In this document: positions 1-64,000 of the stretch, piece by piece
Layout: the number at the start of each line of letters is the position of its first letter
Position numbering within the stretch: the first letter of the stretch is position 1
Made by a program: the position numbers and the translations under genes
Notes under the pieces: model-generated
What the model was told of the DNA's origin: nothing
The model's input: only the letters and a program-made list of their open reading frames with translations
The model's database searches: none
Assembly (NCBI GenBank): GCA_028280305.1
Contig: JANQMC010000012.1
Span: 62,001 to 126,000, forward strand
Length of the DNA stretch: 64,000 bases
Source of the DNA: Pelagibius sp.
GTDB lineage: Bacteria; Pseudomonadota; Alphaproteobacteria; Kiloniellales; Kiloniellaceae
Direction of reading: 5' to 3'

Positions 1-125
1 AAGCCGAACTGCGGGTGCGTTGGCCCGGCGGTACCTGGGGTCCCTGGTTGGCGATGTCAGCAGGGACCTCCGTTGAGGTCAGCCGCGATGATTCCGGCGG
101 GGACCGCGTCGCCGTCTCCGAGTGA
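1..125 (+). CDS. Possible 3' end of an upstream gene (partial)
   Basis: Frame 3 is open from the window edge to a TGA at 123-125, giving about 40 residues that end in VAVSE. The stretch is rich in Trp, Gly and Val (VRWPGGTWGPW). I do not recognise a family. The absence of stops over 40 codons in GC-rich DNA is weak evidence, so this may be non-coding. If real, the gene lies upstream of and in the same direction as the xylose importer. Confidence 0.3.
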   Translation, partial: AELRVRWPGGTWGPWLAMSAGTSVEVSRDDSGGDRVAVSE

Positions 126-153
126 TCGCCGTCTCATCCCTAGGCGCTCAGAG

Positions 154-175
154 AAATGATGTAATTCCATCATTT
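154..175. promoter_or_regulatory. Inverted repeat upstream of xylF, candidate operator
   Basis: AAATGATG at 154-161 and CATCATTT at 168-175 form perfect 8-bp arms around a 6-bp AT-rich spacer, about 145 bp upstream of xylF. A TTGACA-like -35 element lies at 216-221; no convincing -10 follows it. Sugar ABC operons are commonly controlled by LacI or ROK repressors at such dyads, so an operator is the likeliest reading. A weak terminator for the upstream gene is the alternative, since a short T run follows. Confidence 0.4.
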
Positions 176-318
176 TTGCTTGATGATTTTATCGCTTTTT
201 GAGGTAAACAGCGTATTGACAGGCCGGGTGCGTACGTCAAAAATGATCTCAAGCAAGAACAATCGTTGAATCGAACGACGGCTGCGGATGTCCGTGGCGG
301 TTTCCAAGGGAGGAAAAC

Positions 319-1368
319 ATGAAACGGGTGGTACGTGGTTTGGCTGCCGGCATCCTGACGGCGGGCCTCGTTGCCTCTGCGGCAACAGCAGCGATGGCGC
401 AGACGGTTGTCGGCGTGAGCTGGTCGAACTTTCAGGAGGAACGCTGGAAAACCGACGAGGCGGCAATGAAGGCCGAGTTGGAACGCCTTGGCGCGACCTA
501 CATTTCCGCCGATGCGCAGTCCTCCAACGAGAAACAGATTGCCGATATCGAGGGCCTGATCGCCCGCGGCGCCACGGCGCTTATCGTGCTGGCGCAGGAC
601 GCCTCGGCCATCGTGCCGGGTATTGCCAAGGCGACGGCAGAAGGCATTCCCGTGGTCGGCTATGACCGCCTGATCGAGGTGCCGGACGTCTTCTACCTGA
701 CCTTCGATAACAAGGAGGTTGGCCGCATTCAGGCGCGTGAGGTCTTCAAGGCGCAGCCCAAGGGCAACTACGTCTTCATTAAGGGCTCCTCCGCCGACCC
801 CAATGCGGACTTCTTGCATTCCGGCCAGCTTGAGGTTCTCGATGCGGCCATCAAGGCCGGCGATATCAAGGTCGTCGGCGAGCAGTACACCGATGGCTGG
901 CTGCCGGAGAACGCGCAAAAGAACATGGAGCAGATCCTCACCGCCAACGACAACAAGGTCGATGCGGTCGTGGCCTCCAATGACGGCACCGCCGGCGGTG
1001 TGGTTGCGGCGCTGACCGCCCAGGGCATGGAGGGCCTGCCGGTCTCCGGCCAGGATGGCGACCATGCGGCTCTGAACCGGGTTGCCAAGGGACTTCAGAC
1101 GGTCTCCGTCTGGAAGGACGCGCGGGAACTGGGTAAGGCCGCGGCCGCCATCGCCGTGCAATTGAGCACGGGCACCATGGCCGACAAGGTTGAGGGTGCG
1201 ACCAAGTGGAGCGGCGGGCCGAAGGGCGTGACGATGGATGCTATCTTCCTGAACCCGATCCCGATCACCTCCGGCAACCTCAATCTGGTCATCGATGCCG
1301 GCTGGGTCGGCAAGGACGTGGTCTGCCAGGGCGTGGATGCAGCCAAAGCGCCGGCGGCCTGCAAGTAA
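319..1368 (+). CDS. xylF: D-xylose ABC transporter, periplasmic substrate-binding protein XylF
   Basis: This 349-residue protein begins with a Sec signal peptide (basic MKRVVRG, hydrophobic core, cleavage after AMA near residue 26). The mature part has the periplasmic binding protein type I fold of sugar importers: [16 protein letters not shown] at the start of domain 1, the [12 protein letters not shown] region, then [16 protein letters not shown] and PVSGQDGD in domain 2. These match XylF rather than RbsB. It would capture xylose in the periplasm and deliver it to XylH. A very strong ribosome binding site (AAGGGAGGAAAAC) precedes the ATG. The gene is first of a xylF-xylH-xylG-dehydrogenase cluster, which supports xylose as ligand. 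Confidence 0.92.
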
Positions 1369-1389
1369 TCAGATCTGGATAAACTGGGC

Positions 1390-1424
1390 GAGCGGCCGGG
1401 CTCCACGAGGAGCGCGGTCGCTTT
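1390..1424 (+). promoter_or_regulatory. Hairpin between xylF and xylH
   Basis: Within the 113-bp gap after xylF, GCGGCC and GCTCC on the 5' side pair with GGAGC and GGTCGC on the 3' side around a short loop, followed only by CTTTG. Binding-protein genes in ABC operons are often followed by such a stem, which protects the upstream message from 3' exonucleases or partly terminates transcription so that more binding protein than permease is made. That role is inferred; the T run is too short for a full terminator. Confidence 0.45.
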
Positions 1425-1481
1425 GCCGGGAAGGGGAGGAAGGCCGGCTCCTGGACCGCTTGCAGCGCGCAGTGCGGTGGG

Positions 1482-2744
1482 ATGCCGGACCTTGATAAGA
1501 CCATGGCAAGCGATGCCGATACGGAAGCAGGGCAAAGCCCGCTTCGCCTGAGCATGATGGATCAGTTTTCCAGGCTCACCGGCCTGGACAGCCGCCTGCT
1601 GGCGATGCTGGGGGCCTTGCTGGTCATCTGGATCGTCTTGAACATCATGACCAACGGGATCTTCCTGACCCCCCGGAACCTGTACAATCTGGCGGTTCAG
1701 TCGTCGGTAGTCGGGGTCATGGCGACCGGTATGGTTCTGGTGATCGTGGCCCGCCATATCGACCTCTCCGTCGGCTCAGTGCTGGGTTTTCTCGGCATGT
1801 GCATCGCCTTTCTGCAGGTCGAGGTGTTTCCGCTCGGCGCTGCCTGGAACTGGCCTTTGACGATCCTGCTGGGCATTCTGCTTGGCGCTGTGGTTGGGGT
1901 CTGGCAGGGGGCCTGGATCGCTCTCGGCGGGGTGCCGGCCTTTGTCGTGACACTCGGCGGGCTGCTGATGTTCCGTGGCGGGGCATTTCTCGTTACCGAC
2001 GGGCGTACCGTGGCGCCTCTCGATCCAACCTATCAGCTGCTGGGTGGGGGCATCGACGGCTCCATCGGGGCGACGGCCAGTTGGACGCTGGGCCTGTTGG
2101 CGGTGGCGGCCGTCGCCTTCTTCTTCCTGAAGGCCCGGGCGAAACGGGCGCGCTTCGGGTTTCCGATGAAGCCGCTCTGGGCGGAACTGGCGATGATCGC
2201 GGTCTGGGCCGCCCTCATCATCGGTTTTGTGCTCGTCATGAATGCCTATAACAAGCCGCGCAGCGACATCCCCCGCGGCATTCCGGTGCCGGTGCTGATC
2301 ATGCTCGCCGTGGTCATCGTGATGACCTTCCTGGCGCGTTTCACCAAGTTTGGTCGCTACGTCTTTGCCATGGGCGGCAACCCGGAGGCGGCGGCGCTTT
2401 CGGGTATCAACGTGAAGCGCACGACCATCATGATCTTCGTTGTGATGGGCATGCTCTGTGCTATCGCCGCGGTGATCACGACGGCGCGGCTGAATGCCGG
2501 CACCAATTCCATGGGTACCCTGGCAGAGCTGAATGTCATCGCCGCCGCGGTCATCGGCGGTACATCGCTGGCCGGCGGTCTCGGTACCATTCCCGGTGCC
2601 ATTTTGGGCGCCGTCATTATGCAGAGCCTGGACAACGGTATGGTGCTGCTGGGGGTATCCAGCGCCATGCGCCAGATTGTCATCGGCCTGGTCCTTGTGG
2701 CCGCTGTTTGGTTCGACGTCGTCTATAACCGAAACCGTCGATAG
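1482..2744 (+). CDS. xylH: D-xylose ABC transporter, permease XylH
   Basis: A 420-residue polytopic membrane protein of the BPD_transp_2 family (RbsC/XylH type), with about ten hydrophobic segments. Family landmarks are VVGVMATGMVLVIVARHIDLSVGS near residue 70-95 and AVIGGTSLAGGLGTIPGAILG near 360. The long insert with TDGRTVAPLDPTYQLLGGG and the total length fit XylH better than the shorter RbsC. It forms the membrane channel for xylose, driven by XylG. The first residues are hydrophilic and the start is uncertain: ATG 1482 and ATG 1503 are both possible and neither has a strong ribosome binding site. Stop and xylG start are 12 bp apart. Confidence 0.9.
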   Translation: MPDLDKTMASDADTEAGQSPLRLSMMDQFSRLTGLDSRLLAMLGALLVIWIVLNIMTNGIFLTPRNLYNLAVQSSVVGVMATGMVLVIVARHIDLSVGSVLGFLGMCIAFLQVEVFPLGAAWNWPLTILLGILLGAVVGVWQGAWIALGGVPAFVVTLGGLLMFRGGAFLVTDGRTVAPLDPTYQLLGGGIDGSIGATASWTLGLLAVAAVAFFFLKARAKRARFGFPMKPLWAELAMIAVWAALIIGFVLVMNAYNKPRSDIPRGIPVPVLIMLAVVIVMTFLARFTKFGRYVFAMGGNPEAAALSGINVKRTTIMIFVVMGMLCAIAAVITTARLNAGTNSMGTLAELNVIAAAVIGGTSLAGGLGTIPGAILGAVIMQSLDNGMVLLGVSSAMRQIVIGLVLVAAVWFDVVYNRNRR

Positions 2745-2756
2745 GAGGGCGGGATC

Positions 2757-3530
2757 ATGGCCACACCCCTGGTGGAAATGCGGAACATCTCCAAGCGTTT
2801 CGGCGGCGTCCAGGCCGTGGATGATGTTTCCGTCGACCTCTATCCCGGCGAAGTTGTCGGTTTGCTCGGTCACAATGGTGCCGGAAAGTCGACACTGATC
2901 AAAACTCTGGCCGGCGCCTATCCTTGTGACGGCGGAGAGATCTATGTGAACGGTGAACGGGCGATTATTGAGACTCCGCGCGACGCCCGCAGCTTCGGTA
3001 TCGAAACGATTTATCAGACCCTGGCTCTGGCGGACAATTTGGACGCCCCGGCAAATCTCTTTCTTGGGCGCGAGTTGATGACGGCCTTTGGCACCTTGGA
3101 CGACGATGCCATGGAGCATGAGGCTCGTGCGGTGCTGCACCGCTTGAATCCCAACTTCAAGAACATCAAGGATCCGGTGAAGAACATGTCCGGCGGCCAG
3201 CGCCAGTCGGTCGCTATTGCCCGGGCCATTCTGTTCAATGCCAAGATCCTGATTATGGACGAGCCGACGGCGGCTCTTGGGCCTCAGGAAACGGCGATGG
3301 TGGCCGAGCTTATTCAGCAGTTGAAGAAAGAGGGGATCGGTATTTTTCTCATTAGCCATGATCTCCACGACGTTTTCGATCTCTCCGACCGCGTATCGGT
3401 GATGAAGAACGGCCGCCTGGTGGGCACACGCCAGACATCGAAGGTTACCAAGGATGAAGTCCTCGGCATGATCATCCTCGGCAAGTTGCCCGAAGACGAG
3501 ACGGCCGACGATCTGGCTTCTCTTCACTGA
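2757..3530 (+). CDS. xylG: D-xylose ABC transporter, ATP-binding protein XylG (single ABC domain)
   Basis: This 257-residue ATPase has one complete ABC domain: Walker [10 protein letters not shown] near residue 40, Q-loop, signature [14 protein letters not shown] near 145, Walker [13 protein letters not shown] near 165 and the switch His in ISHDLHDV. Enteric XylG has two fused ABC domains of about 500 residues; this is the single-domain type common in alphaproteobacteria and would work as a homodimer beneath XylH. A good ribosome binding site (AGGAGGGCGGGATC) precedes the ATG, 12 bp after xylH. Confidence 0.9.
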
Positions 3531-3592
3531 CACGTTCAAAGACCAGGCGATCGCCATCTGGCGGCATCCTGCCAATCTCATAGGGTTACCCG

Positions 3593-4360
3593 ATGACTGA
3601 CTCTGCGTCCTATCCCAGTCTGAAAGACCGCGTCGTTTTCGTTTCCGGCGGGGGCAGCGGTATCGGTGCGTCGATTGTCGAGCACTTCTGCCGCCAGGAT
3701 GCCAAGGTGGGTTTTGTCGATGTCGATGAGAAGAGTTCCCGGGAACTGGTTGCTGCGATGACCGATGCCGGCCATCACAAGCCCCACTTCCTGCCCTGTG
3801 ATCTTCGCGATATCGAGGCGCTGCGCGGCGCTATTGCCGAAGTGCGCTCGGCGCTGGGCCCGATCACGGTTCTCATCAACAACGCAGCCAATGACCAGCG
3901 CCACGACATTGACGAGGTGACACCGGAATTCTGGGACGACCGTTTCGCGGTGAACCTGAAGCACCAGTTCTTTGCCGCCCAGGCGATCTATCCGGACATG
4001 GAGGCGGCAGGCGGCGGGGCCATCGTCAATGTGGGTTCGGTGTCCTGGATGATCGGGCAGGGGGGGATGCCCTGCTACACGACGGCCAAGTCGGCGGTGG
4101 CCGGGCTCACCCGCGCCCTGGCGCGCGATCTCGGGCCGAAGAACATCCGGGTGAACTGTGTGGTGCCGGGCTGGATCATGACCCAGCGCCAGATCGATCT
4201 CTGGCTGACGCCGGAGGCGGAGGAAGACCTGATGAAAAGCCAGTGCTTGAAGCGAAAGCTGTATCCGGAAGACATCGCAAAGGCGGTGCTATTCTTCGCT
4301 TCCGATGATGCCGGGGCTTTCACCAATCAAAGCTACGTTGCAGACGGCGGCTGGGTTTAG
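3593..4360 (+). CDS. xylB: SDR-family D-xylose 1-dehydrogenase
   Basis: A classical short-chain dehydrogenase of 255 residues. Visible features are the NAD-binding GGGSGIG near 20-26, NNAAND at 96-101, a serine in GSVSW (149 or 151), and the catalytic Tyr162 and Lys166 in YTTAK. The overall sequence, including YPSLKDR at the N terminus and DRHxxDxxT and ECxVPGxxxTxRQ-like stretches, strongly resembles Caulobacter D-xylose dehydrogenase (called XylB there, not the xylulokinase of enterics). It would oxidise xylose to xylonolactone with NAD in the cytoplasm, the first step of the Weimberg or Dahms route. It follows the xylose importer by 62 bp. Other sugar dehydrogenase activity (for example on L-arabinose) cannot be excluded. 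Confidence 0.85.
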   Translation: MTDSASYPSLKDRVVFVSGGGSGIGASIVEHFCRQDAKVGFVDVDEKSSRELVAAMTDAGHHKPHFLPCDLRDIEALRGAIAEVRSALGPITVLINNAANDQRHDIDEVTPEFWDDRFAVNLKHQFFAAQAIYPDMEAAGGGAIVNVGSVSWMIGQGGMPCYTTAKSAVAGLTRALARDLGPKNIRVNCVVPGWIMTQRQIDLWLTPEAEEDLMKSQCLKRKLYPEDIAKAVLFFASDDAGAFTNQSYVADGGWV

Positions 4361-4395
4361 CGGGTTGCCACTGCTGCGATCTTAAATTGGGAAAT

Positions 4396-4474
4396 GGGGT
4401 GGTTGCCGCCGCAGGCGCCGCTCGACTGCGAGCGCCAACCACCCCGCCTGTAGGCGAGGGGGATGGCCCTCGCC
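4396..4474. terminator. Two adjacent hairpins between convergent genes, likely bidirectional terminator
   Basis: Between the convergent xylose dehydrogenase and TPR genes lie two inverted repeats. GGGGTGGTTG (4396-4405) pairs perfectly with CAACCACCCC (4436-4445), and GGCGAGGG (4453-4460) pairs perfectly with CCCTCGCC (4467-4474) across a 6-base loop. Neither has a clear T run, so termination is inferred from position and stem strength. Confidence 0.5.
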
Positions 4475-4493
4475 TCAGCTTGTTCGAAAGCGG

Positions 4494-5036
4494 TTAGTCT
4501 GATGTGCTGCGTGCTGCGGGTGCAGCCGCTTGCTGCTTCTTGTATTCGGCAATCTTGGCTTTGAGCGTGCGGTATTCGTCGCAACCAAAGAAGCAGAGAG
4601 AGTCGAGTTCGTCGAGCTGGCGCTGCGCTTTTTCAAGTTCTCCGGTCGTCAGGTAAAGCTCGCCGAGATACTCGTGAGCGCCGCGGTGTTTGGGGTCCAA
4701 CGTTAGCGCCCGCTTATAATGGGTCAGGGCCACCTCGTAGTTTTCCAGCTTGCGGTTGGTGTAGCCGAGGTAGTTGAAGACATCCGCGTTCTTGGGCTCG
4801 CGCTCGGCGACCTTGGAAAGCAAGTCAATGGCGCCCTGGTAGTCGCCGTCCTGGATCCGCTTCTCGGCAAGGACATAGTCTTTGTCCGCTGCCGTCGTGC
4901 TTTCCTTGCTGCTGCTGCCCCAACTGCCGGCAGCCGAGACCGGCGCGCTGGAAACGGCGAGGCCGGTGGCAACGATGGCTGCGAGCATCAGTCCGCCGAT
5001 CCGGAATACCCGGATGCCTTTAATGGTTTCTTGCAT
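4494..5036 (-). CDS. Secreted tetratricopeptide-repeat protein
   Basis: A 180-residue protein with an N-terminal signal peptide (hydrophobic GGLMLAAIVATGLAVSSAPVSAA, residues 14-36) and then two to three TPR units. Examples are the helix pairs with DYQGAIDLLSKVAEREPKNADVFNYLGY and YEVALTHYKRALTLDPKHRGAHEYLGELY, residues about 60-130. A Cys pair in CFFGCDEYRTLKAKIAEY follows the repeats, and the tail is Ala/Lys rich. TPRs are protein-binding scaffolds, so it is probably a periplasmic adaptor of unknown partner. It is divergent from the soe genes, with a long shared upstream region; a role with them is possible but unsupported. Confidence 0.8.
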   Translation of the reverse strand: MQETIKGIRVFRIGGLMLAAIVATGLAVSSAPVSAAGSWGSSSKESTTAADKDYVLAEKRIQDGDYQGAIDLLSKVAEREPKNADVFNYLGYTNRKLENYEVALTHYKRALTLDPKHRGAHEYLGELYLTTGELEKAQRQLDELDSLCFFGCDEYRTLKAKIAEYKKQQAAAPAARSTSD

Positions 5037-5408
5037 GGTTTTACCTCTTCTGGCTTTGTCCTGCGCCCTGATGCCGCTTTGCGACGGCGCCCCGTGCTGC
5101 TTGTTCCTACCTACGCAGGTGTTGCCGAATGGGTTTCAGGCAGAGCGTTGGGAAATCTGCGCCGGCGGCGGAAATTGAGACTTCAGTCCAGAGATGAAGA
5201 ATCAATGGGGCCAGAGCCCTGAAACCTCTGGAATCTTATTATCTTGAGGGGGGTTCTGCGTTAAAAGCGAGGCTCAGCTTCATAAAAAGCACGGCCTCGC
5301 GGCAAATTGGCACCATGGAATGGGGCCAGTGGCCGCCTACGAAAAAGGCCCCTTCGGATGGCGCAGGTCAGCGCCCGTGTCGATGCAATCAGGGGACAGA
5401 CAAGATCA
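5037..5408. other. Divergent intergenic region between TPR gene and soeA
   Basis: About 370 bp without a convincing gene. It should hold the promoters of both divergent units. CCAGAG (5211-5216) and CTCTGG (5226-5231) form a small dyad, and the stretch TCTTATTATCTTGAG near 5233-5247 is the only AT-rich patch that could be a -10 region. An open frame extends from 5307 into soeA, but its first 34 codons read like non-coding DNA and lack a ribosome binding site. Confidence 0.4.
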
Positions 5409-8400
5409 ATGGTCACCAGCCCATTCGAAACCCCGCAGGAGCATGTCGATACCTCTCCCGAAGTTGCAGATGATGTCAAACAGACCACCTGCTACATGTG
5501 CGCCTGCCGCTGCGGCATCAATGTCTACCTGAAGGACGACAAGGTCCGCTACATCGAGGGCAATCCCGACCATCCGGTCAATAAGGGTATTCTCTGTGCC
5601 AAGGGCTCGGCCGGTATCATGCAGCACAACTCGCCGGCCAGGCTGTCCAAGCCGCTGTTGCGGGTGGGCGAGCGCGGCGCCGGCGAGTTCAAGGAAATTG
5701 AGTGGGAAGAGGCGCTTGGGCTGGCCACGGAATGGCTGGGCGAAGTCCGCGCCAGGGATCCGCGCAAGTTCGCCTTCTTTACCGGCCGCGATCAGAGCCA
5801 GTCACTGACCGGCTGGTGGGCGGCGCAGTACGGCACCCCCAACTTTGCCGCCCACGGCGGCTTCTGCTCGGTGAACATGGCGGCGGCCGGCCTCTATACC
5901 ATCGGCGGATCGTTCTGGGAGTTCGGCGAACCGGACTGGGACCACACCCGTTACTTCATGCTCTTTGGTGTTGCCGAAGATCATGATTCCAACCCGATCA
6001 AAGCGGGGCTCGGCAAGCTGAAGACGCTGGGCCAGGCGAAATTCGTCTCGGTGAACCCGGTGAAAACCGGCTATTCAGCCATTGCCGATGAGTGGATCGG
6101 CCTGCGGCCCGGCACCGACGGCCTGTTTGTCATGGCCCTCATTCACGAGTTGCTGAAAGCGGAGAAGATCGATTGGGATTTTCTCGGCCGCTACACCAAC
6201 GCGACCTGGCTGGTGATCGACGATCCCGGTGCGGAAGACGACGGTCTCTTCGCCCGTGACAGCGAGGGCGCGGCGCTTTGCTGGGATGCGCAGAAACAGG
6301 CCGCGGTGCCTGCAAAGGATATCGGCGCCGGCGCCGCCGTTGTCGGCCGTTTCACCTTGCCGGACGGACGTCAGGCGGTGCCTTCCTTTGAGCTGCTGGC
6401 CAAGCGCTATCTTGAACCGGGCTACGCACCCGAGGCGGTGGCTGAACAGATCGGCCTGCCGGTCGAGACGATCAAACGTATCGCTGCCGAGTTGGCGGAG
6501 GCGGCCTTTGAAAAAGAAATCGTCCTGGATATACCCTGGACCGACTGGGCCGGCCGGCGTCATGAGCGCATGGTGGGCCGCCCGGTTTCCATGCATGCCA
6601 TGCGGGGAATTTCCGCTCACTCCAACGGCTTTCATACCTGTCGCGCCATTCACCTGTTGCAGGTGTTGCTGGGCTCCATCGATTGCCCCGGCGGCTTCGG
6701 TTACAAGGCGCCTTTCCCGAAGCTGATTCCGCCAAGCCCGCTGCCCGCCGGCAAGTCGGTGGCACCCAATACCGCGATCGCCGGTATGCCCCTCGGTTTT
6801 CCGCTTGGCCCCGATGACCTTCTGGTGGACGGCGAAGGCCAGCCGCTGCGCCTCGATAAGGCCTATAGCTGGGATTTCCCGCTGGCTGCCCATGGCCTGA
6901 TGCACATGGTGATCCACAACGCCTGGGCGGGCGACCCCTATCCCGTCGACGTCCTGATGATGTATATGGCGAACATGGGGTGGAACTCCTCCATGAACGT
7001 TCAGGGGACGCTGGGTTACCTGACCGATAAGGATCCGGAGACCGGCGACTACAAGATTCCCAAAATCATCTATTCCGACGCCTACTATTCAGAGATGGTG
7101 CCCTACGCCGATCTGATCCTTCCGGACACCACCTATCTGGAGCGCTGGGATTGCATTTCGCTGCTGGACCGGCCGATCAGTTCGGCCCATGGACCGGGCG
7201 ACGCCATCCGTCAGCCGGTCTGTAAACCGGATCGCGACGTGCGCCCCTTTCAGGATGTGCTCATCGATCTGGGCGCACGGCTGGGCTTGCCGGGCCTGAC
7301 CGCAGAGGGTGGCGGCGCGAAGTATCCCGGCGGCTACGCCGACTATATCGTCAACCACGAACGCAGCCCGGGCATCGGTCCCCTGGCGGGTTGGCGCGGC
7401 GCTGAGGGTGATCAACAGGGTACAGGTGCGCCCAACCCGGATCAGCTGCAGCGTTACATCGAGAACGGCTGCTTCTGGACCCACAAGCTGGAGCCTTCAC
7501 AGCTCTATTTCAAACACTCCAACCGCGATTATCTGGCCTTCGCCAAGCAGATGGGATGGATTCCGAGCGAGGAGCCCATCACCATGCAGCTCTATAGCGA
7601 GATCCTGCAGAAGTTCCGCTTGGCGGCCCGCGGCCACGGTAAAAACCAGCCGCCTGAAGCGCAGCGCGCGCGCATCGAGGCCTACTTCGATCCCTTGCCG
7701 ATCTGGTATGCGCCCTTTGAAGAGGCGGCGGTTGCCGACGAAGGATACGACCTTCACGCCATCACCCAGCGCCCGATGCACATGTATCACTCCTGGGGTT
7801 CGCAAAACGCCTGGCTGCGCCAGATTACCGCCCGCAACCGGCTCTTCGTGCATCCGGAGACCGCAGCGAAGCACGGTATTGAAGATGACGACTGGGTCTG
7901 GGTGATCAGCCACCATGGCCGGGTCAAGGGTCAGGTCCGCGTCATGTACGGTGTGAACCCGGAAACGGTCTGGACCTGGAACGCTATTGGCAAGAGGCGC
8001 GGTGCCTGGGCCCTGGATAAGGACGCCCCTGAAAGCAATAAGGGCTTCCTGCTGAACCACATTATCTCCGAACTGTTGCCGGCCCGGGAAGGCGGAACGC
8101 GCTACTCGAATTCCGATCCGGTGACCGGTCAGGCGGCCTGGTATGACCTGCGGGTGCGCCTTGAGCGCTGTGAACCGGCGGAGAACGGTGCAACGGAGCC
8201 TTTCTTCGATCCGGTAAAGACGCCGCCTTCCGCGCGGCCGAAGCAGCCCGCGGTCTTGCGCTACGGCGCCGATCTGAAAGGCCAGGGCGCGCCGGGCGCA
8301 GACCGGCAGGCGCCGGCGCAGGAATGGATCGGCAACCGCCACGAAGTGGCCCGAACCGTTCCAGGCGTGGCCGACGGGCGCGGCAATCAAAAGGGTAAGG

Positions 8401-8459
8401 TGGCCACCCTGGCGGAGACGCCTCCGAAGGTCGAGCCGCCGGCGGAGGGTGGCGTATGA
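5409..8459 (+). CDS. soeA: Membrane-bound sulfite dehydrogenase, molybdopterin subunit SoeA
   Basis: A roughly 1016-residue molybdopterin-guanine-dinucleotide oxidoreductase of the DMSO reductase superfamily. An N-terminal [4Fe-4S] site is formed by Cys28, Cys31, Cys35 and Cys63 (CYMCACRC then GILCAKG). Cys153 in GGFCSVN is the probable Mo ligand. The molydopterin-binding C-terminal domain follows NRLFVHPETA and VISHHGRVKGQVRVM. There is no twin-arginine signal, so it should face the cytoplasm, as SoeA of purple sulfur bacteria does. Sequence character, cytoplasmic location and the SoeB/SoeC partners favour sulfite oxidation to sulfate with electrons to quinone; polysulfide or thiosulfate reductase relatives are the alternative. 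I chose ATG 5409, which has AGGGGA upstream, over the longer ATG 5307. The stop overlaps soeB by 4 bp. Confidence 0.82.
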   Translation: MVTSPFETPQEHVDTSPEVADDVKQTTCYMCACRCGINVYLKDDKVRYIEGNPDHPVNKGILCAKGSAGIMQHNSPARLSKPLLRVGERGAGEFKEIEWEEALGLATEWLGEVRARDPRKFAFFTGRDQSQSLTGWWAAQYGTPNFAAHGGFCSVNMAAAGLYTIGGSFWEFGEPDWDHTRYFMLFGVAEDHDSNPIKAGLGKLKTLGQAKFVSVNPVKTGYSAIADEWIGLRPGTDGLFVMALIHELLKAEKIDWDFLGRYTNATWLVIDDPGAEDDGLFARDSEGAALCWDAQKQAAVPAKDIGAGAAVVGRFTLPDGRQAVPSFELLAKRYLEPGYAPEAVAEQIGLPVETIKRIAAELAEAAFEKEIVLDIPWTDWAGRRHERMVGRPVSMHAMRGISAHSNGFHTCRAIHLLQVLLGSIDCPGGFGYKAPFPKLIPPSPLPAGKSVAPNTAIAGMPLGFPLGPDDLLVDGEGQPLRLDKAYSWDFPLAAHGLMHMVIHNAWAGDPYPVDVLMMYMANMGWNSSMNVQGTLGYLTDKDPETGDYKIPKIIYSDAYYSEMVPYADLILPDTTYLERWDCISLLDRPISSAHGPGDAIRQPVCKPDRDVRPFQDVLIDLGARLGLPGLTAEGGGAKYPGGYADYIVNHERSPGIGPLAGWRGAEGDQQGTGAPNPDQLQRYIENGCFWTHKLEPSQLYFKHSNRDYLAFAKQMGWIPSEEPITMQLYSEILQKFRLAARGHGKNQPPEAQRARIEAYFDPLPIWYAPFEEAAVADEGYDLHAITQRPMHMYHSWGSQNAWLRQITARNRLFVHPETAAKHGIEDDDWVWVISHHGRVKGQVRVMYGVNPETVWTWNAIGKRRGAWALDKDAPESNKGFLLNHIISELLPAREGGTRYSNSDPVTGQAAWYDLRVRLERCEPAENGATEPFFDPVKTPPSARPKQPAVLRYGADLKGQGAPGADRQAPAQEWIGNRHEVARTVPGVADGRGNQKGKVATLAETPPKVEPPAEGGV

Positions 8460-9211
8460 CCTCTCTCCCCTCCCAGAGCGGGCCCGTCAAACTTGGGCTC
8501 GTGATCGATCTCGACATCTGTGTCGGCTGTCATGCCTGTGCGGTGAACTGTAAGGAATGGAACACCAGTGGCCATTCCGCGCCCCTGACGGATACGGATC
8601 CCTACGGCGCCGATCCCACCGGCGTCTGGTTCAACCGCATCCACACCTTCGAGGTGGTGAGCGACGACGGCGACAGCCGGACCGTCCATTTCCCGAAATC
8701 CTGTCTGCACTGCGAAGACGCGCCCTGCGTGACGGTCTGCCCGACCGGCGCATCCTACAAACGGGAAGATGACGGCATCGTCCTGGTCAATGCCGAGGCC
8801 TGCATCGGCTGCAAGCTCTGCTCCTGGGCCTGCCCCTATGGCGCCCGCGAGTATGACGAAGACGCAGGAGTGATGAAGAAATGTACGCTCTGCGTCGACA
8901 AGATCTATAACGAGAACCTGCCGGAGCGCAGCCGCGTGCCGGCCTGCGTCTCGACCTGTCCCGCCGGGGCCCGGCATTTCGGCGATCTCGGCGATCCAGA
9001 ATCCGAGGTCTCTCTGCTGGTGGCGGCCCGGGAGGGATATGAGCTGATGCCCGAACAGGGCTGCGCGCCGGTGAACCGCTATCTGCCGCCGCGTTCCAAA
9101 GCGAACCCGGCCGAAGTGGAACGCGCCGCCCCTCTGGTTGCCACCGCGGAAACCGCTGATGGATCGGCGGGCCTTCTGGCCCGCTGGGTCGATCGCATGC
9201 TGACGCGGTAG
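8456..9211 (+). CDS. soeB: Sulfite dehydrogenase iron-sulfur subunit SoeB
   Basis: A 251-residue electron-transfer protein of the DmsB/NrfC type. It has four cysteine groups for four [4Fe-4S] clusters: CVGCHACAVNC near residue 22-32, CLHCEDAPCVTVCPTGA near 82-98, CIGCKLCSWACPYGA near 119-133 followed by CTLC, and ACVSTCPAGARHF near 163. It would pass electrons from SoeA to the membrane anchor SoeC on the cytoplasmic side. Its ATG overlaps the soeA stop (ATGA), showing translational coupling, and soeC begins 11 bp after its stop. Confidence 0.87.
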   Translation: MTSLPSQSGPVKLGLVIDLDICVGCHACAVNCKEWNTSGHSAPLTDTDPYGADPTGVWFNRIHTFEVVSDDGDSRTVHFPKSCLHCEDAPCVTVCPTGASYKREDDGIVLVNAEACIGCKLCSWACPYGAREYDEDAGVMKKCTLCVDKIYNENLPERSRVPACVSTCPAGARHFGDLGDPESEVSLLVAAREGYELMPEQGCAPVNRYLPPRSKANPAEVERAAPLVATAETADGSAGLLARWVDRMLTR

Positions 9212-9222
9212 GGGGCTGAGAC

Positions 9223-10173
9223 ATGCATCCGGCAAAATCCGTTATTCTCTTCACCACCGCATCGGGCGCCGGGTACGGACTGCTCGCCTGGATGGGCCTG
9301 CTCGGGGCCTTCGGTCTGCTGCCGGCGGAGTTCTGGCTCGGCCTGCTGGGTTTCGGTATCGCCTTCGGACTGGTGATCCTCGGCCTGCTGTCTTCGACCT
9401 TCCATTTGGGTCATCCGGAGCGCGCCTGGCGGGCCCTCAGCCAGTGGCGCTCTTCCTGGCTGTCGCGGGAAGGCGTGGCTGCCGTCTTCACCTTTCTGCC
9501 GGCAGGTCTCTTCGCCTTGGCCTGGATCTTCCTCGGCAGCAATCAGGGGCTTGCCGGCCTGATCGGCCTCATTGCGGCACTGAGCTGCATCGCCACAGTG
9601 GCCTGTACGGCGATGATCTACGCCTCGCTGAAGACCATCCGGGCCTGGCGCAACAACTGGACCCTGCCGATCTATCTGCTCATGGCCGCCCTTTCCGGCG
9701 GATTGTTGCTGCAGGTCTTCCTGTCGATCTGGCGGCTGCCGCTGGCCGAGACCTTTCCCTGGGTCGTGCTGCTGCTCTTTGTCCTGACCTTGGCGGCCAA
9801 GGTGCTTTACTGGCGTGAGCTGGGCAGGGAAGAGGGGGGATCGACCGCCGAGTCGGCCACCGGCCTGGGGCATCTGGGCAAGGTAAGGCTCCTGGAGGCC
9901 CCCCACAGCGAAAGCAACTATCTGATGCAGGAGATGGGCTTTCGCATCGCCAGAAAGCACGCGGAAAAGCTCAGGCGCTTCGTAGTGCTGATCGGTTTCG
10001 GCCTGCCTTTCCTTGCGACCCTTGTGGGCCTTGCTTTACCGGGCTCCCTGGCCGCTGCAGCCGCTGTGATCGGCGCCGCTTTCTTCGCTCTGGGGGTGGC
10101 CGTCGAGCGCTGGCTGTTCTTCGCTGAGGCAAAGCACGTGGTCTCTCTATACTATGGGGAGAGCCGCGCGTAG
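9223..10173 (+). CDS. soeC: Sulfite dehydrogenase membrane anchor SoeC
   Basis: A 316-residue integral membrane protein of the DmsC/NrfD class with about eight hydrophobic segments. STFHLGHPERAWRALSQWRSSWLSREG (about residues 58-84) is the conserved loop of DmsC-like anchors. It should hold SoeAB at the inner membrane and reduce quinone. It is the last gene of the tightly packed soeABC unit; the next gene starts about 130 bp later. The start ATG 9223 follows a GGGGGCTGAGAC sequence that serves as a ribosome binding site. Confidence 0.85.
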   Translation: MHPAKSVILFTTASGAGYGLLAWMGLLGAFGLLPAEFWLGLLGFGIAFGLVILGLLSSTFHLGHPERAWRALSQWRSSWLSREGVAAVFTFLPAGLFALAWIFLGSNQGLAGLIGLIAALSCIATVACTAMIYASLKTIRAWRNNWTLPIYLLMAALSGGLLLQVFLSIWRLPLAETFPWVVLLLFVLTLAAKVLYWRELGREEGGSTAESATGLGHLGKVRLLEAPHSESNYLMQEMGFRIARKHAEKLRRFVVLIGFGLPFLATLVGLALPGSLAAAAAVIGAAFFALGVAVERWLFFAEAKHVVSLYYGESRA

Positions 10174-10225
10174 CCGGGGATTCGAGGCCCAGGCCCGGCG
10201 CCCTGTTGGAACGATTTCATTGCGA

Positions 10226-10256
10226 TGCACCATAAGCAGACGATAAGCTGCACCAT
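10226..10256 (+). promoter_or_regulatory. Direct repeat TGCACCAT upstream of the TauE/SafE gene
   Basis: TGCACCAT occurs at 10226-10233 and 10249-10256, 23 bp apart (about two helical turns), and ATAAGC also occurs twice between and within them. A GGCCCC/GGGGCC stem follows closely before the start codon. The arrangement resembles a tandem activator or repressor site, suggesting the permease gene has a promoter separate from soeABC. No binding protein can be named. Confidence 0.35.
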
Positions 10257-10304
10257 CTTGGATCGGCCCCCGGGTTGGGGCCTCTGGAAAGCCGACTTTT
10301 TCTG

Positions 10305-11228
10305 ATGAACATCTACCTGCCCATCGCAGAGATCTCTGTGAATGTCTTTCTGCTATTGGGCATGGGCGGAGGGGTTGGGTTCCTGTCGGGCCTTTTTGGG
10401 GTCGGCGGCGGCTTCCTGATGACCCCGCTGCTGATCTTCATCGGCGTCGCCCCGGCGGTTGCGGTGGCGACGGAAGCCAATCAGATCATGGCGGCCTCGG
10501 TCTCCGGCGTGCTGGCCCACTGGCGGCGCGGCAACGTCGACTTCCGCATGGGCGCGGTGCTGCTGCTCGGCGGTACCTTGGGTTCGGTCTCCGGCGTCTG
10601 GTTGTTTACCTTGTTGCGTGGCCTTGGTCAGCTCGACCTGGTCATTTCCCTTTGCTACGTGGTGCTTCTGGGGGCCGTCGGGACCCTGATGTTCGTTGAA
10701 AGCACCCGCGCGCTGTTTCGCCGCCGCCGCCAAACCGACGTTCGCCGCAAACTGCATCAACATCATTGGATGCACGGCCTGCCGTTCAAAATGCGGTTCC
10801 GCAAGTCCAAGCTCTATATCTCGGCCCTGCTGCCGATCCTGATCGGTTTCGTTGTCGGCATTCTGGCGGCCATCATGGGTGTCGGCGGCGGCTTCATCAT
10901 GGTGCCGGCGATGATCTATCTGCTGGGCATGCCGACCTCGGTGGTGGTGGGAACCTCGCTGTTCCAGATCATCTTCGTGACCGCCACGGTGACGTTTCTC
11001 CAGGCGACGGAGAACCAGACGGTCGATGCGCTGCTGGCGCTGATCCTGCTTACCGGCGGGGTCATCGGCGCGCAGATCGGCACCCGGGTCGGCACCCGGC
11101 TGCGCGGCGAGCAGCTGCGGGGACTGCTGGCTCTCCTGGTGCTCGGGGTCTGCGGCAAACTGTTCTTTGATCTGGTGGCGACGCCGAGCGACCTCTTCAT
11201 CATCGCAGACAACGTCGGGGGCCACTGA
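10305..11228 (+). CDS. TauE/SafE-family sulfite/anion permease
   Basis: A roughly 307-residue membrane protein with the duplicated TauE/SafE signature: FLSGLFGVGGGFLMTPLLIF near residue 27 and GILAAIMGVGGGFIMVPAMIY near 188, with about eight to nine hydrophobic segments. The family is linked to export of sulfite, sulfoacetate or related organosulfur anions. Next to soeABC the simplest role is moving sulfite or another sulfur oxyanion across the inner membrane. ATG 10305 was preferred to a TTG at 10275. The following gene starts just after its stop, so the two are probably one unit. Confidence 0.83.
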   Translation: MNIYLPIAEISVNVFLLLGMGGGVGFLSGLFGVGGGFLMTPLLIFIGVAPAVAVATEANQIMAASVSGVLAHWRRGNVDFRMGAVLLLGGTLGSVSGVWLFTLLRGLGQLDLVISLCYVVLLGAVGTLMFVESTRALFRRRRQTDVRRKLHQHHWMHGLPFKMRFRKSKLYISALLPILIGFVVGILAAIMGVGGGFIMVPAMIYLLGMPTSVVVGTSLFQIIFVTATVTFLQATENQTVDALLALILLTGGVIGAQIGTRVGTRLRGEQLRGLLALLVLGVCGKLFFDLVATPSDLFIIADNVGGH

Positions 11229-11229
11229 G

Positions 11230-11973
11230 ATGAGGCTCGGTCCCGTTCTGCTTTCCCTGGGTATCATGGCCTTGGCGATGCCGACTTCGGCGCAGAATCC
11301 TTTGGTCGCAGACCTTTCCGAGCATCAGATCCAGATTACGACGGGTTTTACCGGTACGGATGTGCTGCTTTTCGGGACGGTCGCATCCAACAGCGACGTG
11401 GTCGTCGTGGTTCGGGGGCCGGCTGAGGACACGACGGTCTGGCGCAAGGGCCGCTATGCGGGGATCTGGGTGAACGATCAGCGGGTGGTCTTTGATTCGG
11501 TGCCGAGCTTCTATGCCGTTCGCAGCAGCGCGGAACTAGGGCAGATTGCCAGCGATACCGTGCGCGCGCGGCACAGCATGGGGGCCAATTACCTGCGCCT
11601 GCGCGCCAAGGAAAGCTCTATGTCGCCAGCGGAACTGGAGACATTCAGAGCCGGGCTGATCCGCAACAAGCGGCGCCAGGGGCTCTTCACGCCCGAGGGC
11701 GAGGGGATCAGCTTTCTCGGCGGCGAGTTGTTCCGGACCCGGCTGTTCTTTCCGGCGAACGTGCCCACCGGATTCTATGACATCGAGGTCTTCATGATGC
11801 GGGAAGGCCGGGTCGAGCATGCCCAGACCACGCCCTTGATCGTCAGCAAGGCCGGGCTCGGGGCCGATGTGTTCTACTTCGCGCACGAGTACTCGGCTCT
11901 TTACGGGATTCTGGCGATTCTCCTGGCCGCCGCGGCCGGCGCTCTCGCCGCCTTCGTGTTCCGCAAGAACTAG
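11230..11973 (+). CDS. TIGR02186-type exported membrane protein
   Basis: A 247-residue protein with an N-terminal signal peptide (MRLGPVLLSLGIMALAMPTSAQ), a periplasmic domain containing HQIQITTGFTGTDVLLFG and VVVVRGPAEDTTVWRKGR, and a single C-terminal membrane helix (YGILAILLAAAAGALAAFVF). This architecture and the position directly after a TauE/SafE permease match the TIGR02186 family of unknown function. It may be a periplasmic partner of the permease, which is inference from conserved pairing. The start ATG is one base after the permease stop. Its 3' end meets the convergent opgH gene with only 12 bp between. Confidence 0.78.
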   Translation: MRLGPVLLSLGIMALAMPTSAQNPLVADLSEHQIQITTGFTGTDVLLFGTVASNSDVVVVVRGPAEDTTVWRKGRYAGIWVNDQRVVFDSVPSFYAVRSSAELGQIASDTVRARHSMGANYLRLRAKESSMSPAELETFRAGLIRNKRRQGLFTPEGEGISFLGGELFRTRLFFPANVPTGFYDIEVFMMREGRVEHAQTTPLIVSKAGLGADVFYFAHEYSALYGILAILLAAAAGALAAFVFRKN

Positions 11974-11985
11974 AGGAAGCTTCGG

Positions 11986-14076
11986 TTAGGCCCGTTGTGT
12001 GAGCGGGTCGGGGACCGAGGGGCCGGAGTCGATTGCCCGCCAGGCGAGGGCATGAAGGCTGCTCATGCTCTCGGGATCGGAGAGCAGATCACGCTTTTCG
12101 CCGCTAGTGAGGCCGGCGGCGCCTTTTTCCTGGAACCGGGCAATCAGCGCGTCGAGATGAAGCCTTTCGCTTCGGCTCCTGCTCTCGCGCGTCAGCAGCG
12201 TCAGGTGCAGGGCGTTCACAAAGGGATCGGCAATTGCCTGCTCAAAGAGCGACGTTCTGGCGCTCTCCGGCTTCGCTTCGGCGATGCGTCTCGCGAGGTC
12301 GCGAAGAACCCGCGGTGGATCGCTTTCACAAGGGGTGAGGAAGATGCCCCAGTCCAGCAGACGGCGTCCGACATCCACGCGGCTTGTGAAGCGTGACAGC
12401 GGGATCGACAGGATGGGGCCCAGCAGGACCGGTGTGAGCCAGAAAAAGAAGTCCGGCACGTAGATGTAGCTCAAACAGCCGGCCAGGAGGGCGATCAGGG
12501 TGTGGCCGAGATGAGCGGCCGCAGCCTCGGCCCAGGAGGTTTCGCCGTCGTCGCGCTGCTGGACCGCCCAGCGCACAGAGCGCCCGGCGAGGATCGAGAC
12601 CACGAAACTTGCCTGAAACAGCATCAGAATCGGCGCCAGCAGAATTGACGTCAGGCTTTCGAGCAGCAGGCTGAGCCCGGCCTTAACGGGGCCGCCGTGG
12701 GCCTGCAGGCGTCGGCGGTCGAGGAACAGGGCCAAATAGCCGAGAATCTTCGGCAGATAGAGAATGGACAGCGTGATCGCCAGCAGGGTGGTTGCCTCGA
12801 AGGCATAGGAAACCGGCCAGTTCGGGAAAAGGTCCCCTTCAATGAAGTAGCTGTGCTCGGTCCCCGCCTGGCGCAGTGCTTCCAGCCCCGAAAGCGTCAG
12901 CAGCAAAAACCAGAAAACCGAGGAGAGGTACGACATGATCCCCATGCCGAGATGCAGACGGCTGAGCGGGCGCAGCCCCTCGGCGAAAACGACGCGCAGG
13001 TGCTGGAGGTTGCCCTGGCACCAACGGCGGTCGCGTTTGGCATGGTCGATCAGGGTCGGCGGCGGTTCTTCGTAGCTGCCGGAGAGGTCATCGGCCAGCC
13101 AGACCTCCCATCCGGCACGCCTCAGCAAGGCAGCCTCGACGAAGTCGTGACTCAGGATCTCGCCGCCGAAGGGCTCCCGGCCGGGCAGGTTGGGCAGGCC
13201 GCAATGCGCCATAAAGGGGGCGACCCGGATGATGGCGTTATGGCCCCAGTAGTTCGATCCACCGCCGAACCAGAAGCTCAGTCCGCTGGCGAAGATCGGC
13301 CCGAAGACGCTGGCCGCGAACTGCTGGCTGCGGGCGAAGAAGGACTCGCGAAGCACCGGAACCGGAGGCACCTGGATCAGGCCGACCTGGGGGTTCAGAT
13401 CCATGCGACGGACCAGCTTCACCAGACAGCGGCCGGACATGATGCTGTCGGCGTCGAGAACCACCATGTAGTCGTAAAGGTAGCCCCAGCTCTCGCAAAA
13501 CTCCGCGATGTTGCCGCTCTTCCGCGCCAGATTTTTCGGGCGGTGGCGATAGTAGACGGAGAGTTTCCCGGCGAACTCCCGGTTCAGGCGGCTCCAGGCC
13601 TGTTCCTCCGCCAGCCAGACTTCGGGATCGGTGCTGTCGCTCAGGATAAAGAGGTCGAAGTGCTCTGCGGTGCTGTACTCCAGCAATGACTGGAGCGTCG
13701 CTTCGAGCCCGGCCCGCACCCGTGTGGGATCTTCGTTGTAGATCGGCATGATAAGCGCCGTTCTTGACCCATCGCCGGATGGCTTTGGATCGATACCTGC
13801 CGCCCTGCTGCGGTCATGCAGGCGCTGTCCGCGATGACCAAACAGGTGCAATACGAAGCCGGCGCAGGAGGTCCAGAACGAGGTGGTGATCCAGGCGAAG
13901 AGGAGTCCGAAGAGACCGAGTATGCCAAGCTCGAGGAGAGAGAGCCCCTGGGCCGCCAGAATCGTTCCCAACACCATGACGGCGCCAAAGGTTGAAGCGG
14001 TCACGAGGCAGAACAGCAAGGTTCTGCGCAGTGTCGGTTCGCAGGGCAGTTTCGGTTCACGGGCAGTTTGCGGCAT
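11986..14076 (-). CDS. opgH: Glucans biosynthesis glucosyltransferase OpgH/MdoH
   Basis: A 696-residue membrane glucosyltransferase. Two hydrophobic segments near the N terminus (residues 20-75) precede a GT2 catalytic domain with ALIMPIYNEDPTRVRAGLEAT (about 108-128), the DAD motif in VVLDADSIMSGRCL (about 208) and RDRRWCQGNLQHLR (about 350) that corresponds to the QxxRW motif. Several membrane helices follow (about 380-570) and a cytoplasmic tail. It polymerises glucose from UDP-glucose and exports the backbone of osmoregulated periplasmic glucans. It is somewhat shorter than the enteric protein of about 850 residues. It is the third gene of a minus-strand opgG-opgI-opgH order. Confidence 0.9.
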   Translation of the reverse strand: MPQTAREPKLPCEPTLRRTLLFCLVTASTFGAVMVLGTILAAQGLSLLELGILGLFGLLFAWITTSFWTSCAGFVLHLFGHRGQRLHDRSRAAGIDPKPSGDGSRTALIMPIYNEDPTRVRAGLEATLQSLLEYSTAEHFDLFILSDSTDPEVWLAEEQAWSRLNREFAGKLSVYYRHRPKNLARKSGNIAEFCESWGYLYDYMVVLDADSIMSGRCLVKLVRRMDLNPQVGLIQVPPVPVLRESFFARSQQFAASVFGPIFASGLSFWFGGGSNYWGHNAIIRVAPFMAHCGLPNLPGREPFGGEILSHDFVEAALLRRAGWEVWLADDLSGSYEEPPPTLIDHAKRDRRWCQGNLQHLRVVFAEGLRPLSRLHLGMGIMSYLSSVFWFLLLTLSGLEALRQAGTEHSYFIEGDLFPNWPVSYAFEATTLLAITLSILYLPKILGYLALFLDRRRLQAHGGPVKAGLSLLLESLTSILLAPILMLFQASFVVSILAGRSVRWAVQQRDDGETSWAEAAAAHLGHTLIALLAGCLSYIYVPDFFFWLTPVLLGPILSIPLSRFTSRVDVGRRLLDWGIFLTPCESDPPRVLRDLARRIAEAKPESARTSLFEQAIADPFVNALHLTLLTRESRSRSERLHLDALIARFQEKGAAGLTSGEKRDLLSDPESMSSLHALAWRAIDSGPSVPDPLTQRA

Positions 14077-14088
14077 AAGCAGCAGCTC

Positions 14089-14622
14089 TTACGGCACCAG
14101 GACCACGGCCAGGCAGCACAGGCTCACGACAACGCTCTGCGTCGGACGCCAGGCCGCCGACTGCCCGAGCCAGGAGAGTTTCGGGCGCCAGGGCGCCAGT
14201 TCCTGGTCCGGCATCGCTTTCGGATTGCGCAGCGGTGTGCCCCAGCCATCCGCCGGATCCAGAAGGGCTCCAAGGGTCGTTGGGCTTGCCGTTTCCTGCT
14301 GACAATAGGCCTGGGCAAGGCGGCCTTTGCAGTTCAAACCTTCGCCACCGGGATCGGCGATTTGATATTCGCTGCAGAGGGCTCTATCGACGGCCTCGAT
14401 CACCACGCGCCAGTCGATCCGCACCAGATCCAGACCCCGGTCCTGCAGTTGAGAGCTGATGCGGGTGGCGAGCCGGTGGCGAAGCGCATCTTCGTGAACG
14501 CCCGCAGCGCGCAGATAGCGATCGAGCCCGGCAAGGAGGCGCGCCCGCAGGATCTCGATACCGTCAGCCTGCGGTGCGTTCGGGTGTGCTGGCTTCAGCT
14601 GCGTTTCCAAAGATAACTCCAT
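14089..14622 (-). CDS. Unknown protein between opgG and opgH (OpgI position), C-terminally tail-anchored
   Basis: A 177-residue protein, overlapping the end of opgG by 28 bp and ending 12 bp before opgH. Residues 1-75 look helical and charged (ILRARLLAGLDRYLRAAGVHEDALRHRLA, then VRIDWRVVIEAVDRAL). A Pro/Trp-rich stretch follows with LGALLDPADGWGTP and APWRPKLSW, and the last about 17 residues are hydrophobic (SVVVSLCCLAVVLVP), so it could be anchored by its tail. Rhodobacter sphaeroides has an opgI gene of unknown function in this same place; homology cannot be tested here. I do not recognise a domain. Confidence 0.75.
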   Translation of the reverse strand: MELSLETQLKPAHPNAPQADGIEILRARLLAGLDRYLRAAGVHEDALRHRLATRISSQLQDRGLDLVRIDWRVVIEAVDRALCSEYQIADPGGEGLNCKGRLAQAYCQQETASPTTLGALLDPADGWGTPLRNPKAMPDQELAPWRPKLSWLGQSAAWRPTQSVVVSLCCLAVVLVP

Positions 14623-16154
14623 GTCTCGGTCAGAGCGTGGTCGTGGTCTTTCAGGAAGGCCCGCAATTCGATTGCTTCCCGCTCTTCGGGATCCAGCTCA
14701 AAGAGAGCCAGCCAAGTCCCTGTCGCCTCGTTTCGTCGGATTTGCGCGTCAAGGATTCGGCCGTCGGAGGCACTTACAACAAGCTCAACTGCGCCCTCGT
14801 CCTCCAGTTCAGCCAGTGGGCCGCCGCCGAACTCCAAGGCAAAGCGGCGCCGCCCTGCCTCGCTGCCTGCGCCTTCGCGTGTTGCAAGGGCCCGTCCGCT
14901 GCTGGGGAAGTCGCGATACCCCTTCGCGAACCGCAAACGATAGGCGAAGGGCCACTCCTGGCCGGCCTCGACAGCCCGTTCCGGTACCCAGAGCAGCGCG
15001 ATATTGTCGTAACGCTCTGCATCGCTTGGAATTTCTATGAGCTGGACAATGCCTTTGCCCCAGTCGCCCTGGGGTTCGATCCAGGCACTGGGCCGCCGTT
15101 CATAGCGGAAATCCAGATCCTGATAATGCCGTGAATCACGGTCACGCTGCAGCAGCCCGAAGCCGCGAGGGCTTTCATTCTGGAAAGAACTGATCTGCAG
15201 TTCGCTTCTGTTGGTTAACGGCCGCCAGATCCACTCACCGCTTTTGGAAGCCATCAAGAGACCATCGGAATCATGAATTTCCGGGCGCAGATCATCTATC
15301 GGGCGCATGGAGTTTTCGCCGTAGAGGAACATGGAGGTCAGGGGGGCGATGCCCAGTTTCTCGACCGCCTGGCGGGTGAAGACGCTGGCGCGCACCTGCA
15401 TCTGCGACTCGGTGCCCGGGGTGAGGCTGAAGTGATAGGCGCCGGTCACACTGACGCTGTCGAGCAGGGCGAAGATCTCAATGGTCTGCGCATCCGGTGT
15501 AGGCTTCTCGATCCAGAACTCTTTGAAATAGGGGAACTCTTCTTTCTTCGGGAGACCGGTATCGATCGCCAGGCCGCGGGCGGAAAGACCGAAATGCTGA
15601 CCGGCGCCCAGGACACGAAAATAGCTGGCGCCCAGGAACACGGCGGTTTCATCAAAGCGGTCGCTTCGGTTCAGCGGATGCAGTAGGCGAAATCCGGCAA
15701 AGCCGAGATCTTCCGGTGCGGCGCTCACGCTGCTGCCCGAATAGTCGAACAGGGTGGGGGAGTAGGGGATCGTCGCGATTCCCTGAGTATCGACAATGTT
15801 GATGCGCACCGCTTGGCGGAAATACGATCCGCGATGAAAAAGCTGCATCTGAAAGGGCAGCCCTTCGTCGCGCCAGATCGTGGCCTCCGGACGAAAGCGT
15901 ATGGCGTGATAGTCCGCTGGTGAGAGCTCGCCAAGGTTCTGCGGCAAGGCGACAGCCGGCACGGGTTCGTAGGGTTGGGAGGCGAGTTGAGCCGCCCTGG
16001 TGCGGAGTTCCGTAAAGCTGAAGGGACTGTCCGGCATCGCCCGGTCCCACTGGCCGGCGGCCAAGGCCTGCGGCAAGCCAAGTTGCGTCACGCCAAGGCC
16101 ACCCATTCCCAGGGCGCCAAGGAAAGTCCGTCGATCGACCCGTTCTGTTGACAC
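14595..16154 (-). CDS. opgG: Periplasmic glucan biosynthesis protein OpgG/OpgD
   Basis: A 519-residue protein of the MdoG family, which processes or branches periplasmic glucans. It starts with a twin-arginine signal (VDRRTFLGALGMGGLG, then cleavage after ALAAG). Family features include FSFTELRTRAAQLASQPYEP, ADYHAIRFRPEATIWRDEGLPFQMQLFHRG and FLYGENSMRPIDDLRPEIHDSDGL. The Tat signal and length suit OpgD as well as OpgG. I chose GTG 16154 because it has a strong ribosome binding site (GAGAGGAAGC) and puts the twin-Arg motif at the N terminus; the frame stays open to 16283 but that extension is not protein-like. It leads the operon into the small unknown gene and opgH. Confidence 0.87.
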   Translation of the reverse strand: MSTERVDRRTFLGALGMGGLGVTQLGLPQALAAGQWDRAMPDSPFSFTELRTRAAQLASQPYEPVPAVALPQNLGELSPADYHAIRFRPEATIWRDEGLPFQMQLFHRGSYFRQAVRINIVDTQGIATIPYSPTLFDYSGSSVSAAPEDLGFAGFRLLHPLNRSDRFDETAVFLGASYFRVLGAGQHFGLSARGLAIDTGLPKKEEFPYFKEFWIEKPTPDAQTIEIFALLDSVSVTGAYHFSLTPGTESQMQVRASVFTRQAVEKLGIAPLTSMFLYGENSMRPIDDLRPEIHDSDGLLMASKSGEWIWRPLTNRSELQISSFQNESPRGFGLLQRDRDSRHYQDLDFRYERRPSAWIEPQGDWGKGIVQLIEIPSDAERYDNIALLWVPERAVEAGQEWPFAYRLRFAKGYRDFPSSGRALATREGAGSEAGRRRFALEFGGGPLAELEDEGAVELVVSASDGRILDAQIRRNEATGTWLALFELDPEEREAIELRAFLKDHDHALTETWSYLWKRS

Positions 16155-16493
16155 GCTTCCTCTCAGGTCTGAATGATGTCGCAAGTCCGCATTGCAGCCG
16201 ATGCCAAGTCGCGCGGCGCGGAGGCCGTGATCGCTCTGGTTACCGGCTTTTCTGTCTGCGGTTTCTCCTTCCATCCCGGACACCGCCAGGCTCTACCGCA
16301 TATAGACCGGGAGCCCCTGGTTTTATTCCACGGGTTGAAAGACACCACTCAAAGTTACTTCGCTATGATTTTGAAATATCGACCTTAGCGGTCAGACTGC
16401 ATCGATAGACCGGGTATAAACGGCGGCAACAGCGACTCGGAAGAGTCAAGGAAGTGGCATTGCGGCCGTTTTTAACGTGGTGAAATCGACCGT
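16155..16493. other. Intergenic region upstream of opgG
   Basis: About 340 bp with no gene I can support. It lies between the PRC-barrel gene and opgG, both on the minus strand, so it should carry the opgG promoter and any osmotic control sites. Its central part (16330-16395) is more AT-rich than its surroundings. Overlapping short frames here lack ribosome binding sites and coding character. Confidence 0.4.
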
Positions 16494-16937
16494 TTACTGC
16501 CAATCGTCGATTGAGATGTCACCGCGGTCGGCTTCATAGGGTTCTCGCTGTTCAAGATCGTCCGCCGTGAGTTTTCGCGTTCGCAGCAGACGAGCCCTCG
16601 GGTCGTAATCGATTTCCCGCCATTCGATGGCGACATCCTTCTGCCCGATGCCGAGGAAACCGCCCTGCGTTACAACAACGAGGCGCAGCTTTGAGGTGTT
16701 TCGATCCATCACAACGTCATTCACCTCGCCCAGCAGCTCGTTCTTGCGGTCCCAGAGGCTCATGCCCTGGATCGTGCGCGCGGTTTGCAGATCGGACGAC
16801 TCTACGCCTTGCGCCGAGGAGACCGGTGCGGCCGGTGCTTCCTGGGCGAAGCCCGCAGAGGGCTGAACGAAGGCCAGCATGGCGACGACGAAGCCCGCCT
16901 GCAGGCCTTGGCGAAGAAATGGGCAGCGCTGGGTCAC
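16494..16937 (-). CDS. Secreted PRC-barrel domain protein
   Basis: A 147-residue protein with a signal peptide (residues 1-31: basic start, GFVVAMLAFVQPSAGFA) and one PRC-barrel domain at about 55-120, containing IQGMSLWDRKNELLGEVNDVVMDRNTSKLRLVVV, GGFLGIGQKDVAIEW and a final acidic tail. Exported PRC-barrel proteins of this kind are common in alphaproteobacteria and have no settled function. It precedes the DUF481-like gene's end on the same strand but about 120 bp apart, so it is probably transcribed on its own. Confidence 0.8.
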   Translation of the reverse strand: MTQRCPFLRQGLQAGFVVAMLAFVQPSAGFAQEAPAAPVSSAQGVESSDLQTARTIQGMSLWDRKNELLGEVNDVVMDRNTSKLRLVVVTQGGFLGIGQKDVAIEWREIDYDPRARLLRTRKLTADDLEQREPYEADRGDISIDDWQ

Positions 16938-17060
16938 AGGACCTCCCGCGAAATCGGTGACGCATGACTCTGGGCCTTTTCCTCAAGACAGCCCTGGCCG
17001 CAGATTATTCCCTGTTTTTTGGACCAGTTTGCATCCGCGATCCATGGCGACCGCAGCCGG

Positions 17061-18128
17061 TCAGAAGCCGTAAATCAGCGACGCCTTGGTTGTCGTGTCC
17101 AGTTCGTCGGTATCCTCGGGAACAGGACTGCGGTAATTGGCTGTGAATGAGAACTTGCCGGCCAGACTCTCAATAATCTGCAAGGTGAGGCTGGTCTCGT
17201 TTTCAACCTCGCTGCGTTCGCTGTCGAGTCGGATCTCCGTTTCGTTGGCCAGTTTTGCAGTCTCGGAGATCTGCCAGGCGACATCATTGTTAAGCCTGAA
17301 TCCCGGCGCCGTTTCGACCTGGTCACTGTCTTCTTCGCGGAAGGCCCGAAGGCTCGGGCCCGCGGCCACCGTCCATTCGAGTATCTCGTTTTCAATCAGC
17401 CGGGTTCCCAGTCCGCCCGAGGCTGTGATTTCATACTCGAAGCCGCTGAAGCGGTCGTCTTCGTAGTGTGTAAGGCCGTAAACAAAGGTCTTCTCGGTCA
17501 GGTCATAATGCAGTTGGTATTCCGCATCCAGGACCTGGGCCTCGGTCGTGCCGCTGGCCTCAAGGTAGTCGAACGACAGCTCGCCGGCATGGCGCCAAGG
17601 GGCCGCTTCGTAGATCACCTCGATGCCTGCCGAGACCCCCAGATTGGTCGTATTGCCACTACGGGCCACGCCGCCGATGTCCAGGGTTCCGGACCAGGGG
17701 CTTTTCGGTTCGCCCGGGTCGGTCTGGCCAACGTCGCCCTGACCAACCTCAACTTGACCGGGGCCAACCTCGATTTGGCCGGCATTGGGCCGCTCCGGGC
17801 CGGCCGCCGCCGATTGGGCGAGGGACGGGCGGCTGGCGTCCCGCGAATCCAGCGGTGGATCAAAGAGCGCCGTCACCAGAAGATCCGCCGTCCAGGCCGG
17901 CTGTTGCAGCATTGCGTGGCGAAGGACTTCCTGCCGACACGATGGGTCGGCGGCAACAGCACGCCGGAGTGCTCTGTGAAAGGTGCTGCTCTCGGCTTGG
18001 TTTGCAGCCGCGGAGATTTCGGCTCGTTGATCCGTTGGCAGGCACCCCTGAGACGCCGACGTCGGTCCAGACGTAGAACAGGAGAACGCCACCACGAACG
18101 CGCAAAAGGTCCTGGGAGACAAGGGCAT
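17061..18128 (-). CDS. Outer-membrane DUF481-like (YdiY-type) protein
   Basis: About 355 residues. The C-terminal two thirds (about 180-355) reads as a beta-barrel typical of DUF481/YdiY: WSGTLDIGGVARSGNTTNLGVSAGIEVIYE, then alternating hydrophobic strands ending in TTKASLIYGF, with the C-terminal Phe expected for BAM-dependent insertion. A hydrophobic N terminus (MPLSPRTFCAFVVAFSC) suggests export. A cysteine-containing helical segment (about 40-80) and a repeat-like linker (QIEVGPGQVEVGQGDVGQ) precede the barrel. The frame opens at 18257, but ATG 18128 gives a plausible signal peptide; neither start has a clear ribosome binding site. Function is unknown. Confidence 0.72.
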   Translation of the reverse strand: MPLSPRTFCAFVVAFSCSTSGPTSASQGCLPTDQRAEISAAANQAESSTFHRALRRAVAADPSCRQEVLRHAMLQQPAWTADLLVTALFDPPLDSRDASRPSLAQSAAAGPERPNAGQIEVGPGQVEVGQGDVGQTDPGEPKSPWSGTLDIGGVARSGNTTNLGVSAGIEVIYEAAPWRHAGELSFDYLEASGTTEAQVLDAEYQLHYDLTEKTFVYGLTHYEDDRFSGFEYEITASGGLGTRLIENEILEWTVAAGPSLRAFREEDSDQVETAPGFRLNNDVAWQISETAKLANETEIRLDSERSEVENETSLTLQIIESLAGKFSFTANYRSPVPEDTDELDTTTKASLIYGF

Positions 18129-18704
18129 AACGGAGGCGACTATAGTATCGTCGGCCTCGGCGTTGCTGTGTTTGCTCTGTGGTGGCGCGACTCCGGCGGC
18201 GCCAGGATCATCGGCAGCCGTCCATCTTTGTGGTTGCACCAAGAGTCGAATGCACAAGTCCTGAGACAGGAAAAAGCGTTAACCCTGCATCCACAGCGCG
18301 GGCACCGGCGTGCCCCTTCTTCGATCCGCCTATCAGCTTGTTGCGGGATATCGAGGAAGCGCCCTGTCCGTTTGCTGATGCGAATCGAAGGCCGTGGAGA
18401 GGCTTCTCAAACTGACTTAAGTCGATCCGTCTTGCCCTGACTTAAGACACAAACTGTTATGACAGCGTGATCCGATTCGTCTTGTATTAAGCTACTTCGA
18501 TGATCGCTCTTTGAGCTTTTCGACGGTCCTTGACAAGTGCAACGGCTCGATCAAATGAATGACGTCATGGTGCTGAGTTAAAGTTTTTGCATTCAATTGC
18601 TTTAGTGCTGCTTCTCTTTTCTTGTCACTGATTGATCAAACAGGCACAATTCAGCGCGCGGGGTGGCATCACCGGATTCGTTCTGACGTTAGGGGATTAG
18701 ACAA
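18129..18704. other. Divergent intergenic region between DUF481-like and H1-like genes
   Basis: About 575 bp without a supported gene. CTGACTTAAG occurs twice as a direct repeat (18412-18421 and 18437-18446), each followed or preceded by a GTCTTG-like sequence, and a third partial copy (GTCTTGTATTAAG) lies near 18479-18491. A TTGACA-like -35 element is at 18530-18535. The region also has the lowest GC near 18560-18620. These features fit a regulated promoter for the H1-like gene. Confidence 0.4.
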
Positions 18705-19103
18705 TTGGCAACTACCAAGACTGCAAAGAAGAAGTCGGCGAAAAAGAAATCGCCGGCGAAGCGTGCTACTGCCAAGAAGGCAGGCGCAAAGAAAACCGCG
18801 CGCAAGACCACTGCGCGCAAGACGGCTAAGAAGAAAGTAGCCAAGAAAAAAGTAGCGAAAAAGAAGGCCGCCAAGCGGCCAGCGGCGAAGAGAAAAGTCG
18901 CGAAGAAAAAGGTAGCGAAAAAGAAGGTCGCCAAGCGGCCAGCGAAGAGAAAAGTCGCTAAGAAAAAGGTAGCGAAAAAGAAGGTCGCGAAGAAAAAAGT
19001 AGCGAAAAAGAAGGTCGCGAAAAAGAGAGTCGCCAAGCGGCCGGCAGCTAAGAAGAAGGCTGCAAAGAGAAAAGTAGCGAAGAAAAAATCAGCTAGATCA
19101 TAA
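18705..19103 (+). CDS. Lys/Ala-rich histone H1-like repeat protein
   Basis: A 132-residue protein composed almost wholly of Lys, Ala, Val, Arg and Thr. From residue about 43 to 125 it consists of tandem KVAKK and KRPAAK units. This composition is that of bacterial histone H1-like or AlgP-type DNA-binding tails, so it probably binds DNA non-specifically and compacts the nucleoid; there is no globular domain. The start is TTG 18705, preceded by AGGGGATTAG as ribosome binding site; no ATG exists upstream in frame. A strong terminator follows. Repeat number may vary between strains because the DNA itself is repetitive. Confidence 0.82.
18832..19088 (+). repeat. Tandem repeats inside the H1-like gene
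   Basis: Imperfect 15-base units encoding KVAKK recur head to tail, broken by copies of an AAGCGGCCAGC block encoding KRPA. Near-identical copies at the DNA level make this a likely site of slippage or recombination. It is coding DNA and not a CRISPR array, as there are no unique spacers. Confidence 0.75.
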
Positions 19104-19172
19104 CCTTACACCTCGCGCCGAGTCGGTAGACTGCCGCCTCGCAATCCTAGCCGGTAAGCGTTATGCGGAGAA

Positions 19173-19204
19173 CGGCGATCGCTCAGTGAGGCGGTCGCCG
19201 TTTT
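19173..19204 (+). terminator. Intrinsic terminator after the H1-like gene
   Basis: CGGCGATCGC (19173-19182) pairs with GCGGTCGCCG (19191-19200), ten base pairs with one G-U, around an 8-base loop, directly followed by TTTT. This is a classical rho-independent terminator oriented with the H1-like gene, about 70 bp after its stop. Confidence 0.8.
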
Positions 19205-19322
19205 CTATTCTGCGCGTTCGGACGGTTGTCTTCGGATCCAATCATCGTCCGAAAACCTCGCCGCAGTGGCGTGAGGAGGGGGGGTGAAATGACGCTGCCC
19301 AGGTCGGTTGGATGTTCAATCG

Positions 19323-20288
19323 TTAACCGTCGGAGTCTTGTCTTTCCCGACCGAAGATCGAGATGGCGTCATGCAAATCCGGAAGCACCCGCTCCACCGA
19401 GTCTTCCCCCTCGGCGATGATCTCATCCGCACGATCGAATTCGAAGAGGCCGATGTTTCCAAGCCGCGGTGTGATGTGAACGTCCGGCGGTTCGCCGGCG
19501 AGACGCGAGCGGGAGATTCGGTCCTGAACGATACCCAAAGCCGAAATCATCACCCCGAACATGCTTGGCTGACTCGGTTCACGCCGAAAGATGCGGCTGG
19601 CCAGAGCACCAATGCGCGACTTAATCGGGACCTCGTCGCTACTTTGAATTTCACTCAACAGATCGAAACCGGCGACCGTAGGAACGGCGGCACCGGCGCG
19701 CCGCTCCTTGCCGATGATGTCGGCGTTAAGGTTTACGGCGATGACCATCTGGGCCCCCAGGGCGCGGCAGACGGAAACCGGCACCGGATTCACCAGAGCA
19801 CCGTCAACGAGCCAACGGTGTTCGTGTTGCATCGGTTCGAAGATGCCGGGCAGCGAAAAGGAGGTACGCATGGCGTCGACCATATCACCGCTTCTCAACC
19901 AGACTTCGTGGCCGGTCACAAGGTCGGTTGCGACAGCGACGAAGGGCCGGTCGAGATCCTCGATCTTCATCTCGCCCAGTTCATGCCGCATGGCGTCGAT
20001 GAGATGTCGGCCGCCGAGCATGCCGCCATTACGCATGCGAAAGTCGATGTAGGAGATCATCCGAACCTTGGTGAGGGACCTCGCCCAGGCTTCCAGAGCC
20101 TCAGCCTTGCCGGCCAGATGGATGCCGCCGACCACCGCGCCGATGGAGGTTCCGACGATGACGTCCGGTTCGATGCCATAGCGGGCGAGCGCCCGCAGCA
20201 CCCCGAGATGCGCCCAGCCGCGCGCAACCCCGCTGCCGAGAGCAAGGCCGATCTTGGGTCGCCACTGGGGTTCGGATACCTGGGCCAT
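19323..20288 (-). CDS. Patatin-like phospholipase (RssA/YchK type)
   Basis: A 321-residue serine acylhydrolase. The catalytic dyad is visible: Ser48 in the nucleophile elbow GTSIG and Asp162 in VDGALVNP. The oxyanion-hole glycines are in GLALGSGVARGWAHLGVL at residues 14-31. No signal peptide is seen, so it is probably cytoplasmic or membrane-associated. It would hydrolyse acyl esters of phospholipids; the physiological substrate is unknown. The C-terminal 60 residues (ITPRLGNIGLFEFDRADEII) are typical of bacterial members. It is divergent from the ArsR-methyltransferase gene, sharing a 214-bp region. Confidence 0.88.
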   Translation of the reverse strand: MAQVSEPQWRPKIGLALGSGVARGWAHLGVLRALARYGIEPDVIVGTSIGAVVGGIHLAGKAEALEAWARSLTKVRMISYIDFRMRNGGMLGGRHLIDAMRHELGEMKIEDLDRPFVAVATDLVTGHEVWLRSGDMVDAMRTSFSLPGIFEPMQHEHRWLVDGALVNPVPVSVCRALGAQMVIAVNLNADIIGKERRAGAAVPTVAGFDLLSEIQSSDEVPIKSRIGALASRIFRREPSQPSMFGVMISALGIVQDRISRSRLAGEPPDVHITPRLGNIGLFEFDRADEIIAEGEDSVERVLPDLHDAISIFGRERQDSDG

Positions 20289-20430
20289 GGTTAATCATAT
20301 AAGGAGTCCACTTAAGCGAATCATAATTCGAGCATGTCAAACAGCGCCGGCGCAGAGGCGGCAGATCGCAGGACAGGGGCGTTACCACGAAATTCATGGC
20401 TAGGACTCACCTCACATCAAGCACTTAACC

Positions 20431-20460
20431 TTGACATAACGATATCTTTATATCTTTATG
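20431..20460 (+). promoter_or_regulatory. Promoter with GATAT-N4-ATATC palindrome upstream of the ArsR-methyltransferase gene
   Basis: A TTGACA -35 element at 20431-20436 is followed by the perfect palindrome GATATCTTTATATC at 20441-20454, which would lie in the spacer or overlap the -10 (an imperfect AT-rich hexamer near 20454-20460). A dyad in this place is a typical repressor site. Autoregulation by the ArsR-type product, and control of metF and metH downstream, is inferred. Confidence 0.55.
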
Positions 20461-20502
20461 GTGCTATCTTCCTCAGAGAGCAGACAGCACCGGAGGTGCC
20501 GT

Positions 20503-21456
20503 GTGGAAAACCTACTAGCCGCTATGAAGGCAGCCGCCGAACCGACCCGGTTGCGCTTGTTGGTGCTCTGCGCCCACGGCGATTTGACGGTAAGCGACCT
20601 GGTCCAGATCCTCGGCCAGAGCCAGCCCCGCATCTCGCGCCATCTGCGCCTGCTGACGGAGGCGGGCCTGTTGGACCGCAACCGGGAAGGCACCTGGGTC
20701 TACTACCGGCTTTCCCAACGCGGTGCGACGGCTGGCCTTGCTCAAACCCTTGTCGACTCGCTGCCCAGTGACGACCCGACGGTCGTGCGTGATCTCAGCC
20801 GTTTGGAAAGCGTGATGTCGGAGCGCGCGAAGCGCGCCGAAGATTACTTCCATCGTGTCGCGGCCCGCTGGGACGAGGTGCGCGCGCTCTACGTCCAAGA
20901 CGACGAAGTGGAAGCGCAGCTCCGTCGGCTGATCGCACAGGAGAAGGTGAGCGATCTGCTGGATGTCGGCACGGGCACCGGCAGGATTCTGGAGGTGCTG
21001 GCCGAACAGGTCGATCGGGCCATCGGTATCGACCTTTCCCCCGACATGCTGATGATTGCGCGTTCGAAGCTGGAACGCGCCCGTCTGCGCAACTGCGTGG
21101 TCCGCAAGGGCGATATGTATCACCTTCCTGCGCCGGCCGGCAGTTTCGATGCGGTGACCATTCACCAGGTTTTGCACTATGCGGAGCGGCCTGCCCAGGC
21201 GATTGAAGAAGCAGCCCGGGTACTGAGGCCGGGCGGCCGCCTGTTCATCGTCGATTTTCAGGCCCACGCACAGGACGTGCTTCGCGACGAGCACGAGCAC
21301 CGCTGGTTGGGCTTTGAAGAGAGCAGCATTGCGAGCTGGCTGAGCGAGGCCGGCTTGGAGCAGGACGAGAGCCAACACCTGCAAGGTGACCCCCTGACCA
21401 TCTCGATTTGGTCTGCCCGCCGGCAAGGCGAAGCAGGTCGACAGAACGCGGCTTGA
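20503..21456 (+). CDS. ArsR-family regulator fused to SAM-dependent methyltransferase domain
   Basis: A 317-residue fusion. Residues 1-80 are an ArsR winged helix (MKAAAEPTRLRLLVLCAHGDLTVSDLV, recognition helix QSQPRISRHLRLLTEAGLL, wing REGTWVYYRL). Residues about 110-310 are a class I methyltransferase with motif I LLDVGTGTGRILEVLA (152-167) and FDAVTIHQVLHYAERP. ArsR metal ligands are not evident. The domain may sense S-adenosylmethionine or its demethylated product instead of methylating anything. Its place before metF and metH suggests a methionine-cycle regulator. GTG 20503 has an ideal GGAGG six bases upstream; the longer ATG 20458 would begin inside the promoter. Confidence 0.85.
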   Translation: MENLLAAMKAAAEPTRLRLLVLCAHGDLTVSDLVQILGQSQPRISRHLRLLTEAGLLDRNREGTWVYYRLSQRGATAGLAQTLVDSLPSDDPTVVRDLSRLESVMSERAKRAEDYFHRVAARWDEVRALYVQDDEVEAQLRRLIAQEKVSDLLDVGTGTGRILEVLAEQVDRAIGIDLSPDMLMIARSKLERARLRNCVVRKGDMYHLPAPAGSFDAVTIHQVLHYAERPAQAIEEAARVLRPGGRLFIVDFQAHAQDVLRDEHEHRWLGFEESSIASWLSEAGLEQDESQHLQGDPLTISIWSARRQGEAGRQNAA

Positions 21457-21489
21457 GATTTCTCCGGTCTGCAATTCGAAAGCGAAATC

Positions 21490-22446
21490 ATGACTGAGGC
21501 TTTTGCCCCTACGCTGAACCCCAAGGTGAACTTCATGCCGCGAACCACCGTTCAACCGCGTTTCTCGTTTGAGTTCTTCCCGCCGGCGTCGCCTCTGGCG
21601 GAAGAACGGCTATGGCGGGCCCTGCGCGAGCTCGAAGGGCTGAATCCGACTTTCGTCTCTGTCACCTATGGGGCTGGCGGCACGACTCAGGAGCGGACCA
21701 TCCGGACGGTGGAGCGCATTCAGAACGAGACCGGCCTTGCCCCGGCTGCGCATCTGACCTGCGTCGGTGCCGATCGGGCGGAGATCGACGCCCTGGCGGA
21801 GCGTTACTGGGCCGCGGGCATTCGCCGCATCGTCGCCTTGCGCGGCGATCCGCCGAAGGACAGTACAGGCTTTCGGCCGCACCCTAATGGCTACGCCTTC
21901 GCCGCGGACCTGGTGGCCGGGCTGCGCCGGGTGGCGGATTTTGACATATCGGTCGCCGCCTATCCGGAGGTGCACCCGGAAGCGCAGAGCGCCGACAGCG
22001 ATCTGGATAACCTGAAGCGGAAACTGGATGCCGGCGCCAGCCGCGCAATCACCCAGTTCTTTTTCAATCCGGAGGACTTCCTGCGCTTTGTCGATCGCGC
22101 CCGCGCGGCCGGGATTACCGCACCCATCATCCCCGGCGTGCTCCCCATCGCGAACTTCAAGCGAACCCAGGAAATTGCCGCAAGCTGCAAGGCGGCTCTT
22201 CCGGCCTGGCTGCCGCCACTCTTTGACGGCCTGGAAAAGCAGGGGGAGGTGCGGGACCCGGTTGCCGTAGCCGTCGCTGCCGACCTCTGCCGCTTCCTGG
22301 CGGCGCGCGGCGTTGAGGAATTCCATTTCTATACTTTGAACAGAGCTGATCTGACCGCCGCCGTTTGCCGGTTGCTGTTATGCGATGCCTTTGCGGCGCG
22401 AGGGGCGGAAAGCCGGCGAACCTTTGCGATGGCGGCTGCCCAGTGA
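21490..22446 (+). CDS. metF: Methylenetetrahydrofolate reductase MetF
   Basis: A 318-residue FAD enzyme reducing 5,10-methylene-THF to 5-methyl-THF, the methyl donor for MetH. Visible are FSFEFFPPASP with the catalytic Glu near residue 26, VSVTYGAGGTTQERT (about 57-71), HLTCVGADRAEID, ALRGDPPKD and VAAYPEVHPEAQSADSDLDNLKRKLDAGA with QFFF. The N-terminal 15 residues before MPRTTVQPRF are variable, so ATG 21535 is an alternative start. It starts 33 bp after the regulator, and its TGA overlaps the GTG start of metH, so translation is coupled. Confidence 0.93.
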   Translation: MTEAFAPTLNPKVNFMPRTTVQPRFSFEFFPPASPLAEERLWRALRELEGLNPTFVSVTYGAGGTTQERTIRTVERIQNETGLAPAAHLTCVGADRAEIDALAERYWAAGIRRIVALRGDPPKDSTGFRPHPNGYAFAADLVAGLRRVADFDISVAAYPEVHPEAQSADSDLDNLKRKLDAGASRAITQFFFNPEDFLRFVDRARAAGITAPIIPGVLPIANFKRTQEIAASCKAALPAWLPPLFDGLEKQGEVRDPVAVAVAADLCRFLAARGVEEFHFYTLNRADLTAAVCRLLLCDAFAARGAESRRTFAMAAAQ

Positions 22447-25400
22447 GCAAGTTTCTCGATCTTTTGTCGCAGCAGGTGCTGCTCTGTGATGGCGCCATGG
22501 GCAGCCGTGTTCAGGCCATGGATCTCTCCATAGACGATGACTATTGGGGACAGGAAAACTGCACCGAGGTACTGAACCTTTCGCGCCCGGACATGGTGCG
22601 GGAGATACACCGCGGCTATTTCGAGGCCGGGGCGGACATGGTGGAGACCAATACCTTTGGAGGATCACCTATTACCTTGGGCGAGTTCGGCCTGACCGAC
22701 CGCGCCGAGGAGATCAACCGGCGCGCCGCAGAGATCGCCCGGGAAGCTGCGGAGCTCTTTGCAGGTGATGGCCGGGAGCGTTTCGTGGTCGGTTCCGTCG
22801 GACCGGGGACCAGATTGCCGACATTAGGCCACATTGACTACGACTCACTGGAAGAAGCGCTGAAGATCCAGTGCGACGGCCTCATTGCCGGCGGCGTCGA
22901 TGCAATTCTGATCGAAACCTGCCAGGACACCCTGCAGGTGAAGGCGGCGGTAAACGGTGCCAAGTTGGCCCGGGCTGTAGCCGCAGCGGATCTGCCGATC
23001 ATGGTGCAGGTCACGGTAGAGACCACCGGGACCCTGCTGGTCGGTGCCGATGTGGCTGCCGCGGCGACCGTGTTGCATGCTCTGGATGTTCCGGTCATCG
23101 GCCTCAATTGCGCGACCGGTCCGCAGGAGATGGCGCCCCACCTGGAATGGCTGGCGGAAAACTGGCCCGGCTTCATCTCCGTCCAGCCCAATGCGGGTCT
23201 GCCGGAGTTGGTCGACGGTCAAACGCGCTATCCTCTGCAGCCGCAGGAGCTGGCCGGATGGCTTGACCGCTTTCTGGAAGAAGACGGCCTCAACATCATC
23301 GGCGGCTGCTGCGGCACTACGACGGAACACATTGCGGCGCTGGATGCCATGCTCAGCAAGCGGGTGGGCGAGGATTCCAGGGCCGGCAGCCGGCCGGCGC
23401 CCAAGCAACGCCAGAGCTTCTGGGTGCCCTCGGTTGCTTCCCTCTATACCCAGATGCCGCTGCGTCAGGAAAACGCCTATCTCTCCATCGGCGAGCGTTG
23501 CAATGCCAACGGCAGCAAGCGGTTCCGGGAACTGCAGGAGAGCGGTGATTGGGACGGCTGTGTCGCCATGGGCGTGGAGCAGGCCAAGGAAGGCTCCCAC
23601 GCCGTCGATGTCTGCACCGCCTTTGTCGGCCGCGATGAAGGCGCCGAGATGACCGAGGTGGTGAGCCGCATGCGCGGCTCGGTATCGGCGCCGCTGGTCT
23701 TCGATTCCACCGAATTGCCGGTGCTGGAAACGGCGATGAAGCTCTATGGCGGCAAACCGATCCTCAATTCCATCAACTTCGAGGATGGCGAGGAGCCGGC
23801 GGAGCAGCGGGTGAAAATGGCCCGCCGCTTCGGTGCCGCGGTGATCGCGCTGACCATTGAGGAAAGCGGGATGGCCAAGGAAGCCGATCACAAAGTGGCC
23901 GTGGCCAAGCGGCTGTACGACTTCGCCTGCGTCAAGCATGGGTTGCCGGCCAGCGACCTGATCATCGATCCACTGACCTTCACGATCTGCACCGGCAACG
24001 AAGATGACCGAAAACTCGGTCTCTGGACGCTGGAGGCCATTGAGGAGATTGCAAGGGAGCTGCCGGATTGTCAGATCCTGCTTGGCCTGTCCAATATTTC
24101 CTTCGGGTTGAATGCGGCGGCGCGCCACGTGCTGAATTCGGTCTATCTGGACCATGCCATCAAGCGCGGCCTGACGTCGGCCATCGTCCACGTCAGCAAG
24201 ATCGTACCGCTGCACAAGATCCCCCAGGAAGAGGTGCAGGTGGCGGAGGACCTGATCTTCGACCGCCGCCGCCCCGATACCGGTGATGGCGGATATGATC
24301 CGCTGCACGCTTTCATGAGCCTGTTTGAGGGCCGTACAGCCGCCGCCAGCGTGAAAAAGGTCCGTGCGGAGGACGTGGAGACACGTCTCAGCGACCGTAT
24401 CGTCGATGGTGACCGCCAGGGCCTCGAAGATGACCTCAACGAGGCGATGGAGAAGCACCCGCCTCTGGATATCATCAACACCCATCTTCTTGCTGGCATG
24501 AAGGTCGTCGGCGAACTCTTTGGTGCCGGCAAGATGCAGCTCCCCTTTGTGCTGCAGTCGGCGGAGACCATGAAGGCCGCGGTTCGCTTCCTGGAACCTC
24601 ACATGGAAAAGGTGGAGGGACAGGAGAAGGGCACTATCGTTCTGGCTACGGTGAAGGGTGATGTGCATGACATCGGCAAGAACCTGGTCGATATCATCCT
24701 CACCAACAACGGCTACAAGGTCGTCAATCTCGGCATCAAGCAGCCCATCGACAACATCCTGGCGGCGGTGATCGAGCACGGGGCCGATGCGGTCGGCATG
24801 TCGGGCTTGTTGGTGAAGTCCACGGTGGTGATGCGCGAAAACCTGGAGCGTATGACTCGCGACAACGTGGCCGTACCGGTAATGCTGGGCGGCGCGGCCC
24901 TGACCCGCAACTATGTGGAACAAGACTGTGCGGCAGCTTATGCCAGCGGGCAGGTCGCCTATGCGCGTGATGCCTTCGATGGGCTGTCGCTGATGGACAA
25001 GGTGGTGAACGGCAACTTCGCCGCCCATGTCGACGAGCGCAAGAGCAAGGGCGCGGCCCGCCCCGGTAAAAGCAAGCGCGTGCTGGGCGAGGCGACGCGG
25101 GCCGACCAGCGCCCGGTCGACTTCGCGGAAACCCGCCTGCGCCGGGAGGAACTGGCCGAAGGCGTCGAGATCCCCGAACCGCCGTTCTGGGGACCCCGCG
25201 TCTTGGCCCGGGTGCCCCTGGATGCCTTGGTGCCCTTTTTGAACGACCGCATGCTGTTTCAATTCCAATGGGGCTTTCGCAAGAACGGACGCTCCCTGGA
25301 GGATTACATGATCTGGGCGCGCAAGGAACTGAAGCCCACCCTCAAGCGCATGCTCGATGTTTCCAAACAGCAGGACATTCTGGTGCCGCAGGCGGTCTAT

Positions 25401-25964
25401 GGCTATTGGCCGGCCAATGCCGAGGGGAATGACGTTATTCTCTTCGATCCTGATGATCAGGAGCGTGAGGTAGCCCGCTTCTCTCTGCCGCGCCAAGGCC
25501 GGGCCGGCGGGCTCTGCATCGCCGACTTCTTGCGTGACCTCTCCAGCGGAGAGCGTGATGTTCTGGGCCTGCAGGTGGTGACGGTCGGGCAGAACGCTTC
25601 GGACGTGGCGCGGGACTGGTTCCGCGACGACCGCTACCAGGATTACCTCTATCTGCACGGCCTTGGTGTGGAAATGGCCGAAGCGCTGGCGGAATACCTG
25701 CACAAGCGCATCCGCGCTGAGTTGGGTTTCGGTCACGAGGACGCGAGGGACATGGACGCCATGCTGAGCCAGGGGTATCGCGGCTCACGCTATTCCTTCG
25801 GCTATCCGGCCTGTCCCAACCTGGAGGATCAGGAGCAGCTCTTGGCCCTGCTGAATGCGGAAGAGATCGGCATTGTCATGTCCGACGAGCACCAGCTGCA
25901 CCCGGAGCAATCCACATCGGCAATCGTCCTGCACCATCCGCAGGCAAAGTATTTTTCGGTCTGA
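22443..25964 (+). CDS. metH: Cobalamin-dependent methionine synthase MetH
   Basis: A full-length 1173-residue MetH with all four modules. The homocysteine domain has zinc ligands Cys223 (GLNCATGP) and Cys289/Cys290 (GGCCGTT). The pterin-binding domain begins at IGERCNANGSKRFR (about 350). The B12 module has axial His742 in GDVHDIGKN. The C-terminal AdoMet reactivation domain ends at HHPQAKYFSV. It methylates homocysteine with 5-methyl-THF supplied by MetF. The start is GTG 22443, overlapping the metF stop; the frame is open to 22365 but that part overlaps metF. No riboswitch was recognised upstream. Confidence 0.95.
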   Translation: MSKFLDLLSQQVLLCDGAMGSRVQAMDLSIDDDYWGQENCTEVLNLSRPDMVREIHRGYFEAGADMVETNTFGGSPITLGEFGLTDRAEEINRRAAEIAREAAELFAGDGRERFVVGSVGPGTRLPTLGHIDYDSLEEALKIQCDGLIAGGVDAILIETCQDTLQVKAAVNGAKLARAVAAADLPIMVQVTVETTGTLLVGADVAAAATVLHALDVPVIGLNCATGPQEMAPHLEWLAENWPGFISVQPNAGLPELVDGQTRYPLQPQELAGWLDRFLEEDGLNIIGGCCGTTTEHIAALDAMLSKRVGEDSRAGSRPAPKQRQSFWVPSVASLYTQMPLRQENAYLSIGERCNANGSKRFRELQESGDWDGCVAMGVEQAKEGSHAVDVCTAFVGRDEGAEMTEVVSRMRGSVSAPLVFDSTELPVLETAMKLYGGKPILNSINFEDGEEPAEQRVKMARRFGAAVIALTIEESGMAKEADHKVAVAKRLYDFACVKHGLPASDLIIDPLTFTICTGNEDDRKLGLWTLEAIEEIARELPDCQILLGLSNISFGLNAAARHVLNSVYLDHAIKRGLTSAIVHVSKIVPLHKIPQEEVQVAEDLIFDRRRPDTGDGGYDPLHAFMSLFEGRTAAASVKKVRAEDVETRLSDRIVDGDRQGLEDDLNEAMEKHPPLDIINTHLLAGMKVVGELFGAGKMQLPFVLQSAETMKAAVRFLEPHMEKVEGQEKGTIVLATVKGDVHDIGKNLVDIILTNNGYKVVNLGIKQPIDNILAAVIEHGADAVGMSGLLVKSTVVMRENLERMTRDNVAVPVMLGGAALTRNYVEQDCAAAYASGQVAYARDAFDGLSLMDKVVNGNFAAHVDERKSKGAARPGKSKRVLGEATRADQRPVDFAETRLRREELAEGVEIPEPPFWGPRVLARVPLDALVPFLNDRMLFQFQWGFRKNGRSLEDYMIWARKELKPTLKRMLDVSKQQDILVPQAVYGYWPANAEGNDVILFDPDDQEREVARFSLPRQGRAGGLCIADFLRDLSSGERDVLGLQVVTVGQNASDVARDWFRDDRYQDYLYLHGLGVEMAEALAEYLHKRIRAELGFGHEDARDMDAMLSQGYRGSRYSFGYPACPNLEDQEQLLALLNAEEIGIVMSDEHQLHPEQSTSAIVLHHPQAKYFSV

Positions 25965-25990
25965 GCGACCGCCCAAATGGGAGGAAAAAC

Positions 25991-26359
25991 ATGATGGCTG
26001 CATCGAAGAAGGTCCTGGACCTTGATGACTTCCGCCAGGAAAGCGAAACCGCGGTGGCTGAGGCCGCCAAGGCCGCCGACTGGTGGCAGGAAGAGTGGCT
26101 GAAGTTTCCGACTGTCAGCCTGGATGAGACCGAGACTTGGCACTATTGGGATGTGCCTGAAGACAGTGGCGTCTATCAGGACGACTGGCCGCTCGGCGAG
26201 CGCCTGGCCAAGGAAACCATCGCCCAGATGCGCCGTTTCCCCGAGGGCAGCACGGTGCTGCGCCGTATCCTGCGGGAAATGGACCCGGAAACCACCATTG
26301 CCCAGGGTTTCCTGACAGGGCTGGAAGACTGCCTCTGCAACCCGGTTCAGGAGGGTTAG
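25991..26359 (+). CDS. Small acidic protein of unknown function downstream of metH
   Basis: A 122-residue protein rich in Trp, Glu and Asp, with FPTVSLDETETWHYWDVPEDSGVY and a conserved-looking C-terminal part containing GFLTGLEDCLCNPVQEG. No membrane segment or signal. It follows metH by 26 bp and has a strong ribosome binding site (GGGAGGAAAAAC), so it is well expressed and probably in the met operon. Its TAG overlaps the stop of the convergent MFS gene. I do not recognise the family. The CxC near the end could bind metal or a cofactor, which is speculative. Confidence 0.75.
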   Translation: MMAASKKVLDLDDFRQESETAVAEAAKAADWWQEEWLKFPTVSLDETETWHYWDVPEDSGVYQDDWPLGERLAKETIAQMRRFPEGSTVLRRILREMDPETTIAQGFLTGLEDCLCNPVQEG

Positions 26360-27501
26360 TCTTTTCGTACGAGCCGACCGAAGCAGACTAAAAGCACCAG
26401 GAAGACCGCCGTCACCGCCAGCGCCCAACGCAGGCTGAAGAGATCCGCCAGGAACCCCACCCAGGCGGGGCCGAGCAGGGACCCGCTGTAGCCGGCCGTG
26501 GCCACCGCGGCGATCCCGCTGCCATGGCCGATTTCCTTTCGCGTCCCGGCAAGAGAAAAAAGCACCGGCACGATATTGGCGACGCCGAGGCCGATCAGGG
26601 CATAGCCGAAAAAGGTGAGCACTATGCTTTCTCCGGCAAGTGCCAGAACGTAGCCCAAGCAGGCGATTACGGCGCTGCCGCGCAGAATGGTGACGCGGCT
26701 GGTACGCGCGACCACCCGGTCGCCCAGCAGGCGGCCGGCGGCCATGGCGGCGGAGAAGGTGCCGAAACCCAAGGCCGCCGTAGAGGCATCGCTGCCCAGA
26801 GCGTCGCGCAGGTAGACGGCACCCCAATCGAACATTGCGCCCTCGCAGACAAAGGCGATGCAGGTAAAGGCTGCGATCAGCCAGAGAGAGCGGGGCGGCA
26901 GCGCCAAAATCCGGCCCTTCAGGCCGGCTGCCTGGGCGTCGGGGAACAGCCCGTGAAGCGCCAAGACGGCCGGGGGGATCACCAGCACACAGACTGTGAG
27001 CAGGTAATGTTCAATCCCGCCGCCCAGGCCGTAGGATAGCGCCGCCGCCGCCGCGCCGGTCATGCCACCGATGCTGAAGAAGGCGTGCAGGGAAGACATG
27101 ATCGGTCGGTCGCGGCGGCGCTCGACGGTGATGCCCTGGGCATTCATGGAGACATCCATCAAGCCGTTCGCAAAGCCGATGACGACCACGGCGGCGAGAA
27201 GCTGTGGTAGCGATTGGGCAAGGAGCACCAGGGGAAGACTGAAACTGAAACCCAGGGTGCTGATCAGCAACACCAGACGGCTGCCGAAACGGTCGATGCG
27301 CGGGCCGCCGAACAGCATGGCGACGATGGACCCGAAGGCGAATGCCAGCAGCGCAAGCCCCAGGGTACCTTCGTCGAGGCCGAGGCGTTCCTTGATCTGA
27401 GGAATACCGGACGCCCAGCAGCCGACCAGGGTGCCGTTGATGAAGAAGATCGCGGTGATCGAGCCTCTGGCTCTGCCGATCGCGGGCGTCGCGTGAAAGA
27501 T
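26356..27501 (-). CDS. MFS transporter, apparent ATC start
   Basis: About 381 residues with twelve hydrophobic segments of the major facilitator superfamily (YbjJ-like). Landmarks are GGPRIDRFGSR between helices 2 and 3, RRRDRPIMSSLHAFFSIGGMTGA in the middle and GHGSGIAAVATAGYSGSLLGPAWVGFLAD near helix 11. Helix 1 (SITAIFFINGTLVGCWASGIPQ) is clearly encoded upstream of the first ATG at 27318, in the same open frame, which extends to a stop at 27577 without any ATG, GTG or TTG. AGGAG at 27509-27513 stands seven bases before ATC at 27499-27501, so I place the start there. A G-to-C change of an ATG, a sequencing error or a true ATC start are all possible. Substrate unknown. Confidence 0.75.
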   Translation of the reverse strand: MFHATPAIGRARGSITAIFFINGTLVGCWASGIPQIKERLGLDEGTLGLALLAFAFGSIVAMLFGGPRIDRFGSRLVLLISTLGFSFSLPLVLLAQSLPQLLAAVVVIGFANGLMDVSMNAQGITVERRRDRPIMSSLHAFFSIGGMTGAAAAALSYGLGGGIEHYLLTVCVLVIPPAVLALHGLFPDAQAAGLKGRILALPPRSLWLIAAFTCIAFVCEGAMFDWGAVYLRDALGSDASTAALGFGTFSAAMAAGRLLGDRVVARTSRVTILRGSAVIACLGYVLALAGESIVLTFFGYALIGLGVANIVPVLFSLAGTRKEIGHGSGIAAVATAGYSGSLLGPAWVGFLADLFSLRWALAVTAVFLVLLVCFGRLVRKD

Positions 27502-27576
27502 CCCTCGGCTCCTGTTTCCAGAATGGCGGATAGGACTGAAGCGTTGCTTCGATGCAGGCCGATGAAGCGTTCTGAC

Positions 27577-28104
27577 TTAGTTTTCGGACTGCCGGTGTGC
27601 GGAGGCGTGAACGTTCTTTTCCATCTCCGCGGCCGGAATGAACAGGCCGCCGCGCGTTTTCCAATGCCGGTGACGCAGCACCCGGTAACCCTGGGATTCG
27701 TAAAAAGGCAGACCGACCAGACTGGCGCCGATGGAGATGGAACCATGGCCGGCTTCCGTGATGGCCATTTCGGCGCGCTTCAGCAGCAGGCGGCCGATGC
27801 CGTGGCGGGCCCAATCGGGATCGACGTAGAGGCTGCGAATCTCTGCCTCCTTACGCGAGCAGAAGGCGACAATACGTCCCTTCCGCGCCACGGCGACCTC
27901 GAAGATCTCGCCGTCTTCGCGCATGGCGCTGACATAGCGCTCAGCCGTGTTGCCGGAGGCCCAGCTCTCCACCTGGGCATCGCTGTAGATCCGCCGGCCG
28001 AGCACAAGGATCGCCCGCTGATGGACCTGCAGCAGCGCTTCCGCATCCCCGGGTTTTCCGAGCCGCAACTTAAAGGGCGGAAAGAATCGTTCGAGCACAA
28101 GCAT
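27577..28104 (-). CDS. GNAT-family N-acetyltransferase
   Basis: A 175-residue single-domain acetyltransferase. The acetyl-CoA binding motif A is IRSLYVDPDWARHGIGRLLLKRAE at about 89-112, and FYESQGYRVLRHR follows as motif B. It moves an acetyl group from acetyl-CoA to an amine; the substrate is unknown. It lies between the RraA-like gene (56 bp upstream) and the MFS gene (75 bp downstream) on the same strand, suggesting a shared operon with the gamma-glutamyltransferase. Confidence 0.87.
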   Translation of the reverse strand: MLVLERFFPPFKLRLGKPGDAEALLQVHQRAILVLGRRIYSDAQVESWASGNTAERYVSAMREDGEIFEVAVARKGRIVAFCSRKEAEIRSLYVDPDWARHGIGRLLLKRAEMAITEAGHGSISIGASLVGLPFYESQGYRVLRHRHWKTRGGLFIPAAEMEKNVHASAHRQSEN

Positions 28105-28160
28105 CGGGAAAGGCTAGAAAAACGCGAATTTCCTGGCAAGTGCCTTTTGCAGCCCCTGGA

Positions 28161-28871
28161 TCAGGTCTTTTCAGCGGTATCCGCCGCATAGCGGGCGCGG
28201 GTTTCCTCGTTGGGCGGATAGAGGCCGGGCAGGGGAACACCCTTGCCGACTTCCCGCATGATCCAACCCTCGAGGCGTTCCTGTTCCAGGCCAAGTTCCG
28301 CAACTTCGTTGACCAGGTCCTTCGGTACCACCACCGCACCGTCCCTGTCGGCGACGATCAGATCGTCCGGGAAGACCGCAACGCCGCCGCAGCCGATCGG
28401 CTGCTGCCAGCCGACAAAGGTAAGGCCGGCGACGGAGGCGGGTGCCGCAACACCGTTACACCAGACCGGCAGGCCGCTGGCCTCGACCCCCTCCAGGTCG
28501 CGGAGCACGCCGTCGGTGATCAGCGCTTCGACGCCGCGCTTGTGCATCCGCGCGCAGAGAATGTCTCCGAAGATCCCGGCATCGGTGACCCCCATGGCGT
28601 CGACCACGGTGATCACGCCCTCGGGCATGTCCTCAATGGCGGCCCGGGTGGAGGTCGGCGACGACCAGGAGGCGGGGGTCGCCAGGTCTTCACGGGCGGG
28701 CACGAAACGCAGCGTAAAGGCGCGGCCGACCCGGCGCTTGGTTTCGCCGGCAAAAGGCTTGGCACCGCGTATCCATATGTTCCGCAGGCCTTTTTTCAGT
28801 AGGACCGTGGTGATCGTCGCTGTGGTGATCTGGCTGTAGGCCTCATGCAGGGCGGGGTCCAAAGCAACCAA
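28161..28871 (-). CDS. RraA-like protein, probable hydroxy-oxoacid aldolase or decarboxylase
   Basis: About 236 residues of the RraA/HMG-aldolase fold. Key parts are VITVVDAMGVTDAGIFGDILCARMHKRGVEALITDGVLRD, where the Gly-rich loop and the Arg and Asp in DGVLRD form the metal and substrate site of 4-hydroxy-4-methyl-2-oxoglutarate aldolases. The long Trp/Pro segment before it suggests a distinct subgroup. True RraA inhibits RNase E and is shorter; an aldolase or decarboxylase role is likelier. I chose TTG 28871, six bases after AAGGAG; the frame runs open to 29015, but that part overlaps the upstream gene. Confidence 0.8.
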   Translation of the reverse strand: MVALDPALHEAYSQITTATITTVLLKKGLRNIWIRGAKPFAGETKRRVGRAFTLRFVPAREDLATPASWSSPTSTRAAIEDMPEGVITVVDAMGVTDAGIFGDILCARMHKRGVEALITDGVLRDLEGVEASGLPVWCNGVAAPASVAGLTFVGWQQPIGCGGVAVFPDDLIVADRDGAVVVPKDLVNEVAELGLEQERLEGWIMREVGKGVPLPGLYPPNEETRARYAADTAEKT

Positions 28872-28920
28872 GTTCAGCTCCTTGCGGGTCAAGTAATGCC
28901 GACAATCAATAACGCTGGGA

Positions 28921-30522
28921 TCAGTACCCGAGAGCGCAGCCGTCCTTGCGCGGGTCGGAGCCACCGGCCAGGGCACCGGCTTCCCAGTCGATATAGATGG
29001 CCTGGCTGCCGCCAATGGGCTTTGAGGGCTCGCAGAAGCGGTGTCCCATCTCTTCCAGCTTCGCGATCACATCCTGCGGTATGCCACTTTCGGCCTCGAC
29101 CTCGGTTTCATCGTCGCCCGGCAGCGCGAAGAGGCGCGGCATGTCCATCGACTGCTGAACATCCAGGCCGTAGTCGAAAAGGTTGGTCAGGAAGCGCGCA
29201 TGACCGGCTGCCTGGTAGTGGCCGCCCATGACGCCGAAGGGCATCACGGCGCGGCCATCCTTGACCACCATTCCCGGGATGATGGTGTGCATCGGGCGCT
29301 TGCCGGGCGCGATGCAGTTGGGATGGTCCGGGTCCACCGAAAAGGCGCCGCCGCGGTTCTGCAACACGATGCCGCTCTTCGGGCCGGTGATGCCGCTGCC
29401 GAAGGAGTTGAAGGTGGAATTGATGAAGCTGACCGCATTGCGGTCCTTATCCACCACGGAGAGGTAGACCGTGTCCGCATGGGCGGCGATGGGGGCCGGC
29501 GCGGGCGGCACGGAGGCGCGGTCCATTTGAATGCGGCTACGCAGTTTCGCGGCGTAGTCGGCGGAGAGCAGCTGCTCCACCGGAACTTCGGCCTGGGCCG
29601 GGTCGGCAAGGCGGGCATCGCGCTCCTGATAGGCGATGCGCATCGCTTCGATCTCTATATGCAGGCGTTCGGCACTCATCGCCTCCATCGTCGAGAAATC
29701 GAAGCCGGAAAGGATATTCAGCAGCAGCAGCGCAATCACACCCTGGCCGTTGGGCGGACACTGGTAGATGTCGTATCCTTTGTAGGCTGACTTGATCGGA
29801 TCGACGTACTCGCCGGCGGCTTCGGCGAAGTCCTCCAGGCTGTGAAGGCCGCCGAGTTCGCGCAGGTGGGCAACCAGGTCTTCGGCGATGGCACCTTTAT
29901 AGAATGCGTCGCGGCCTTGCTCGGCGATGGTCTCCATGCTTGCAGCCAGAAGCGGTTGCCGATGAACGCTGCCCAGCGCCGGTGGCTTGCCGTTCGGGAG
30001 GAAGATACCGCTGGTAACCGGGTCGTGGGTCAAGGCTTCGATCTCACCTTCCCAATCCGTGGCCACACGCTCGGTAATGACATAGCCGTCCCGGGCGAAA
30101 CGGATGGCGGGCTGCAGCATGTCGCCGAGGCTCCGGGTACCGTGGTCCCGCAGAAGCTGAGCCCAGGCGTCGATGGAGCCCGGCACAGTTACGGAATGCG
30201 GGGTAAAACGTTCAAGCTTGTCGATGCCCTGTTCGGCATACCATTGGGCCGTGGCGGCCTTGGGCGCCCGTCCCGAGCCGTTGAAGGCGACGATATCGGC
30301 GGAGCCGCGCGGGGCGTAGAGAACGAAACAGTCACCGCCGATACCGGTCGATTCGGGCTCCACGACACCTTGTACGGCACAGGCTGCAACGGCTGCGTCC
30401 ATCGCATTGCCGCCGTCCTGCAGCACATTGATCGCGGTCAGAGTCGCCAGCGCATGAGAGGTCGCGGCCATGCCGTTCATTGAGCGGGCGACCGACCGGC
30501 CCGGAAGTTCCAGATTGCGCAT
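28921..30522 (-). CDS. ggt: Gamma-glutamyltransferase family protein (cytoplasmic type)
   Basis: A 533-residue Ntn-hydrolase precursor that would cleave itself into large and small subunits before Thr351 (HADTVYLSVVD). Other features are ATSHALATLTAINVLQDGGNAMDAAVAA near the N terminus, GIGGDCFVLYA, and in the small subunit NSTFNSFGSGI, PGKRPMHTIIPGMV and GVMGGHYQAAGHARFL. There is no signal peptide, unlike classical periplasmic glutathione hydrolases, so it probably acts in the cytoplasm on a gamma-glutamyl compound or acylated amine. AAGGAG precedes the ATG. It is first of a four-gene minus-strand cluster with RraA-like, GNAT and MFS genes. Confidence 0.88.
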   Translation of the reverse strand: MRNLELPGRSVARSMNGMAATSHALATLTAINVLQDGGNAMDAAVAACAVQGVVEPESTGIGGDCFVLYAPRGSADIVAFNGSGRAPKAATAQWYAEQGIDKLERFTPHSVTVPGSIDAWAQLLRDHGTRSLGDMLQPAIRFARDGYVITERVATDWEGEIEALTHDPVTSGIFLPNGKPPALGSVHRQPLLAASMETIAEQGRDAFYKGAIAEDLVAHLRELGGLHSLEDFAEAAGEYVDPIKSAYKGYDIYQCPPNGQGVIALLLLNILSGFDFSTMEAMSAERLHIEIEAMRIAYQERDARLADPAQAEVPVEQLLSADYAAKLRSRIQMDRASVPPAPAPIAAHADTVYLSVVDKDRNAVSFINSTFNSFGSGITGPKSGIVLQNRGGAFSVDPDHPNCIAPGKRPMHTIIPGMVVKDGRAVMPFGVMGGHYQAAGHARFLTNLFDYGLDVQQSMDMPRLFALPGDDETEVEAESGIPQDVIAKLEEMGHRFCEPSKPIGGSQAIYIDWEAGALAGGSDPRKDGCALGY

Positions 30523-30551
30523 GACCTTACGAGACTCCTTAAACCATGGCT

Positions 30552-30594
30552 GGCCGGGCCGGCCCGGCGATCCAGGGCTGCCGAACTATCGGCA
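30552..30594 (-). promoter_or_regulatory. Two palindromes in the leader of the gamma-glutamyltransferase gene
   Basis: GCCGGGCCGGCCCGGC (30552-30567) is a perfect 16-bp palindrome, and CTGCCGA (30577-30583) with TCGGCAG (30588-30594) is a perfect 7-bp inverted repeat with a 4-base loop. Both lie 30-70 bp upstream of the start codon. They could be repressor sites or RNA hairpins that control translation. No T run follows, so a terminator is unlikely. Confidence 0.4.
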
Positions 30595-30726
30595 GATGGC
30601 ATAGCCAAAAGACCAGTTTCAGACCAATAAAGGGACGATTGCTTTGATTTAGCCCGACAGGGGGCCCCTTGGGAAGCCTTGTCTGGGGAATTCGCGCGGG
30701 CATGCCGCGGGCAGCCAACAGAATCC

Positions 30727-30757
30727 TTGACCTTCCAGCGACTGGAAGCCCCATCTC
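30727..30757 (+). promoter_or_regulatory. CueR/HmrR-type operator and promoter of copA
   Basis: TTGACC at 30727-30732 begins a perfect dyad CTTCCAG-CGA-CTGGAAG (30732-30748). Nineteen bases after the -35 hexamer comes a CATCTC -10 region. A long 19-20 bp spacer occupied by a CTTCC/GGAAG dyad is the hallmark of promoters activated by MerR-family copper sensors (CueR/HmrR). It lies 45 bp upstream of the copper ATPase start. No CueR gene is present in this window. Confidence 0.75.
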
Positions 30758-30791
30758 TGCCCTCAGCGAATCATCAGGAAGATGCCTTGGA

Positions 30792-32978
30792 ATGAATGCG
30801 GAGACCAAATCGGGTTGTTGCGGTCATGCCGCCGCCGCGGTGTCGAAGAGATCCGGCGCGGCGCAACCTGACGCCATCTATACTTGCCCGATGCATCTGG
30901 AAGTGGAGCAGCGGGGCCCGGGAACTTGCCCACTCTGCGGCATGGCGCTGGAGCCCAAGGAAATCAGTCTCGACGACGGCCCCAATGTGGAGCTGATCGA
31001 TATGACCCGGCGATTCTGGGTTGGCGCCGTCTTCAGCCTGCCGCTCGTTGTTCTGGTGATGGGCGAACATCTCTTTGGCTGGACTGTTTTGCCGGCTTTC
31101 TGGTCGAGCTGGGTTCAGCTCGCCCTCTCTGCGCCGGTGGTGCTTTGGGCGGGAGCGCCGTTTTTTGCGCGCGGCTGGTCTTCGGTGAGAACGCGTAACC
31201 TGAACATGTTCACCCTAATTGCGCTGGGTACCGGCGCGGCCTTCCTGTTCAGTCTTGCGGCGACGGTACTGCCGGGGGTTTTCCCACCCGCTTTCAGGAG
31301 TGCCGATGGCAGCCTGCCCGTCTACTACGAAGCGGCCGCTGTCATCATTACCTTGGTGCTGCTTGGGCAGGTGCTGGAATTGCGGGCGCGGGAGCGTACC
31401 GGCAGCGCCTTGCGCGCTCTGCTGAACCTTGCGCCGAAAACCGCCAAGGTTCTCGATGAGGCCGGTAAGGAGCGGGACCTTCCCGTCGAGGATCTGCAGC
31501 CCGGAGATTTGGTAAGAGTAAAGCCGGGCGAGAAGCTCGCCAGCGACGGCATCGTCGTGAAAGGTGAAAGCGCCGTCGATGAATCGATGCTGACCGGCGA
31601 ATCCCAGCCTCAGCACAAGACTTTCGGCGACCGCGTGACCGGCGGCACCGTGAATATCAGCGGCAGTCTCGTTTTCCGCACCGAGAAGGTCGGCCGGGAT
31701 ACGCTGTTGGCGCAGATCGTCAATCTGGTCGGCGAGGCGCAGCGCAGCCGTGCGCCGGCTCAGCGCCAGGCCGACCGGGTGGCGGCCGTCCTGGTGCCTC
31801 TGGTGGTCCTCACCGCCGTGGTGAGCTTTGCACTCTGGATGCTTCTCGGGCCGTCCCCGGCTTTCGGCTACGCCGTCGCGGCTGCCGTCTCTGTGCTGAT
31901 CATCGCCTGTCCCTGCGCCCTGGGCCTTGCTACGCCGATGTCGATCATGGTGGCGGTGGGCCGCGGGGCTGGGCTGGGTGTCCTGGTGAAGGAGGCGGAG
32001 GCGTTGGAACGTCTGGCCCAGGCCGATACGCTGCTGCTCGACAAGACCGGGACCCTGACCCAGGGACGTCCCTCGGTGGTGGCGGTAGAGCCGCTGCAGT
32101 CCGGCAACGAGAACCATCTGCTTCAGTTGGCCGCCAGCCTGGAGCATCACAGCGAGCATCCTTTGGGGATTGCCGTGGTCGAGGCGGCGGAAGAGCATGG
32201 TCTGTCCCTGCTGCCGGTGACCGACTTCAAGGCGGTGCCTGGCAAAGGCATTGAGGGCACCTTCGGTGCGCTGGATCTGCATGTCGGGTCCGCCGCCTGG
32301 CTCGCCGAGCTGGGCTGCGAGGCGACGGCCCTGAAGAAGGAAGCGGACGCCTTTGAGGCCATGGGACAGACTGTAATTTGGGTGGCTCAGGATAGGCATC
32401 TTGCGGGCTTCATCGTCGTTGCCGATGCCTTGAAGCAGACGACGGCGGAAGCCGTGGCGGGATTGCGCAAAGACGGCCTGGAGATCGTGCTGGTGACGGG
32501 AGATACCGCGCCTGTTGCAGAGGCTGTGGCCGGCGCACTGGACATCGAAAAGGTCTTTGCCGGCGTTTTGCCGGCCGGCAAAGCGGACATCGTAAAGACA
32601 CTGCAGGGGCAGGGCCGGGTGGTCGCCATGGCTGGCGACGGCGTGAACGACGGCCCGGCGCTGGCCCAGGCGGACATCGGCATCGCCATGGGCAGCGGCA
32701 CCGACGTCGCTATGGAGGCAGCCGGCATCACCCTTTTGAAGGGTGACTTGAAGCGCTTGTTGCTGGCGCGCAGGCTGAGCCGGGCGACCCTGGGCAACAT
32801 TCGCCAGAACCTGGTTTTCGCCTTTCTCTACAATGGGCTTGGCGTCCCCCTGGCTGCGGGCCTTTTTTATCCGCTTACCGGTTGGTTGCTGAGCCCGATG
32901 GTTGCCGCCGCGGCCATGAGCCTTTCGTCGGTCTCGGTCATTGGCAACGCGCTAAGATTGTATCGCCAACATCTCTAA
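30792..32978 (+). CDS. copA: Cu+-exporting P1B-type ATPase CopA
   Basis: A 728-residue copper ATPase. Instead of an N-terminal HMA domain it has a heavy-metal-binding YHS-like domain ([22 protein letters not shown], residues 30-51), preceded by a Cys/His-rich start (GCCGHAA). Transport motif Cys373-Pro-Cys375 lies in [11 protein letters not shown], the phosphorylated Asp417 in DKTGTLT, SEHPLG in the nucleotide domain and GDGVND in the hinge. YN in FLYNGLG and MSLSSVSV in the last helices are the Cu+ selectivity residues. It pumps cuprous ions out of the cytoplasm. ATG 30792 is chosen over an open frame from 30669 because the CueR-like promoter lies between them. Confidence 0.93.
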
Positions 32979-33090
32979 GTTGGCCATGATCCGCAGATTT
33001 CGTTCAGCGGATCGAAGCGGATCGCCTATACTGCCGGAACGGAGCGCCTGATTGTGGCTGTCCGCGTTGTTTCAGGGCGGGGTGGTCGAG

Positions 33091-33336
33091 ATGCAAGGTC
33101 TCAAAAACTACAACCTCGTTGTCGAACCCTGGCTCGGAAACCCGGGGCCGCAGGGGCCGCGCGGCAGGCGCGGGTATCGCTGGCGCGTCACCTGGACGCT
33201 CAAGGGCGAGTTCTATGCCGAGGGTTTCGAAGACACCCATGCCGCGGCTCGCGCGGCGGCGGAGGCCTATCTGGTCGGGCAGGGCATAGAGATCATGTCC
33301 CTCAACCGGCCACGCCTTCCGCTTTCTGCCGACTAG
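33091..33336 (+). CDS. Small basic protein of unknown function
   Basis: An 81-residue ORF downstream of copA, with NYNLVVEPWLGNPGPQGPRGRRGYRWRVTWTLKGEFYAEGFED then an Ala-rich helix and EIMSLNRPRLPL. The composition looks protein-like (a Trp/Tyr-rich beta region followed by a helix), but I do not recognise a family. GGGGTGG before ATG 33091 may serve as ribosome binding site; a TTG at 33052 would add 13 residues. It is about 110 bp after copA, so it might share its promoter. Confidence 0.5.
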   Translation: MQGLKNYNLVVEPWLGNPGPQGPRGRRGYRWRVTWTLKGEFYAEGFEDTHAAARAAAEAYLVGQGIEIMSLNRPRLPLSAD

Positions 33337-33496
33337 CCGCCGCGGTCCGCGTATCCTGATATCGATAACAGAACCGTTGTCGCCCTCTTGTGAATAGCTT
33401 AGGCTGCTTCGCGAAGGCGCGGAGACTTGTGCCGGAAACGGCGCGGCGACGAAACGCGCAGCAAAAACGAGGCCTATAAATACAAGGGAGGACTCA

Positions 33497-34513
33497 ATGA
33501 AGTTCCTGAAATTCGCCGCCGTGACGGCGGCCACTTCCGTGCTTGGTCTTTCGACGGCTATGGCCGCCGATTACACCCTGCGCATTCAAACCCACTACGC
33601 GCCGGAGACAGTCTCGGGCAAGCTGGCCCAAGAGTTCGTCGATGACGTGGAAACCATGTCCGGCGGTCGCCTGGATATCGAGATGTTCTTTTCCGCTTCT
33701 GTCGTGAAGCCGACAGAGACCTTTGATGCGGCGGCGAGTGGCATCCTTGATGGCGATATGACGGGTGGAGCCTACCAGACCGGTAAGAATCCTGCCTTTC
33801 AGTTCGTTGGAGACATCATGGGCGGCTACGATACGCCCTGGCAGCAGTACGCGTGGTTCTATCACGGTGGTGGCGAAGATGCGGCCAACGAACTCTACAA
33901 CGAATACAACATGCAGCTCATCGGCTGGTGGGTATACGGTCAGGAGTCCATGTCCTCATCCCGCCCGATCGCCGGGCCGGAAGACTTGAAGGATTGGAAG
34001 TTCCGCTCGCCGCCGGGTCTGGAAACCGAGATCTTCGCCAACTTGGGCGCCAAGCCGGTGGTGATGGATTTCACCGAGATCTTTACCGCGCTGGAGACCA
34101 AAATCATTGATGGCGCGGACGCTTCGGGCCTTGCCAACAATGTCGGCCTCGGCCTTTATGATCTCGTGAGCCACGCGACCTATCCCGGTTTCCATTCCAT
34201 GCCTTCGGACCATCTGGCGATTCGCAAGGATGCCTGGGATGCTCTGCCCGAAGATCTCAAGCGCATTATTGATGTTGCCATGCAGAAGCTAGCCTTCCAG
34301 ACGGCCCTGACCTTCGAGGTGAAAAACAACGAGGCCGCGGCAATGCTGCGCGAGAAGGGCGTGACTTTACACGACTGGTCGGCGGAGGATCGCGCCACAT
34401 TCCGCCAGGCAGCGCAGGACGCTTGGCAGGGTTGGGCTGAAAAAACCCCCGAAGCGCGGGCTTTGGTCGACAGCCATACTGCTTTCCTGAAGACGCTGGG
34501 CTTGGTGCAGTAA
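33497..34513 (+). CDS. dctP: TRAP transporter substrate-binding protein DctP
   Basis: A 338-residue periplasmic receptor. Signal peptide MKFLKFAAVTAATSVLGLSTAMAAD is cleaved near residue 24. DctP-family features are LRIQTHYAPETVSGKLAQEFVDDVETMSGGRLDIEMF, KFRSPPGLETEIFANLGAKPVVMDFTEIFTALETKIIDGAD (with the Arg that binds the carboxylate) and VSHATYPGFHSMPSDHLAI. The family imports organic acids using the sodium or proton gradient. The ligand is probably a mono- or dicarboxylate (TakP/alpha-keto acid-like types look closest). AAGGGAGGACTCA is a very strong ribosome binding site. Confidence 0.9.
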   Translation: MKFLKFAAVTAATSVLGLSTAMAADYTLRIQTHYAPETVSGKLAQEFVDDVETMSGGRLDIEMFFSASVVKPTETFDAAASGILDGDMTGGAYQTGKNPAFQFVGDIMGGYDTPWQQYAWFYHGGGEDAANELYNEYNMQLIGWWVYGQESMSSSRPIAGPEDLKDWKFRSPPGLETEIFANLGAKPVVMDFTEIFTALETKIIDGADASGLANNVGLGLYDLVSHATYPGFHSMPSDHLAIRKDAWDALPEDLKRIIDVAMQKLAFQTALTFEVKNNEAAAMLREKGVTLHDWSAEDRATFRQAAQDAWQGWAEKTPEARALVDSHTAFLKTLGLVQ

Positions 34514-34536
34514 CCGCCTGCGTTCTCGTTCGATAT

Positions 34537-34577
34537 CGGGCCCCTGACTGCAGCCAGCGGTCGGGGGCCCGGCTTTT
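34537..34577 (+). terminator. Strong stem-loop with T run between dctP and dctQ
   Basis: CGGGCCCC (34537-34544) pairs perfectly with GGGGCCCG (34564-34571), with further pairing possible inside (GAC with GTC), followed by GCTTTT. It lies 24 bp after dctP inside the TRAP operon. It is likely a partial terminator or 3'-end stabiliser that keeps binding-protein output above that of the permease genes. Confidence 0.7.
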
Positions 34578-34655
34578 CTTAGGGGCTTGTCGTTATTTTT
34601 CCGTACGTAGTTGGTGCCTGGCAGGACGTACGAGGCGGAAAAGGGGAGCAGGGTG

Positions 34656-35195
34656 ATGGTCGAGCATGAGGTTGAAAACTGGATGGATCGCATCAGTATT
34701 GCGATCAGCCGGGTTTCAATGTTTCTCGTCGCGATTATCGTCGCCATCATGTTCTTCGAAGTGGTGATGCGCTACGTCTTCGAAGCGCCGACCCTCTGGG
34801 TCAACGAGATGTCGATGTGGCTGGCTGGTTGCGTCTATCTGCTGGCCGGCCTCTATGTTATGCAGCAGCGTGGCCACATCCGTATCTTCATCATCTACGA
34901 CATGGTCCCACGCGGATGGCAGCGCGTCTTTGACGTGACCTCGGTGCTGCTGATCTGCGTCTTTGCCGGAGCAGTCGTTTGGGGCGGTTTCAACGAAGCT
35001 TGGGTCAAGATGCTGCGCTGGGAAACTTTCGGCACCGCCTGGGATCCGCCCATTCCGGCGACGATGAAACCTCTGATCCTGATCGCAGTGGTGTTAATCG
35101 CGATGCAGTCGGTGACCAACCTGATCGCCGACTGGAACAAGAAGAAAGAAGCTCACGACCTCGCAGAGGAAGTGAAAGAAGAACACATAGATTGA
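34656..35195 (+). CDS. dctQ: TRAP transporter small permease DctQ
   Basis: A 179-residue membrane protein with four hydrophobic segments typical of DctQ: ISIAISRVSMFLVAIIVAIMFFEVVMRYVF near the N terminus, then LWVNEMSMWLAGCVYLLAGLYVM, a third at about 88-110, and PLILIAVVLIAMQSVTNLI. The C terminus is strongly charged (Lys/Glu). It partners DctM in the membrane. ATG 34656 has GGGGAGCAGGGTG upstream; a GTG at 34611 would add 15 residues of unlikely sequence. It lies 142 bp after dctP, beyond a hairpin. Confidence 0.88.
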   Translation: MVEHEVENWMDRISIAISRVSMFLVAIIVAIMFFEVVMRYVFEAPTLWVNEMSMWLAGCVYLLAGLYVMQQRGHIRIFIIYDMVPRGWQRVFDVTSVLLICVFAGAVVWGGFNEAWVKMLRWETFGTAWDPPIPATMKPLILIAVVLIAMQSVTNLIADWNKKKEAHDLAEEVKEEHID

Positions 35196-35253
35196 ACACG
35201 CAGAATAATCGTGGGGTGCGGCGCCGGGGCGCGCCGGCAGGGGGCTAGGTCTT

Positions 35254-36627
35254 ATGGATATCGGAACGATTTCACTGATCCTGCTTATAGGACTGTTCGT
35301 TCTGCTGGCGATTGGCATGCCGCTCGGCTTTGCGTCGGGTTTTCTGGCCGTTGCCGTCTTGTTGATGAAATTCGGGCCGGACCTTCTATTCCGCTCCTTC
35401 GGCACGGGCCCGCTGAATATCCTGGCCCAGCGCATGTACGGTCTGATGACGGACTATGTGCTGATATCGGTGCCTCTGTTTATCTTTATGGCCTGTCTGA
35501 TGGAAAGATCGGGCATCGCCAAAGCGATGTTCGACAGCCTTAACATATGGCTGAGCCGAACCCGCGGCGGTATCGCCATCGTCACCGCGATTATGGCCAT
35601 TATCATGGCCGCCATGTCGGGCATCATCGGCGGTGAAGTCGTGCTGCTGGGTCTTATTGCGCTGCCGAATATGCTCCGGCTTGGCTATAATCAGGATCTT
35701 GCCATTGGCACCATCTGTGCGTCGGGCAGTCTTGGGACCATGATCCCGCCGTCCATTGTGTTGATCATCTATGGTCTGGTGACGGAAACTTCGATTCACG
35801 CCCTCTTCAAGGCGGCTTTTGTTCCGGGCTTCATCCTCGGCGGCTGTTACATCCTCTACATCATCTACCGGACCCGCAGATACCCGGATCAGGCGCCCCT
35901 GCCGGAAGGCGGCGACGATGTCACCATGGCCGACAAGCTGCGCGCTTTGCCCGGCCTCATTGCGCCCTTGCTGATCGTCTTTGTGGTTCTTGGTTCGATC
36001 TATGGCGGGATTACGGCCATTACCGAGGCGGCCGGAATGGGGGTGGTTGCAGTGCTGATTCTGATCACGCTGCGCGGCGAGCTTTCCTGGTCGCTGATCA
36101 AAGAAGCGCTGATGCGGACCTGGAAGTCGACCGGGACCATTCTCTGGATCACCTTCGGGGCAACGGCCCTGGCGGGTGCTTACACCATCGCCGGCGGGCC
36201 AACCTATGTCGCCAACCTGATCATCGGGACCGAGTTCCCGACTTTTGGTATCCTGCTGCTGATGATGCTGATCTTCCTGCTGCTGGGGGCGGTGATGGAT
36301 TGGGTCGGCATTGTGCTCTTGGTCATGCCGGTCTTCCTGCCCATCGTCTTGAAGCTGCCGATCGATGAACTGGGGCTCACCGGCGCTCTGGTGGCGGCGC
36401 CCAGCTTCGTCGCGGTCTGGTTCGGCATCCTGTTCTGCGTGAACATGCAGGTCAGTTTCCTCAGCCCGCCCTTCGGGCCGGCGGCCTTTTACTTGAAATC
36501 CGTGGCCCCGCCGCACATCACCCTGCCGGAGATTTTCCGCGGTTTCCTGCCCTTTATCGTCCTGCAGCTCTTTGTGCTGGCCCTGGTCTTGCTGTTCCCG
36601 GAAATCACCATGATCTTCCGCAGCTAA
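35254..36627 (+). CDS. dctM: TRAP transporter large permease DctM
   Basis: A 457-residue polytopic permease of the DctM family with about twelve hydrophobic segments. Typical stretches are LFVLLAIGMPLGFASGFLAV, MAAMSGIIGGEVVLLGLIALPNML (with the conserved glycines of the first half), CASGSLGTMIPPSIVLIIYGLVTE, and FLLLGAVMDWVGIVLLVMPVFLPIV in the second half. It carries out ion-coupled transport of the ligand delivered by DctP. It starts 58 bp after dctQ and ends the operon; the dTDP-rhamnose genes begin about 130 bp on. Confidence 0.92.
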   Translation: MDIGTISLILLIGLFVLLAIGMPLGFASGFLAVAVLLMKFGPDLLFRSFGTGPLNILAQRMYGLMTDYVLISVPLFIFMACLMERSGIAKAMFDSLNIWLSRTRGGIAIVTAIMAIIMAAMSGIIGGEVVLLGLIALPNMLRLGYNQDLAIGTICASGSLGTMIPPSIVLIIYGLVTETSIHALFKAAFVPGFILGGCYILYIIYRTRRYPDQAPLPEGGDDVTMADKLRALPGLIAPLLIVFVVLGSIYGGITAITEAAGMGVVAVLILITLRGELSWSLIKEALMRTWKSTGTILWITFGATALAGAYTIAGGPTYVANLIIGTEFPTFGILLLMMLIFLLLGAVMDWVGIVLLVMPVFLPIVLKLPIDELGLTGALVAAPSFVAVWFGILFCVNMQVSFLSPPFGPAAFYLKSVAPPHITLPEIFRGFLPFIVLQLFVLALVLLFPEITMIFRS

Positions 36628-36755
36628 AGAGGCCTTCGGAGCCGGATTAGCCTCGATAAGGCAGGGGCTTGCCAATTGCGCTATCATCCCGGCAAGAATC
36701 GGGCGGCGCCTCGGCTGAGGCTTAGCCCGCGTGTCTGCCCAGGGAACCCGACCGC

Positions 36756-37325
36756 ATGGATGTAACGAGCCTGGCCATTGCCGGGGTACGCCTTTTGAAG
36801 CCTGCCAAGCATGGCGATCACCGGGGGTTCTTCTCGGAAACTTACAACAAGCAGGCGCTTGCCGAGGCGGGTATCGAGGGCGACTTTGTCCAGGACAACC
36901 AGTCGCTTTCGGCCGAGGCCTGTACGGTGCGGGGTCTTCATTTCCAGGTGCCGCCCCATGCCCAGGCAAAGCTGCTACGGGTCGTCCGCGGTGCGGTTTT
37001 CGACGTGGCCGTCGATCTGCGCTCGGGCTCGCCCGATTACGGCAAGCATGTCAGCGCCGTCATCTCCGCCGCCGACTGGAATCAGATTTACATTCCGATT
37101 GGTTTTGCCCATGGATTCTGCACCTTGGAGCCGGATACGGAGGTGATTTACAAGGTGACCGACTACTATGCGCCGGCGGCGGAGCAGGGGGTGCTTTGGA
37201 ACGATCCGGACCTGGGCATCGACTGGCCGCTGGACCCTGCCAAGGCGGTTCTTTCCGACCGCGACCGCCGCTTTCCGCCTCTAAGTGATTTGTCAAAGAT
37301 TTTTGTTTATGGGGGAAAGGCTTAG
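36756..37325 (+). CDS. rfbC: dTDP-4-dehydrorhamnose 3,5-epimerase RfbC
   Basis: A 189-residue cupin-fold epimerase. Features are the substrate-binding DHRGFFSETYNKQAL near residue 24-38, FVQDNQSLS, the catalytic His in TVRGLHFQVPP near 66, VFDVAVDLRSGSP, and IPIGFAHGFCTLEPDTEVIYKVTDYYAP with the catalytic Asp-Tyr region. It is the third enzyme of dTDP-L-rhamnose synthesis, yet the first gene of this rfbC-B-D-A cluster. Rhamnose would go to lipopolysaccharide or another surface glycan; no glycosyltransferase for it is in the window. Confidence 0.93.
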   Translation: MDVTSLAIAGVRLLKPAKHGDHRGFFSETYNKQALAEAGIEGDFVQDNQSLSAEACTVRGLHFQVPPHAQAKLLRVVRGAVFDVAVDLRSGSPDYGKHVSAVISAADWNQIYIPIGFAHGFCTLEPDTEVIYKVTDYYAPAAEQGVLWNDPDLGIDWPLDPAKAVLSDRDRRFPPLSDLSKIFVYGGKA

Positions 37326-37402
37326 GTGGCCTTTCTAAGAGGTCGTTCGAAGTGTTTTGAGCCAGCCGTGCCGACTTCCGGTCTCGGCTTGGGGAGCGTA
37401 AA

Positions 37403-38473
37403 ATGAAAATCCTGGTCACCGGCGGTGCCGGTTTTATCGGTTCTGCAGTCATCCGCCAGCTTCTGTCGTCCAAAACCGCTCAGGTGGTGAACGTCGACAA
37501 GCTGACCTATGCCGCGACCCCCGAAGCGCTGGAGCACTGGGCCGAGGCCGAGGATTACGCTTTCGAGCAGGTCGATATCTGCGACGCCGCGGCGCTGCAC
37601 GCCGTCTTTGCGCGGCGCCGCCCGACGGCTGTTATGCATCTGGCGGCCGAATCACACGTCGACCGTTCCATCGACAATGCCGGGGATTTCATCCAGACCA
37701 ACGTCGTCGGCAGCTACCGGCTGCTGGAAACGGCGACAGCCTACTGGCGCGAACTGGAAAGCGCGGAAAAGGCAGCCTTTCGCTTTCACCACATCTCCAC
37801 CGATGAAGTCTTCGGCGCACTGGGCGCAGAAGGCCATTTCACCGAGGAAACGCCTTATCAGCCCAACTCGCCCTATTCGGCGAGCAAGGCGTCATCCGAC
37901 CATCTGGTACGCGCCTGGAACAAGACCTATGGTCTGCCGACGGTCACCAGCAATTGCTCCAACAACTATGGGCTCTATCAGTTTCCCGAGAAGCTGATTC
38001 CTTTGATGATCATCAACGCCTTGAAAGGCAAGGCCTTGCCGGTCTACGGCAAGGGAGAGAACGTGCGCGACTGGCTGCACGTTGAAGATCACGCGCGGGC
38101 TCTGATCGCCGTGTTGACCCAGGGCCGGGTGGGGGAGACCTACAACGTCGGCGGCGACAGCGAGGAGCGCAATATCGATGTCGTCGGGCGGATCTGTGAT
38201 CTGGTCGATGCGCGCCAGCCCCGCGGCGATGGCTCTTCACGGCGCGATCTGATCACCTTTGTGACCGACCGGCCGGGCCATGATCTGCGCTATGCGGTCG
38301 ACTCCTCGAAGATCCGCTCGGAGCTCGCCTGGCGTCCAATGGAGAGCTTCGAGACCGGGCTCGCGAAGACCGTCGACTGGTACCTTGCACACGAAGCCTG
38401 GTGGCAGGGAATTCTGGAGCGCCGCTATCAGGGTGAGCGCCTGGGCCTGGCCACGCCCAAGAAGGCGGGCTGA
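37403..38473 (+). CDS. rfbB: dTDP-glucose 4,6-dehydratase RfbB
   Basis: A 356-residue extended SDR enzyme. The NAD-binding motif GGAGFIG is at residues 7-13, followed by [25 protein letters not shown]. The catalytic Thr-Asp-Glu is in [13 protein letters not shown] and the Tyr-Lys pair in [15 protein letters not shown], with TNCSNNYG for substrate binding and [12 protein letters not shown] near the end. It converts dTDP-glucose to dTDP-4-keto-6-deoxyglucose. It follows rfbC by 77 bp and is 2 bp from rfbD. Confidence 0.95.
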
Positions 38474-38475
38474 GA

Positions 38476-39390
38476 GTGCCGGCGGGCAGGCAGGATAAGA
38501 TTCTTCTGCTGGGCGGCGGTGGCCAGTTGGGCTGTGAGGTCGAACAACTGGCGCGGGCGCGGGGCTTGTCGATGACTGTGGCGACTCGTGAGACCGTGGA
38601 TATCACCCATCGTCTTGCGGTGCGCAGTGTCATCGACCAAGGGTATTCCCTGGTGATCAACACGGCGGCCTTTACGGCGGTCGACCGTGCAGAGATGGAG
38701 GAGGGCCGGGCGCTTGCCGTCAACCGCGACGGTGCCGGTTTCGTCGCGGAGGCCTGCCGTGATACCGGCGCCGCAATGGTGCACCTGTCGACCGACTATG
38801 TTTTTGACGGCACCAAGGGGTCGGCCTACGTGGAAACAGACCCGGTTTCGCCTTTGGGGGTCTACGGGCGCAGCAAGGCTGCAGGTGAGGACTCGGTGCG
38901 ACAGGCCTGTCCTCGCCACGTTATCTTACGAACTTCCTGGGTGTTCGGCGCCCAGGGCTCCAACTTCGTGAAGACGATGCTGCGGCTGGGGCGCGAGCGC
39001 GGTGAAGTCTCGGTCGTTGCCGATCAACTCGGCTGTCCGACACCGGCTCTCGGTCTGGCTACGGCCGTCTTGGCGGTGGCGGCCTCTTCATCTGATGACG
39101 ACTGGGGCACCTATCACTGCTGCGGCAACGAAAGAACCACATGGTTCGACTTTGCCCAGGCGATCTTTGCGGAGCAGTCTGCACTCACCGGCGAGACGGC
39201 GCCGAAACTCCATCCCATTGCGACGGAGGATTATCCGACCGCCGCCAAGCGGCCGCCTGATTCGACGCTCGATTGCCTGGCTTTTCAGGCCCGCTTCCGC
39301 CAACAGCCCATCGATTGGCGCCAGGGGCTGAGGGACGTGTTGCGGGAGTTGCAGGGTGGCAGACAAGTCGCTTCAGCCGGACGGGCATAA
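38476..39390 (+). CDS. rfbD: dTDP-4-dehydrorhamnose reductase RfbD
   Basis: A 304-residue SDR-type reductase. GGGGQLGCEV near residue 13-22 binds NADPH, INTAAFTAVDRAE and HLSTDYVFDGTKGSAYVE are family hallmarks, and the catalytic Tyr-Lys is in VYGRSKAAGED. RTSWVFGAQGSNFVKTM follows. It makes dTDP-L-rhamnose, the last step. The start is GTG 38476, two bases after the rfbB stop, with a weak ribosome binding site inside the rfbB end, so translation is probably coupled. Confidence 0.93.
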   Translation: MPAGRQDKILLLGGGGQLGCEVEQLARARGLSMTVATRETVDITHRLAVRSVIDQGYSLVINTAAFTAVDRAEMEEGRALAVNRDGAGFVAEACRDTGAAMVHLSTDYVFDGTKGSAYVETDPVSPLGVYGRSKAAGEDSVRQACPRHVILRTSWVFGAQGSNFVKTMLRLGRERGEVSVVADQLGCPTPALGLATAVLAVAASSSDDDWGTYHCCGNERTTWFDFAQAIFAEQSALTGETAPKLHPIATEDYPTAAKRPPDSTLDCLAFQARFRQQPIDWRQGLRDVLRELQGGRQVASAGRA

Positions 39391-39402
39391 GGGGAAGATA
39401 CG

Positions 39403-40275
39403 ATGAAGGGACTCATTCTGGCAGGCGGTGCGGGGACGCGTCTGCATCCGGTCACTTTGGCGGTCAGCAAGCAGCTTCTTCCGGTCTATGACAAGCCGAT
39501 GATCTACTATCCGCTTTCGGTACTGATGATGGCCGGCATCACCGAGATTCTGATTATCACGACACCCCACGACGAGACCTTGTTTCGGAGCCTTCTGGGT
39601 GACGGCAGCCAGTGGGGCCTTTCTATCGGTTATGCCGTGCAGCCGAAGCCGGAAGGGCTGGCGCAAGCCTTTCTGATCGGCAAGGACTTCATCGGCGGCG
39701 ACAACTGCTGCCTGATTCTGGGGGACAACATCTTCTATGGTCAGGGCCTGCAGGAAATTCTGATGCGGGCCGCGGCGCTGCGCAGCGGCGCCACCGTCTT
39801 CGGCTATCAGGTATCCGACCCGGAACGCTATGGCGTGGTCGAATTCGATGATACGGGCCGGGCCGTCAGCCTGGAGGAAAAACCCGCGGAACCGAAGTCG
39901 CGCTTCGCGGTGACGGGCCTTTATTTTTATGACCAAAAGGTCGTGGATATCGCCGCGGATTTGAAGCCTTCCGCGCGTGGGGAACTGGAGATCACCGACC
40001 TCAACCGCCGCTATCTGGAAGCGGGCGAGCTGCAGGTCGAGCTTTTCGGGCGCGGCTACGCCTGGCTCGACACCGGCACTCACGACAGCCTGATCGACGC
40101 CGCGCAGTTCGTACAGACCATTGAGCATCGCCAAGGTCTGAAGATCGCCTGTATTGAGGAAATCGCCTTCCGCAAGGGCTTCATCTCCGCCCAGGCCCTG
40201 GCGGATCTGGCCCAACCGCTGCGCAAGAACGACTACGGTGAGTACCTGCTGCGCATCGCCGAGGGCAGGGGCTGA
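39403..40275 (+). CDS. rfbA: Glucose-1-phosphate thymidylyltransferase RfbA
   Basis: A 290-residue nucleotidyltransferase with the N-terminal signature [16 protein letters not shown] (Arg and metal-binding loop), [35 protein letters not shown] with the catalytic Asp, [20 protein letters not shown] and [17 protein letters not shown]. It joins dTTP and glucose 1-phosphate, the first step of the rhamnose pathway. Length and the C-terminal AFRKGFI region fit the short RmlA type. It ends the rfb unit; 74 bp later begins the MoaD-like gene. Confidence 0.95.
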
Positions 40276-40349
40276 CCTTTGGGCTGATCTTGCGTCAGGA
40301 TTGAAATTCGCCAGCAGGCGGGGCAGGCTATGCTTCTGGGAGCCTCACA

Positions 40350-40619
40350 ATGCCGCGCGTGACTTTCACCGCCAACTTGCAGCGCCATCTCGACTGTTCT
40401 TCTTTGGATGCGGTGGGCGACAGTATTGCCGCGGTTATGGCGGACGTTTTTGAACAGCGTCCACAGATGCGCTCCTACATCGTCGACGACCAGGGCCAAC
40501 TGCGCCGCCATGTGAACATCTTTGTCGACAACGCCATGATCAAGGACCGCAAAGGGTTGACCGATCCTGTCGGCGCCGATGAGGAAGTTTTTGTGTTTCA
40601 GGCACTTTCGGGAGGGTAG
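40350..40619 (+). CDS. MoaD/ThiS-family ubiquitin-like protein ending in Gly-Gly
   Basis: An 89-residue beta-grasp protein. The sequence VTFTANLQRHLDC, a helix AVGDSIAAVMADVFEQRP, DQGQLRRHVNIFVDN and the tail EEVFVFQALSGG follow the MoaD/ThiS pattern, including the obligatory C-terminal Gly-Gly that is adenylated and thiocarboxylated by an E1-like enzyme. No moaE, thiG, thiF or moeB lies nearby, so a role in molybdopterin or thiamine synthesis is not indicated by context. The next gene, encoding a BNR propeller, starts 5 bp after the stop and its ribosome binding site sits in the Gly-Gly codons. Confidence 0.85.
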   Translation: MPRVTFTANLQRHLDCSSLDAVGDSIAAVMADVFEQRPQMRSYIVDDQGQLRRHVNIFVDNAMIKDRKGLTDPVGADEEVFVFQALSGG

Positions 40620-40624
40620 AGCCA

Positions 40625-41701
40625 ATGGCCGACTTCATTCTGGCGGCAACGCGCAAGGGTCTTTTTCGTCTTGGGATGGACGGTGATCCAAAACCGCGTT
40701 GTATCGGCTTTCTTGGCGACCCGGTGTCTGCGATCCTGCAGGACGAACATGACGGTGCGATTTATGCAGCGCTGAATCTCGGTCACTTCGGCGCGAAGCT
40801 TCACCGCTCCGACGACTTCGGCCAGACCTGGCAGGAACTGCCGGTTCCGGCCTATCCGCCCGGGGAAGGGGAGGATGCGCCGAGCCTCAACTTTATCTGG
40901 ACCTTGGCGCACGGTGGCCTGGATCAGCCGAAGCGCCTCTGGGCCGGTACGCTGCCCGGCGGTCTCTTTCGTTCCGATGATCGCGGGGAAAGCTGGGAGC
41001 TGGTTGAGTCCCTTTGGAACCAGCCCTCGCGCAGCGAATGGTTCGGTGGCGGCTACGATCAGCCGGGCATTCACACGGTCATCGTCGACGATCGGGGCAG
41101 AGTCCTCGTCGGGATTTCCTGCGGCGGCGTCTGGATCAGCGAAGACGACGGCGCCACCTGGGCTTTGGGTGGCAAGGGCCTGGCCGCGGACTACATGCCG
41201 CCGGACCGCCAGGACGACCCCAGCATCCAGGACCCGCACCGCCTTGAGATCTGCCGGGACGCACCCGACACCGTCTGGTGCCAGCATCACTGCGGTATCT
41301 TCCGCTCGGAGGACGGCGGCCATTCCTTCGTGCAAATCAATGACGTTAAGCCTTCAGGATTCGGCTTCGCGGTCGCCGCTCATCCCAGTGACCCCAAGAC
41401 CGCCTGGTTCGTACCGGCGGTGAAGGACGAATGCCGGGTGCCGGTTGACGGCCGCTTTGTCGTGACCCGCACCCGTGACGGCGGGGCCAGCTTTGAGACC
41501 CTGTCGCGGGGCCTGCCGCAGGCAGAGGCCTATGACTTGGTCTATCGGCACGCCCTGGCTGTCGGCGCGCACGGAAGGTCACTTGTCATGGGCTCGACCA
41601 CAGGCGCTCTCTGGCTCAGTGAGGACGCCGGGGAAAGCTGGTCGCTGTTGTCGGCGCACTTGCCGCCGGTGGCTCAGGTCTGTTTTGCCGACAGCCCCTG
41701 A
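40625..41701 (+). CDS. Cytoplasmic BNR/Asp-box beta-propeller protein
   Basis: A 358-residue protein of the sialidase-like/VPS10-like repeat fold. At least six Asp-box motifs are visible: RSDDFGQTW, RSDDRGESW, ISEDDGATW, RSEDGGHSF, RTRDGGASF and LSEDAGESW, spread over the whole length, indicating a six-bladed or larger propeller. There is no signal peptide, and the sialidase FRIP motif and catalytic Arg triad are not seen, so it is probably not a sialidase. Conserved-looking loops such as WCQHHCGIF and GGGYDQPGIHTVIV may bind a ligand. It is translationally linked to the MoaD/ThiS-like gene just upstream and probably works with that protein. Confidence 0.82.
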   Translation: MADFILAATRKGLFRLGMDGDPKPRCIGFLGDPVSAILQDEHDGAIYAALNLGHFGAKLHRSDDFGQTWQELPVPAYPPGEGEDAPSLNFIWTLAHGGLDQPKRLWAGTLPGGLFRSDDRGESWELVESLWNQPSRSEWFGGGYDQPGIHTVIVDDRGRVLVGISCGGVWISEDDGATWALGGKGLAADYMPPDRQDDPSIQDPHRLEICRDAPDTVWCQHHCGIFRSEDGGHSFVQINDVKPSGFGFAVAAHPSDPKTAWFVPAVKDECRVPVDGRFVVTRTRDGGASFETLSRGLPQAEAYDLVYRHALAVGAHGRSLVMGSTTGALWLSEDAGESWSLLSAHLPPVAQVCFADSP

Positions 41702-41788
41702 TGCAGCCCCCTTGATCGCAGCCCTCTTGATCAGGGCGGCGAATCGCGCTTCGCTGGCCGGGCCGCAGCACTACCCAGGGAGCGGGCC

Positions 41789-42889
41789 GTGAGCGAAGAG
41801 AAGAAGCCGATCTACTACGCCGACTATCTTCAGCTTGACCGGCTGCTGTCGGCCCAGATGCCGGAAAGCGAGCGTCAGGGCCGTCCGGCCCATGACGAGT
41901 TGCTGTTCATCATCGTCCACCAGGCCTACGAGCTCTGGTTCAAGCAGATCCTGCACGAAATGGCTTTGCTCGACCGCATTTTCGCCAGCGCCGCGGTCGA
42001 CGACCGGGACATCGGCAAAGCGGTCTCCGCCCTGCAGCGGATCGAGCGCATTCTGAAACTGGTCATTGGCCAGCTTGACGTGCTGGAGACCATGACGCCA
42101 CAGGACTTCCTGGAGTTCCGGGACCTGCTGTTTCCGTCTTCAGGGTTCCAGTCTTTGCAGTTCCGCCTGATCGAGATCGGTCTCGGCCTGCGGCGCGACG
42201 ACCGGGTGACGCCGGATGAAAAACCCTATGACAGCCGGTTGAATGAAGTTGACAGGGCGAAGGTCCAGGCTGCGGAAGCGGTGCCCAGTCTGAGCGACAG
42301 GATAGAGGCCTGGCTGGAGCGCACCCCCTTTGTCGAGATCGGCGGCTATCGTTTTCAGGAGAGCTACCGCAGCGCGGTCAGCCAGATGCTGGCGCGGGAT
42401 GCGGCGATCCTGCGTGATAACCCGGCCATCGGGGTGAAGGAGCGCGAGGCCGGCCTCGCCGGTCTTGAGGCGGCACAAGACCGTTTCGAGGCGATCTATG
42501 ACCAGCAGCGCCACGCTGCGCTGGTCGAGCAGGGGGCCTGGCGTTTTTCATTGGGCGCCCTGCAGGCGGCACTTTTCGTCACCCTTTATCGCGATGAACC
42601 GGTGCTGCAGCTTCCCTTCCGCCTGTTGAGCCTGCTTATGGATATCGATGAAACCATGACGGCCTGGCGTTACCGCCATGCGCTGATGGCCCAGCGCATG
42701 ATCGGCATGAAGCTGGGAACCGGCGGTTCCTCCGGCCATGACTACCTGAGCGAGGCGGCGCGTCGTTATCGGGTCTTCGGCGATCTCTTCGCGCTCTCGA
42801 CTTTTCTCATCCCACGCTCGGAACTTCCGCCCCTGCCGGATGAACTGCGTCGCGCCATGGGATACGGCTATGCCACATCGCAAGACTGA
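41789..42889 (+). CDS. kynA: Tryptophan 2,3-dioxygenase
   Basis: A 366-residue haem dioxygenase of the kynurenine pathway. The substrate-binding signature HDELLFIIVHQAYELWFKQILHE appears at about residues 34-56, followed by RIERILKLVIGQLDVLETMTPQDFLEFRDLLFPSSGFQSLQFRLIE. A proximal His lies in the later helices (AWRYRHALMAQRMIG). GTGGSSGHDYL near 310 is the loop that binds the amino acid. It is longer than the common bacterial form of about 280 residues and resembles the longer subgroup. It oxidises L-tryptophan to N-formylkynurenine. The start is GTG 41789. The downstream PLP enzyme begins 6 bp after its stop. Confidence 0.9.
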   Translation: MSEEKKPIYYADYLQLDRLLSAQMPESERQGRPAHDELLFIIVHQAYELWFKQILHEMALLDRIFASAAVDDRDIGKAVSALQRIERILKLVIGQLDVLETMTPQDFLEFRDLLFPSSGFQSLQFRLIEIGLGLRRDDRVTPDEKPYDSRLNEVDRAKVQAAEAVPSLSDRIEAWLERTPFVEIGGYRFQESYRSAVSQMLARDAAILRDNPAIGVKEREAGLAGLEAAQDRFEAIYDQQRHAALVEQGAWRFSLGALQAALFVTLYRDEPVLQLPFRLLSLLMDIDETMTAWRYRHALMAQRMIGMKLGTGGSSGHDYLSEAARRYRVFGDLFALSTFLIPRSELPPLPDELRRAMGYGYATSQD

Positions 42890-42895
42890 CCGAGA

Positions 42896-44080
42896 ATGAA
42901 GAGCTACAAAGAACACTTCAGCCGCGCGCTGCAGGCTGCGCCGGGCCGTCTGCATTTCGCGGCCCACAGCCATCACCTCTGGCCGGATGTCAGTTTTGAT
43001 GCCCAGGTCGCCTGCTGGGAGGATGCAGCACGGCTGGCTGACCGCAAATGGGATCACGTTTTCGGCGAGGTGGTGCCGGATGCTCAGCGTCGGATCGCCA
43101 AGGTGCTGAACCTGTCACAGCCGGCGGCGATCGCTTTTGCGCCGAACACCCACGAATTCCTGCGCCGTCTTCTGTCCTGCCTGCCGGCGGATCGCGCGCC
43201 GAGGATTCTCACCAGCGACGGCGAGTTTCACAGCTTCACACGCCAGATTGCCCGCCTTGAAGAGGAGGGGCTGGTTGCCGTGACACGGGTGCCGGTAGAA
43301 CCCTTCGGCAGTTTCGCCGAGCGCTTCCTTGCAGCCGCAGAGGCGGCGCAGGGGGTGACGGACTTCGATCTGATCTACGTCAGCCAGGTCTTCTTCAACT
43401 CCGGCTTTGCGATCGAAGCCCTCGACGACTTGGTGCACGGGTTGCCGGTGGGGGGTTCCTTTGTGGCCATCGACGGCTATCACGGTTTCCTGGCACGGCC
43501 CACCGATCTCTCGGCTGTCGAGGCGCGCGTGTTCTATCTCTCCGGCGGTTACAAATATGCCATGGCGGGCGAGGGGGTCTGTTTTCTCCATGCGCCCGAG
43601 GGCTACGGGCCGCGGCCACGCGACACCGGATGGTATGCGGCTTTTGGCGCCCTGGAGCAGACGGCAGGGTCGGGCGTGGCTTATGCCGGGGATGCCGGGC
43701 GCTTTCTGGGCGCGACCTTCGATCCAGTGGGCATCTATCGCCTGCGGGCCGTCCTGACGATGCTGAACGATCTGGGCCTCGGGGCGTCTGAGATCCACGA
43801 TCATGCAGTCGCCCTTCAACATCTCTTCATCGAGGGCGTGACGCGGGCCGATCTGAAGCATCTGCCTGCGGAGACGCTGTTGCTCGACCCGCGGGCTGAG
43901 CCCTGCGGACAGTTTCTGACCTTTGATCTTGGAGAGGCGGTCGCGGCATCCTTGCAAAGCCGGCTATTGGCCGAAGAGGTCATAACCGACCAGCGCGGCG
44001 GACGGCTGCGCTTCGGTTTTGGCATCTATCAGGACGCCGATGATGTTGAGAAGCTGCTTGATCGGCTGACCCGGCTCTAG
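42896..44080 (+). CDS. Aminotransferase class V-fold PLP enzyme, kynureninase-like
   Basis: A 394-residue fold-type I PLP enzyme. The Asp that binds the pyridine nitrogen is in FVAIDGYHGF and the Schiff-base Lys is in YLSGGYKYAMAGEGVCFL. The N-terminal LHFAAHSHHLWPDV and the AFAPNTHEFLRRLLSCL region resemble kynureninase-related class V enzymes but are not identical to the classical KynU signature. It lies 6 bp downstream of tryptophan 2,3-dioxygenase, so cleavage of kynurenine to anthranilate is the natural hypothesis. A cysteine-desulfurase- or isopenicillin-epimerase-like activity is the alternative. No kynurenine formamidase gene is present here. Confidence 0.82.
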   Translation: MKSYKEHFSRALQAAPGRLHFAAHSHHLWPDVSFDAQVACWEDAARLADRKWDHVFGEVVPDAQRRIAKVLNLSQPAAIAFAPNTHEFLRRLLSCLPADRAPRILTSDGEFHSFTRQIARLEEEGLVAVTRVPVEPFGSFAERFLAAAEAAQGVTDFDLIYVSQVFFNSGFAIEALDDLVHGLPVGGSFVAIDGYHGFLARPTDLSAVEARVFYLSGGYKYAMAGEGVCFLHAPEGYGPRPRDTGWYAAFGALEQTAGSGVAYAGDAGRFLGATFDPVGIYRLRAVLTMLNDLGLGASEIHDHAVALQHLFIEGVTRADLKHLPAETLLLDPRAEPCGQFLTFDLGEAVAASLQSRLLAEEVITDQRGGRLRFGFGIYQDADDVEKLLDRLTRL

Positions 44081-44096
44081 CGGCCCGAGACGACCG

Positions 44097-44696
44097 TCAC
44101 TTCTGTTCGTAGGGTTCTTCGCCGTCCAAAGGCAGGATGCAGGTGAGGCGCTTGGCGCGCTCTTCGGCGAGAGCCTGATCGGAGAAGGTCTCCTTGCAGA
44201 TCGTGATACCGATCAGTGCGTCAGGGGTGCCGTCTGTCCCCATCAGGGGCAACAGCATGCGCTCCCCATAACCCGGCTGCCGCCATTCATGATAGAGCCT
44301 GCCGATCACCAGGCAGATAGCGGGCCTTTCCACACAGGCCAGAAAGTAGCGCCGAACCCGCTCCAGGGCGTCCGGTGCCACGGTTTCCTCGAGTGTTCTG
44401 CCGACCAGCGAGGCGTCGTAGCGGGCGCGGATGTTCTCGCCCTCCAGCCGATAACGGAGTTGCCGGCTTTCCCTCTCGTAATCCATCAACCAGATGTCGG
44501 GCAGCAGGGCGGGAAAGTTTTCCGGCTTCAGGCTCTCGCGTCGCGGGGGCCGGCTGCCGCTGCCGGCGGCGATCCAGGTGTCCGCCATCTGAGCGGCTTC
44601 AGCCGAGGCCAGATAGTTTTTGGCTCTGACAGCGGCTTCCTGCCACCGCGGGAAAGACAGCATCGGTAAAGGCACTCTTCCTTGGTGAAACGGCAT
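44097..44696 (-). CDS. PAS-domain protein (PAS_5-like)
   Basis: A 199-residue protein with a single PAS-like domain at about 55-175: LKPENFPALLPDIWLMDYERESRQLRYRLEGENIRARYDASLVGRTLEETVAP and RMLLPLMGTDGTPDALIGI. Such stand-alone domains are common in Rhodospirillales and Rhizobiales. There is no output domain, so it is perhaps a sensor partner of unknown signal. The start is uncertain: ATG 44696, GTG 44675 (too close to AAGGA) or ATG 44663. It is convergent with the PLP enzyme, with only 16 bp between. Confidence 0.75.
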   Translation of the reverse strand: MPFHQGRVPLPMLSFPRWQEAAVRAKNYLASAEAAQMADTWIAAGSGSRPPRRESLKPENFPALLPDIWLMDYERESRQLRYRLEGENIRARYDASLVGRTLEETVAPDALERVRRYFLACVERPAICLVIGRLYHEWRQPGYGERMLLPLMGTDGTPDALIGITICKETFSDQALAEERAKRLTCILPLDGEEPYEQK

Positions 44697-44861
44697 GTCA
44701 GAGAGAATCGTCCCAAGCCGCTTCTATAGCACGGATCGTATTTGGGCCGATGCCTTGCGCCTGGAATTCTCGACGCAGCGAGCGAATTGTTTTTGCACAA
44801 AGAATTTCTTCCGGAGCGCCGTCGTGGGGTTTCCGGGGACCGGTAATTCCGCAAACTAGGA

Positions 44862-44899
44862 CAGAAAAGAGGGGCGCAGTGTCGCCACTGCGCCCCTCT
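44862..44899 (-). terminator. Intrinsic terminator of tRNA-Asn
   Basis: On the minus strand AGAGGGGCGCAGTG pairs perfectly with CACTGCGCCCCTCT (plus-strand arms 44868-44881 and 44886-44899) around a 4-base loop, followed by TTTTCTGT. It starts ten bases after the 3' end of tRNA-Asn. A 14-bp stem and T run make it one of the strongest terminators in the window. Confidence 0.9.
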
Positions 44900-44908
44900 C
44901 TGTCATAT

Positions 44909-44984
44909 TGGCTCCGCGGGCAGGACTCGAACCTGCGACAAGGTGGTTAACAGCCACCTGCTCTACCAACTGAGCTACCGCGGA
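44909..44984 (-). tRNA. tRNA-Asn (anticodon GTT)
   Basis: Read on the minus strand it begins TCCGCGGTAGCTCAG and ends with an encoded CCA. The acceptor arm TCCGCGG pairs with CCGCGGA, D-loop contains TTGGTAG, the anticodon stem is GGTGG/CCACC with loop CTGTTAA (anticodon GTT), and the T-arm has GGTTCGAGTCC. All cloverleaf parts are intact, 76 nt including CCA. Confidence 0.97.
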
Positions 44985-45521
44985 TCAGGAATGGCCGCTG
45001 ACCAAGTCACCCCGAATCAGCGAAGCGCGGTTATATCAAACCCCTGTCTGGGCTGCAAAGAATTTACAACACAATTTTCAGGGCTTTGTCACGCCCCGGC
45101 GACCACCGCAAGAAGGCATTCGGCGACGGACAGGTAGGAAGAGTTCGGCATATGGAACCAGCGCAGGAATTCCGCTGTCGTCATCTCGCCCGAAAGCCAG
45201 CGCTCCAGAAACATCTTACTCACCGGATGCAGCCTGTCGGGCAGGCAGATGAGGATGTCTTCCCTGATTTTCCAGTCTCCCCTTGGTTCCGCCACATGGC
45301 TGTGACGTCGGACGAGAAGCAAATGATCTTCGGCTGTTGCCCCCAAACACTGTCCCAAGAGTGTAAGGCGATCCCTGTCTTTTTGGTAAAGAAATGCAGA
45401 AGTTCATGTTTTGTTCTTGATTGATTGCAGCCGCTTGAGTAAATTCCCTGTCTGGCGAGCGGCCGGTGCGGAAACCCGCGACAGCCGCCGAAATCAACCA
45501 AGCGACAGGGAGAAGCCGCGC
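44985..45521. other. Region between tRNA-Asn and small membrane ORF
   Basis: About 540 bp. It should contain the tRNA-Asn promoter on the minus strand. The only candidate gene is a minus-strand ORF at 45089-45358, listed separately with low confidence. The rest shows no coding character, strong hairpin or repeat. Confidence 0.4.
45089..45358 (-). CDS. Doubtful small ORF, hypothetical
   Basis: Encodes 89 residues containing DILICLPDRLHPVSKMFLERWLSGEMTTAEFLRWFHM, a pattern that looks like amphipathic helices and thus protein-like. The C terminus is hydrophobic (AECLLAVVAGA). There is only a weak AGGGAT before ATG 45358 as ribosome binding site. No family recognised; it may be spurious. Confidence 0.35.
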   Translation of the reverse strand: MGQCLGATAEDHLLLVRRHSHVAEPRGDWKIREDILICLPDRLHPVSKMFLERWLSGEMTTAEFLRWFHMPNSSYLSVAECLLAVVAGA

Positions 45522-45665
45522 ATGAGCAACTTCGGGATGAACGAGATCGAGCCGCCGCTTTGGGAGCGTCTGGCGAGCGGCCTGGCAGCTTTCGGAACCT
45601 TCGCTTTCTTCTTCAGCGCTGTCGGCTATGGCTGGTACAGCCTGCTTCTGGCTATGGCGCAGTAA
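45522..45665 (+). CDS. Small single-pass membrane protein
   Basis: A 47-residue ORF: acidic N terminus (MSNFGMNEIEPPLWERL) followed by a hydrophobic helix (AAFGTFAFFFSAVGYGWYSLLLAMAQ). GACAGGGAGAAG provides a ribosome binding site about eight bases before the ATG. The composition resembles many real small membrane proteins, but no family can be named. A longer frame from 45411 lacks coding character. Confidence 0.5.
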   Translation: MSNFGMNEIEPPLWERLASGLAAFGTFAFFFSAVGYGWYSLLLAMAQ

Positions 45666-45732
45666 GCACCAGGGCAGATGTATCGGATGATTGGAGAGCT
45701 GGTTGCGGAGGGCTTCGGCGCTGGCCGCAGCC

Positions 45733-45806
45733 TGGAGGCCCGGGCCGGAATCGAACCGGCGTGCAAGGATTTGCAATCCTCTGGATAACCACTCTCCCAC
45801 CGGGCC
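45733..45806 (-). tRNA. tRNA-Cys (anticodon GCA)
   Basis: On the minus strand GGCCCGG pairs with CCGGGCC in the acceptor arm, the discriminator base is T as required for tRNA-Cys, and CCA is encoded. The anticodon stem GAGGA/TCCTT carries loop TTGCAAA with anticodon GCA. The T-arm has GGTTCGATTCC. Total 74 nt including CCA. Confidence 0.97.
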
Positions 45807-46067
45807 GCGGCAGGCGGGCAGAAGCTATACTGCCCGGCCCTGGCTGGGTCAAGCTGGCAACTGGCGGTCTTGACCGGTGTTTCGGCAAGGGCTTTTGTCC
45901 GGCTGCGGGGGAGCGTTTTGGCGTTCAGTTTCGTTGTTTTCTTTGACCTTCGCGCCTATAAGTCCATCTGATAGGAAGCACAGAGGGTTTGCACTTCTCG
46001 CAGAGCGTTCGGGCTTACGAATGCTGATTGCGCGGGTGCCGGCCCCAGCCAGGGCGCGGAAGGTGAC

Positions 46068-46724
46068 ATGGTTGATTTTGCAGCAGCACGCCTGAACATG
46101 GTCGAGAGCCAGATCCGCACCAACAAGGTTACGGATTTGCGGGTGATCGAGGCATTTGAAGCGATGCCGCGCGAACAGTTTGTCGAAGACGCCTTGCAGG
46201 GGATTGCCTACGTCGACGAGGACCTGGAAGTCTCGCCGGGCCGTTATCTCATGGAACCGATGGTGCTGGCGCGGCTGCTTCAGGCCGTTGCGCCGGGCCC
46301 GTCCGACATGGTTCTGGATATCGGTTGTGCGACAGGTTATTCGACAGCGGTGCTGGCTGGATTGGCCGAGACGGTGGTCGGGCTGGACAAAGACCGCGGC
46401 ATGGTGGAGCAAGCGAACCGCACGCTCAACGCACTGGATCTCGATAATGCCGTTGTTGTCGAGGCCCCTTTGGAAGGCGGCTATGCCAAGCAGGCGCCTT
46501 ACAACGTCATTCTGCTGCAAGGCGCCGTGAGCGAGGTGCCGGCGGCCATCAAAGAGCAGTTGGCCGAGGGCGGACGCCTGGCAGCGGTTGTCATCGACGA
46601 GGCGGGGATCGGGCGGGCGACGCTGATCCAGCGTTCCGGTAACATCTTCGCGGCGCGGATTCTCTTCGATGCCGCGACACCTCTTTTGCCGGGCTTTGAA
46701 AGAGAAGTCGGTTTCGTATTCTGA
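46068..46724 (+). CDS. Protein-L-isoaspartate O-methyltransferase-like protein
   Basis: A 218-residue class I methyltransferase of the Pcm family. The N-terminal helix NMVESQIRTNKVTDLRVIEAFEAMPREQFV and the repair-enzyme-like GRYLMEPMVLARLLQ region are typical, and SAM motif I is MVLDIGCATGYSTAVLAGL at about 85-103. Alphaproteobacterial genomes often carry this divergent Pcm copy directly upstream of a tolC-like gene, as here (about 165 bp). Whether it repairs isoaspartate is not known. ATG 46068 is preceded by GGAAGGTGAC, an acceptable ribosome binding site. Confidence 0.85.
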   Translation: MVDFAAARLNMVESQIRTNKVTDLRVIEAFEAMPREQFVEDALQGIAYVDEDLEVSPGRYLMEPMVLARLLQAVAPGPSDMVLDIGCATGYSTAVLAGLAETVVGLDKDRGMVEQANRTLNALDLDNAVVVEAPLEGGYAKQAPYNVILLQGAVSEVPAAIKEQLAEGGRLAAVVIDEAGIGRATLIQRSGNIFAARILFDAATPLLPGFEREVGFVF

Positions 46725-46889
46725 CATCTGGAGCCTGTTGCCTGCTGGGGGCTGCGGCGCAATGTTCTTGATGTTTGTGGGCTTAGTGGGTTGGGACGCT
46801 TTGCGATTCCCAAAACGACTCACCTTCGATGCAATCCTACCGGGCGGCCAGATCCGGCACCCGGCAACAAGGCAGGGAGAGAATCTCGC

Positions 46890-48353
46890 ATGAGGTCACC
46901 GACTGTTGGCCGGCGGCATGGTTTGTCGCTAGGAAAGCTTATCCTTGGAAAGCAAACCATTGAGCACACCCAGCAGCGTAACCGCAGGACCGAGTTCTCC
47001 GCTGCGGCGGTCATGATGGCCGGGCTGATTTGGGCACCCGTCGGGCTGCAGGCGCAGACCCTGGAAGAAGCGCTCATCCAGGCTTATCAGTCAAATCCGA
47101 CCTTGGCGGCCGCCCGTGCCGAGTTGCGGTCGATCAACGAGGCGGTGCCCCAGGCCTTGGCCAACTGGCGTCCGCTGGTGGAGGCTACGGGATCGGCCGG
47201 CCAAGGTACCGACAGTTTTGAGCAGCCGACCGAGCGCGATAACGTCGGGCGCAGCCCGGTGACCGGTGACCTGACCCTTACGCAGCCGTTGTATCGGGGC
47301 GGGCGTACCGTCGCCGGCACCGAGCGAGCGGAAAACGAGGTTCTGGCCCAGCGCGCTTTTCTGGCCGACAGCGAGCAGACAGTGTTGCTTGACGGCGTCA
47401 CGGTCTACGCCGATGTCTGGCGCGATCAGTCGGTTCTGGAATTAAACCTGAACAACGAACAGGTCCTGGCCCGTCAGCTGGAGGCTACCCAGGACCGCTT
47501 CGAGGTCGGCGAGGTGACCCGGACCGACGTGGCGCAGTCGGAAAGCCGCCTGTCTTCCGCCACCGCTGACCGGATCCAGGCCCAAGGCAGTCTTTCCACC
47601 AGCCGGGCGGCCTTCGAGAACGTGATCGGCGTTTTTCCGCAACTCCTTGAACAACCACCGGGACCCGGCGCGCTGCCGCCGGATCAGGCCGCGGTCGTTT
47701 CTGCGGCGGAGGAGGCGAATCCTCTGGTTCTGGCGTCTGAGTTCACCGAGCTGGCGGCCTTGCGAAACGTGCGTGAGGTCGAGGGCGAATTGCTGCCCGA
47801 GGTGAACTTGCAAGGGCAATTGAGCTATCAGCACGAGAGCGCGTCCCGCAACAGCGAAAGCCGTGGCGCCGAAGTACTTGCCCAGGTGCGGATACCGCTT
47901 TACCAGCAGGGCTCGGTATCGAGTCGGGTCCGGGAGGCCAAGCAGATCGCCAGCCAGCGCCGCTTGCAGGTCCGCGAGGCGCTGCGGCAGGCCCGTGAGG
48001 ATGCGATTTCTGCTTGGGAGAACCTGCAGACGGCGCAGGCGCAGATCCAGGCTTTCCAGGAGGCCGTGCGGGCCAACGAGATCGCCTTGGAGGGCGTACG
48101 CCAGGAAAATGCGGTCGGGGCGCGTACGGTCCTGGATGTCCTGGACGCGGAGCAGGAATTGCTCGATGCCCAGGTAAACCTGGTCGGCGCTCAGCGTGAC
48201 GAAGTTGTTGCAAGCTATGAGGTTTTGACGGCCGTCGGCCGTATGACCGCCGGGGATTTGGGCCTTCCGGCTGAAATCTACGACCCGGAGACCGATTATC
48301 GTGAAGTCCGGGACTCCTGGTTCGGCTTGTCGGCGCCGGGCGCTCCCGAATAA
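46890..48353 (+). CDS. tolC: TolC-family outer-membrane efflux protein
   Basis: A 487-residue type I secretion/efflux outer-membrane factor. After a basic leader and hydrophobic segment (AAAVMMAGLIWAPVGLQAQ, residues about 38-56) comes TLEEALIQAYQSNPTLAAARAELRSINEAVPQALANWRPLVEATG, the typical start. The duplicated coiled-coil halves show VGEVTRTDVAQSESRL and VGARTVLDVLDAEQELLDAQVNLV. It would form the trimeric channel for drug efflux or protein secretion. The leader before the signal is unusually long (about 37 residues). ATG 46890 has GGCAGGGAGAG upstream; the frame is open to 46791 but that part is not protein-like. Confidence 0.9.
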   Translation: MRSPTVGRRHGLSLGKLILGKQTIEHTQQRNRRTEFSAAAVMMAGLIWAPVGLQAQTLEEALIQAYQSNPTLAAARAELRSINEAVPQALANWRPLVEATGSAGQGTDSFEQPTERDNVGRSPVTGDLTLTQPLYRGGRTVAGTERAENEVLAQRAFLADSEQTVLLDGVTVYADVWRDQSVLELNLNNEQVLARQLEATQDRFEVGEVTRTDVAQSESRLSSATADRIQAQGSLSTSRAAFENVIGVFPQLLEQPPGPGALPPDQAAVVSAAEEANPLVLASEFTELAALRNVREVEGELLPEVNLQGQLSYQHESASRNSESRGAEVLAQVRIPLYQQGSVSSRVREAKQIASQRRLQVREALRQAREDAISAWENLQTAQAQIQAFQEAVRANEIALEGVRQENAVGARTVLDVLDAEQELLDAQVNLVGAQRDEVVASYEVLTAVGRMTAGDLGLPAEIYDPETDYREVRDSWFGLSAPGAPE

Positions 48354-48459
48354 TCCGTCTTATGGTTAACAGAAAATTTCCGCTTTCCCCTTAAGCAGTG
48401 TTACAAGACCGTTCTGTTAACGTGGCTTTCCGGGCCTTAGGGGACTTAGTGGTTTAGGA

Positions 48460-49446
48460 ATGTCGGAAGACCAAAACGAACCGACAATGGAGGAAATTCT
48501 TGCCTCCATTCGGCGGATTATCTCTGAGGACGAGCCAGACGAAGAGGCCGCGGCGAAGAAGAAGGCCGAGGGCGAAGCGGAAGCCGTTGCCGAGGAAAAG
48601 CCGGAGGCTGATACCCCCGATCAGCAGAGCGAATCCGGATCGGAACCCGATCCGGCGCCCGAGGCGGAGCCCGCACCCGCGCCGGCTGAACCCGAACCGC
48701 CGGCAGAATCCGCTGTACCGTCGGGGCCACCGCCGTCGGGTGCCGACAACATCCTTGATCTGACCAAGATGGTTTCGGAGGACGGCAGCATCGTCGATCT
48801 AGAGAAAGAAGCCGCGGAATCGGGGGCGGAGACGCCTCCGGAAGCCGAGGCGGAGCCCGATCCGGAGCCTGCGCCCGAGCAGGACGAAGCGCCGGAGCCG
48901 GCTGCCGAAGAGGCGGCCCCGGAAGCGGATGCCGAACCCGAAGCCGAAGCACAGCCTGAACCGGAAGAAGAGCCGGCAGCCGAGGCCGAACCGGTTCCTG
49001 AGCCCGAAGCCGAACTGGAACAAGAGCCGGAGGCGGAAGCCGAGCCCGCGCCTGAAGCCGAAGAAGAAGCGGCAGCCGCGGCCGAGCCGGAACCGGAGCC
49101 CGAACCCGCCGCTGAAGCAGAGCCAGAGGCGGAGCTTGTGGCCGAAGCCGCCGAGCCCAGCGAAGCGGGAACCGACTTGGCGGCGCCCGGTATCGAAAGC
49201 GAGGTTGTCTCCGCCGCCACAGCCGCGGCCGCCACCGCCTCGTTGACGGCTGTCACCAAGGCGGCCATGGCCAACCAGCAGCCGGACGGCATCGCCATCG
49301 GCGGCGGTCGGACCTTGGAGGAGCTTGTGCGGGCCTCCCTGGTGCCCGAACTCAAAGGCTGGCTGGACGAAAATCTCCCCGATCTGGTAGAACGGATCGT
49401 CCGTGAGGAGATCAAGAAGATGGTACGACGCGCCGAGGATCAGTAG
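48460..49446 (+). CDS. popZ: Polar organizing protein PopZ (DUF2497)
   Basis: A 328-residue protein of the alphaproteobacterial PopZ family. The N-terminal helix EPTMEEILASIRRIISEDE binds client proteins, a very long Glu/Pro/Ala-rich acidic linker occupies about residues 25-235, and the C-terminal helices RTLEELVRASLVPELKGWLDENLPDLVERIVREEIKKMV drive oligomerisation. PopZ forms a matrix at the cell poles and anchors ParB and the chromosome origin. The linker is much longer than in Caulobacter PopZ (total about 177 residues). It lies upstream of valS as is common in the class. Confidence 0.93.
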   Translation: MSEDQNEPTMEEILASIRRIISEDEPDEEAAAKKKAEGEAEAVAEEKPEADTPDQQSESGSEPDPAPEAEPAPAPAEPEPPAESAVPSGPPPSGADNILDLTKMVSEDGSIVDLEKEAAESGAETPPEAEAEPDPEPAPEQDEAPEPAAEEAAPEADAEPEAEAQPEPEEEPAAEAEPVPEPEAELEQEPEAEAEPAPEAEEEAAAAAEPEPEPEPAAEAEPEAELVAEAAEPSEAGTDLAAPGIESEVVSAATAAAATASLTAVTKAAMANQQPDGIAIGGGRTLEELVRASLVPELKGWLDENLPDLVERIVREEIKKMVRRAEDQ

Positions 49447-49452
49447 GCCGGG

Positions 49453-49472
49453 CCGCCTAACAGGCGGTTTTT
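49453..49472 (+). terminator. Intrinsic terminator after popZ
   Basis: CCGCCT (49453-49458) and AGGCGG (49462-49467) form a 6-bp GC-rich stem with a 3-base loop followed by TTTTT (49468-49472), seven bases after the popZ stop. valS therefore probably has its own promoter in the next about 110 bp. Confidence 0.75.
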
Positions 49473-49585
49473 GATGGGGCCTGCCGTATGGCGCAAACCC
49501 CTACCATCTGATATCCACATTCCGAAAATTCATCCCGGGCGCTGAATTGCGCGCGCCCGGCGACACTTCAAGAGGATCGCCAGCT

Positions 49586-52270
49586 ATGCTGGAAAAGACA
49601 TATCGGCCCCAGGAGGTCGAGGATCGTCAATATGCGCGCTGGGAGGAGGCCGATGCCTTCGCCGCGCAGTTCGACGAGAGCAAAAAGCCTTTCACCATCA
49701 TGATTCCGCCGCCCAACGTGACGGGCAGCCTTCACATGGGACATGCGCTGAACAACACGCTGCAGGACACCCTGGTCCGTTTTCAGCGGATGCGTGGGCG
49801 CGACGTCCTTTGGCAGCCGGGCACCGACCATGCCGGCATTGCCACCCAGATGGTGGTCGAACGCCAATTGGGCGAACAGGGGATCGAGCTTGACCGCGGC
49901 ATGCCCCTGGCCCCGGGCAATACCAGCAAGATCGGCCGTGACGACTTTATCGAGCGGGTCTGGGCCTGGCGCGAGGAGTCCGGTGGCACCATCCTGAAAC
50001 AACTGCGCCGCCTGGGTGCCTCCTGCGACTGGTCGCGCGAGCGCTTCACCATGGACGAAGGCCTCTCTGAAGCGGTGCTGAAGGTCTTCGTGACCCTCCA
50101 CAAAAAGGGCCTGATCTATCGCGACAAGCGCCTGGTGAACTGGGACCCGCGCTTTCACACAGCGATTTCCGACCTCGAGGTGGAGCAGCGGGAAATCAAC
50201 GGCCACCTCTGGCACTTCAAATACCCGATCGAGGGTGAGGAAGGCCGCTTCATCACCGTAGCGACCACCCGGCCGGAGACCATGCTGGGTGATACAGCAG
50301 TGGCTGTGCACCCGGACGACGAGCGCTACCAGGATCTGGTTGGCAAGCATGCGATCCTGCCGCTGGTGGGCCGCCGGATCGTCATCGTGGCCGATGACTA
50401 TGCCGATCCGGAACAGGGCTCGGGCGCGGTGAAGATCACCCCGGCGCACGACTTCAACGACTTCGAGGTGGGCAAGCGCCACGACCTGGAGATGATCAAC
50501 GTCTTCGACCGCGACGCCAGGATGAACGACTCTGTGCCGGAGGCTTACCGCGGCCTGCACCGTTTCGAGGCGCGCAAGCGGATCGTTGCCGATATCGAGG
50601 CCGCTGGTCTGTTGGAGAAGATCGACGATCACCGGCACATGGTCCCGCACGGCGACCGCTCCGGCGTGCCGATCGAGCCCTACCTGACCGACCAGTGGTA
50701 CGTCGATGCGGAGACGCTCGCCAAGCCGGCGATCGCCGCTGTGGAATCCGGGCGGACGGTCTTTGTGCCCAAGCAGTGGGAGAAGACCTATTACGAATGG
50801 ATGCGCAACATTCAGCCCTGGTGCATCTCCCGCCAGCTCTGGTGGGGGCACCAGGTGCCTGCCTGGTACGGGCCCGACGGCGAAGTCTTCGTTGCCCATG
50901 ACGAGGGCGAAGCCGCCGAGGCTGCTGCGGCGCACTACGGAAAGTCGGTGGAACTGACCCGGGACACAGATGTTCTGGACACCTGGTTCTCCTCGGCGCT
51001 CTGGCCGTTTTCCACGCTCGGTTGGCCCGAGGAAACGGCGGCATTGAAGCGCTATTACCCCGGCGATGTGCTCGTGACCGGCTTCGACATCATCTTCTTC
51101 TGGGTGGCTCGGATGATGATGAGCGGCCTTGAATTCATGGACGGTGAGGTGCCCTTTCATACGGTCTACATCCACGCCCTGGTGCGGGATGAGAAGGGCC
51201 AGAAGATGTCGAAGTCCAAGGGCAACGTCATGGATCCCCTGGACCTCATCGACAAGTTCGGCGCCGATGCCGTGCGCTTCACCCTGACCGCGCTCGCGGC
51301 GCAGGGCCGGGACATCAAGCTGGCCGAGAGCCGGATCGAGGGCTATCGCAACTTCTGCACCAAGATCTGGAACGCGGCCCGCTTCTGCGAGATGAACGAC
51401 TGTGCCTATGAGCCGGACTTCGACCCCGCCGCCAACGGCCAGCGCGTGAACCGCTGGATCGTCAGTCAGCTTGCGCAGGTCGAACCCAAGGTGAGCGGGG
51501 CAATCGAGGCCTATCGTTTCAACGAGGCGGCTCAGGCGCTCTACCAGTTCATCTGGCACACCTACTGCGACTGGTATCTGGAGTTCGCCAAGCCGCTGTT
51601 CCAGGGCGATGACGAGGCGGCCAAGGCGGAAACCCGGGCGACGGCGCTCTGGGTGCTGCACAAGGCATTGTTCCTGCTGCATCCGATCATGCCCTTCCTG
51701 ACCGAGGAACTCTGGCAGCAGACCGGGGAGGGCGGGGCGGATCTGATGACCACCGCATCCTGGCCTGACTTCGACCAAGGACTGATCGACGCAGAGGCCG
51801 ATGCGGCTCTCAACTGGGTGGTCCGTATGATCGGCCAGATACGTGCCGTGCGCTCGGAGATGAACGTGCCGCCGGGCGCGCGCATCGCCTTGATCGTGAA
51901 CGAGGCTTCTGAGATCTCGAAGGCCCGGGTCGGCGATCACGAGACCCTGATCAAGACCCTGGCACGGGTGGAGACCATCGCCTACGACCAACCGGTGCCC
52001 GAAGGCTCGGTGCAGGACGTGCTGGAGGAATCGACCCTGGTTCTGCCCCTGGCCGACGTCATCGATCTGGCGCAGGAACAGGCCCGTCTGAAGAAAGAGA
52101 TGGACAAGCTGAAAGGCGAGATCGGCAAGCTCGACAAAAAGCTCTCCAACGAGCAGTTCCTCGCCAAGGCCCCTGCGGAGGTGGTCGAGGAGCAACGTGC
52201 GCGGCTGGCGGACGGTCAGCAGGCCATGGACAAGCTGCAGTCGGCCCTGGAGCGCCTCGGCGGTGCCTAA
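49586..52270 (+). CDS. valS: Valyl-tRNA synthetase ValS
   Basis: An 894-residue class I aminoacyl-tRNA synthetase. It starts MLEKTYRPQEVEDRQYARWEE and contains the HIGH-type motif PPPNVTGSLHMGHALNNTL, the CP1 editing domain with TRPETMLGDTAVAVHPDD, the KMSKS loop KMSKSKGNVMDPL and a C-terminal coiled coil (EQARLKKEMDKLKGEIGKLDKKL) that contacts the tRNA. It charges tRNA-Val. ATG 49586 has AAGAGGAT upstream and matches the usual N terminus; the frame extends to 49547. Confidence 0.96.
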   Translation: MLEKTYRPQEVEDRQYARWEEADAFAAQFDESKKPFTIMIPPPNVTGSLHMGHALNNTLQDTLVRFQRMRGRDVLWQPGTDHAGIATQMVVERQLGEQGIELDRGMPLAPGNTSKIGRDDFIERVWAWREESGGTILKQLRRLGASCDWSRERFTMDEGLSEAVLKVFVTLHKKGLIYRDKRLVNWDPRFHTAISDLEVEQREINGHLWHFKYPIEGEEGRFITVATTRPETMLGDTAVAVHPDDERYQDLVGKHAILPLVGRRIVIVADDYADPEQGSGAVKITPAHDFNDFEVGKRHDLEMINVFDRDARMNDSVPEAYRGLHRFEARKRIVADIEAAGLLEKIDDHRHMVPHGDRSGVPIEPYLTDQWYVDAETLAKPAIAAVESGRTVFVPKQWEKTYYEWMRNIQPWCISRQLWWGHQVPAWYGPDGEVFVAHDEGEAAEAAAAHYGKSVELTRDTDVLDTWFSSALWPFSTLGWPEETAALKRYYPGDVLVTGFDIIFFWVARMMMSGLEFMDGEVPFHTVYIHALVRDEKGQKMSKSKGNVMDPLDLIDKFGADAVRFTLTALAAQGRDIKLAESRIEGYRNFCTKIWNAARFCEMNDCAYEPDFDPAANGQRVNRWIVSQLAQVEPKVSGAIEAYRFNEAAQALYQFIWHTYCDWYLEFAKPLFQGDDEAAKAETRATALWVLHKALFLLHPIMPFLTEELWQQTGEGGADLMTTASWPDFDQGLIDAEADAALNWVVRMIGQIRAVRSEMNVPPGARIALIVNEASEISKARVGDHETLIKTLARVETIAYDQPVPEGSVQDVLEESTLVLPLADVIDLAQEQARLKKEMDKLKGEIGKLDKKLSNEQFLAKAPAEVVEEQRARLADGQQAMDKLQSALERLGGA

Positions 52271-52733
52271 AGCGGCCCGAAGTCAGGCTAATCGTCCAGA
52301 AGAACTGTTTTTGGTCAGTGATCTAAAGGCATTTCTTGAAGGAGTGTGGAAGCTTGAACGAAGCCTGGAAGACGGCCTTCGCGACGAGACCGGTGCGCTG
52401 ATCGGCGAAGCCCGCTTCGTGACTGCGGATGGCGGCCTCGACTACGGTGAAGAAGGCATGCTTTCGCTTGGTGATCATCGCGGCGCGGCGCACCAGGCCT
52501 ATCGCTACGATTTTCCGACACCTGGCCGCGCGGCGGTGTCCTTCACCGACGGACGCTTTTTCCACGATCTGGACCTGACCGCGGGAATATGGACCTGTCG
52601 GCATCGTTGTGGTGATGATGATTATGCGGGAGAGTTTCGCGCTCTGAATGCCGACCTTTTGCGTGTCCTTTGGCGTGTCAAAGGCCCGCGAAAGGACATG
52701 CTGCTCGACGGTCTCTATCGCAGGGTGGGGTAA
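52263..52733 (+). CDS. DUF6314-like protein
   Basis: About 156 residues. FLEGVWKLERSLEDG, the mid-region EEGMLSLGDHRGAAHQAYRYDFPTPGRAAVSFTDGRFFHDLDLT and WTCRHRCGDDDYAGEFRALNADLLRVLWRVKGPRKDMLLDGLYRR fit the DUF6314 family as I remember it (a small lipocalin-like beta-barrel, function unknown). Two starts compete: GTG 52263, overlapping the end of valS, and TTG 52311. The TTG gives a protein that begins nearer to the conserved region. Probably co-transcribed with valS. Confidence 0.72.
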   Translation: MPKAARSQANRPEELFLVSDLKAFLEGVWKLERSLEDGLRDETGALIGEARFVTADGGLDYGEEGMLSLGDHRGAAHQAYRYDFPTPGRAAVSFTDGRFFHDLDLTAGIWTCRHRCGDDDYAGEFRALNADLLRVLWRVKGPRKDMLLDGLYRRVG

Positions 52734-52824
52734 GAGAAGCTTGGCGCGCAGTGGGTGGAAGGCGTATAGCTCTGGGTGACAAGGCCTTCGGGCCGGATGA
52801 GGATAGGAAAGGGGAAAGGTAAAG

Positions 52825-53436
52825 ATGACGGCTTTGCAATTGGAACAGGGAACTCTGGCAACGACGCTTTGGCCGCGTCACGGAAAGCTGGGCGAGATGA
52901 ACGGCCTTCTGCGGTCTACGTTGCTGGCCGTCGTCGGCTCTTTGCTGCTTTGGGCCTGCGCCAAGATCCAGGTGCCGTTCTACCCCGTGCCCGTCACCAT
53001 GACGACCTTTGCTGTGATGGCCATCGGCTTGGCTTATGGCTGGCGCCTTGGTGCGGTGACCGTTCTGCTCTACCTGGCCCAGGGGGCCGCAGGTCTGCCC
53101 GTCTTCGCCGGAACGCCGGAAAAGGGTATCGGTCTGCTTTACATGGCCGGCCCGACCGGCGGTTATCTGCTGGGCTACGTTCTGATGGCAGCGGCTTGCG
53201 GCGGCCTTGCCCAACGCGGCTGGGACCGCCACGTTTTCACGGCCGGCCTTGCCATGCTGATCGGCAGCGTCCTCATGTATCTGCCGGGGCTGTTCTGGCT
53301 GGGTGTCCTGTTCGGCTGGGATAAGCCGATCCTGGAGTGGGGCCTTATTCCGTTTGTCCCCGGCGATCTGCTGAAGATCGCGTTGGTCGCGCTCAGCCTG
53401 CCGCTGGCCTGGAAGCTGCTGGCCAAATTCCGCTAA
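52825..53436 (+). CDS. bioY: Biotin transporter BioY
   Basis: A 203-residue membrane protein with six hydrophobic segments. VPFYPVPVTMTTFAVMAIGLAYGWRLG, LAQGAAGLPVFAGTPEKGIGLLYMAGPTGGYLLGYVLMA and the C-terminal FVPGDLLKIALVALSLPLAWKLL are the BioY signature stretches. It is the substrate-binding subunit of an ECF-type biotin importer; the energising bioMN genes are not in this window, and BioY alone can import biotin in some bacteria. No BioR-type palindrome was found upstream. Confidence 0.93.
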   Translation: MTALQLEQGTLATTLWPRHGKLGEMNGLLRSTLLAVVGSLLLWACAKIQVPFYPVPVTMTTFAVMAIGLAYGWRLGAVTVLLYLAQGAAGLPVFAGTPEKGIGLLYMAGPTGGYLLGYVLMAAACGGLAQRGWDRHVFTAGLAMLIGSVLMYLPGLFWLGVLFGWDKPILEWGLIPFVPGDLLKIALVALSLPLAWKLLAKFR

Positions 53437-53461
53437 CGGAAGCTTCGGATTACCTGCTGCT

Positions 53462-53489
53462 GAAGGGGTCGGCATTCGCCGGCCCCTTC
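53462..53489. promoter_or_regulatory. 12-bp hairpin between bioY and ilvD
   Basis: GAAGGGGTCGGC (53462-53473) and GCCGGCCCCTTC (53478-53489) pair over 12 bases with one G-U, around the loop ATTC, 26 bp after bioY. There is no T run in either direction. It may stop 3' exonucleases or terminate transcription with help from a factor. Confidence 0.45.
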
Positions 53490-53595
53490 ACGCATGGGGA
53501 TATGCGCAATTCGCGATGGTGGCGATGCGCGCCTGCCGTTATTCTCCGCCGAAACAGACAATTACAGAACACGATCAGTGAGGGAGCCCAAGGCC

Positions 53596-55335
53596 ATGCC
53601 GCTCGATTCCAAAGCCAATCCGACCTTCGACAAGGCAAAGCTGCCCAGCCGCTATGTTTCCGTCGGGCCGGAGAGTGCCCCCCACCGCTCTTACTATTAC
53701 GCCATGGGCATGACCGAAGAGGAAATCGCCCAGCCTTTCATCGGCGTCGCGACCTGCTGGAACGAGGCCGCGCCTTGCAACATTTCTCTGTCGCGTCAGG
53801 CCCAGGCGGTGAAGCTCGGCGTCAAGGCCGCTGCCGGCACGCCGCGCGAATTCTGCACGATCACCGTCACCGACGGCATCGCCATGGGCCACCAGGGCAT
53901 GAAGTCCTCTCTGGTCAGCCGCGATCTGATTGCCGATTCCGTCGAATTGACCATGCGCGGCCACTGCTACGATGCCTTGGTCGGTCTCGCCGGTTGCGAC
54001 AAGTCGCTGCCCGGCATGATGATGGCCATGGTGCGCCTGAACGTGCCCTCGGTCTTCATGTACGGCGGTTCGATTCTGCCGGGCCGCCACAAGGGCAAAG
54101 ACATCACGGTTCAGGACGTCTTCGAAGCGGTGGGCGCCCATTCGAGCGGCAATATGTCTGATGAGGAACTGCATCAGATCGAATGCGTGGCCTGCCCATC
54201 GGCCGGGTCCTGCGGTGGCCAGTTCACGGCCAACACCATGGCCTGCGTTTCCGAGGCACTCGGCCTTGCGGTACCCGGCTCCGCCGGGGCGCCGGCGCCT
54301 TACGAGTCCCGTGATGCCTATGCGGAAGCCTCCGGCCGGGCGGTGATGCATGCCCTGGCCCAGGGCATCCGCCCGCGCGACCTCGTCACCCGCAAGTCGC
54401 TGGAGAATGCGGCACGGGTGGTGGCCTGCTCCGGCGGTTCGACCAACGCCGGCCTGCACCTGCCGGCCATCGCCCATGAGGCCGGTATCGATTTCGACCT
54501 CCACGAGGTGGCGGAGATCTTCCGCTCGACCCCCTATATCGCCGACCTGAAGCCCGGCGGCCGTTATGTCGCCAAGGACCTCTACGAGATCGGCGGCGTG
54601 GAAGTGATCATGCGGGCGCTGCTGGATGGCGGCTTCCTGCATGGCGACTGCATCACGGTGACCGGCAAGACCATCGCCGAACAGCTTGAGCATATAACCG
54701 TGCCTGCCGATCAGGATATCGTGCGGTCCTGCAGCGACCCCATCACGCCGACCGGCGGCGTGGTCGGCCTGCGCGGCAATCTGGCGCCGGAAGGGGCCAT
54801 CGTGAAGGTCGCCGGCATGACCAATCAGAAATTCACCGGCCCGGCCCGGGTCTTCGACTGCGAGGAGGATTGCTTCAAGGCGGTCGAGAACCGCGAGTAC
54901 GAAGAGGGCGAGGTGCTGGTGATCCGCTACGAAGGCCCCAAGGGCGGCCCCGGCATGCGGGAAATGCTCTCCACCACCGCCGCGCTCTACGGTCAGGGTA
55001 TGGGCGACAAGGTGGCGCTCATCACCGACGGGCGGTTCTCCGGCGCGACGCGCGGCTTTTGTATCGGGCATGTCGGGCCGGAAGCGGCTGTCGGCGGACC
55101 CATCGGTCTGCTTCAGAACGGCGATGTCATCACCATCGATGCCGAAGCCGGAACGCTGGACGTCGATCTTTCCGAGGATGAGCTTGCGGCGCGCAAAACC
55201 AAGTGGCAGCCCCGCGAACACGATTACCAGTCCGGGGCGATCTGGCGCTATGCGGCCACCGTCGGCCCGGCCTATCGCGGCGCCGTCACCCACCCCGGCG
55301 CCAAGGCCGAGAAGCACGTCTTCGCGGATATCTAG
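53596..55335 (+). CDS. ilvD: Dihydroxy-acid dehydratase IlvD
   Basis: A 579-residue Fe-S dehydratase of the branched-chain amino acid pathway, converting dihydroxy acids to the keto acid precursors of valine and isoleucine. Cluster Cys residues lie in [24 protein letters not shown] and [36 protein letters not shown] and [20 protein letters not shown] are conserved. The related sugar-acid dehydratases (xylonate, gluconate) are excluded only by overall resemblance, so a role in xylonate dehydration cannot be ruled out formally. ATG 53596 follows GGGAGCCCAAGGCC; the frame opens at 53494. The M81 gene begins 5 bp after the stop. Confidence 0.92.
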
Positions 55336-55340
55336 CAGTC

Positions 55341-56864
55341 ATGGCGCGCATCGCGGTTGGCGGGTTTCAGCACGAGACCAACACCTTCGCCCCTTCGAAG
55401 GCGACCTATGAGGACTTCCTGCGGCCCGGGGCCTGGCCGGGGTTGACCCGTGGTCCGGGGCTTTTCGAGGCGGTGGCTGGGATCAACATCGGCATTGCCG
55501 GCTTCGTCGAAGCGGCACAGGCCCAGGGGCACGAGTTGCTGCCGCTGGTCTGGACCCAGGCCACGCCCTCGGCCCATGTCACCGAAGACGCCTATGAGAA
55601 GGTGGTCGCGCAGATCATTGAGGACCTCGCCGCCCTTAAGGATCTCGACGGTCTCTATCTCGACCTGCACGGTGCCATGGTGGCCGAGCATGTCGACGAC
55701 GGCGAAGGCGAGATGCTGCGGCGCATCCGCGAGGTGGTCGGCCCTGATCTGCCGATCGTGGTGAGTCTCGATCTCCATGCCAACGTGACGCCGGAGATGG
55801 TCGCTTTTGCCGATTGCCTGGAGATCTATCGCACCTATCCGCACGTCGACATGGCGGCGACCGGCAAGCGCTCGGCTGCCCATCTCGATGCTTTGATTGC
55901 GGGTACGGGCGGCGCCTTCAAGGCCTTTCGCCAACTGCCGTTCATGATTCCGCTGACCAGCGGCTGCACCTACGAAGGCCCGGCCAAGGAGATCTACCGT
56001 GAGGTAAAGCTGCTGGCGCAGGGCGACGGGGTTACCGGCGTTTCCTTTGCCTGCGGATTCTGCCCGGCGGACTTTCCCGGGGCCGGGGCGTCGCTGGTTG
56101 CTTACGGCACCTCGCAGGAAGCTGCCGAGGAGGCCGCTGACAACCTCTACCGCGTAGCGGTTGAGCGCGAGTCCGCCTTTGCGCTGGAAGCCCTGTCACC
56201 AACGGAGGCCGTGCGTGAAGCCAAGCGCATTGCTGCCGCTTCCGACAAACCGGTGGTGCTGGCGGATGCCCAGGACAATGCCGGCGGCGGCGCCAACTCC
56301 GACACGACGGGCCTGCTGCGCGCGCTGATTGCCGAGCGGGCCGAGGGTGCGGTGGTGGCAAACCTCTATGACCCGGCTGCAGTGGAGGCTGCCCATAAGG
56401 CAGGAGAGGGGGCTGAAGTAACCGTCAATCTCGGCGGCCATTCCGGCGTGCCGGGCGACGAATCCCTTCAGGCGAAGTTCAAGGTGCTGCGTCTCGGCGA
56501 CGGTCGGGTTACCGGCACCGGGCCTTTTTACAAGGGCGCTCACATGCAGCTCGGCCGCACGGCGTTGCTCGAACTGGAGGGGGTGAAGGTGGCTGTGGCC
56601 TCCAGCAAGATCCAGCTCGCCGATCAGGCCATGCTGCGCCATCTGGGCGTCGAGCCGGCCGAACAGAAGATCCTGGGCCTCAAGTCTTCGGTTCACTTTC
56701 GCGCCGACTTTCAGCCCCTGGCCGAGGCCGTGCTGGTGGTGGTTTCTCCCGGCCCGGTCATCCTCGACAACCGGGAACTGCCCTTCCGGAATCTGCGCCC
56801 GGGCCTGCGAATTATGCCTCAAGGGCCGGTCTTTAGCCCCGAGCAAGCGCCGGTCGCGGGCTGA
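55341..56864 (+). CDS. M81-family metallopeptidase (MlrC-like)
   Basis: A 507-residue protein of the MlrC/DUF1485 family. The N-terminal VGGFQHETNTFAPSKATYEDF and LDGLYLDLHGAMVAEHVDDGEGEMLRRIREVVG, VSLDLHANVT, YPHVDMAATGKR, and the later DAQDNAGGGANSDTTGLLRALI belong to the family. The conserved His and Asp residues would bind zinc. MlrC degrades linearised microcystin; in most bacteria the substrate is unknown and need not be that toxin. It starts 5 bp after ilvD, so it is probably co-translated with it. The frame opens at 55203 inside ilvD, so ATG 55341 is preferred. Confidence 0.85.
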   Translation: MARIAVGGFQHETNTFAPSKATYEDFLRPGAWPGLTRGPGLFEAVAGINIGIAGFVEAAQAQGHELLPLVWTQATPSAHVTEDAYEKVVAQIIEDLAALKDLDGLYLDLHGAMVAEHVDDGEGEMLRRIREVVGPDLPIVVSLDLHANVTPEMVAFADCLEIYRTYPHVDMAATGKRSAAHLDALIAGTGGAFKAFRQLPFMIPLTSGCTYEGPAKEIYREVKLLAQGDGVTGVSFACGFCPADFPGAGASLVAYGTSQEAAEEAADNLYRVAVERESAFALEALSPTEAVREAKRIAAASDKPVVLADAQDNAGGGANSDTTGLLRALIAERAEGAVVANLYDPAAVEAAHKAGEGAEVTVNLGGHSGVPGDESLQAKFKVLRLGDGRVTGTGPFYKGAHMQLGRTALLELEGVKVAVASSKIQLADQAMLRHLGVEPAEQKILGLKSSVHFRADFQPLAEAVLVVVSPGPVILDNRELPFRNLRPGLRIMPQGPVFSPEQAPVAG

Positions 56865-56876
56865 CGCGCCGAAAAC

Positions 56877-56914
56877 GCCGGAAATTCGGCTTTTTCAGAG
56901 AATTCCGGCCTTTG
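56877..56914 (+). terminator. Possible terminator after the M81 gene
   Basis: Two mutually exclusive hairpins can form: GCCG/CGGC (56877-56880 with 56887-56890) followed directly by TTTTT, or a longer GCCGGAAATTC/GAATTCCGGC (56877-56887 with 56900-56909, one bulged A) followed by CTTTGT. It lies just after the gene's stop. A terminator is likely, though both stems are modest. Confidence 0.45.
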
Positions 56915-57011
56915 TCAGTTGTTAACGGACGGGCGGTCATAGTGTGCGACGGATGAGGCTTGGAACAGCCTCGGCGGGCAAAGGGCCCGGGCGGTCCAAG
57001 CGAGCGATGCG

Positions 57012-57608
57012 ATGACAGGTCAACAGTCACTGGAGCAGCAGCAGATCACCCTGATGCAACCGGCGCGGATTCACACGGCCGAGGGCATTCTGGACTGCGA
57101 GCTGATTCAGTTGTCCCGCACCGGCGCTAAACTTCGCCTGCAGGGCGGCTTGCCGGTTTCCCAACAGGTTTTTCTCTCGATCCGCGACTTCGGGCAGCTT
57201 GCCTGCAGCATCGCGGCTGGCGAGGGTGACATTCTGGAAGTCACGTTCTCCGGCGACCCGCAGGTTCAGGATGCCATCTTTCAGGATTTCCTGGACCGCT
57301 TCGGCGATGAGGAAGGGCGGCGGCGCTTCCTGCGGCGTTCGGTGCTCTGGCCGGGGGCGCTCGAGGCCGGCGGCAAGCAGCACGACTGCACCATTCTGAA
57401 CATGTCGCTCGGCGGCGCCAAGATTGCGATCAATGAAGATCTTGGTCTCAGTGGCAGCGTCGTCCTGAGCGCCGACCGTTTCGATGGCCTGCTGGCGACC
57501 ATTGTCTGGACAAGCGGACGGATGCTCGGGCTTCAGTTCAAGGATGATCCTTATCAGGTTGCCGAGGTGCTCGGCGAACTGCTGCCGGCGATCAAGGCTT
57601 CGGCCTAA
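57012..57608 (+). CDS. Tandem PilZ-domain protein
   Basis: A 198-residue protein with two PilZ-like halves. The first (about residues 8-75) has LIQLSRTGAKLRLQGGLPV but lacks the Arg-rich start. The second has the c-di-GMP binding signature: RRRFLRRSVLWPGAL (about 98-112) and DCTILNMSLGGAKIAI (about 123-138, NxSxGG). It would bind cyclic di-GMP through the second domain and probably affect motility or surface growth. No target gene lies next to it. It is convergent with the rhomboid gene, 27 bp apart. Confidence 0.83.
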   Translation: MTGQQSLEQQQITLMQPARIHTAEGILDCELIQLSRTGAKLRLQGGLPVSQQVFLSIRDFGQLACSIAAGEGDILEVTFSGDPQVQDAIFQDFLDRFGDEEGRRRFLRRSVLWPGALEAGGKQHDCTILNMSLGGAKIAINEDLGLSGSVVLSADRFDGLLATIVWTSGRMLGLQFKDDPYQVAEVLGELLPAIKASA

Positions 57609-57635
57609 CCTTCTCTCAGACCATTTCCAAAACGA

Positions 57636-58397
57636 TCACCCCCAGGGGCCGCGTCGGCCGCCGTTGCGGGGCTGCCAGCCGACGCCGCGGCGCAGGGTGA
57701 CGCCGCCTGGCGGATCACCCAGACCAAAGAGCGGCACTGCCCTGTAGCGAAACAGGGGAATCAATGCCGCGCCGGCGATGAAACCGCCGATGTGCGCCCA
57801 CCAGGCCACGTTGCTGTCGCCGCCGTTCGCCAGGGCGAAGAACTGAAAGCCGAACCAGAAGATCAGCAACAGCCAGGCTGGCAGGTAGAGCGGAATGATA
57901 ATCACCGGCACCAGCACCTTTGCCTTGGGATGCAGGATGAGATAGGCGCCGAGGATGCCGGAGATGGCGCCGCTGGCGCCGATCAGCGGCGTAGTCGAGG
58001 CCGGGTCGACCAGCAGTTGGGCAAGGCCGGCCAGGGCGCCGCAAAGCAGGTAAAAGATCAGGAAGCGGACATGCCCCATGGCGTCTTCGACATTGTCGCC
58101 GAAGACCCAGAGGAAAAGCATGTTGCCGAAGAGATGCATGAAATCGCCGTGCAGAAACTGATAGCTCAGCAGGGTGACCACCGGGTCGACGAGGACAAGC
58201 TCGTCAGCGAGTTGCGCTTCACCCGATAGCGTCGCCGGGATGACGCCCAAACCGTAGATGAGCCGCAGCCCGCCCTCGCTGCCGCTGACCATCTGGACCA
58301 GGAAACAGAGGGCTGTGATGGGGATCAGGCACCAGACGGTCCAGGGGCGGGCAATCAGATAGCGCGGGGTGTCGTCATGCAGGGGAATGAAGGGCAC
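57636..58397 (-). CDS. Rhomboid-family intramembrane serine protease
   Basis: About 253 residues with six to seven membrane helices. The catalytic Ser is in PLIGASGAISGILGAYLILHP (GASG motif), the catalytic His in AHIGGFIAGAALIPLF, and HLFGNMLFLWVFGDNVEDAMG holds the conserved HxxxN. The N-terminal FIPLHDDTPRY and the following helix are typical for proteobacterial rhomboids. It cleaves membrane proteins within the bilayer; substrates unknown. I chose GTG 58397, as the longer frame to 58622 overlaps xthA; no clear ribosome binding site was found. Confidence 0.88.
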   Translation of the reverse strand: MPFIPLHDDTPRYLIARPWTVWCLIPITALCFLVQMVSGSEGGLRLIYGLGVIPATLSGEAQLADELVLVDPVVTLLSYQFLHGDFMHLFGNMLFLWVFGDNVEDAMGHVRFLIFYLLCGALAGLAQLLVDPASTTPLIGASGAISGILGAYLILHPKAKVLVPVIIIPLYLPAWLLLIFWFGFQFFALANGGDSNVAWWAHIGGFIAGAALIPLFRYRAVPLFGLGDPPGGVTLRRGVGWQPRNGGRRGPWG

Positions 58398-58422
58398 GGG
58401 GCGGTGGCCTCGGCGAGCCGGC

Positions 58423-59202
58423 TCAGGCGGCGTCGCGTAGACGGCAGACGACGGGTGTGTGGTCCGAGGCCTTGGTCTTCCCGCGCGGCTCGCGATCGAT
58501 CTCACAGCTTTCCAGGCGGTCCGCGGCTTGCGGTGAGAGCAGGAAGTGATCGATGCGCAGGCCGTGATCGTTCTGCCAGGCACCGCCCTGATAGTCCCAG
58601 AAGCTGTAGAGATGCGGGGCATCGTTCAGGGCCCGGAAGGCCTCCGTATAACCCTGGTTCAGCAAGGCGCGGAAGCGTTGCCGGCTTTCCGGTTGCGCCA
58701 GTGCGTCGCCGGCGAAGGCGCGCGGGTCGTAGACGTCTTCATCCTGGGGGATGATGTTGTAGTCGCCGCCGAGGACGACCGGCTGCTCGCTCTGCAGCAA
58801 GTCATAGGCGTGGTCGTTCAGCCTGTCCATCCAGGCCAGCTTGTAGCTGAACTTTTCGGTTTTGACCGGGTTGCCGTTGGGCAGATAGATGGTGGCCACG
58901 CGCAGACCGAAAGTCGTCGCCTCGACATAACGGGCCTGCTCGTCGGCCGGATCGCCCGGCAGGCCCATCATGACATCTTCCAGCGGCTGCTTCGAAAGGA
59001 TGGCGACGCCGTTATAACTCTTCTGGCCCAGCACGGCGCAGTGATAGCCCAAGGCTTCGATTTCCAGCCTCGGAAAGTTGTCTTCGACGGTTTTCAGTTC
59101 CTGGAACAGGGCAATGTCGGGGCTGGCGGATTCCAGCCAGGCAAGCACATTGGGCAGACGCGCCTTGATGGAGTTGACGTTCCAACTGGCGATGCTGGTC
59201 AC
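58423..59202 (-). CDS. xthA: Exodeoxyribonuclease III XthA
   Basis: A 259-residue AP endonuclease/exonuclease of the EEP family. SIASWNVNSIKARLPNVLAWLE opens the protein (metal-binding Asn), LFQELKTVEDNFP has the catalytic Glu, GGDYNIIPQDEDVYDP the Asp-Asn pair, and RIDHFLLSPQA with KASDHTPVVC the Asp-His pair. It repairs abasic sites. The stop is 25 bp before the rhomboid start, so both may be one unit. Confidence 0.94.
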   Translation of the reverse strand: MTSIASWNVNSIKARLPNVLAWLESASPDIALFQELKTVEDNFPRLEIEALGYHCAVLGQKSYNGVAILSKQPLEDVMMGLPGDPADEQARYVEATTFGLRVATIYLPNGNPVKTEKFSYKLAWMDRLNDHAYDLLQSEQPVVLGGDYNIIPQDEDVYDPRAFAGDALAQPESRQRFRALLNQGYTEAFRALNDAPHLYSFWDYQGGAWQNDHGLRIDHFLLSPQAADRLESCEIDREPRGKTKASDHTPVVCRLRDAA

Positions 59203-59235
59203 AGCCGAAGCCCCATGAAGAGGTCCGGGCCGGAT

Positions 59236-59595
59236 CTAGATGGCAAAGGAGGATCCGCAGCCACAGGACGACGTGGCATTGGGGTTGCGAATCTGGAACG
59301 ACGAGCCGCCAAGGTCCTCGACGAAGTCGATCTCGGCGCCGGCCAGAAGTTCCAGAGAAGTCTCGTCGATGACAGCGGTCACACCATCGCGCTCGAAGGT
59401 GCGGTCGTCGTCATTCACCGCTTTGTCGAAGGAGAAGCCGTACTGAAAACCTGAGCAACCGCCGCCGGATACCGACACCCGCAGCATCAGATCGCCATCG
59501 CCTTCCTGCTCGATCAGCCAAGCGACCCGCTTAGCGGCGTTTGCCGACAAGGCCAGTTCCTGTATCGGGGCATCTCCTGAAGGCATCGAACCCAT
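59236..59595 (-). CDS. erpA: Iron-sulfur cluster insertion protein ErpA (A-type carrier)
   Basis: A 119-residue HesB/IscA-type carrier. The three ligand cysteines are in [11 protein letters not shown] and SSCGCGSSF near the C terminus; [33 protein letters not shown] is typical of ErpA. It receives a cluster from the assembly scaffold and passes it to target proteins. The N-terminal extension before [11 protein letters not shown] is slightly long, and ATG 59586 is an alternative start. It lies 33 bp upstream of xthA on the same strand and is divergent from dgt. Confidence 0.9.
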
Positions 59596-59772
59596 CGCTA
59601 ACCTCTCGGACCTTAAGGCCTGTTAACCAAGGGCCCGGGAGCCCAGTTCTACTCAAGATGTAAGGACTCTCGCCCCGTTGTCAAACGGCGCCGCAGCCGT
59701 CTCGCTCTGCGCCTCGGAAAGTGGCGGAAAACCGCCGTTGCCACGGGCAACACAAGGCCGTAGGTTCGCGCC

Positions 59773-60957
59773 ATGTCAGCGCCGATTCCTTCCGCCCTCA
59801 TCGCCTCCAGGCCCGCCGAAAGCCGGGGCCGGGACTTTGGCGAGCCGGAAAGCCCGACCCGCTCCTGTTTTCAGCGCGACCGGGACAGAATCGTTCACGC
59901 CGCCGCCTTTCGGCGTCTGAAGTATAAGACGCAAGTCTTTGTTTATCATGAAGGTGACTACTATCGTACACGGCTGACCCATTCCATCGAGGTCGCCCAG
60001 ATCGCCCGCTCGATCAGCCGGTCGCTGGGTCTGAACGAGGATCTGGCGGAGGCCATGGCCTTGGCCCATGACCTGGGCCACACCTGCTTCGGCCATGCCG
60101 GGGAGGACGCCCTGAACAAGGCCATGGAGCCTTTTGGCGGTTTTGATCACAACGAGCAGACCTTCCGTATTCTGACCCGGCTGGAGCGCCGCTACGCCGA
60201 GTTCGACGGCTTGAACCTGACCTGGGAGACCCTCGAGGGGATCGTCAAGCACAACGGCCCGCTGATCGGCCCGGCCTCGCGCGACGACAAGGTGCCGGAA
60301 ACCATCGCCGCCTACTGCCGGGAAGTTCGCGATCTGGAGGTCGACAGCTTCGCGGGGCCGGAGGCGCAGGTGGCGGCCCTTTCGGACGACATTGCCTACA
60401 ACAACCACGACATCGATGACGGCCTGCGGGCTGGGCTCTTTCCCCTGGAGGAGCTTCGCGAACTGCCGCTGGTCGGTCCTTTGCTGGCCGATGTCTCGGC
60501 CCGCTATCCCAAACTGGACGAGGCGCGCCTGATCCACGAGACGATCCGGCGAATGATCGACGTCATGGTGACGGATCTGCTGGAGGAGACGCGCCGCCGC
60601 ATCGCGCTGCACAAGCCGACCAGCGTAGCGGAGGTCCGCGGTCTGGACGGTCCCCTGGTTGCCTTTTCGGAGGAGATGCGGCAGAACGACCGCGCCCTGC
60701 GGGCCTTTCTGTTCCAACGCATGTATCGTCATTACAAGGTCAACCGCATGACCACCAAGGCCAAGCGGGTGGTTCGTGACCTTTTCGCGCAGTACCTGGA
60801 GCGCCCCGACTGCCTGCCCGATGAATGGCGCGAAACCGGCGAGGCCATCGAGGGCAAGGACAGGGCACGGCTCGTGGCCGACTACATCGCCGGCATGACG
60901 GACCGCTATGCGCTTGACGAGCATGCTAAGAACTTCGATCTTCGAGTAAGAAAATAA
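59773..60957 (+). CDS. dgt: Deoxyguanosinetriphosphate triphosphohydrolase-like protein Dgt
   Basis: A 394-residue HD-domain dNTPase. The metal-binding HD motif is in [20 protein letters not shown], preceded by [19 protein letters not shown] and followed by [16 protein letters not shown], which supplies the second Asp. The N-terminal [30 protein letters not shown] is the conserved start of the family. It splits dNTPs into nucleosides and triphosphate. Its TAA overlaps the ATG of argS by one base. Confidence 0.93.
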
Positions 60958-62714
60958 TGAATCTTTTCAAAGAATTTCGCGACTCTGTTGTCGGTGAACT
61001 TGAGGGTTTGGCGGCCTCTGCCGAACTGCCGGAGGGGCTCGATTTCGCCCGGGTGACCGTGGAGCCGCCGCGTGACCCGGAGCATGGCGATCTGGCGACC
61101 AATGCGGCGATGGTGTTGGCCAAGCCGGCCGGCATGAAGCCCCGCGATCTGGCCGAGACTCTCGTCGCGCGGCTGGCGGGCCTGGACAACGTGACCGAGG
61201 CCTCGGTGGCCGGCCCAGGCTTCATCAACCTGCGCCTTCAAGATCAGTTCTGGTACGAGCGCTTGCGCGAGATTCTGAAGGCCGGAACCGCTTACGGCGA
61301 AAGCCGGCTTGGCCAGGGGCAATCGGTCAACGTGGAGTACGTTTCCACCAACCCGACCGGCCCGCTCACCGTCGGCCACGCGCGCGGCGCCGTGGTCGGC
61401 GATGCCCTGGCATCGCTGCTCGCCAAGGTCGGTTTTGAGGTGACGCGGGAGTACTACATCAACGACGCCGGGGGGCAGGTGGACGTTCTGGCGCGCTCGG
61501 CCTATCTGCGGTACCGCGAAGCCCTGGGTGAGGACATCGGTGAGATACCGGAGGGTCTCTATCCCGGCGACTATCTGAAAGAAACCGGCCGCGCCCTCGC
61601 CGAGCGCGATGGCGACAAGTGGCGCGACGCTGCTGAAGCAGACTGGCTGCCGGCGCTGCGGAACTTTGCCATTGGGTCGATGATGGACCTGATCCGCCGC
61701 GACCTGGGGGCCCTCGGCGTGCATCAGGATGTCTTTTCGTCAGAGGACGCGCTGGTTCAGGCCGGCGGCGTGGAGGCTGTCCTCACCACCCTGGAGGAGC
61801 GCGGCCTTGTCTATACCGGAGTGCTGGAGCCGCCCAAGGGCAAGCCGCCGCCGGAGGACTGGGAACCACGGCCCCAACTGCTTTTCAAGGCGACCCAGTT
61901 CGGCGACGACGTTGACAGGGCGCTGAAGAAGTCCGACGGCAGCTGGACCTACTTCGCCGGCGACATGGCCTACCATCTGGACAAGTTCCGTCGCGGCTTT
62001 CCCATCATGATTGACGTTTTCGGCGCCGATCACGGCGGCTACGTGAAACGCATGAAGGCCGGTGTGAAGGCGCTGACCGACGGAAAGGGCGACCTCGACA
62101 TCAAGCTCTGTCAGTTGGTCACCCTGAAACGCGCCGGGCAGGTCGTGAAGATGTCGAAACGGGCCGGCACCTTCGTCACCCTGCGTGAAGTCATTGACGA
62201 GGTCGGCAAGGATGTCGTGCGCTTCATCATGCTGACCCGCAAAAACGACGCGACACTCGATTTCGATCTTGAGAAAGTAGTTGAGAAATCGCTCGAAAAC
62301 CCCGTGTTTTACGTACAAATGGCCCACGCCCGCTGTCGCTCTGTAATGCGGCTGGCGGCGCAGGAGATTCCGGACATCGATCTGGATCCTGTGTCTCTCG
62401 CGGGCGCCGACCTCAATCTCTTGACCGACTCGGGTGAGCTGGGGCTGATAAAACAGTTGGCGGAGTGGCCTCGCCTGTTGGAAGCGGCAGCGGAGGCGCA
62501 TGAACCGCACCGTGTGGCCTTTTATCTTTACGATGTGGCCGCAGCGCTTCATGCGCAGTGGAACAGAGGGCAGAGCACAGCCCTGTTGCGCTTCCTGCTT
62601 CCCGACGAACCGGAGGTCACAAAAGCCCGGCTGGCCCTGCTGCAGGCGGTGGTGTTCGTGATTGCATCCGGGCTTGAGGTGTTTGGTGTCGAACCTGTGG
62701 AGGAGTTGCGCTGA
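60957..62714 (+). CDS. argS: Arginyl-tRNA synthetase ArgS
   Basis: A 585-residue class I synthetase. The N-terminal domain ends at [12 protein letters not shown], and the HIGH-type motif is [20 protein letters not shown] at about 124-143. [14 protein letters not shown] follows. [16 protein letters not shown] holds the KMSK-type loop. The C-terminal anticodon domain has [18 protein letters not shown]. It charges tRNA-Arg. It overlaps dgt at the 5' end and touches the SPOR gene at the 3' end, showing a dgt-argS-SPOR-nagZ unit. Confidence 0.96.
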
Positions 62715-63797
62715 ATGGCGATGAATGCAGGCCGGGATGGCGTTGGCCGGGAGGGCGCGGGGCCCGACGAGCCGGCTGATTCCCTCGGTGCAGGAAGCGC
62801 CCCGGCGTTCAGCGAGGAAGGCATGCGTCGCATTGTCTACGCCCAGGACCGCGACCGCAGCGCTTTTGGCGAGGATACGGCCGAGCTGGAAGCCGACCTG
62901 CAGGCCCGCCGCAAGGTGGTGCCGGTGGTCATCGCCCTGGCGGCGCTCGTCAGCTTCGGAGCGATCGTCTGGTACGCCTATTCCTGGGGAACCGGACAAA
63001 TGGCCGAAGACCAACTGCCCGTGGTGCAGGCCGAGATCGAACCGGAGAAGACGCGGCCCGAGCAGTCCGGCGGGATGGAAGTGCCACATCAGGACAAGCT
63101 GGTATTGAACGACGGCGAGCCGGCCGGTGGGACGCCGCGCGTCGAAAGCCTTTTGCCGCCGCCGGAGACACCGCAGGCCCTGGAGCCGTTGCCCGATCCC
63201 GCCACCGCGCCTGAGCCGGCCGTGGCGGAAACCCTTCCACAGGAAGGTCAATCCGCATCTGAGACGTCGGAGGCCGTGGCCGCGCTGCCTGACAGCTCCG
63301 AAATTCCGTCCATTCCTGAGATTCCAGCAGATCCCGAGGCTGCCGAGGCCGAACCGGTGCCGGGGGAAAGCGGGATCGCTCTGCCGCAGCGGAAGCCCGC
63401 GCCGCCTGCGGCGGGGGTTGCGCCACAGGAAGACCAGATAGCCAGACTTCTGGAGCAAGCCCCTCTGGAAACCGCGAGTGGCGATGCCTCAGCGCCGGCC
63501 GCCTCTCAAACGGCGGCGGTGCAGCCATCGTCGGGGCAGGGCGCAGGCCCGGGCGATATCGTGCTGCAGCTTTCCTCGGTCAAGTCGGAAGCTGCGGCAA
63601 CCAGGGAGTGGGCGCGCCTGCAGGCGGCCCATCCAAGCTTGCTCGGTCCGCTCGCCTTGGCGCTCGATACCGCCGAGGTTCAAGGCAGCACCTACTATCG
63701 GGTGCAGACCGGTCCGTTCCCCAGCCGCGAGGCGGCTTCCGAGATTTGCGACCGTCTGAAAAGCAGGAATCAGGACTGTCTTGTTAAACAACGCTAG
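62715..63797 (+). CDS. SPOR-domain membrane protein
   Basis: A 360-residue single-pass protein. A cytoplasmic N-terminal part (residues 1-70, with RRIVYAQDRDRSAFGEDTAELE) precedes a membrane helix VPVVIALAALVSFGAIVWYAYSW (about 74-96). A long Pro/Glu/Ala-rich periplasmic linker follows (about 100-275), and the C-terminal SPOR domain begins at DIVLQLSSVKSEAAATREWARLQ (about 278-360). SPOR domains bind denuded peptidoglycan at the division site, so it probably acts in cell division or wall remodelling. It starts directly after the argS stop, and nagZ follows after 45 bp. Confidence 0.9.
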   Translation: MAMNAGRDGVGREGAGPDEPADSLGAGSAPAFSEEGMRRIVYAQDRDRSAFGEDTAELEADLQARRKVVPVVIALAALVSFGAIVWYAYSWGTGQMAEDQLPVVQAEIEPEKTRPEQSGGMEVPHQDKLVLNDGEPAGGTPRVESLLPPPETPQALEPLPDPATAPEPAVAETLPQEGQSASETSEAVAALPDSSEIPSIPEIPADPEAAEAEPVPGESGIALPQRKPAPPAAGVAPQEDQIARLLEQAPLETASGDASAPAASQTAAVQPSSGQGAGPGDIVLQLSSVKSEAAATREWARLQAAHPSLLGPLALALDTAEVQGSTYYRVQTGPFPSREAASEICDRLKSRNQDCLVKQR

Positions 63798-63842
63798 GCG
63801 CTTGGTGGAGCCGCGTCGGGTGTGGCGATTGCCGGGGTGAGA

Positions 63843-64000
63843 ATGACTGATTCCGTGAATCCCAAGGCAGCGATTTTCGGCTGTGAAGGCCCGGTTCTGT
63901 CGGCCGCTGAAGAGTCGTTCTTTCGCAGCGCCGACCCGCTCGGCTTCATCCTTTTTGCCCGCAACTGTGAATCTCCGGACCAGCTGCGCGACTTGACATC
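63843..64000 (+). CDS. nagZ: Beta-N-acetylhexosaminidase NagZ (5' part, runs off the window)
   Basis: The first 52 codons are visible: MTDSVNPKAAIFGCEGPVLS then FFRSADPLGFILFARNCESPDQLRDL. GFILFARN is the N-terminal strand of GH3 NagZ, and the position after an argS-SPOR pair matches the common alphaproteobacterial order. It would remove N-acetylglucosamine from recycled cell-wall fragments. The catalytic residues lie beyond the window. Confidence 0.88.
   Translation, partial: MTDSVNPKAAIFGCEGPVLSAAEESFFRSADPLGFILFARNCESPDQLRDLT

Follow-up and report, generated by a model that had tools for sequence, protein, structure and literature searches.

Sulfur carriers known from bacteria are indicative of particular pathways, namely those of thiamine, molybdopterin, cysteine, tRNA and natural products, and they act with dedicated partners, as MoaD does with MoaE and CysO with CysM. 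Carriers of the CysO, SAMP1, MoaD and ThiS type have in common a beta-grasp fold, a C-terminal Gly-Gly, a dedicated partner gene and an E1 enzyme in the genome, all of which recur in the genome described here. Where a protein resembling these carriers has a conserved partner that is itself uncharacterised, an undescribed pathway is probable. The partner in this case is an Asp-box propeller of the same family as the Ralstonia eutropha protein of PDB entry 3b7f (Reut_B4987, YP_299179.1), a putative BNR glycosyl hydrolase. The passage of PMC2716378 that deals with 3b7f describes a seven-bladed Asp-box propeller and gives its function as 'Not known'. Two other propellers of this type bind the C-terminal tails of proteins, with other partners and in other settings (a receptor and photosystem II assembly, respectively). 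In the tunnel of sortilin, Ser283 holds the neurotensin carboxylate, a progranulin model adds Arg292, and residues added after the progranulin tail abolish binding (passages of PMC3115958), and in Ycf48 the D1 tail wraps around the propeller (passage of PMC10403576).

We analysed a stretch of 64,000 nucleotides from a Pelagibius genome (hereafter the window), in which two adjoining genes encode such a combination:

40350..40619, + strand: 89-aa ubiquitin-like protein (beta-grasp, CysO/SAMP1 type) ending in ALSGG, stop TAG; from the open reading frame, weak ThiS/SAMP1/CysO matches and the AF2 fold
40611..40615, + strand: GGAGG, Shine-Dalgarno-like, for the propeller gene, within the Gly-Gly codons; from the sequence
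40625..41701, + strand: 358-aa beta-propeller with Asp-boxes (BNR), no export signal, PDB 3b7f family; from the open reading frame, phmmer and Foldseek
40655..41548, + strand: codons of conserved propeller residues, candidate ligand/catalytic site (K11 40655-40657; H150 41072-41074; H205 41237-41239; Q220 41282-41284; H222 41288-41290; R308 41546-41548)

Both open reading frames lie where an earlier, sequence-only reading of this DNA had placed them. The small protein ends in FQALSGG followed by TAG, confirming the C-terminal Gly-Gly, and, as that reading had noted, 5 nt separate the stop from the propeller ATG at 40625 and the ribosome binding site overlaps the GGA GGG codons of the small-protein gene. 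A nucleotidyl-transferase gene lies 5' of the pair, preceded by dTDP-rhamnose-like genes (by eye), and a tryptophan 2,3-dioxygenase gene lies 3', together with a class-V aminotransferase gene with a weak kynureninase match. The reported absence of molybdopterin and thiamine genes around the pair also held, the window having no MoaE, no other ThiS match and no ThiF above cut-off.

The small protein missed the cut-offs of the curated carrier families. It scored 21.3 bits with Pfam ThiS, just below the cut-off of 22.5, 45 bits with NCBIfam SAMP1 (cut-off 60) and 16.7 bits with moaD_arch (cut-off 49.5); this position under the ThiS and SAMP1 cut-offs and the propeller partner are what distinguish it from the described carriers. 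Four fused relatives and the protein of locus L163 cleared the Pfam ThiS cut-off (31-56 bits). Its nearest solved structure by sequence was CysO (3dwg, E 2.7e-4), and the top Foldseek matches of its AF2 model (67-row alignment, pLDDT 88.3, pTM 0.79) were SAMP1 (3po0, E 1.1e-6), CysO (3dwg, E 1.4e-6), BexX/CysO and MoaD-related proteins. The small protein is, by its predicted structure, a member of the beta-grasp sulfur-carrier/ubiquitin-like fold, of the CysO/SAMP1 type.

The same genome owns a separate MoaD (63.6 bits, ending in PVTGG), whose gene lies just ahead of that of MoaE on contig C163 and has a MoeA-like gene (by eye) on its upstream side, and the paired protein is therefore not its MoaD, in line with the sequence-only reading, for which it was not to be the only MoaD or ThiS of the genome. 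ThiG had no match in this metagenome-assembled genome (86.6% complete), which makes a ThiS role unlikely. A place in the CysO cysteine pathway was also rejected: no cysteine synthase or Mec gene is adjacent, the window neighbours being the nucleotidyl transferase and the tryptophan dioxygenase, and none stood out as conserved in the neighbour clustering of relatives. In a survey of 200 Pseudomonadota genomes, the nearest non-paired ubiquitin-like proteins were CysO-like proteins, whose gene neighbours differ from the pair. At all four loci of this kind that were read (L128, L135, L139, L145), the gene has, by eye, a threonine-synthase-like gene on one side and a cysteine-synthase-like gene on the other, and the tail of its product is AIAGGC, with a Cys after the Gly-Gly. 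Position 54 is Phe in 20/20 CysO-like proteins, whereas the paired proteins mostly have His or Asn, with Phe in 5 of the 24 rows from loci where the propeller gene comes first. The tree of ubiquitin-like proteins (156 rows, 90 columns) was poorly resolved, with the CysO-like rows scattered among paired lineages, so that it neither supports nor contradicts a single origin of the pairing.

Adjacency of the two genes was found far beyond chance expectation. The propeller was present in 18 of 58 related genomes, and the small gene lay beside it at 17 of these 18 loci, the exception being L029. Among the best 80 loci listed in a collection of species genomes, which were ranked by similarity to the window propeller and hence favour the paired subfamily, 79 had the small gene upstream of the propeller gene and in the same orientation; the 80th (L101) starts at contig base 7 and is cut by the contig end. 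The gap between the genes had a median of 13 nt (range -4 to 767) in the 75 of these 80 loci where mechanical start choice worked. The 80 loci belong to Pseudomonadota, Planctomycetota, Acidobacteriota and Verrucomicrobiota (Pelagicoccus), together with one Chloroflexota and one Actinomycetota metagenome-assembled genome. Among the 200 evenly drawn Pseudomonadota, the small-protein model matched 60 genomes and the propeller 12, strongly in 11. Ten genomes had both genes, which were neighbours in 10/10, the small gene being first in six and second in four. Thus, ten of the 11 strong propellers were paired, that of G155 being strong but unpaired, and G195 gave a weak, partial match; four loci were read from the 50 other genomes with a small-protein match. 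The propeller was also found in 43 of 149 Actinomycetota (in G391 only via a weak match), with the ubiquitin-like gene adjacent or fused at 26 of the 30 best loci (all but L162, L168, L169 and L170), several of its products being divergent and weak with the first model. Plasmids gave 45 matched records, and in four of the six regions examined the small gene stood beside the propeller, with none at L115 and L116. Over all propeller loci and with a rebuilt model, 136 of 146 (three of the 146 being repeats) were paired: 108 with the small gene first, 24 with the propeller gene first and 4 fused. The ten unpaired loci were L029, L101 (contig end), L115, L116, L158, L159 (weak), L162, L168, L169 and L170.

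The strict pairing proposed from the window alone therefore holds in different phyla, whichever gene comes first and also in fused form, well beyond close relatives. The two genes form a real, widespread and apparently uncharacterised two-protein unit, whose products very probably work together; their persistence as neighbours in many bacterial groups, with occasional fusion, points to an uncharacterised two-protein machine. As to what the machine does, we tentatively favour, at somewhat less than even weight, a carrier chemistry that depends on an E1 and has the propeller as the accepting enzyme.

Clustering of the neighbouring open reading frames, at 99 and at 121 loci, revealed no third gene shared across lineages. 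In the 121-locus clustering the small gene itself formed the largest cluster (67 loci), and the next one (17 loci, median distance 3.6 kb) was ABC-ATPase-like by eye; clusters of 14, 12, 11 and 10 loci contained no member from actinobacteria or from the propeller-first type. Since the small gene was joined in only 67 of the 121 loci, a short or divergent third gene may have been missed. VOC, YciI/DGPF and ECF-sigma-like genes occur near the pair at a few unrelated loci (L113, L061, L196) and are not conserved overall. The idea of a thioquinolobactin-like cluster, raised by the downstream Trp-dioxygenase and kynureninase-like genes of the window, gained no support from the neighbour clustering, in which no such gene stood out across relatives. 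PADLOC returned no match for a defence system, and a phage origin was rejected after one weak PHROG match of unknown function and a comparison of a single propeller of the propeller-first type with viral contigs, which found no relative. The patchy distribution of the propeller (18/58 relatives, 12/200 Pseudomonadota, 43/149 Actinomycetota) would suit a horizontally moving cassette whose genes have no joint function, an explanation that is very improbable because the link survives re-ordering and fusion and the neighbour clustering brought up no conserved mobile gene.

Gly-Gly was present in 135 of the 136 paired ubiquitin-like proteins; it forms the very end of the protein in 119, lies 1-25 residues before the end in 12 and is internal in the 4 fusions. 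The sole exception is a Nonomuraea pair (L117, 7105-7392), in which the protein ends in PALA, just short of Gly-Gly. The fusions (L174, L178, L183, L185), all from Actinomycetota, consist of the ubiquitin-like protein, Gly-Gly, roughly 4-24 residues and the propeller in one open frame; both ThiS and BNR exceeded the Pfam cut-offs in 4/4, although any single one of the four could be a sequencing error. Sister genes of the fusions encode short tails past the Gly-Gly (GGER, GGTA, GGS, GGAYG, GGAS). Retention of Gly-Gly even where it is not terminal suggests either later trimming, by which a free Gly-Gly would be produced in the fusions and extended forms, or a structural role. Two copies of the pair from metagenome-assembled genomes (L062, L037) have a broken reading frame or run on past Gly-Gly at the C-terminus, possibly from assembly error or decay.

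The propeller is a member of the 3b7f-type Asp-box family, with a full-length match in sequence and fold: residues 5-352 matched 3b7f in phmmer (E 1.2e-51), and a tandem model of an orthologous pair matched it in Foldseek (E 2e-34, TM 0.88 by target length). Relatives in Cupriavidus (L058, L114) do have a ubiquitin-like neighbour. The six Asp-boxes ([ST]x[DN]xGxx[WFY]) counted in the sequence-only reading start at residues 62, 117, 172, 228, 283 and 332. BNR, BNR_6 and Sortilin-Vps10 were the only Pfam families above cut-off, and an identity as a sialidase or glycoside hydrolase was discarded (NeuramTDE0471, 13 against a cut-off of 900 bits; glycosyl_F510_1955, 59.2 against 175), with no hydrophobic N-terminal signal stretch by eye; here, too, the earlier description was upheld.

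Residues K11, H150, S165, H205, Q220, H222 and R308 were each found in no fewer than 133 of 135 paired propellers, as well as in 8/8 unpaired relatives (the weak, different propeller of L159 was left out), and D268 (129/135) and R271 (127/135) were slightly less constant. As the set is identical where no ubiquitin-like gene is adjacent, the site belongs to the propeller family at large rather than to the pairing, and this family-wide conservation favours a ligand or enzyme site over a mere conjugation lysine. The sequence-only reading had left the propeller as conjugation target, adaptor or enzyme, and this result speaks against the simple target role among the three. A system of protein modification, in which the small protein would be conjugated in the manner of SAMP or Urm1 and the propeller would be target, adaptor or E3-like specificity factor with Lys11 as a possible acceptor, draws on SAMP1 as top structural match, on Lys11 in 133/135 paired propellers and on the Gly-Gly retained at the junction in 4/4 fusions. 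We consider it unlikely, since Lys11 is equally present in 8/8 unpaired relatives, hence not pair-specific, and the neighbour clustering revealed no conserved third gene, whatever its kind.

E1-dependent chemistry at the propeller, the reading that we favour, would draw on an activating enzyme encoded elsewhere in the genome. The Pelagibius genome encodes one strong E1-family protein (263 bits, contig C78), beside a cysteine-synthase-like gene (by eye). Of 61 pair genomes, 60 had a match to the E1 family (PF00899), which scored at least 220 bits in 58 and less in G276 and G289; G257 gave no match. MoaE was found in 59/59 pair genomes tested (two of the 61 were left out), in G261 and G288 by partial matches. 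Among the 149 Actinomycetota, MoaE occurred in 42/43 propeller genomes versus 54/106 others (Fisher p 3.6e-9), or 42/43 versus 42/106 without 12 weak matches, the 43 being genomes with the propeller, in which pairing was checked at the 30 best loci only, 4 of them unpaired. E1 (at E 1e-40) occurred in 41/43 propeller genomes versus 68/106 others, the misses being G410 and G431. Strong MoaE was found in 40/41 propeller genomes versus 42/68 others within the E1-positive actinobacteria (p 8e-6), and in 34/35 versus 27/43 among actinobacterial genomes larger than 2.6 Mb (p 2e-4, after removal of 12 genomes without a known size). In Pseudomonadota, the difference was not significant (12/12 propeller genomes versus 149/188 others, p 0.13). 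These co-occurrence statistics, which ignore phylogeny and lifestyle, fit either a requirement for MoeB or a link to the molybdenum cofactor. A direct service of the pair to the metabolism of this cofactor or of molybdoenzymes (modification, storage or insertion), which would be compatible with the other readings, could account for MoaE in all 59 pair genomes tested and for the excess of strong MoaE in E1-positive actinobacteria. It seems improbable to us, because the neighbour clustering showed no conserved cofactor gene next to the pair, the association was not significant in Pseudomonadota, and shared lifestyle or phylogeny could yield the same pattern.

The modelling of a complex, proposed in the sequence-only reading, was carried out on an orthologous Lysobacter pair (L107) joined as a tandem, with the intergenic stop read as Ser and 15 paired rows plus unpaired rows as AF2 input. 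The model reached pLDDT 89.6 and pTM 0.85, with a 29-residue linker (101-129) below pLDDT 50. For 500 residues, a d0 of about 7.9 Å and a propeller that makes up about 73% of the tandem, we estimate a pTM of about 0.7 (0.70-0.72) if the ubiquitin-like protein floated free, whereas 0.85 would need that protein placed with roughly 4-5 Å expected error. AF2 thus probably places it on the propeller, and the pTM implies a defined contact at the level of a predicted model. Mean-field DCA, run with 133 of the 136 pairs (Neff 97), detected no inter-protein couplings above the intra-protein noise, and the distances of the two proteins correlate (r 0.88), a value that lacks a species-tree baseline and is not counted as evidence. 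Sortilin and Ycf48 were among the Foldseek matches of the tandem model. By analogy with the tails bound by these two propellers, and with MoaD in MoaE, the ALSGG tail may enter the propeller pore, which the invariant residues presumably line.

In the carrier chemistry that we favour, a housekeeping E1 of MoeB/ThiF type would activate the Gly-Gly end of the ubiquitin-like carrier. The propeller, as the dedicated partner, would dock the carrier and most likely receive its C-terminal tail in the pore, between the invariant Lys, His, Gln and Arg presumed to line it. The activated tail, most likely a thiocarboxylate, could then serve as sulfur donor to a small substrate, like MoaD in MoaE or CysO in CysM. 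This reading is supported by adjacency across phyla, order flips, fusions, the Gly-Gly of 135/136 paired proteins, the likeness of the small protein to SAMP1, CysO and MoaD in fold, the predicted contact, the tails bound by sortilin and Ycf48, and the co-occurrence with E1 and with the molybdenum-cofactor pathway. Against it, the invariant residues are equally kept in the 8/8 unpaired relatives, so that the site may not need the ubiquitin-like protein; the Nonomuraea protein lacks Gly-Gly, and 12 of 136 tails and the 4 fusions carry residues after it, an addition that in sortilin abolishes binding; G257, G410 and G431 gave no E1 match; and the MoaE association was not significant in Pseudomonadota. 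Several of these observations would also suit a non-covalent partnership without E1 chemistry, in which the propeller would be an enzyme, the small protein its obligate subunit, chaperone or regulator, and the Gly-Gly a plug or structural element: the fusions with internal Gly-Gly, the tail residues in 12/136, L117, the propeller site conserved without the ubiquitin-like protein and the contact predicted by AF2. We judge it rather unlikely, as Gly-Gly in 135/136 proteins, fusions included, is more than a plug would seem to need, and E1 and MoaE co-occur with the pair.

The carrier reading can be extended to a new bacterial ubiquitin-like system, comprising a CysO/SAMP1-type protein, a shared MoeB-type E1 and, in some Actinomycetota, a precursor in which Gly-Gly joins the ubiquitin-like protein to the propeller, with the activated tail handed to the propeller enzyme in a process tied to cells that make molybdenum cofactor; taken as a whole, this picture is less likely than not. 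No description of the pair was found in a literature search whose coverage mostly ended short of subscription journals and preprints, and no paper on the Pseudomonas aeruginosa copy was found through guessed locus tags. Term searches of three surveys of prokaryotic ubiquitin-like and beta-grasp proteins (PMC1779556, PMC1949818, PMC2948915) gave no mention of BNR or sialidase, and in PMC1949818 one unrelated beta-propeller abbreviation. In databases, the pair goes by the names 'MoaD/ThiS family protein' and 'exo-alpha-sialidase'. It occurs in environmental bacteria, including Burkholderiaceae, Oxalobacteraceae, Pseudomonas, Planctomycetota and Actinomycetota, and a concrete partner is now available for a propeller family that has a crystal structure, lacks a known function and goes under misleading 'exo-alpha-sialidase' names. 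If the carrier chemistry holds, the propeller would be, to our knowledge, the first Asp-box acceptor for a sulfur carrier or ubiquitin-like protein, and the orphan structure 3b7f would gain a function.

Some individual loci show further arrangements. At L071, one ubiquitin-like gene is flanked on both sides by propeller genes. The unpaired propeller genes of L115, L168 and L169 adjoin a uracil-DNA-glycosylase-like gene (by eye), and the unpaired relative on a plasmid of Rhodobacter sp. CZR27 (L116) lies beside the ergothioneine genes egtB and egtD.
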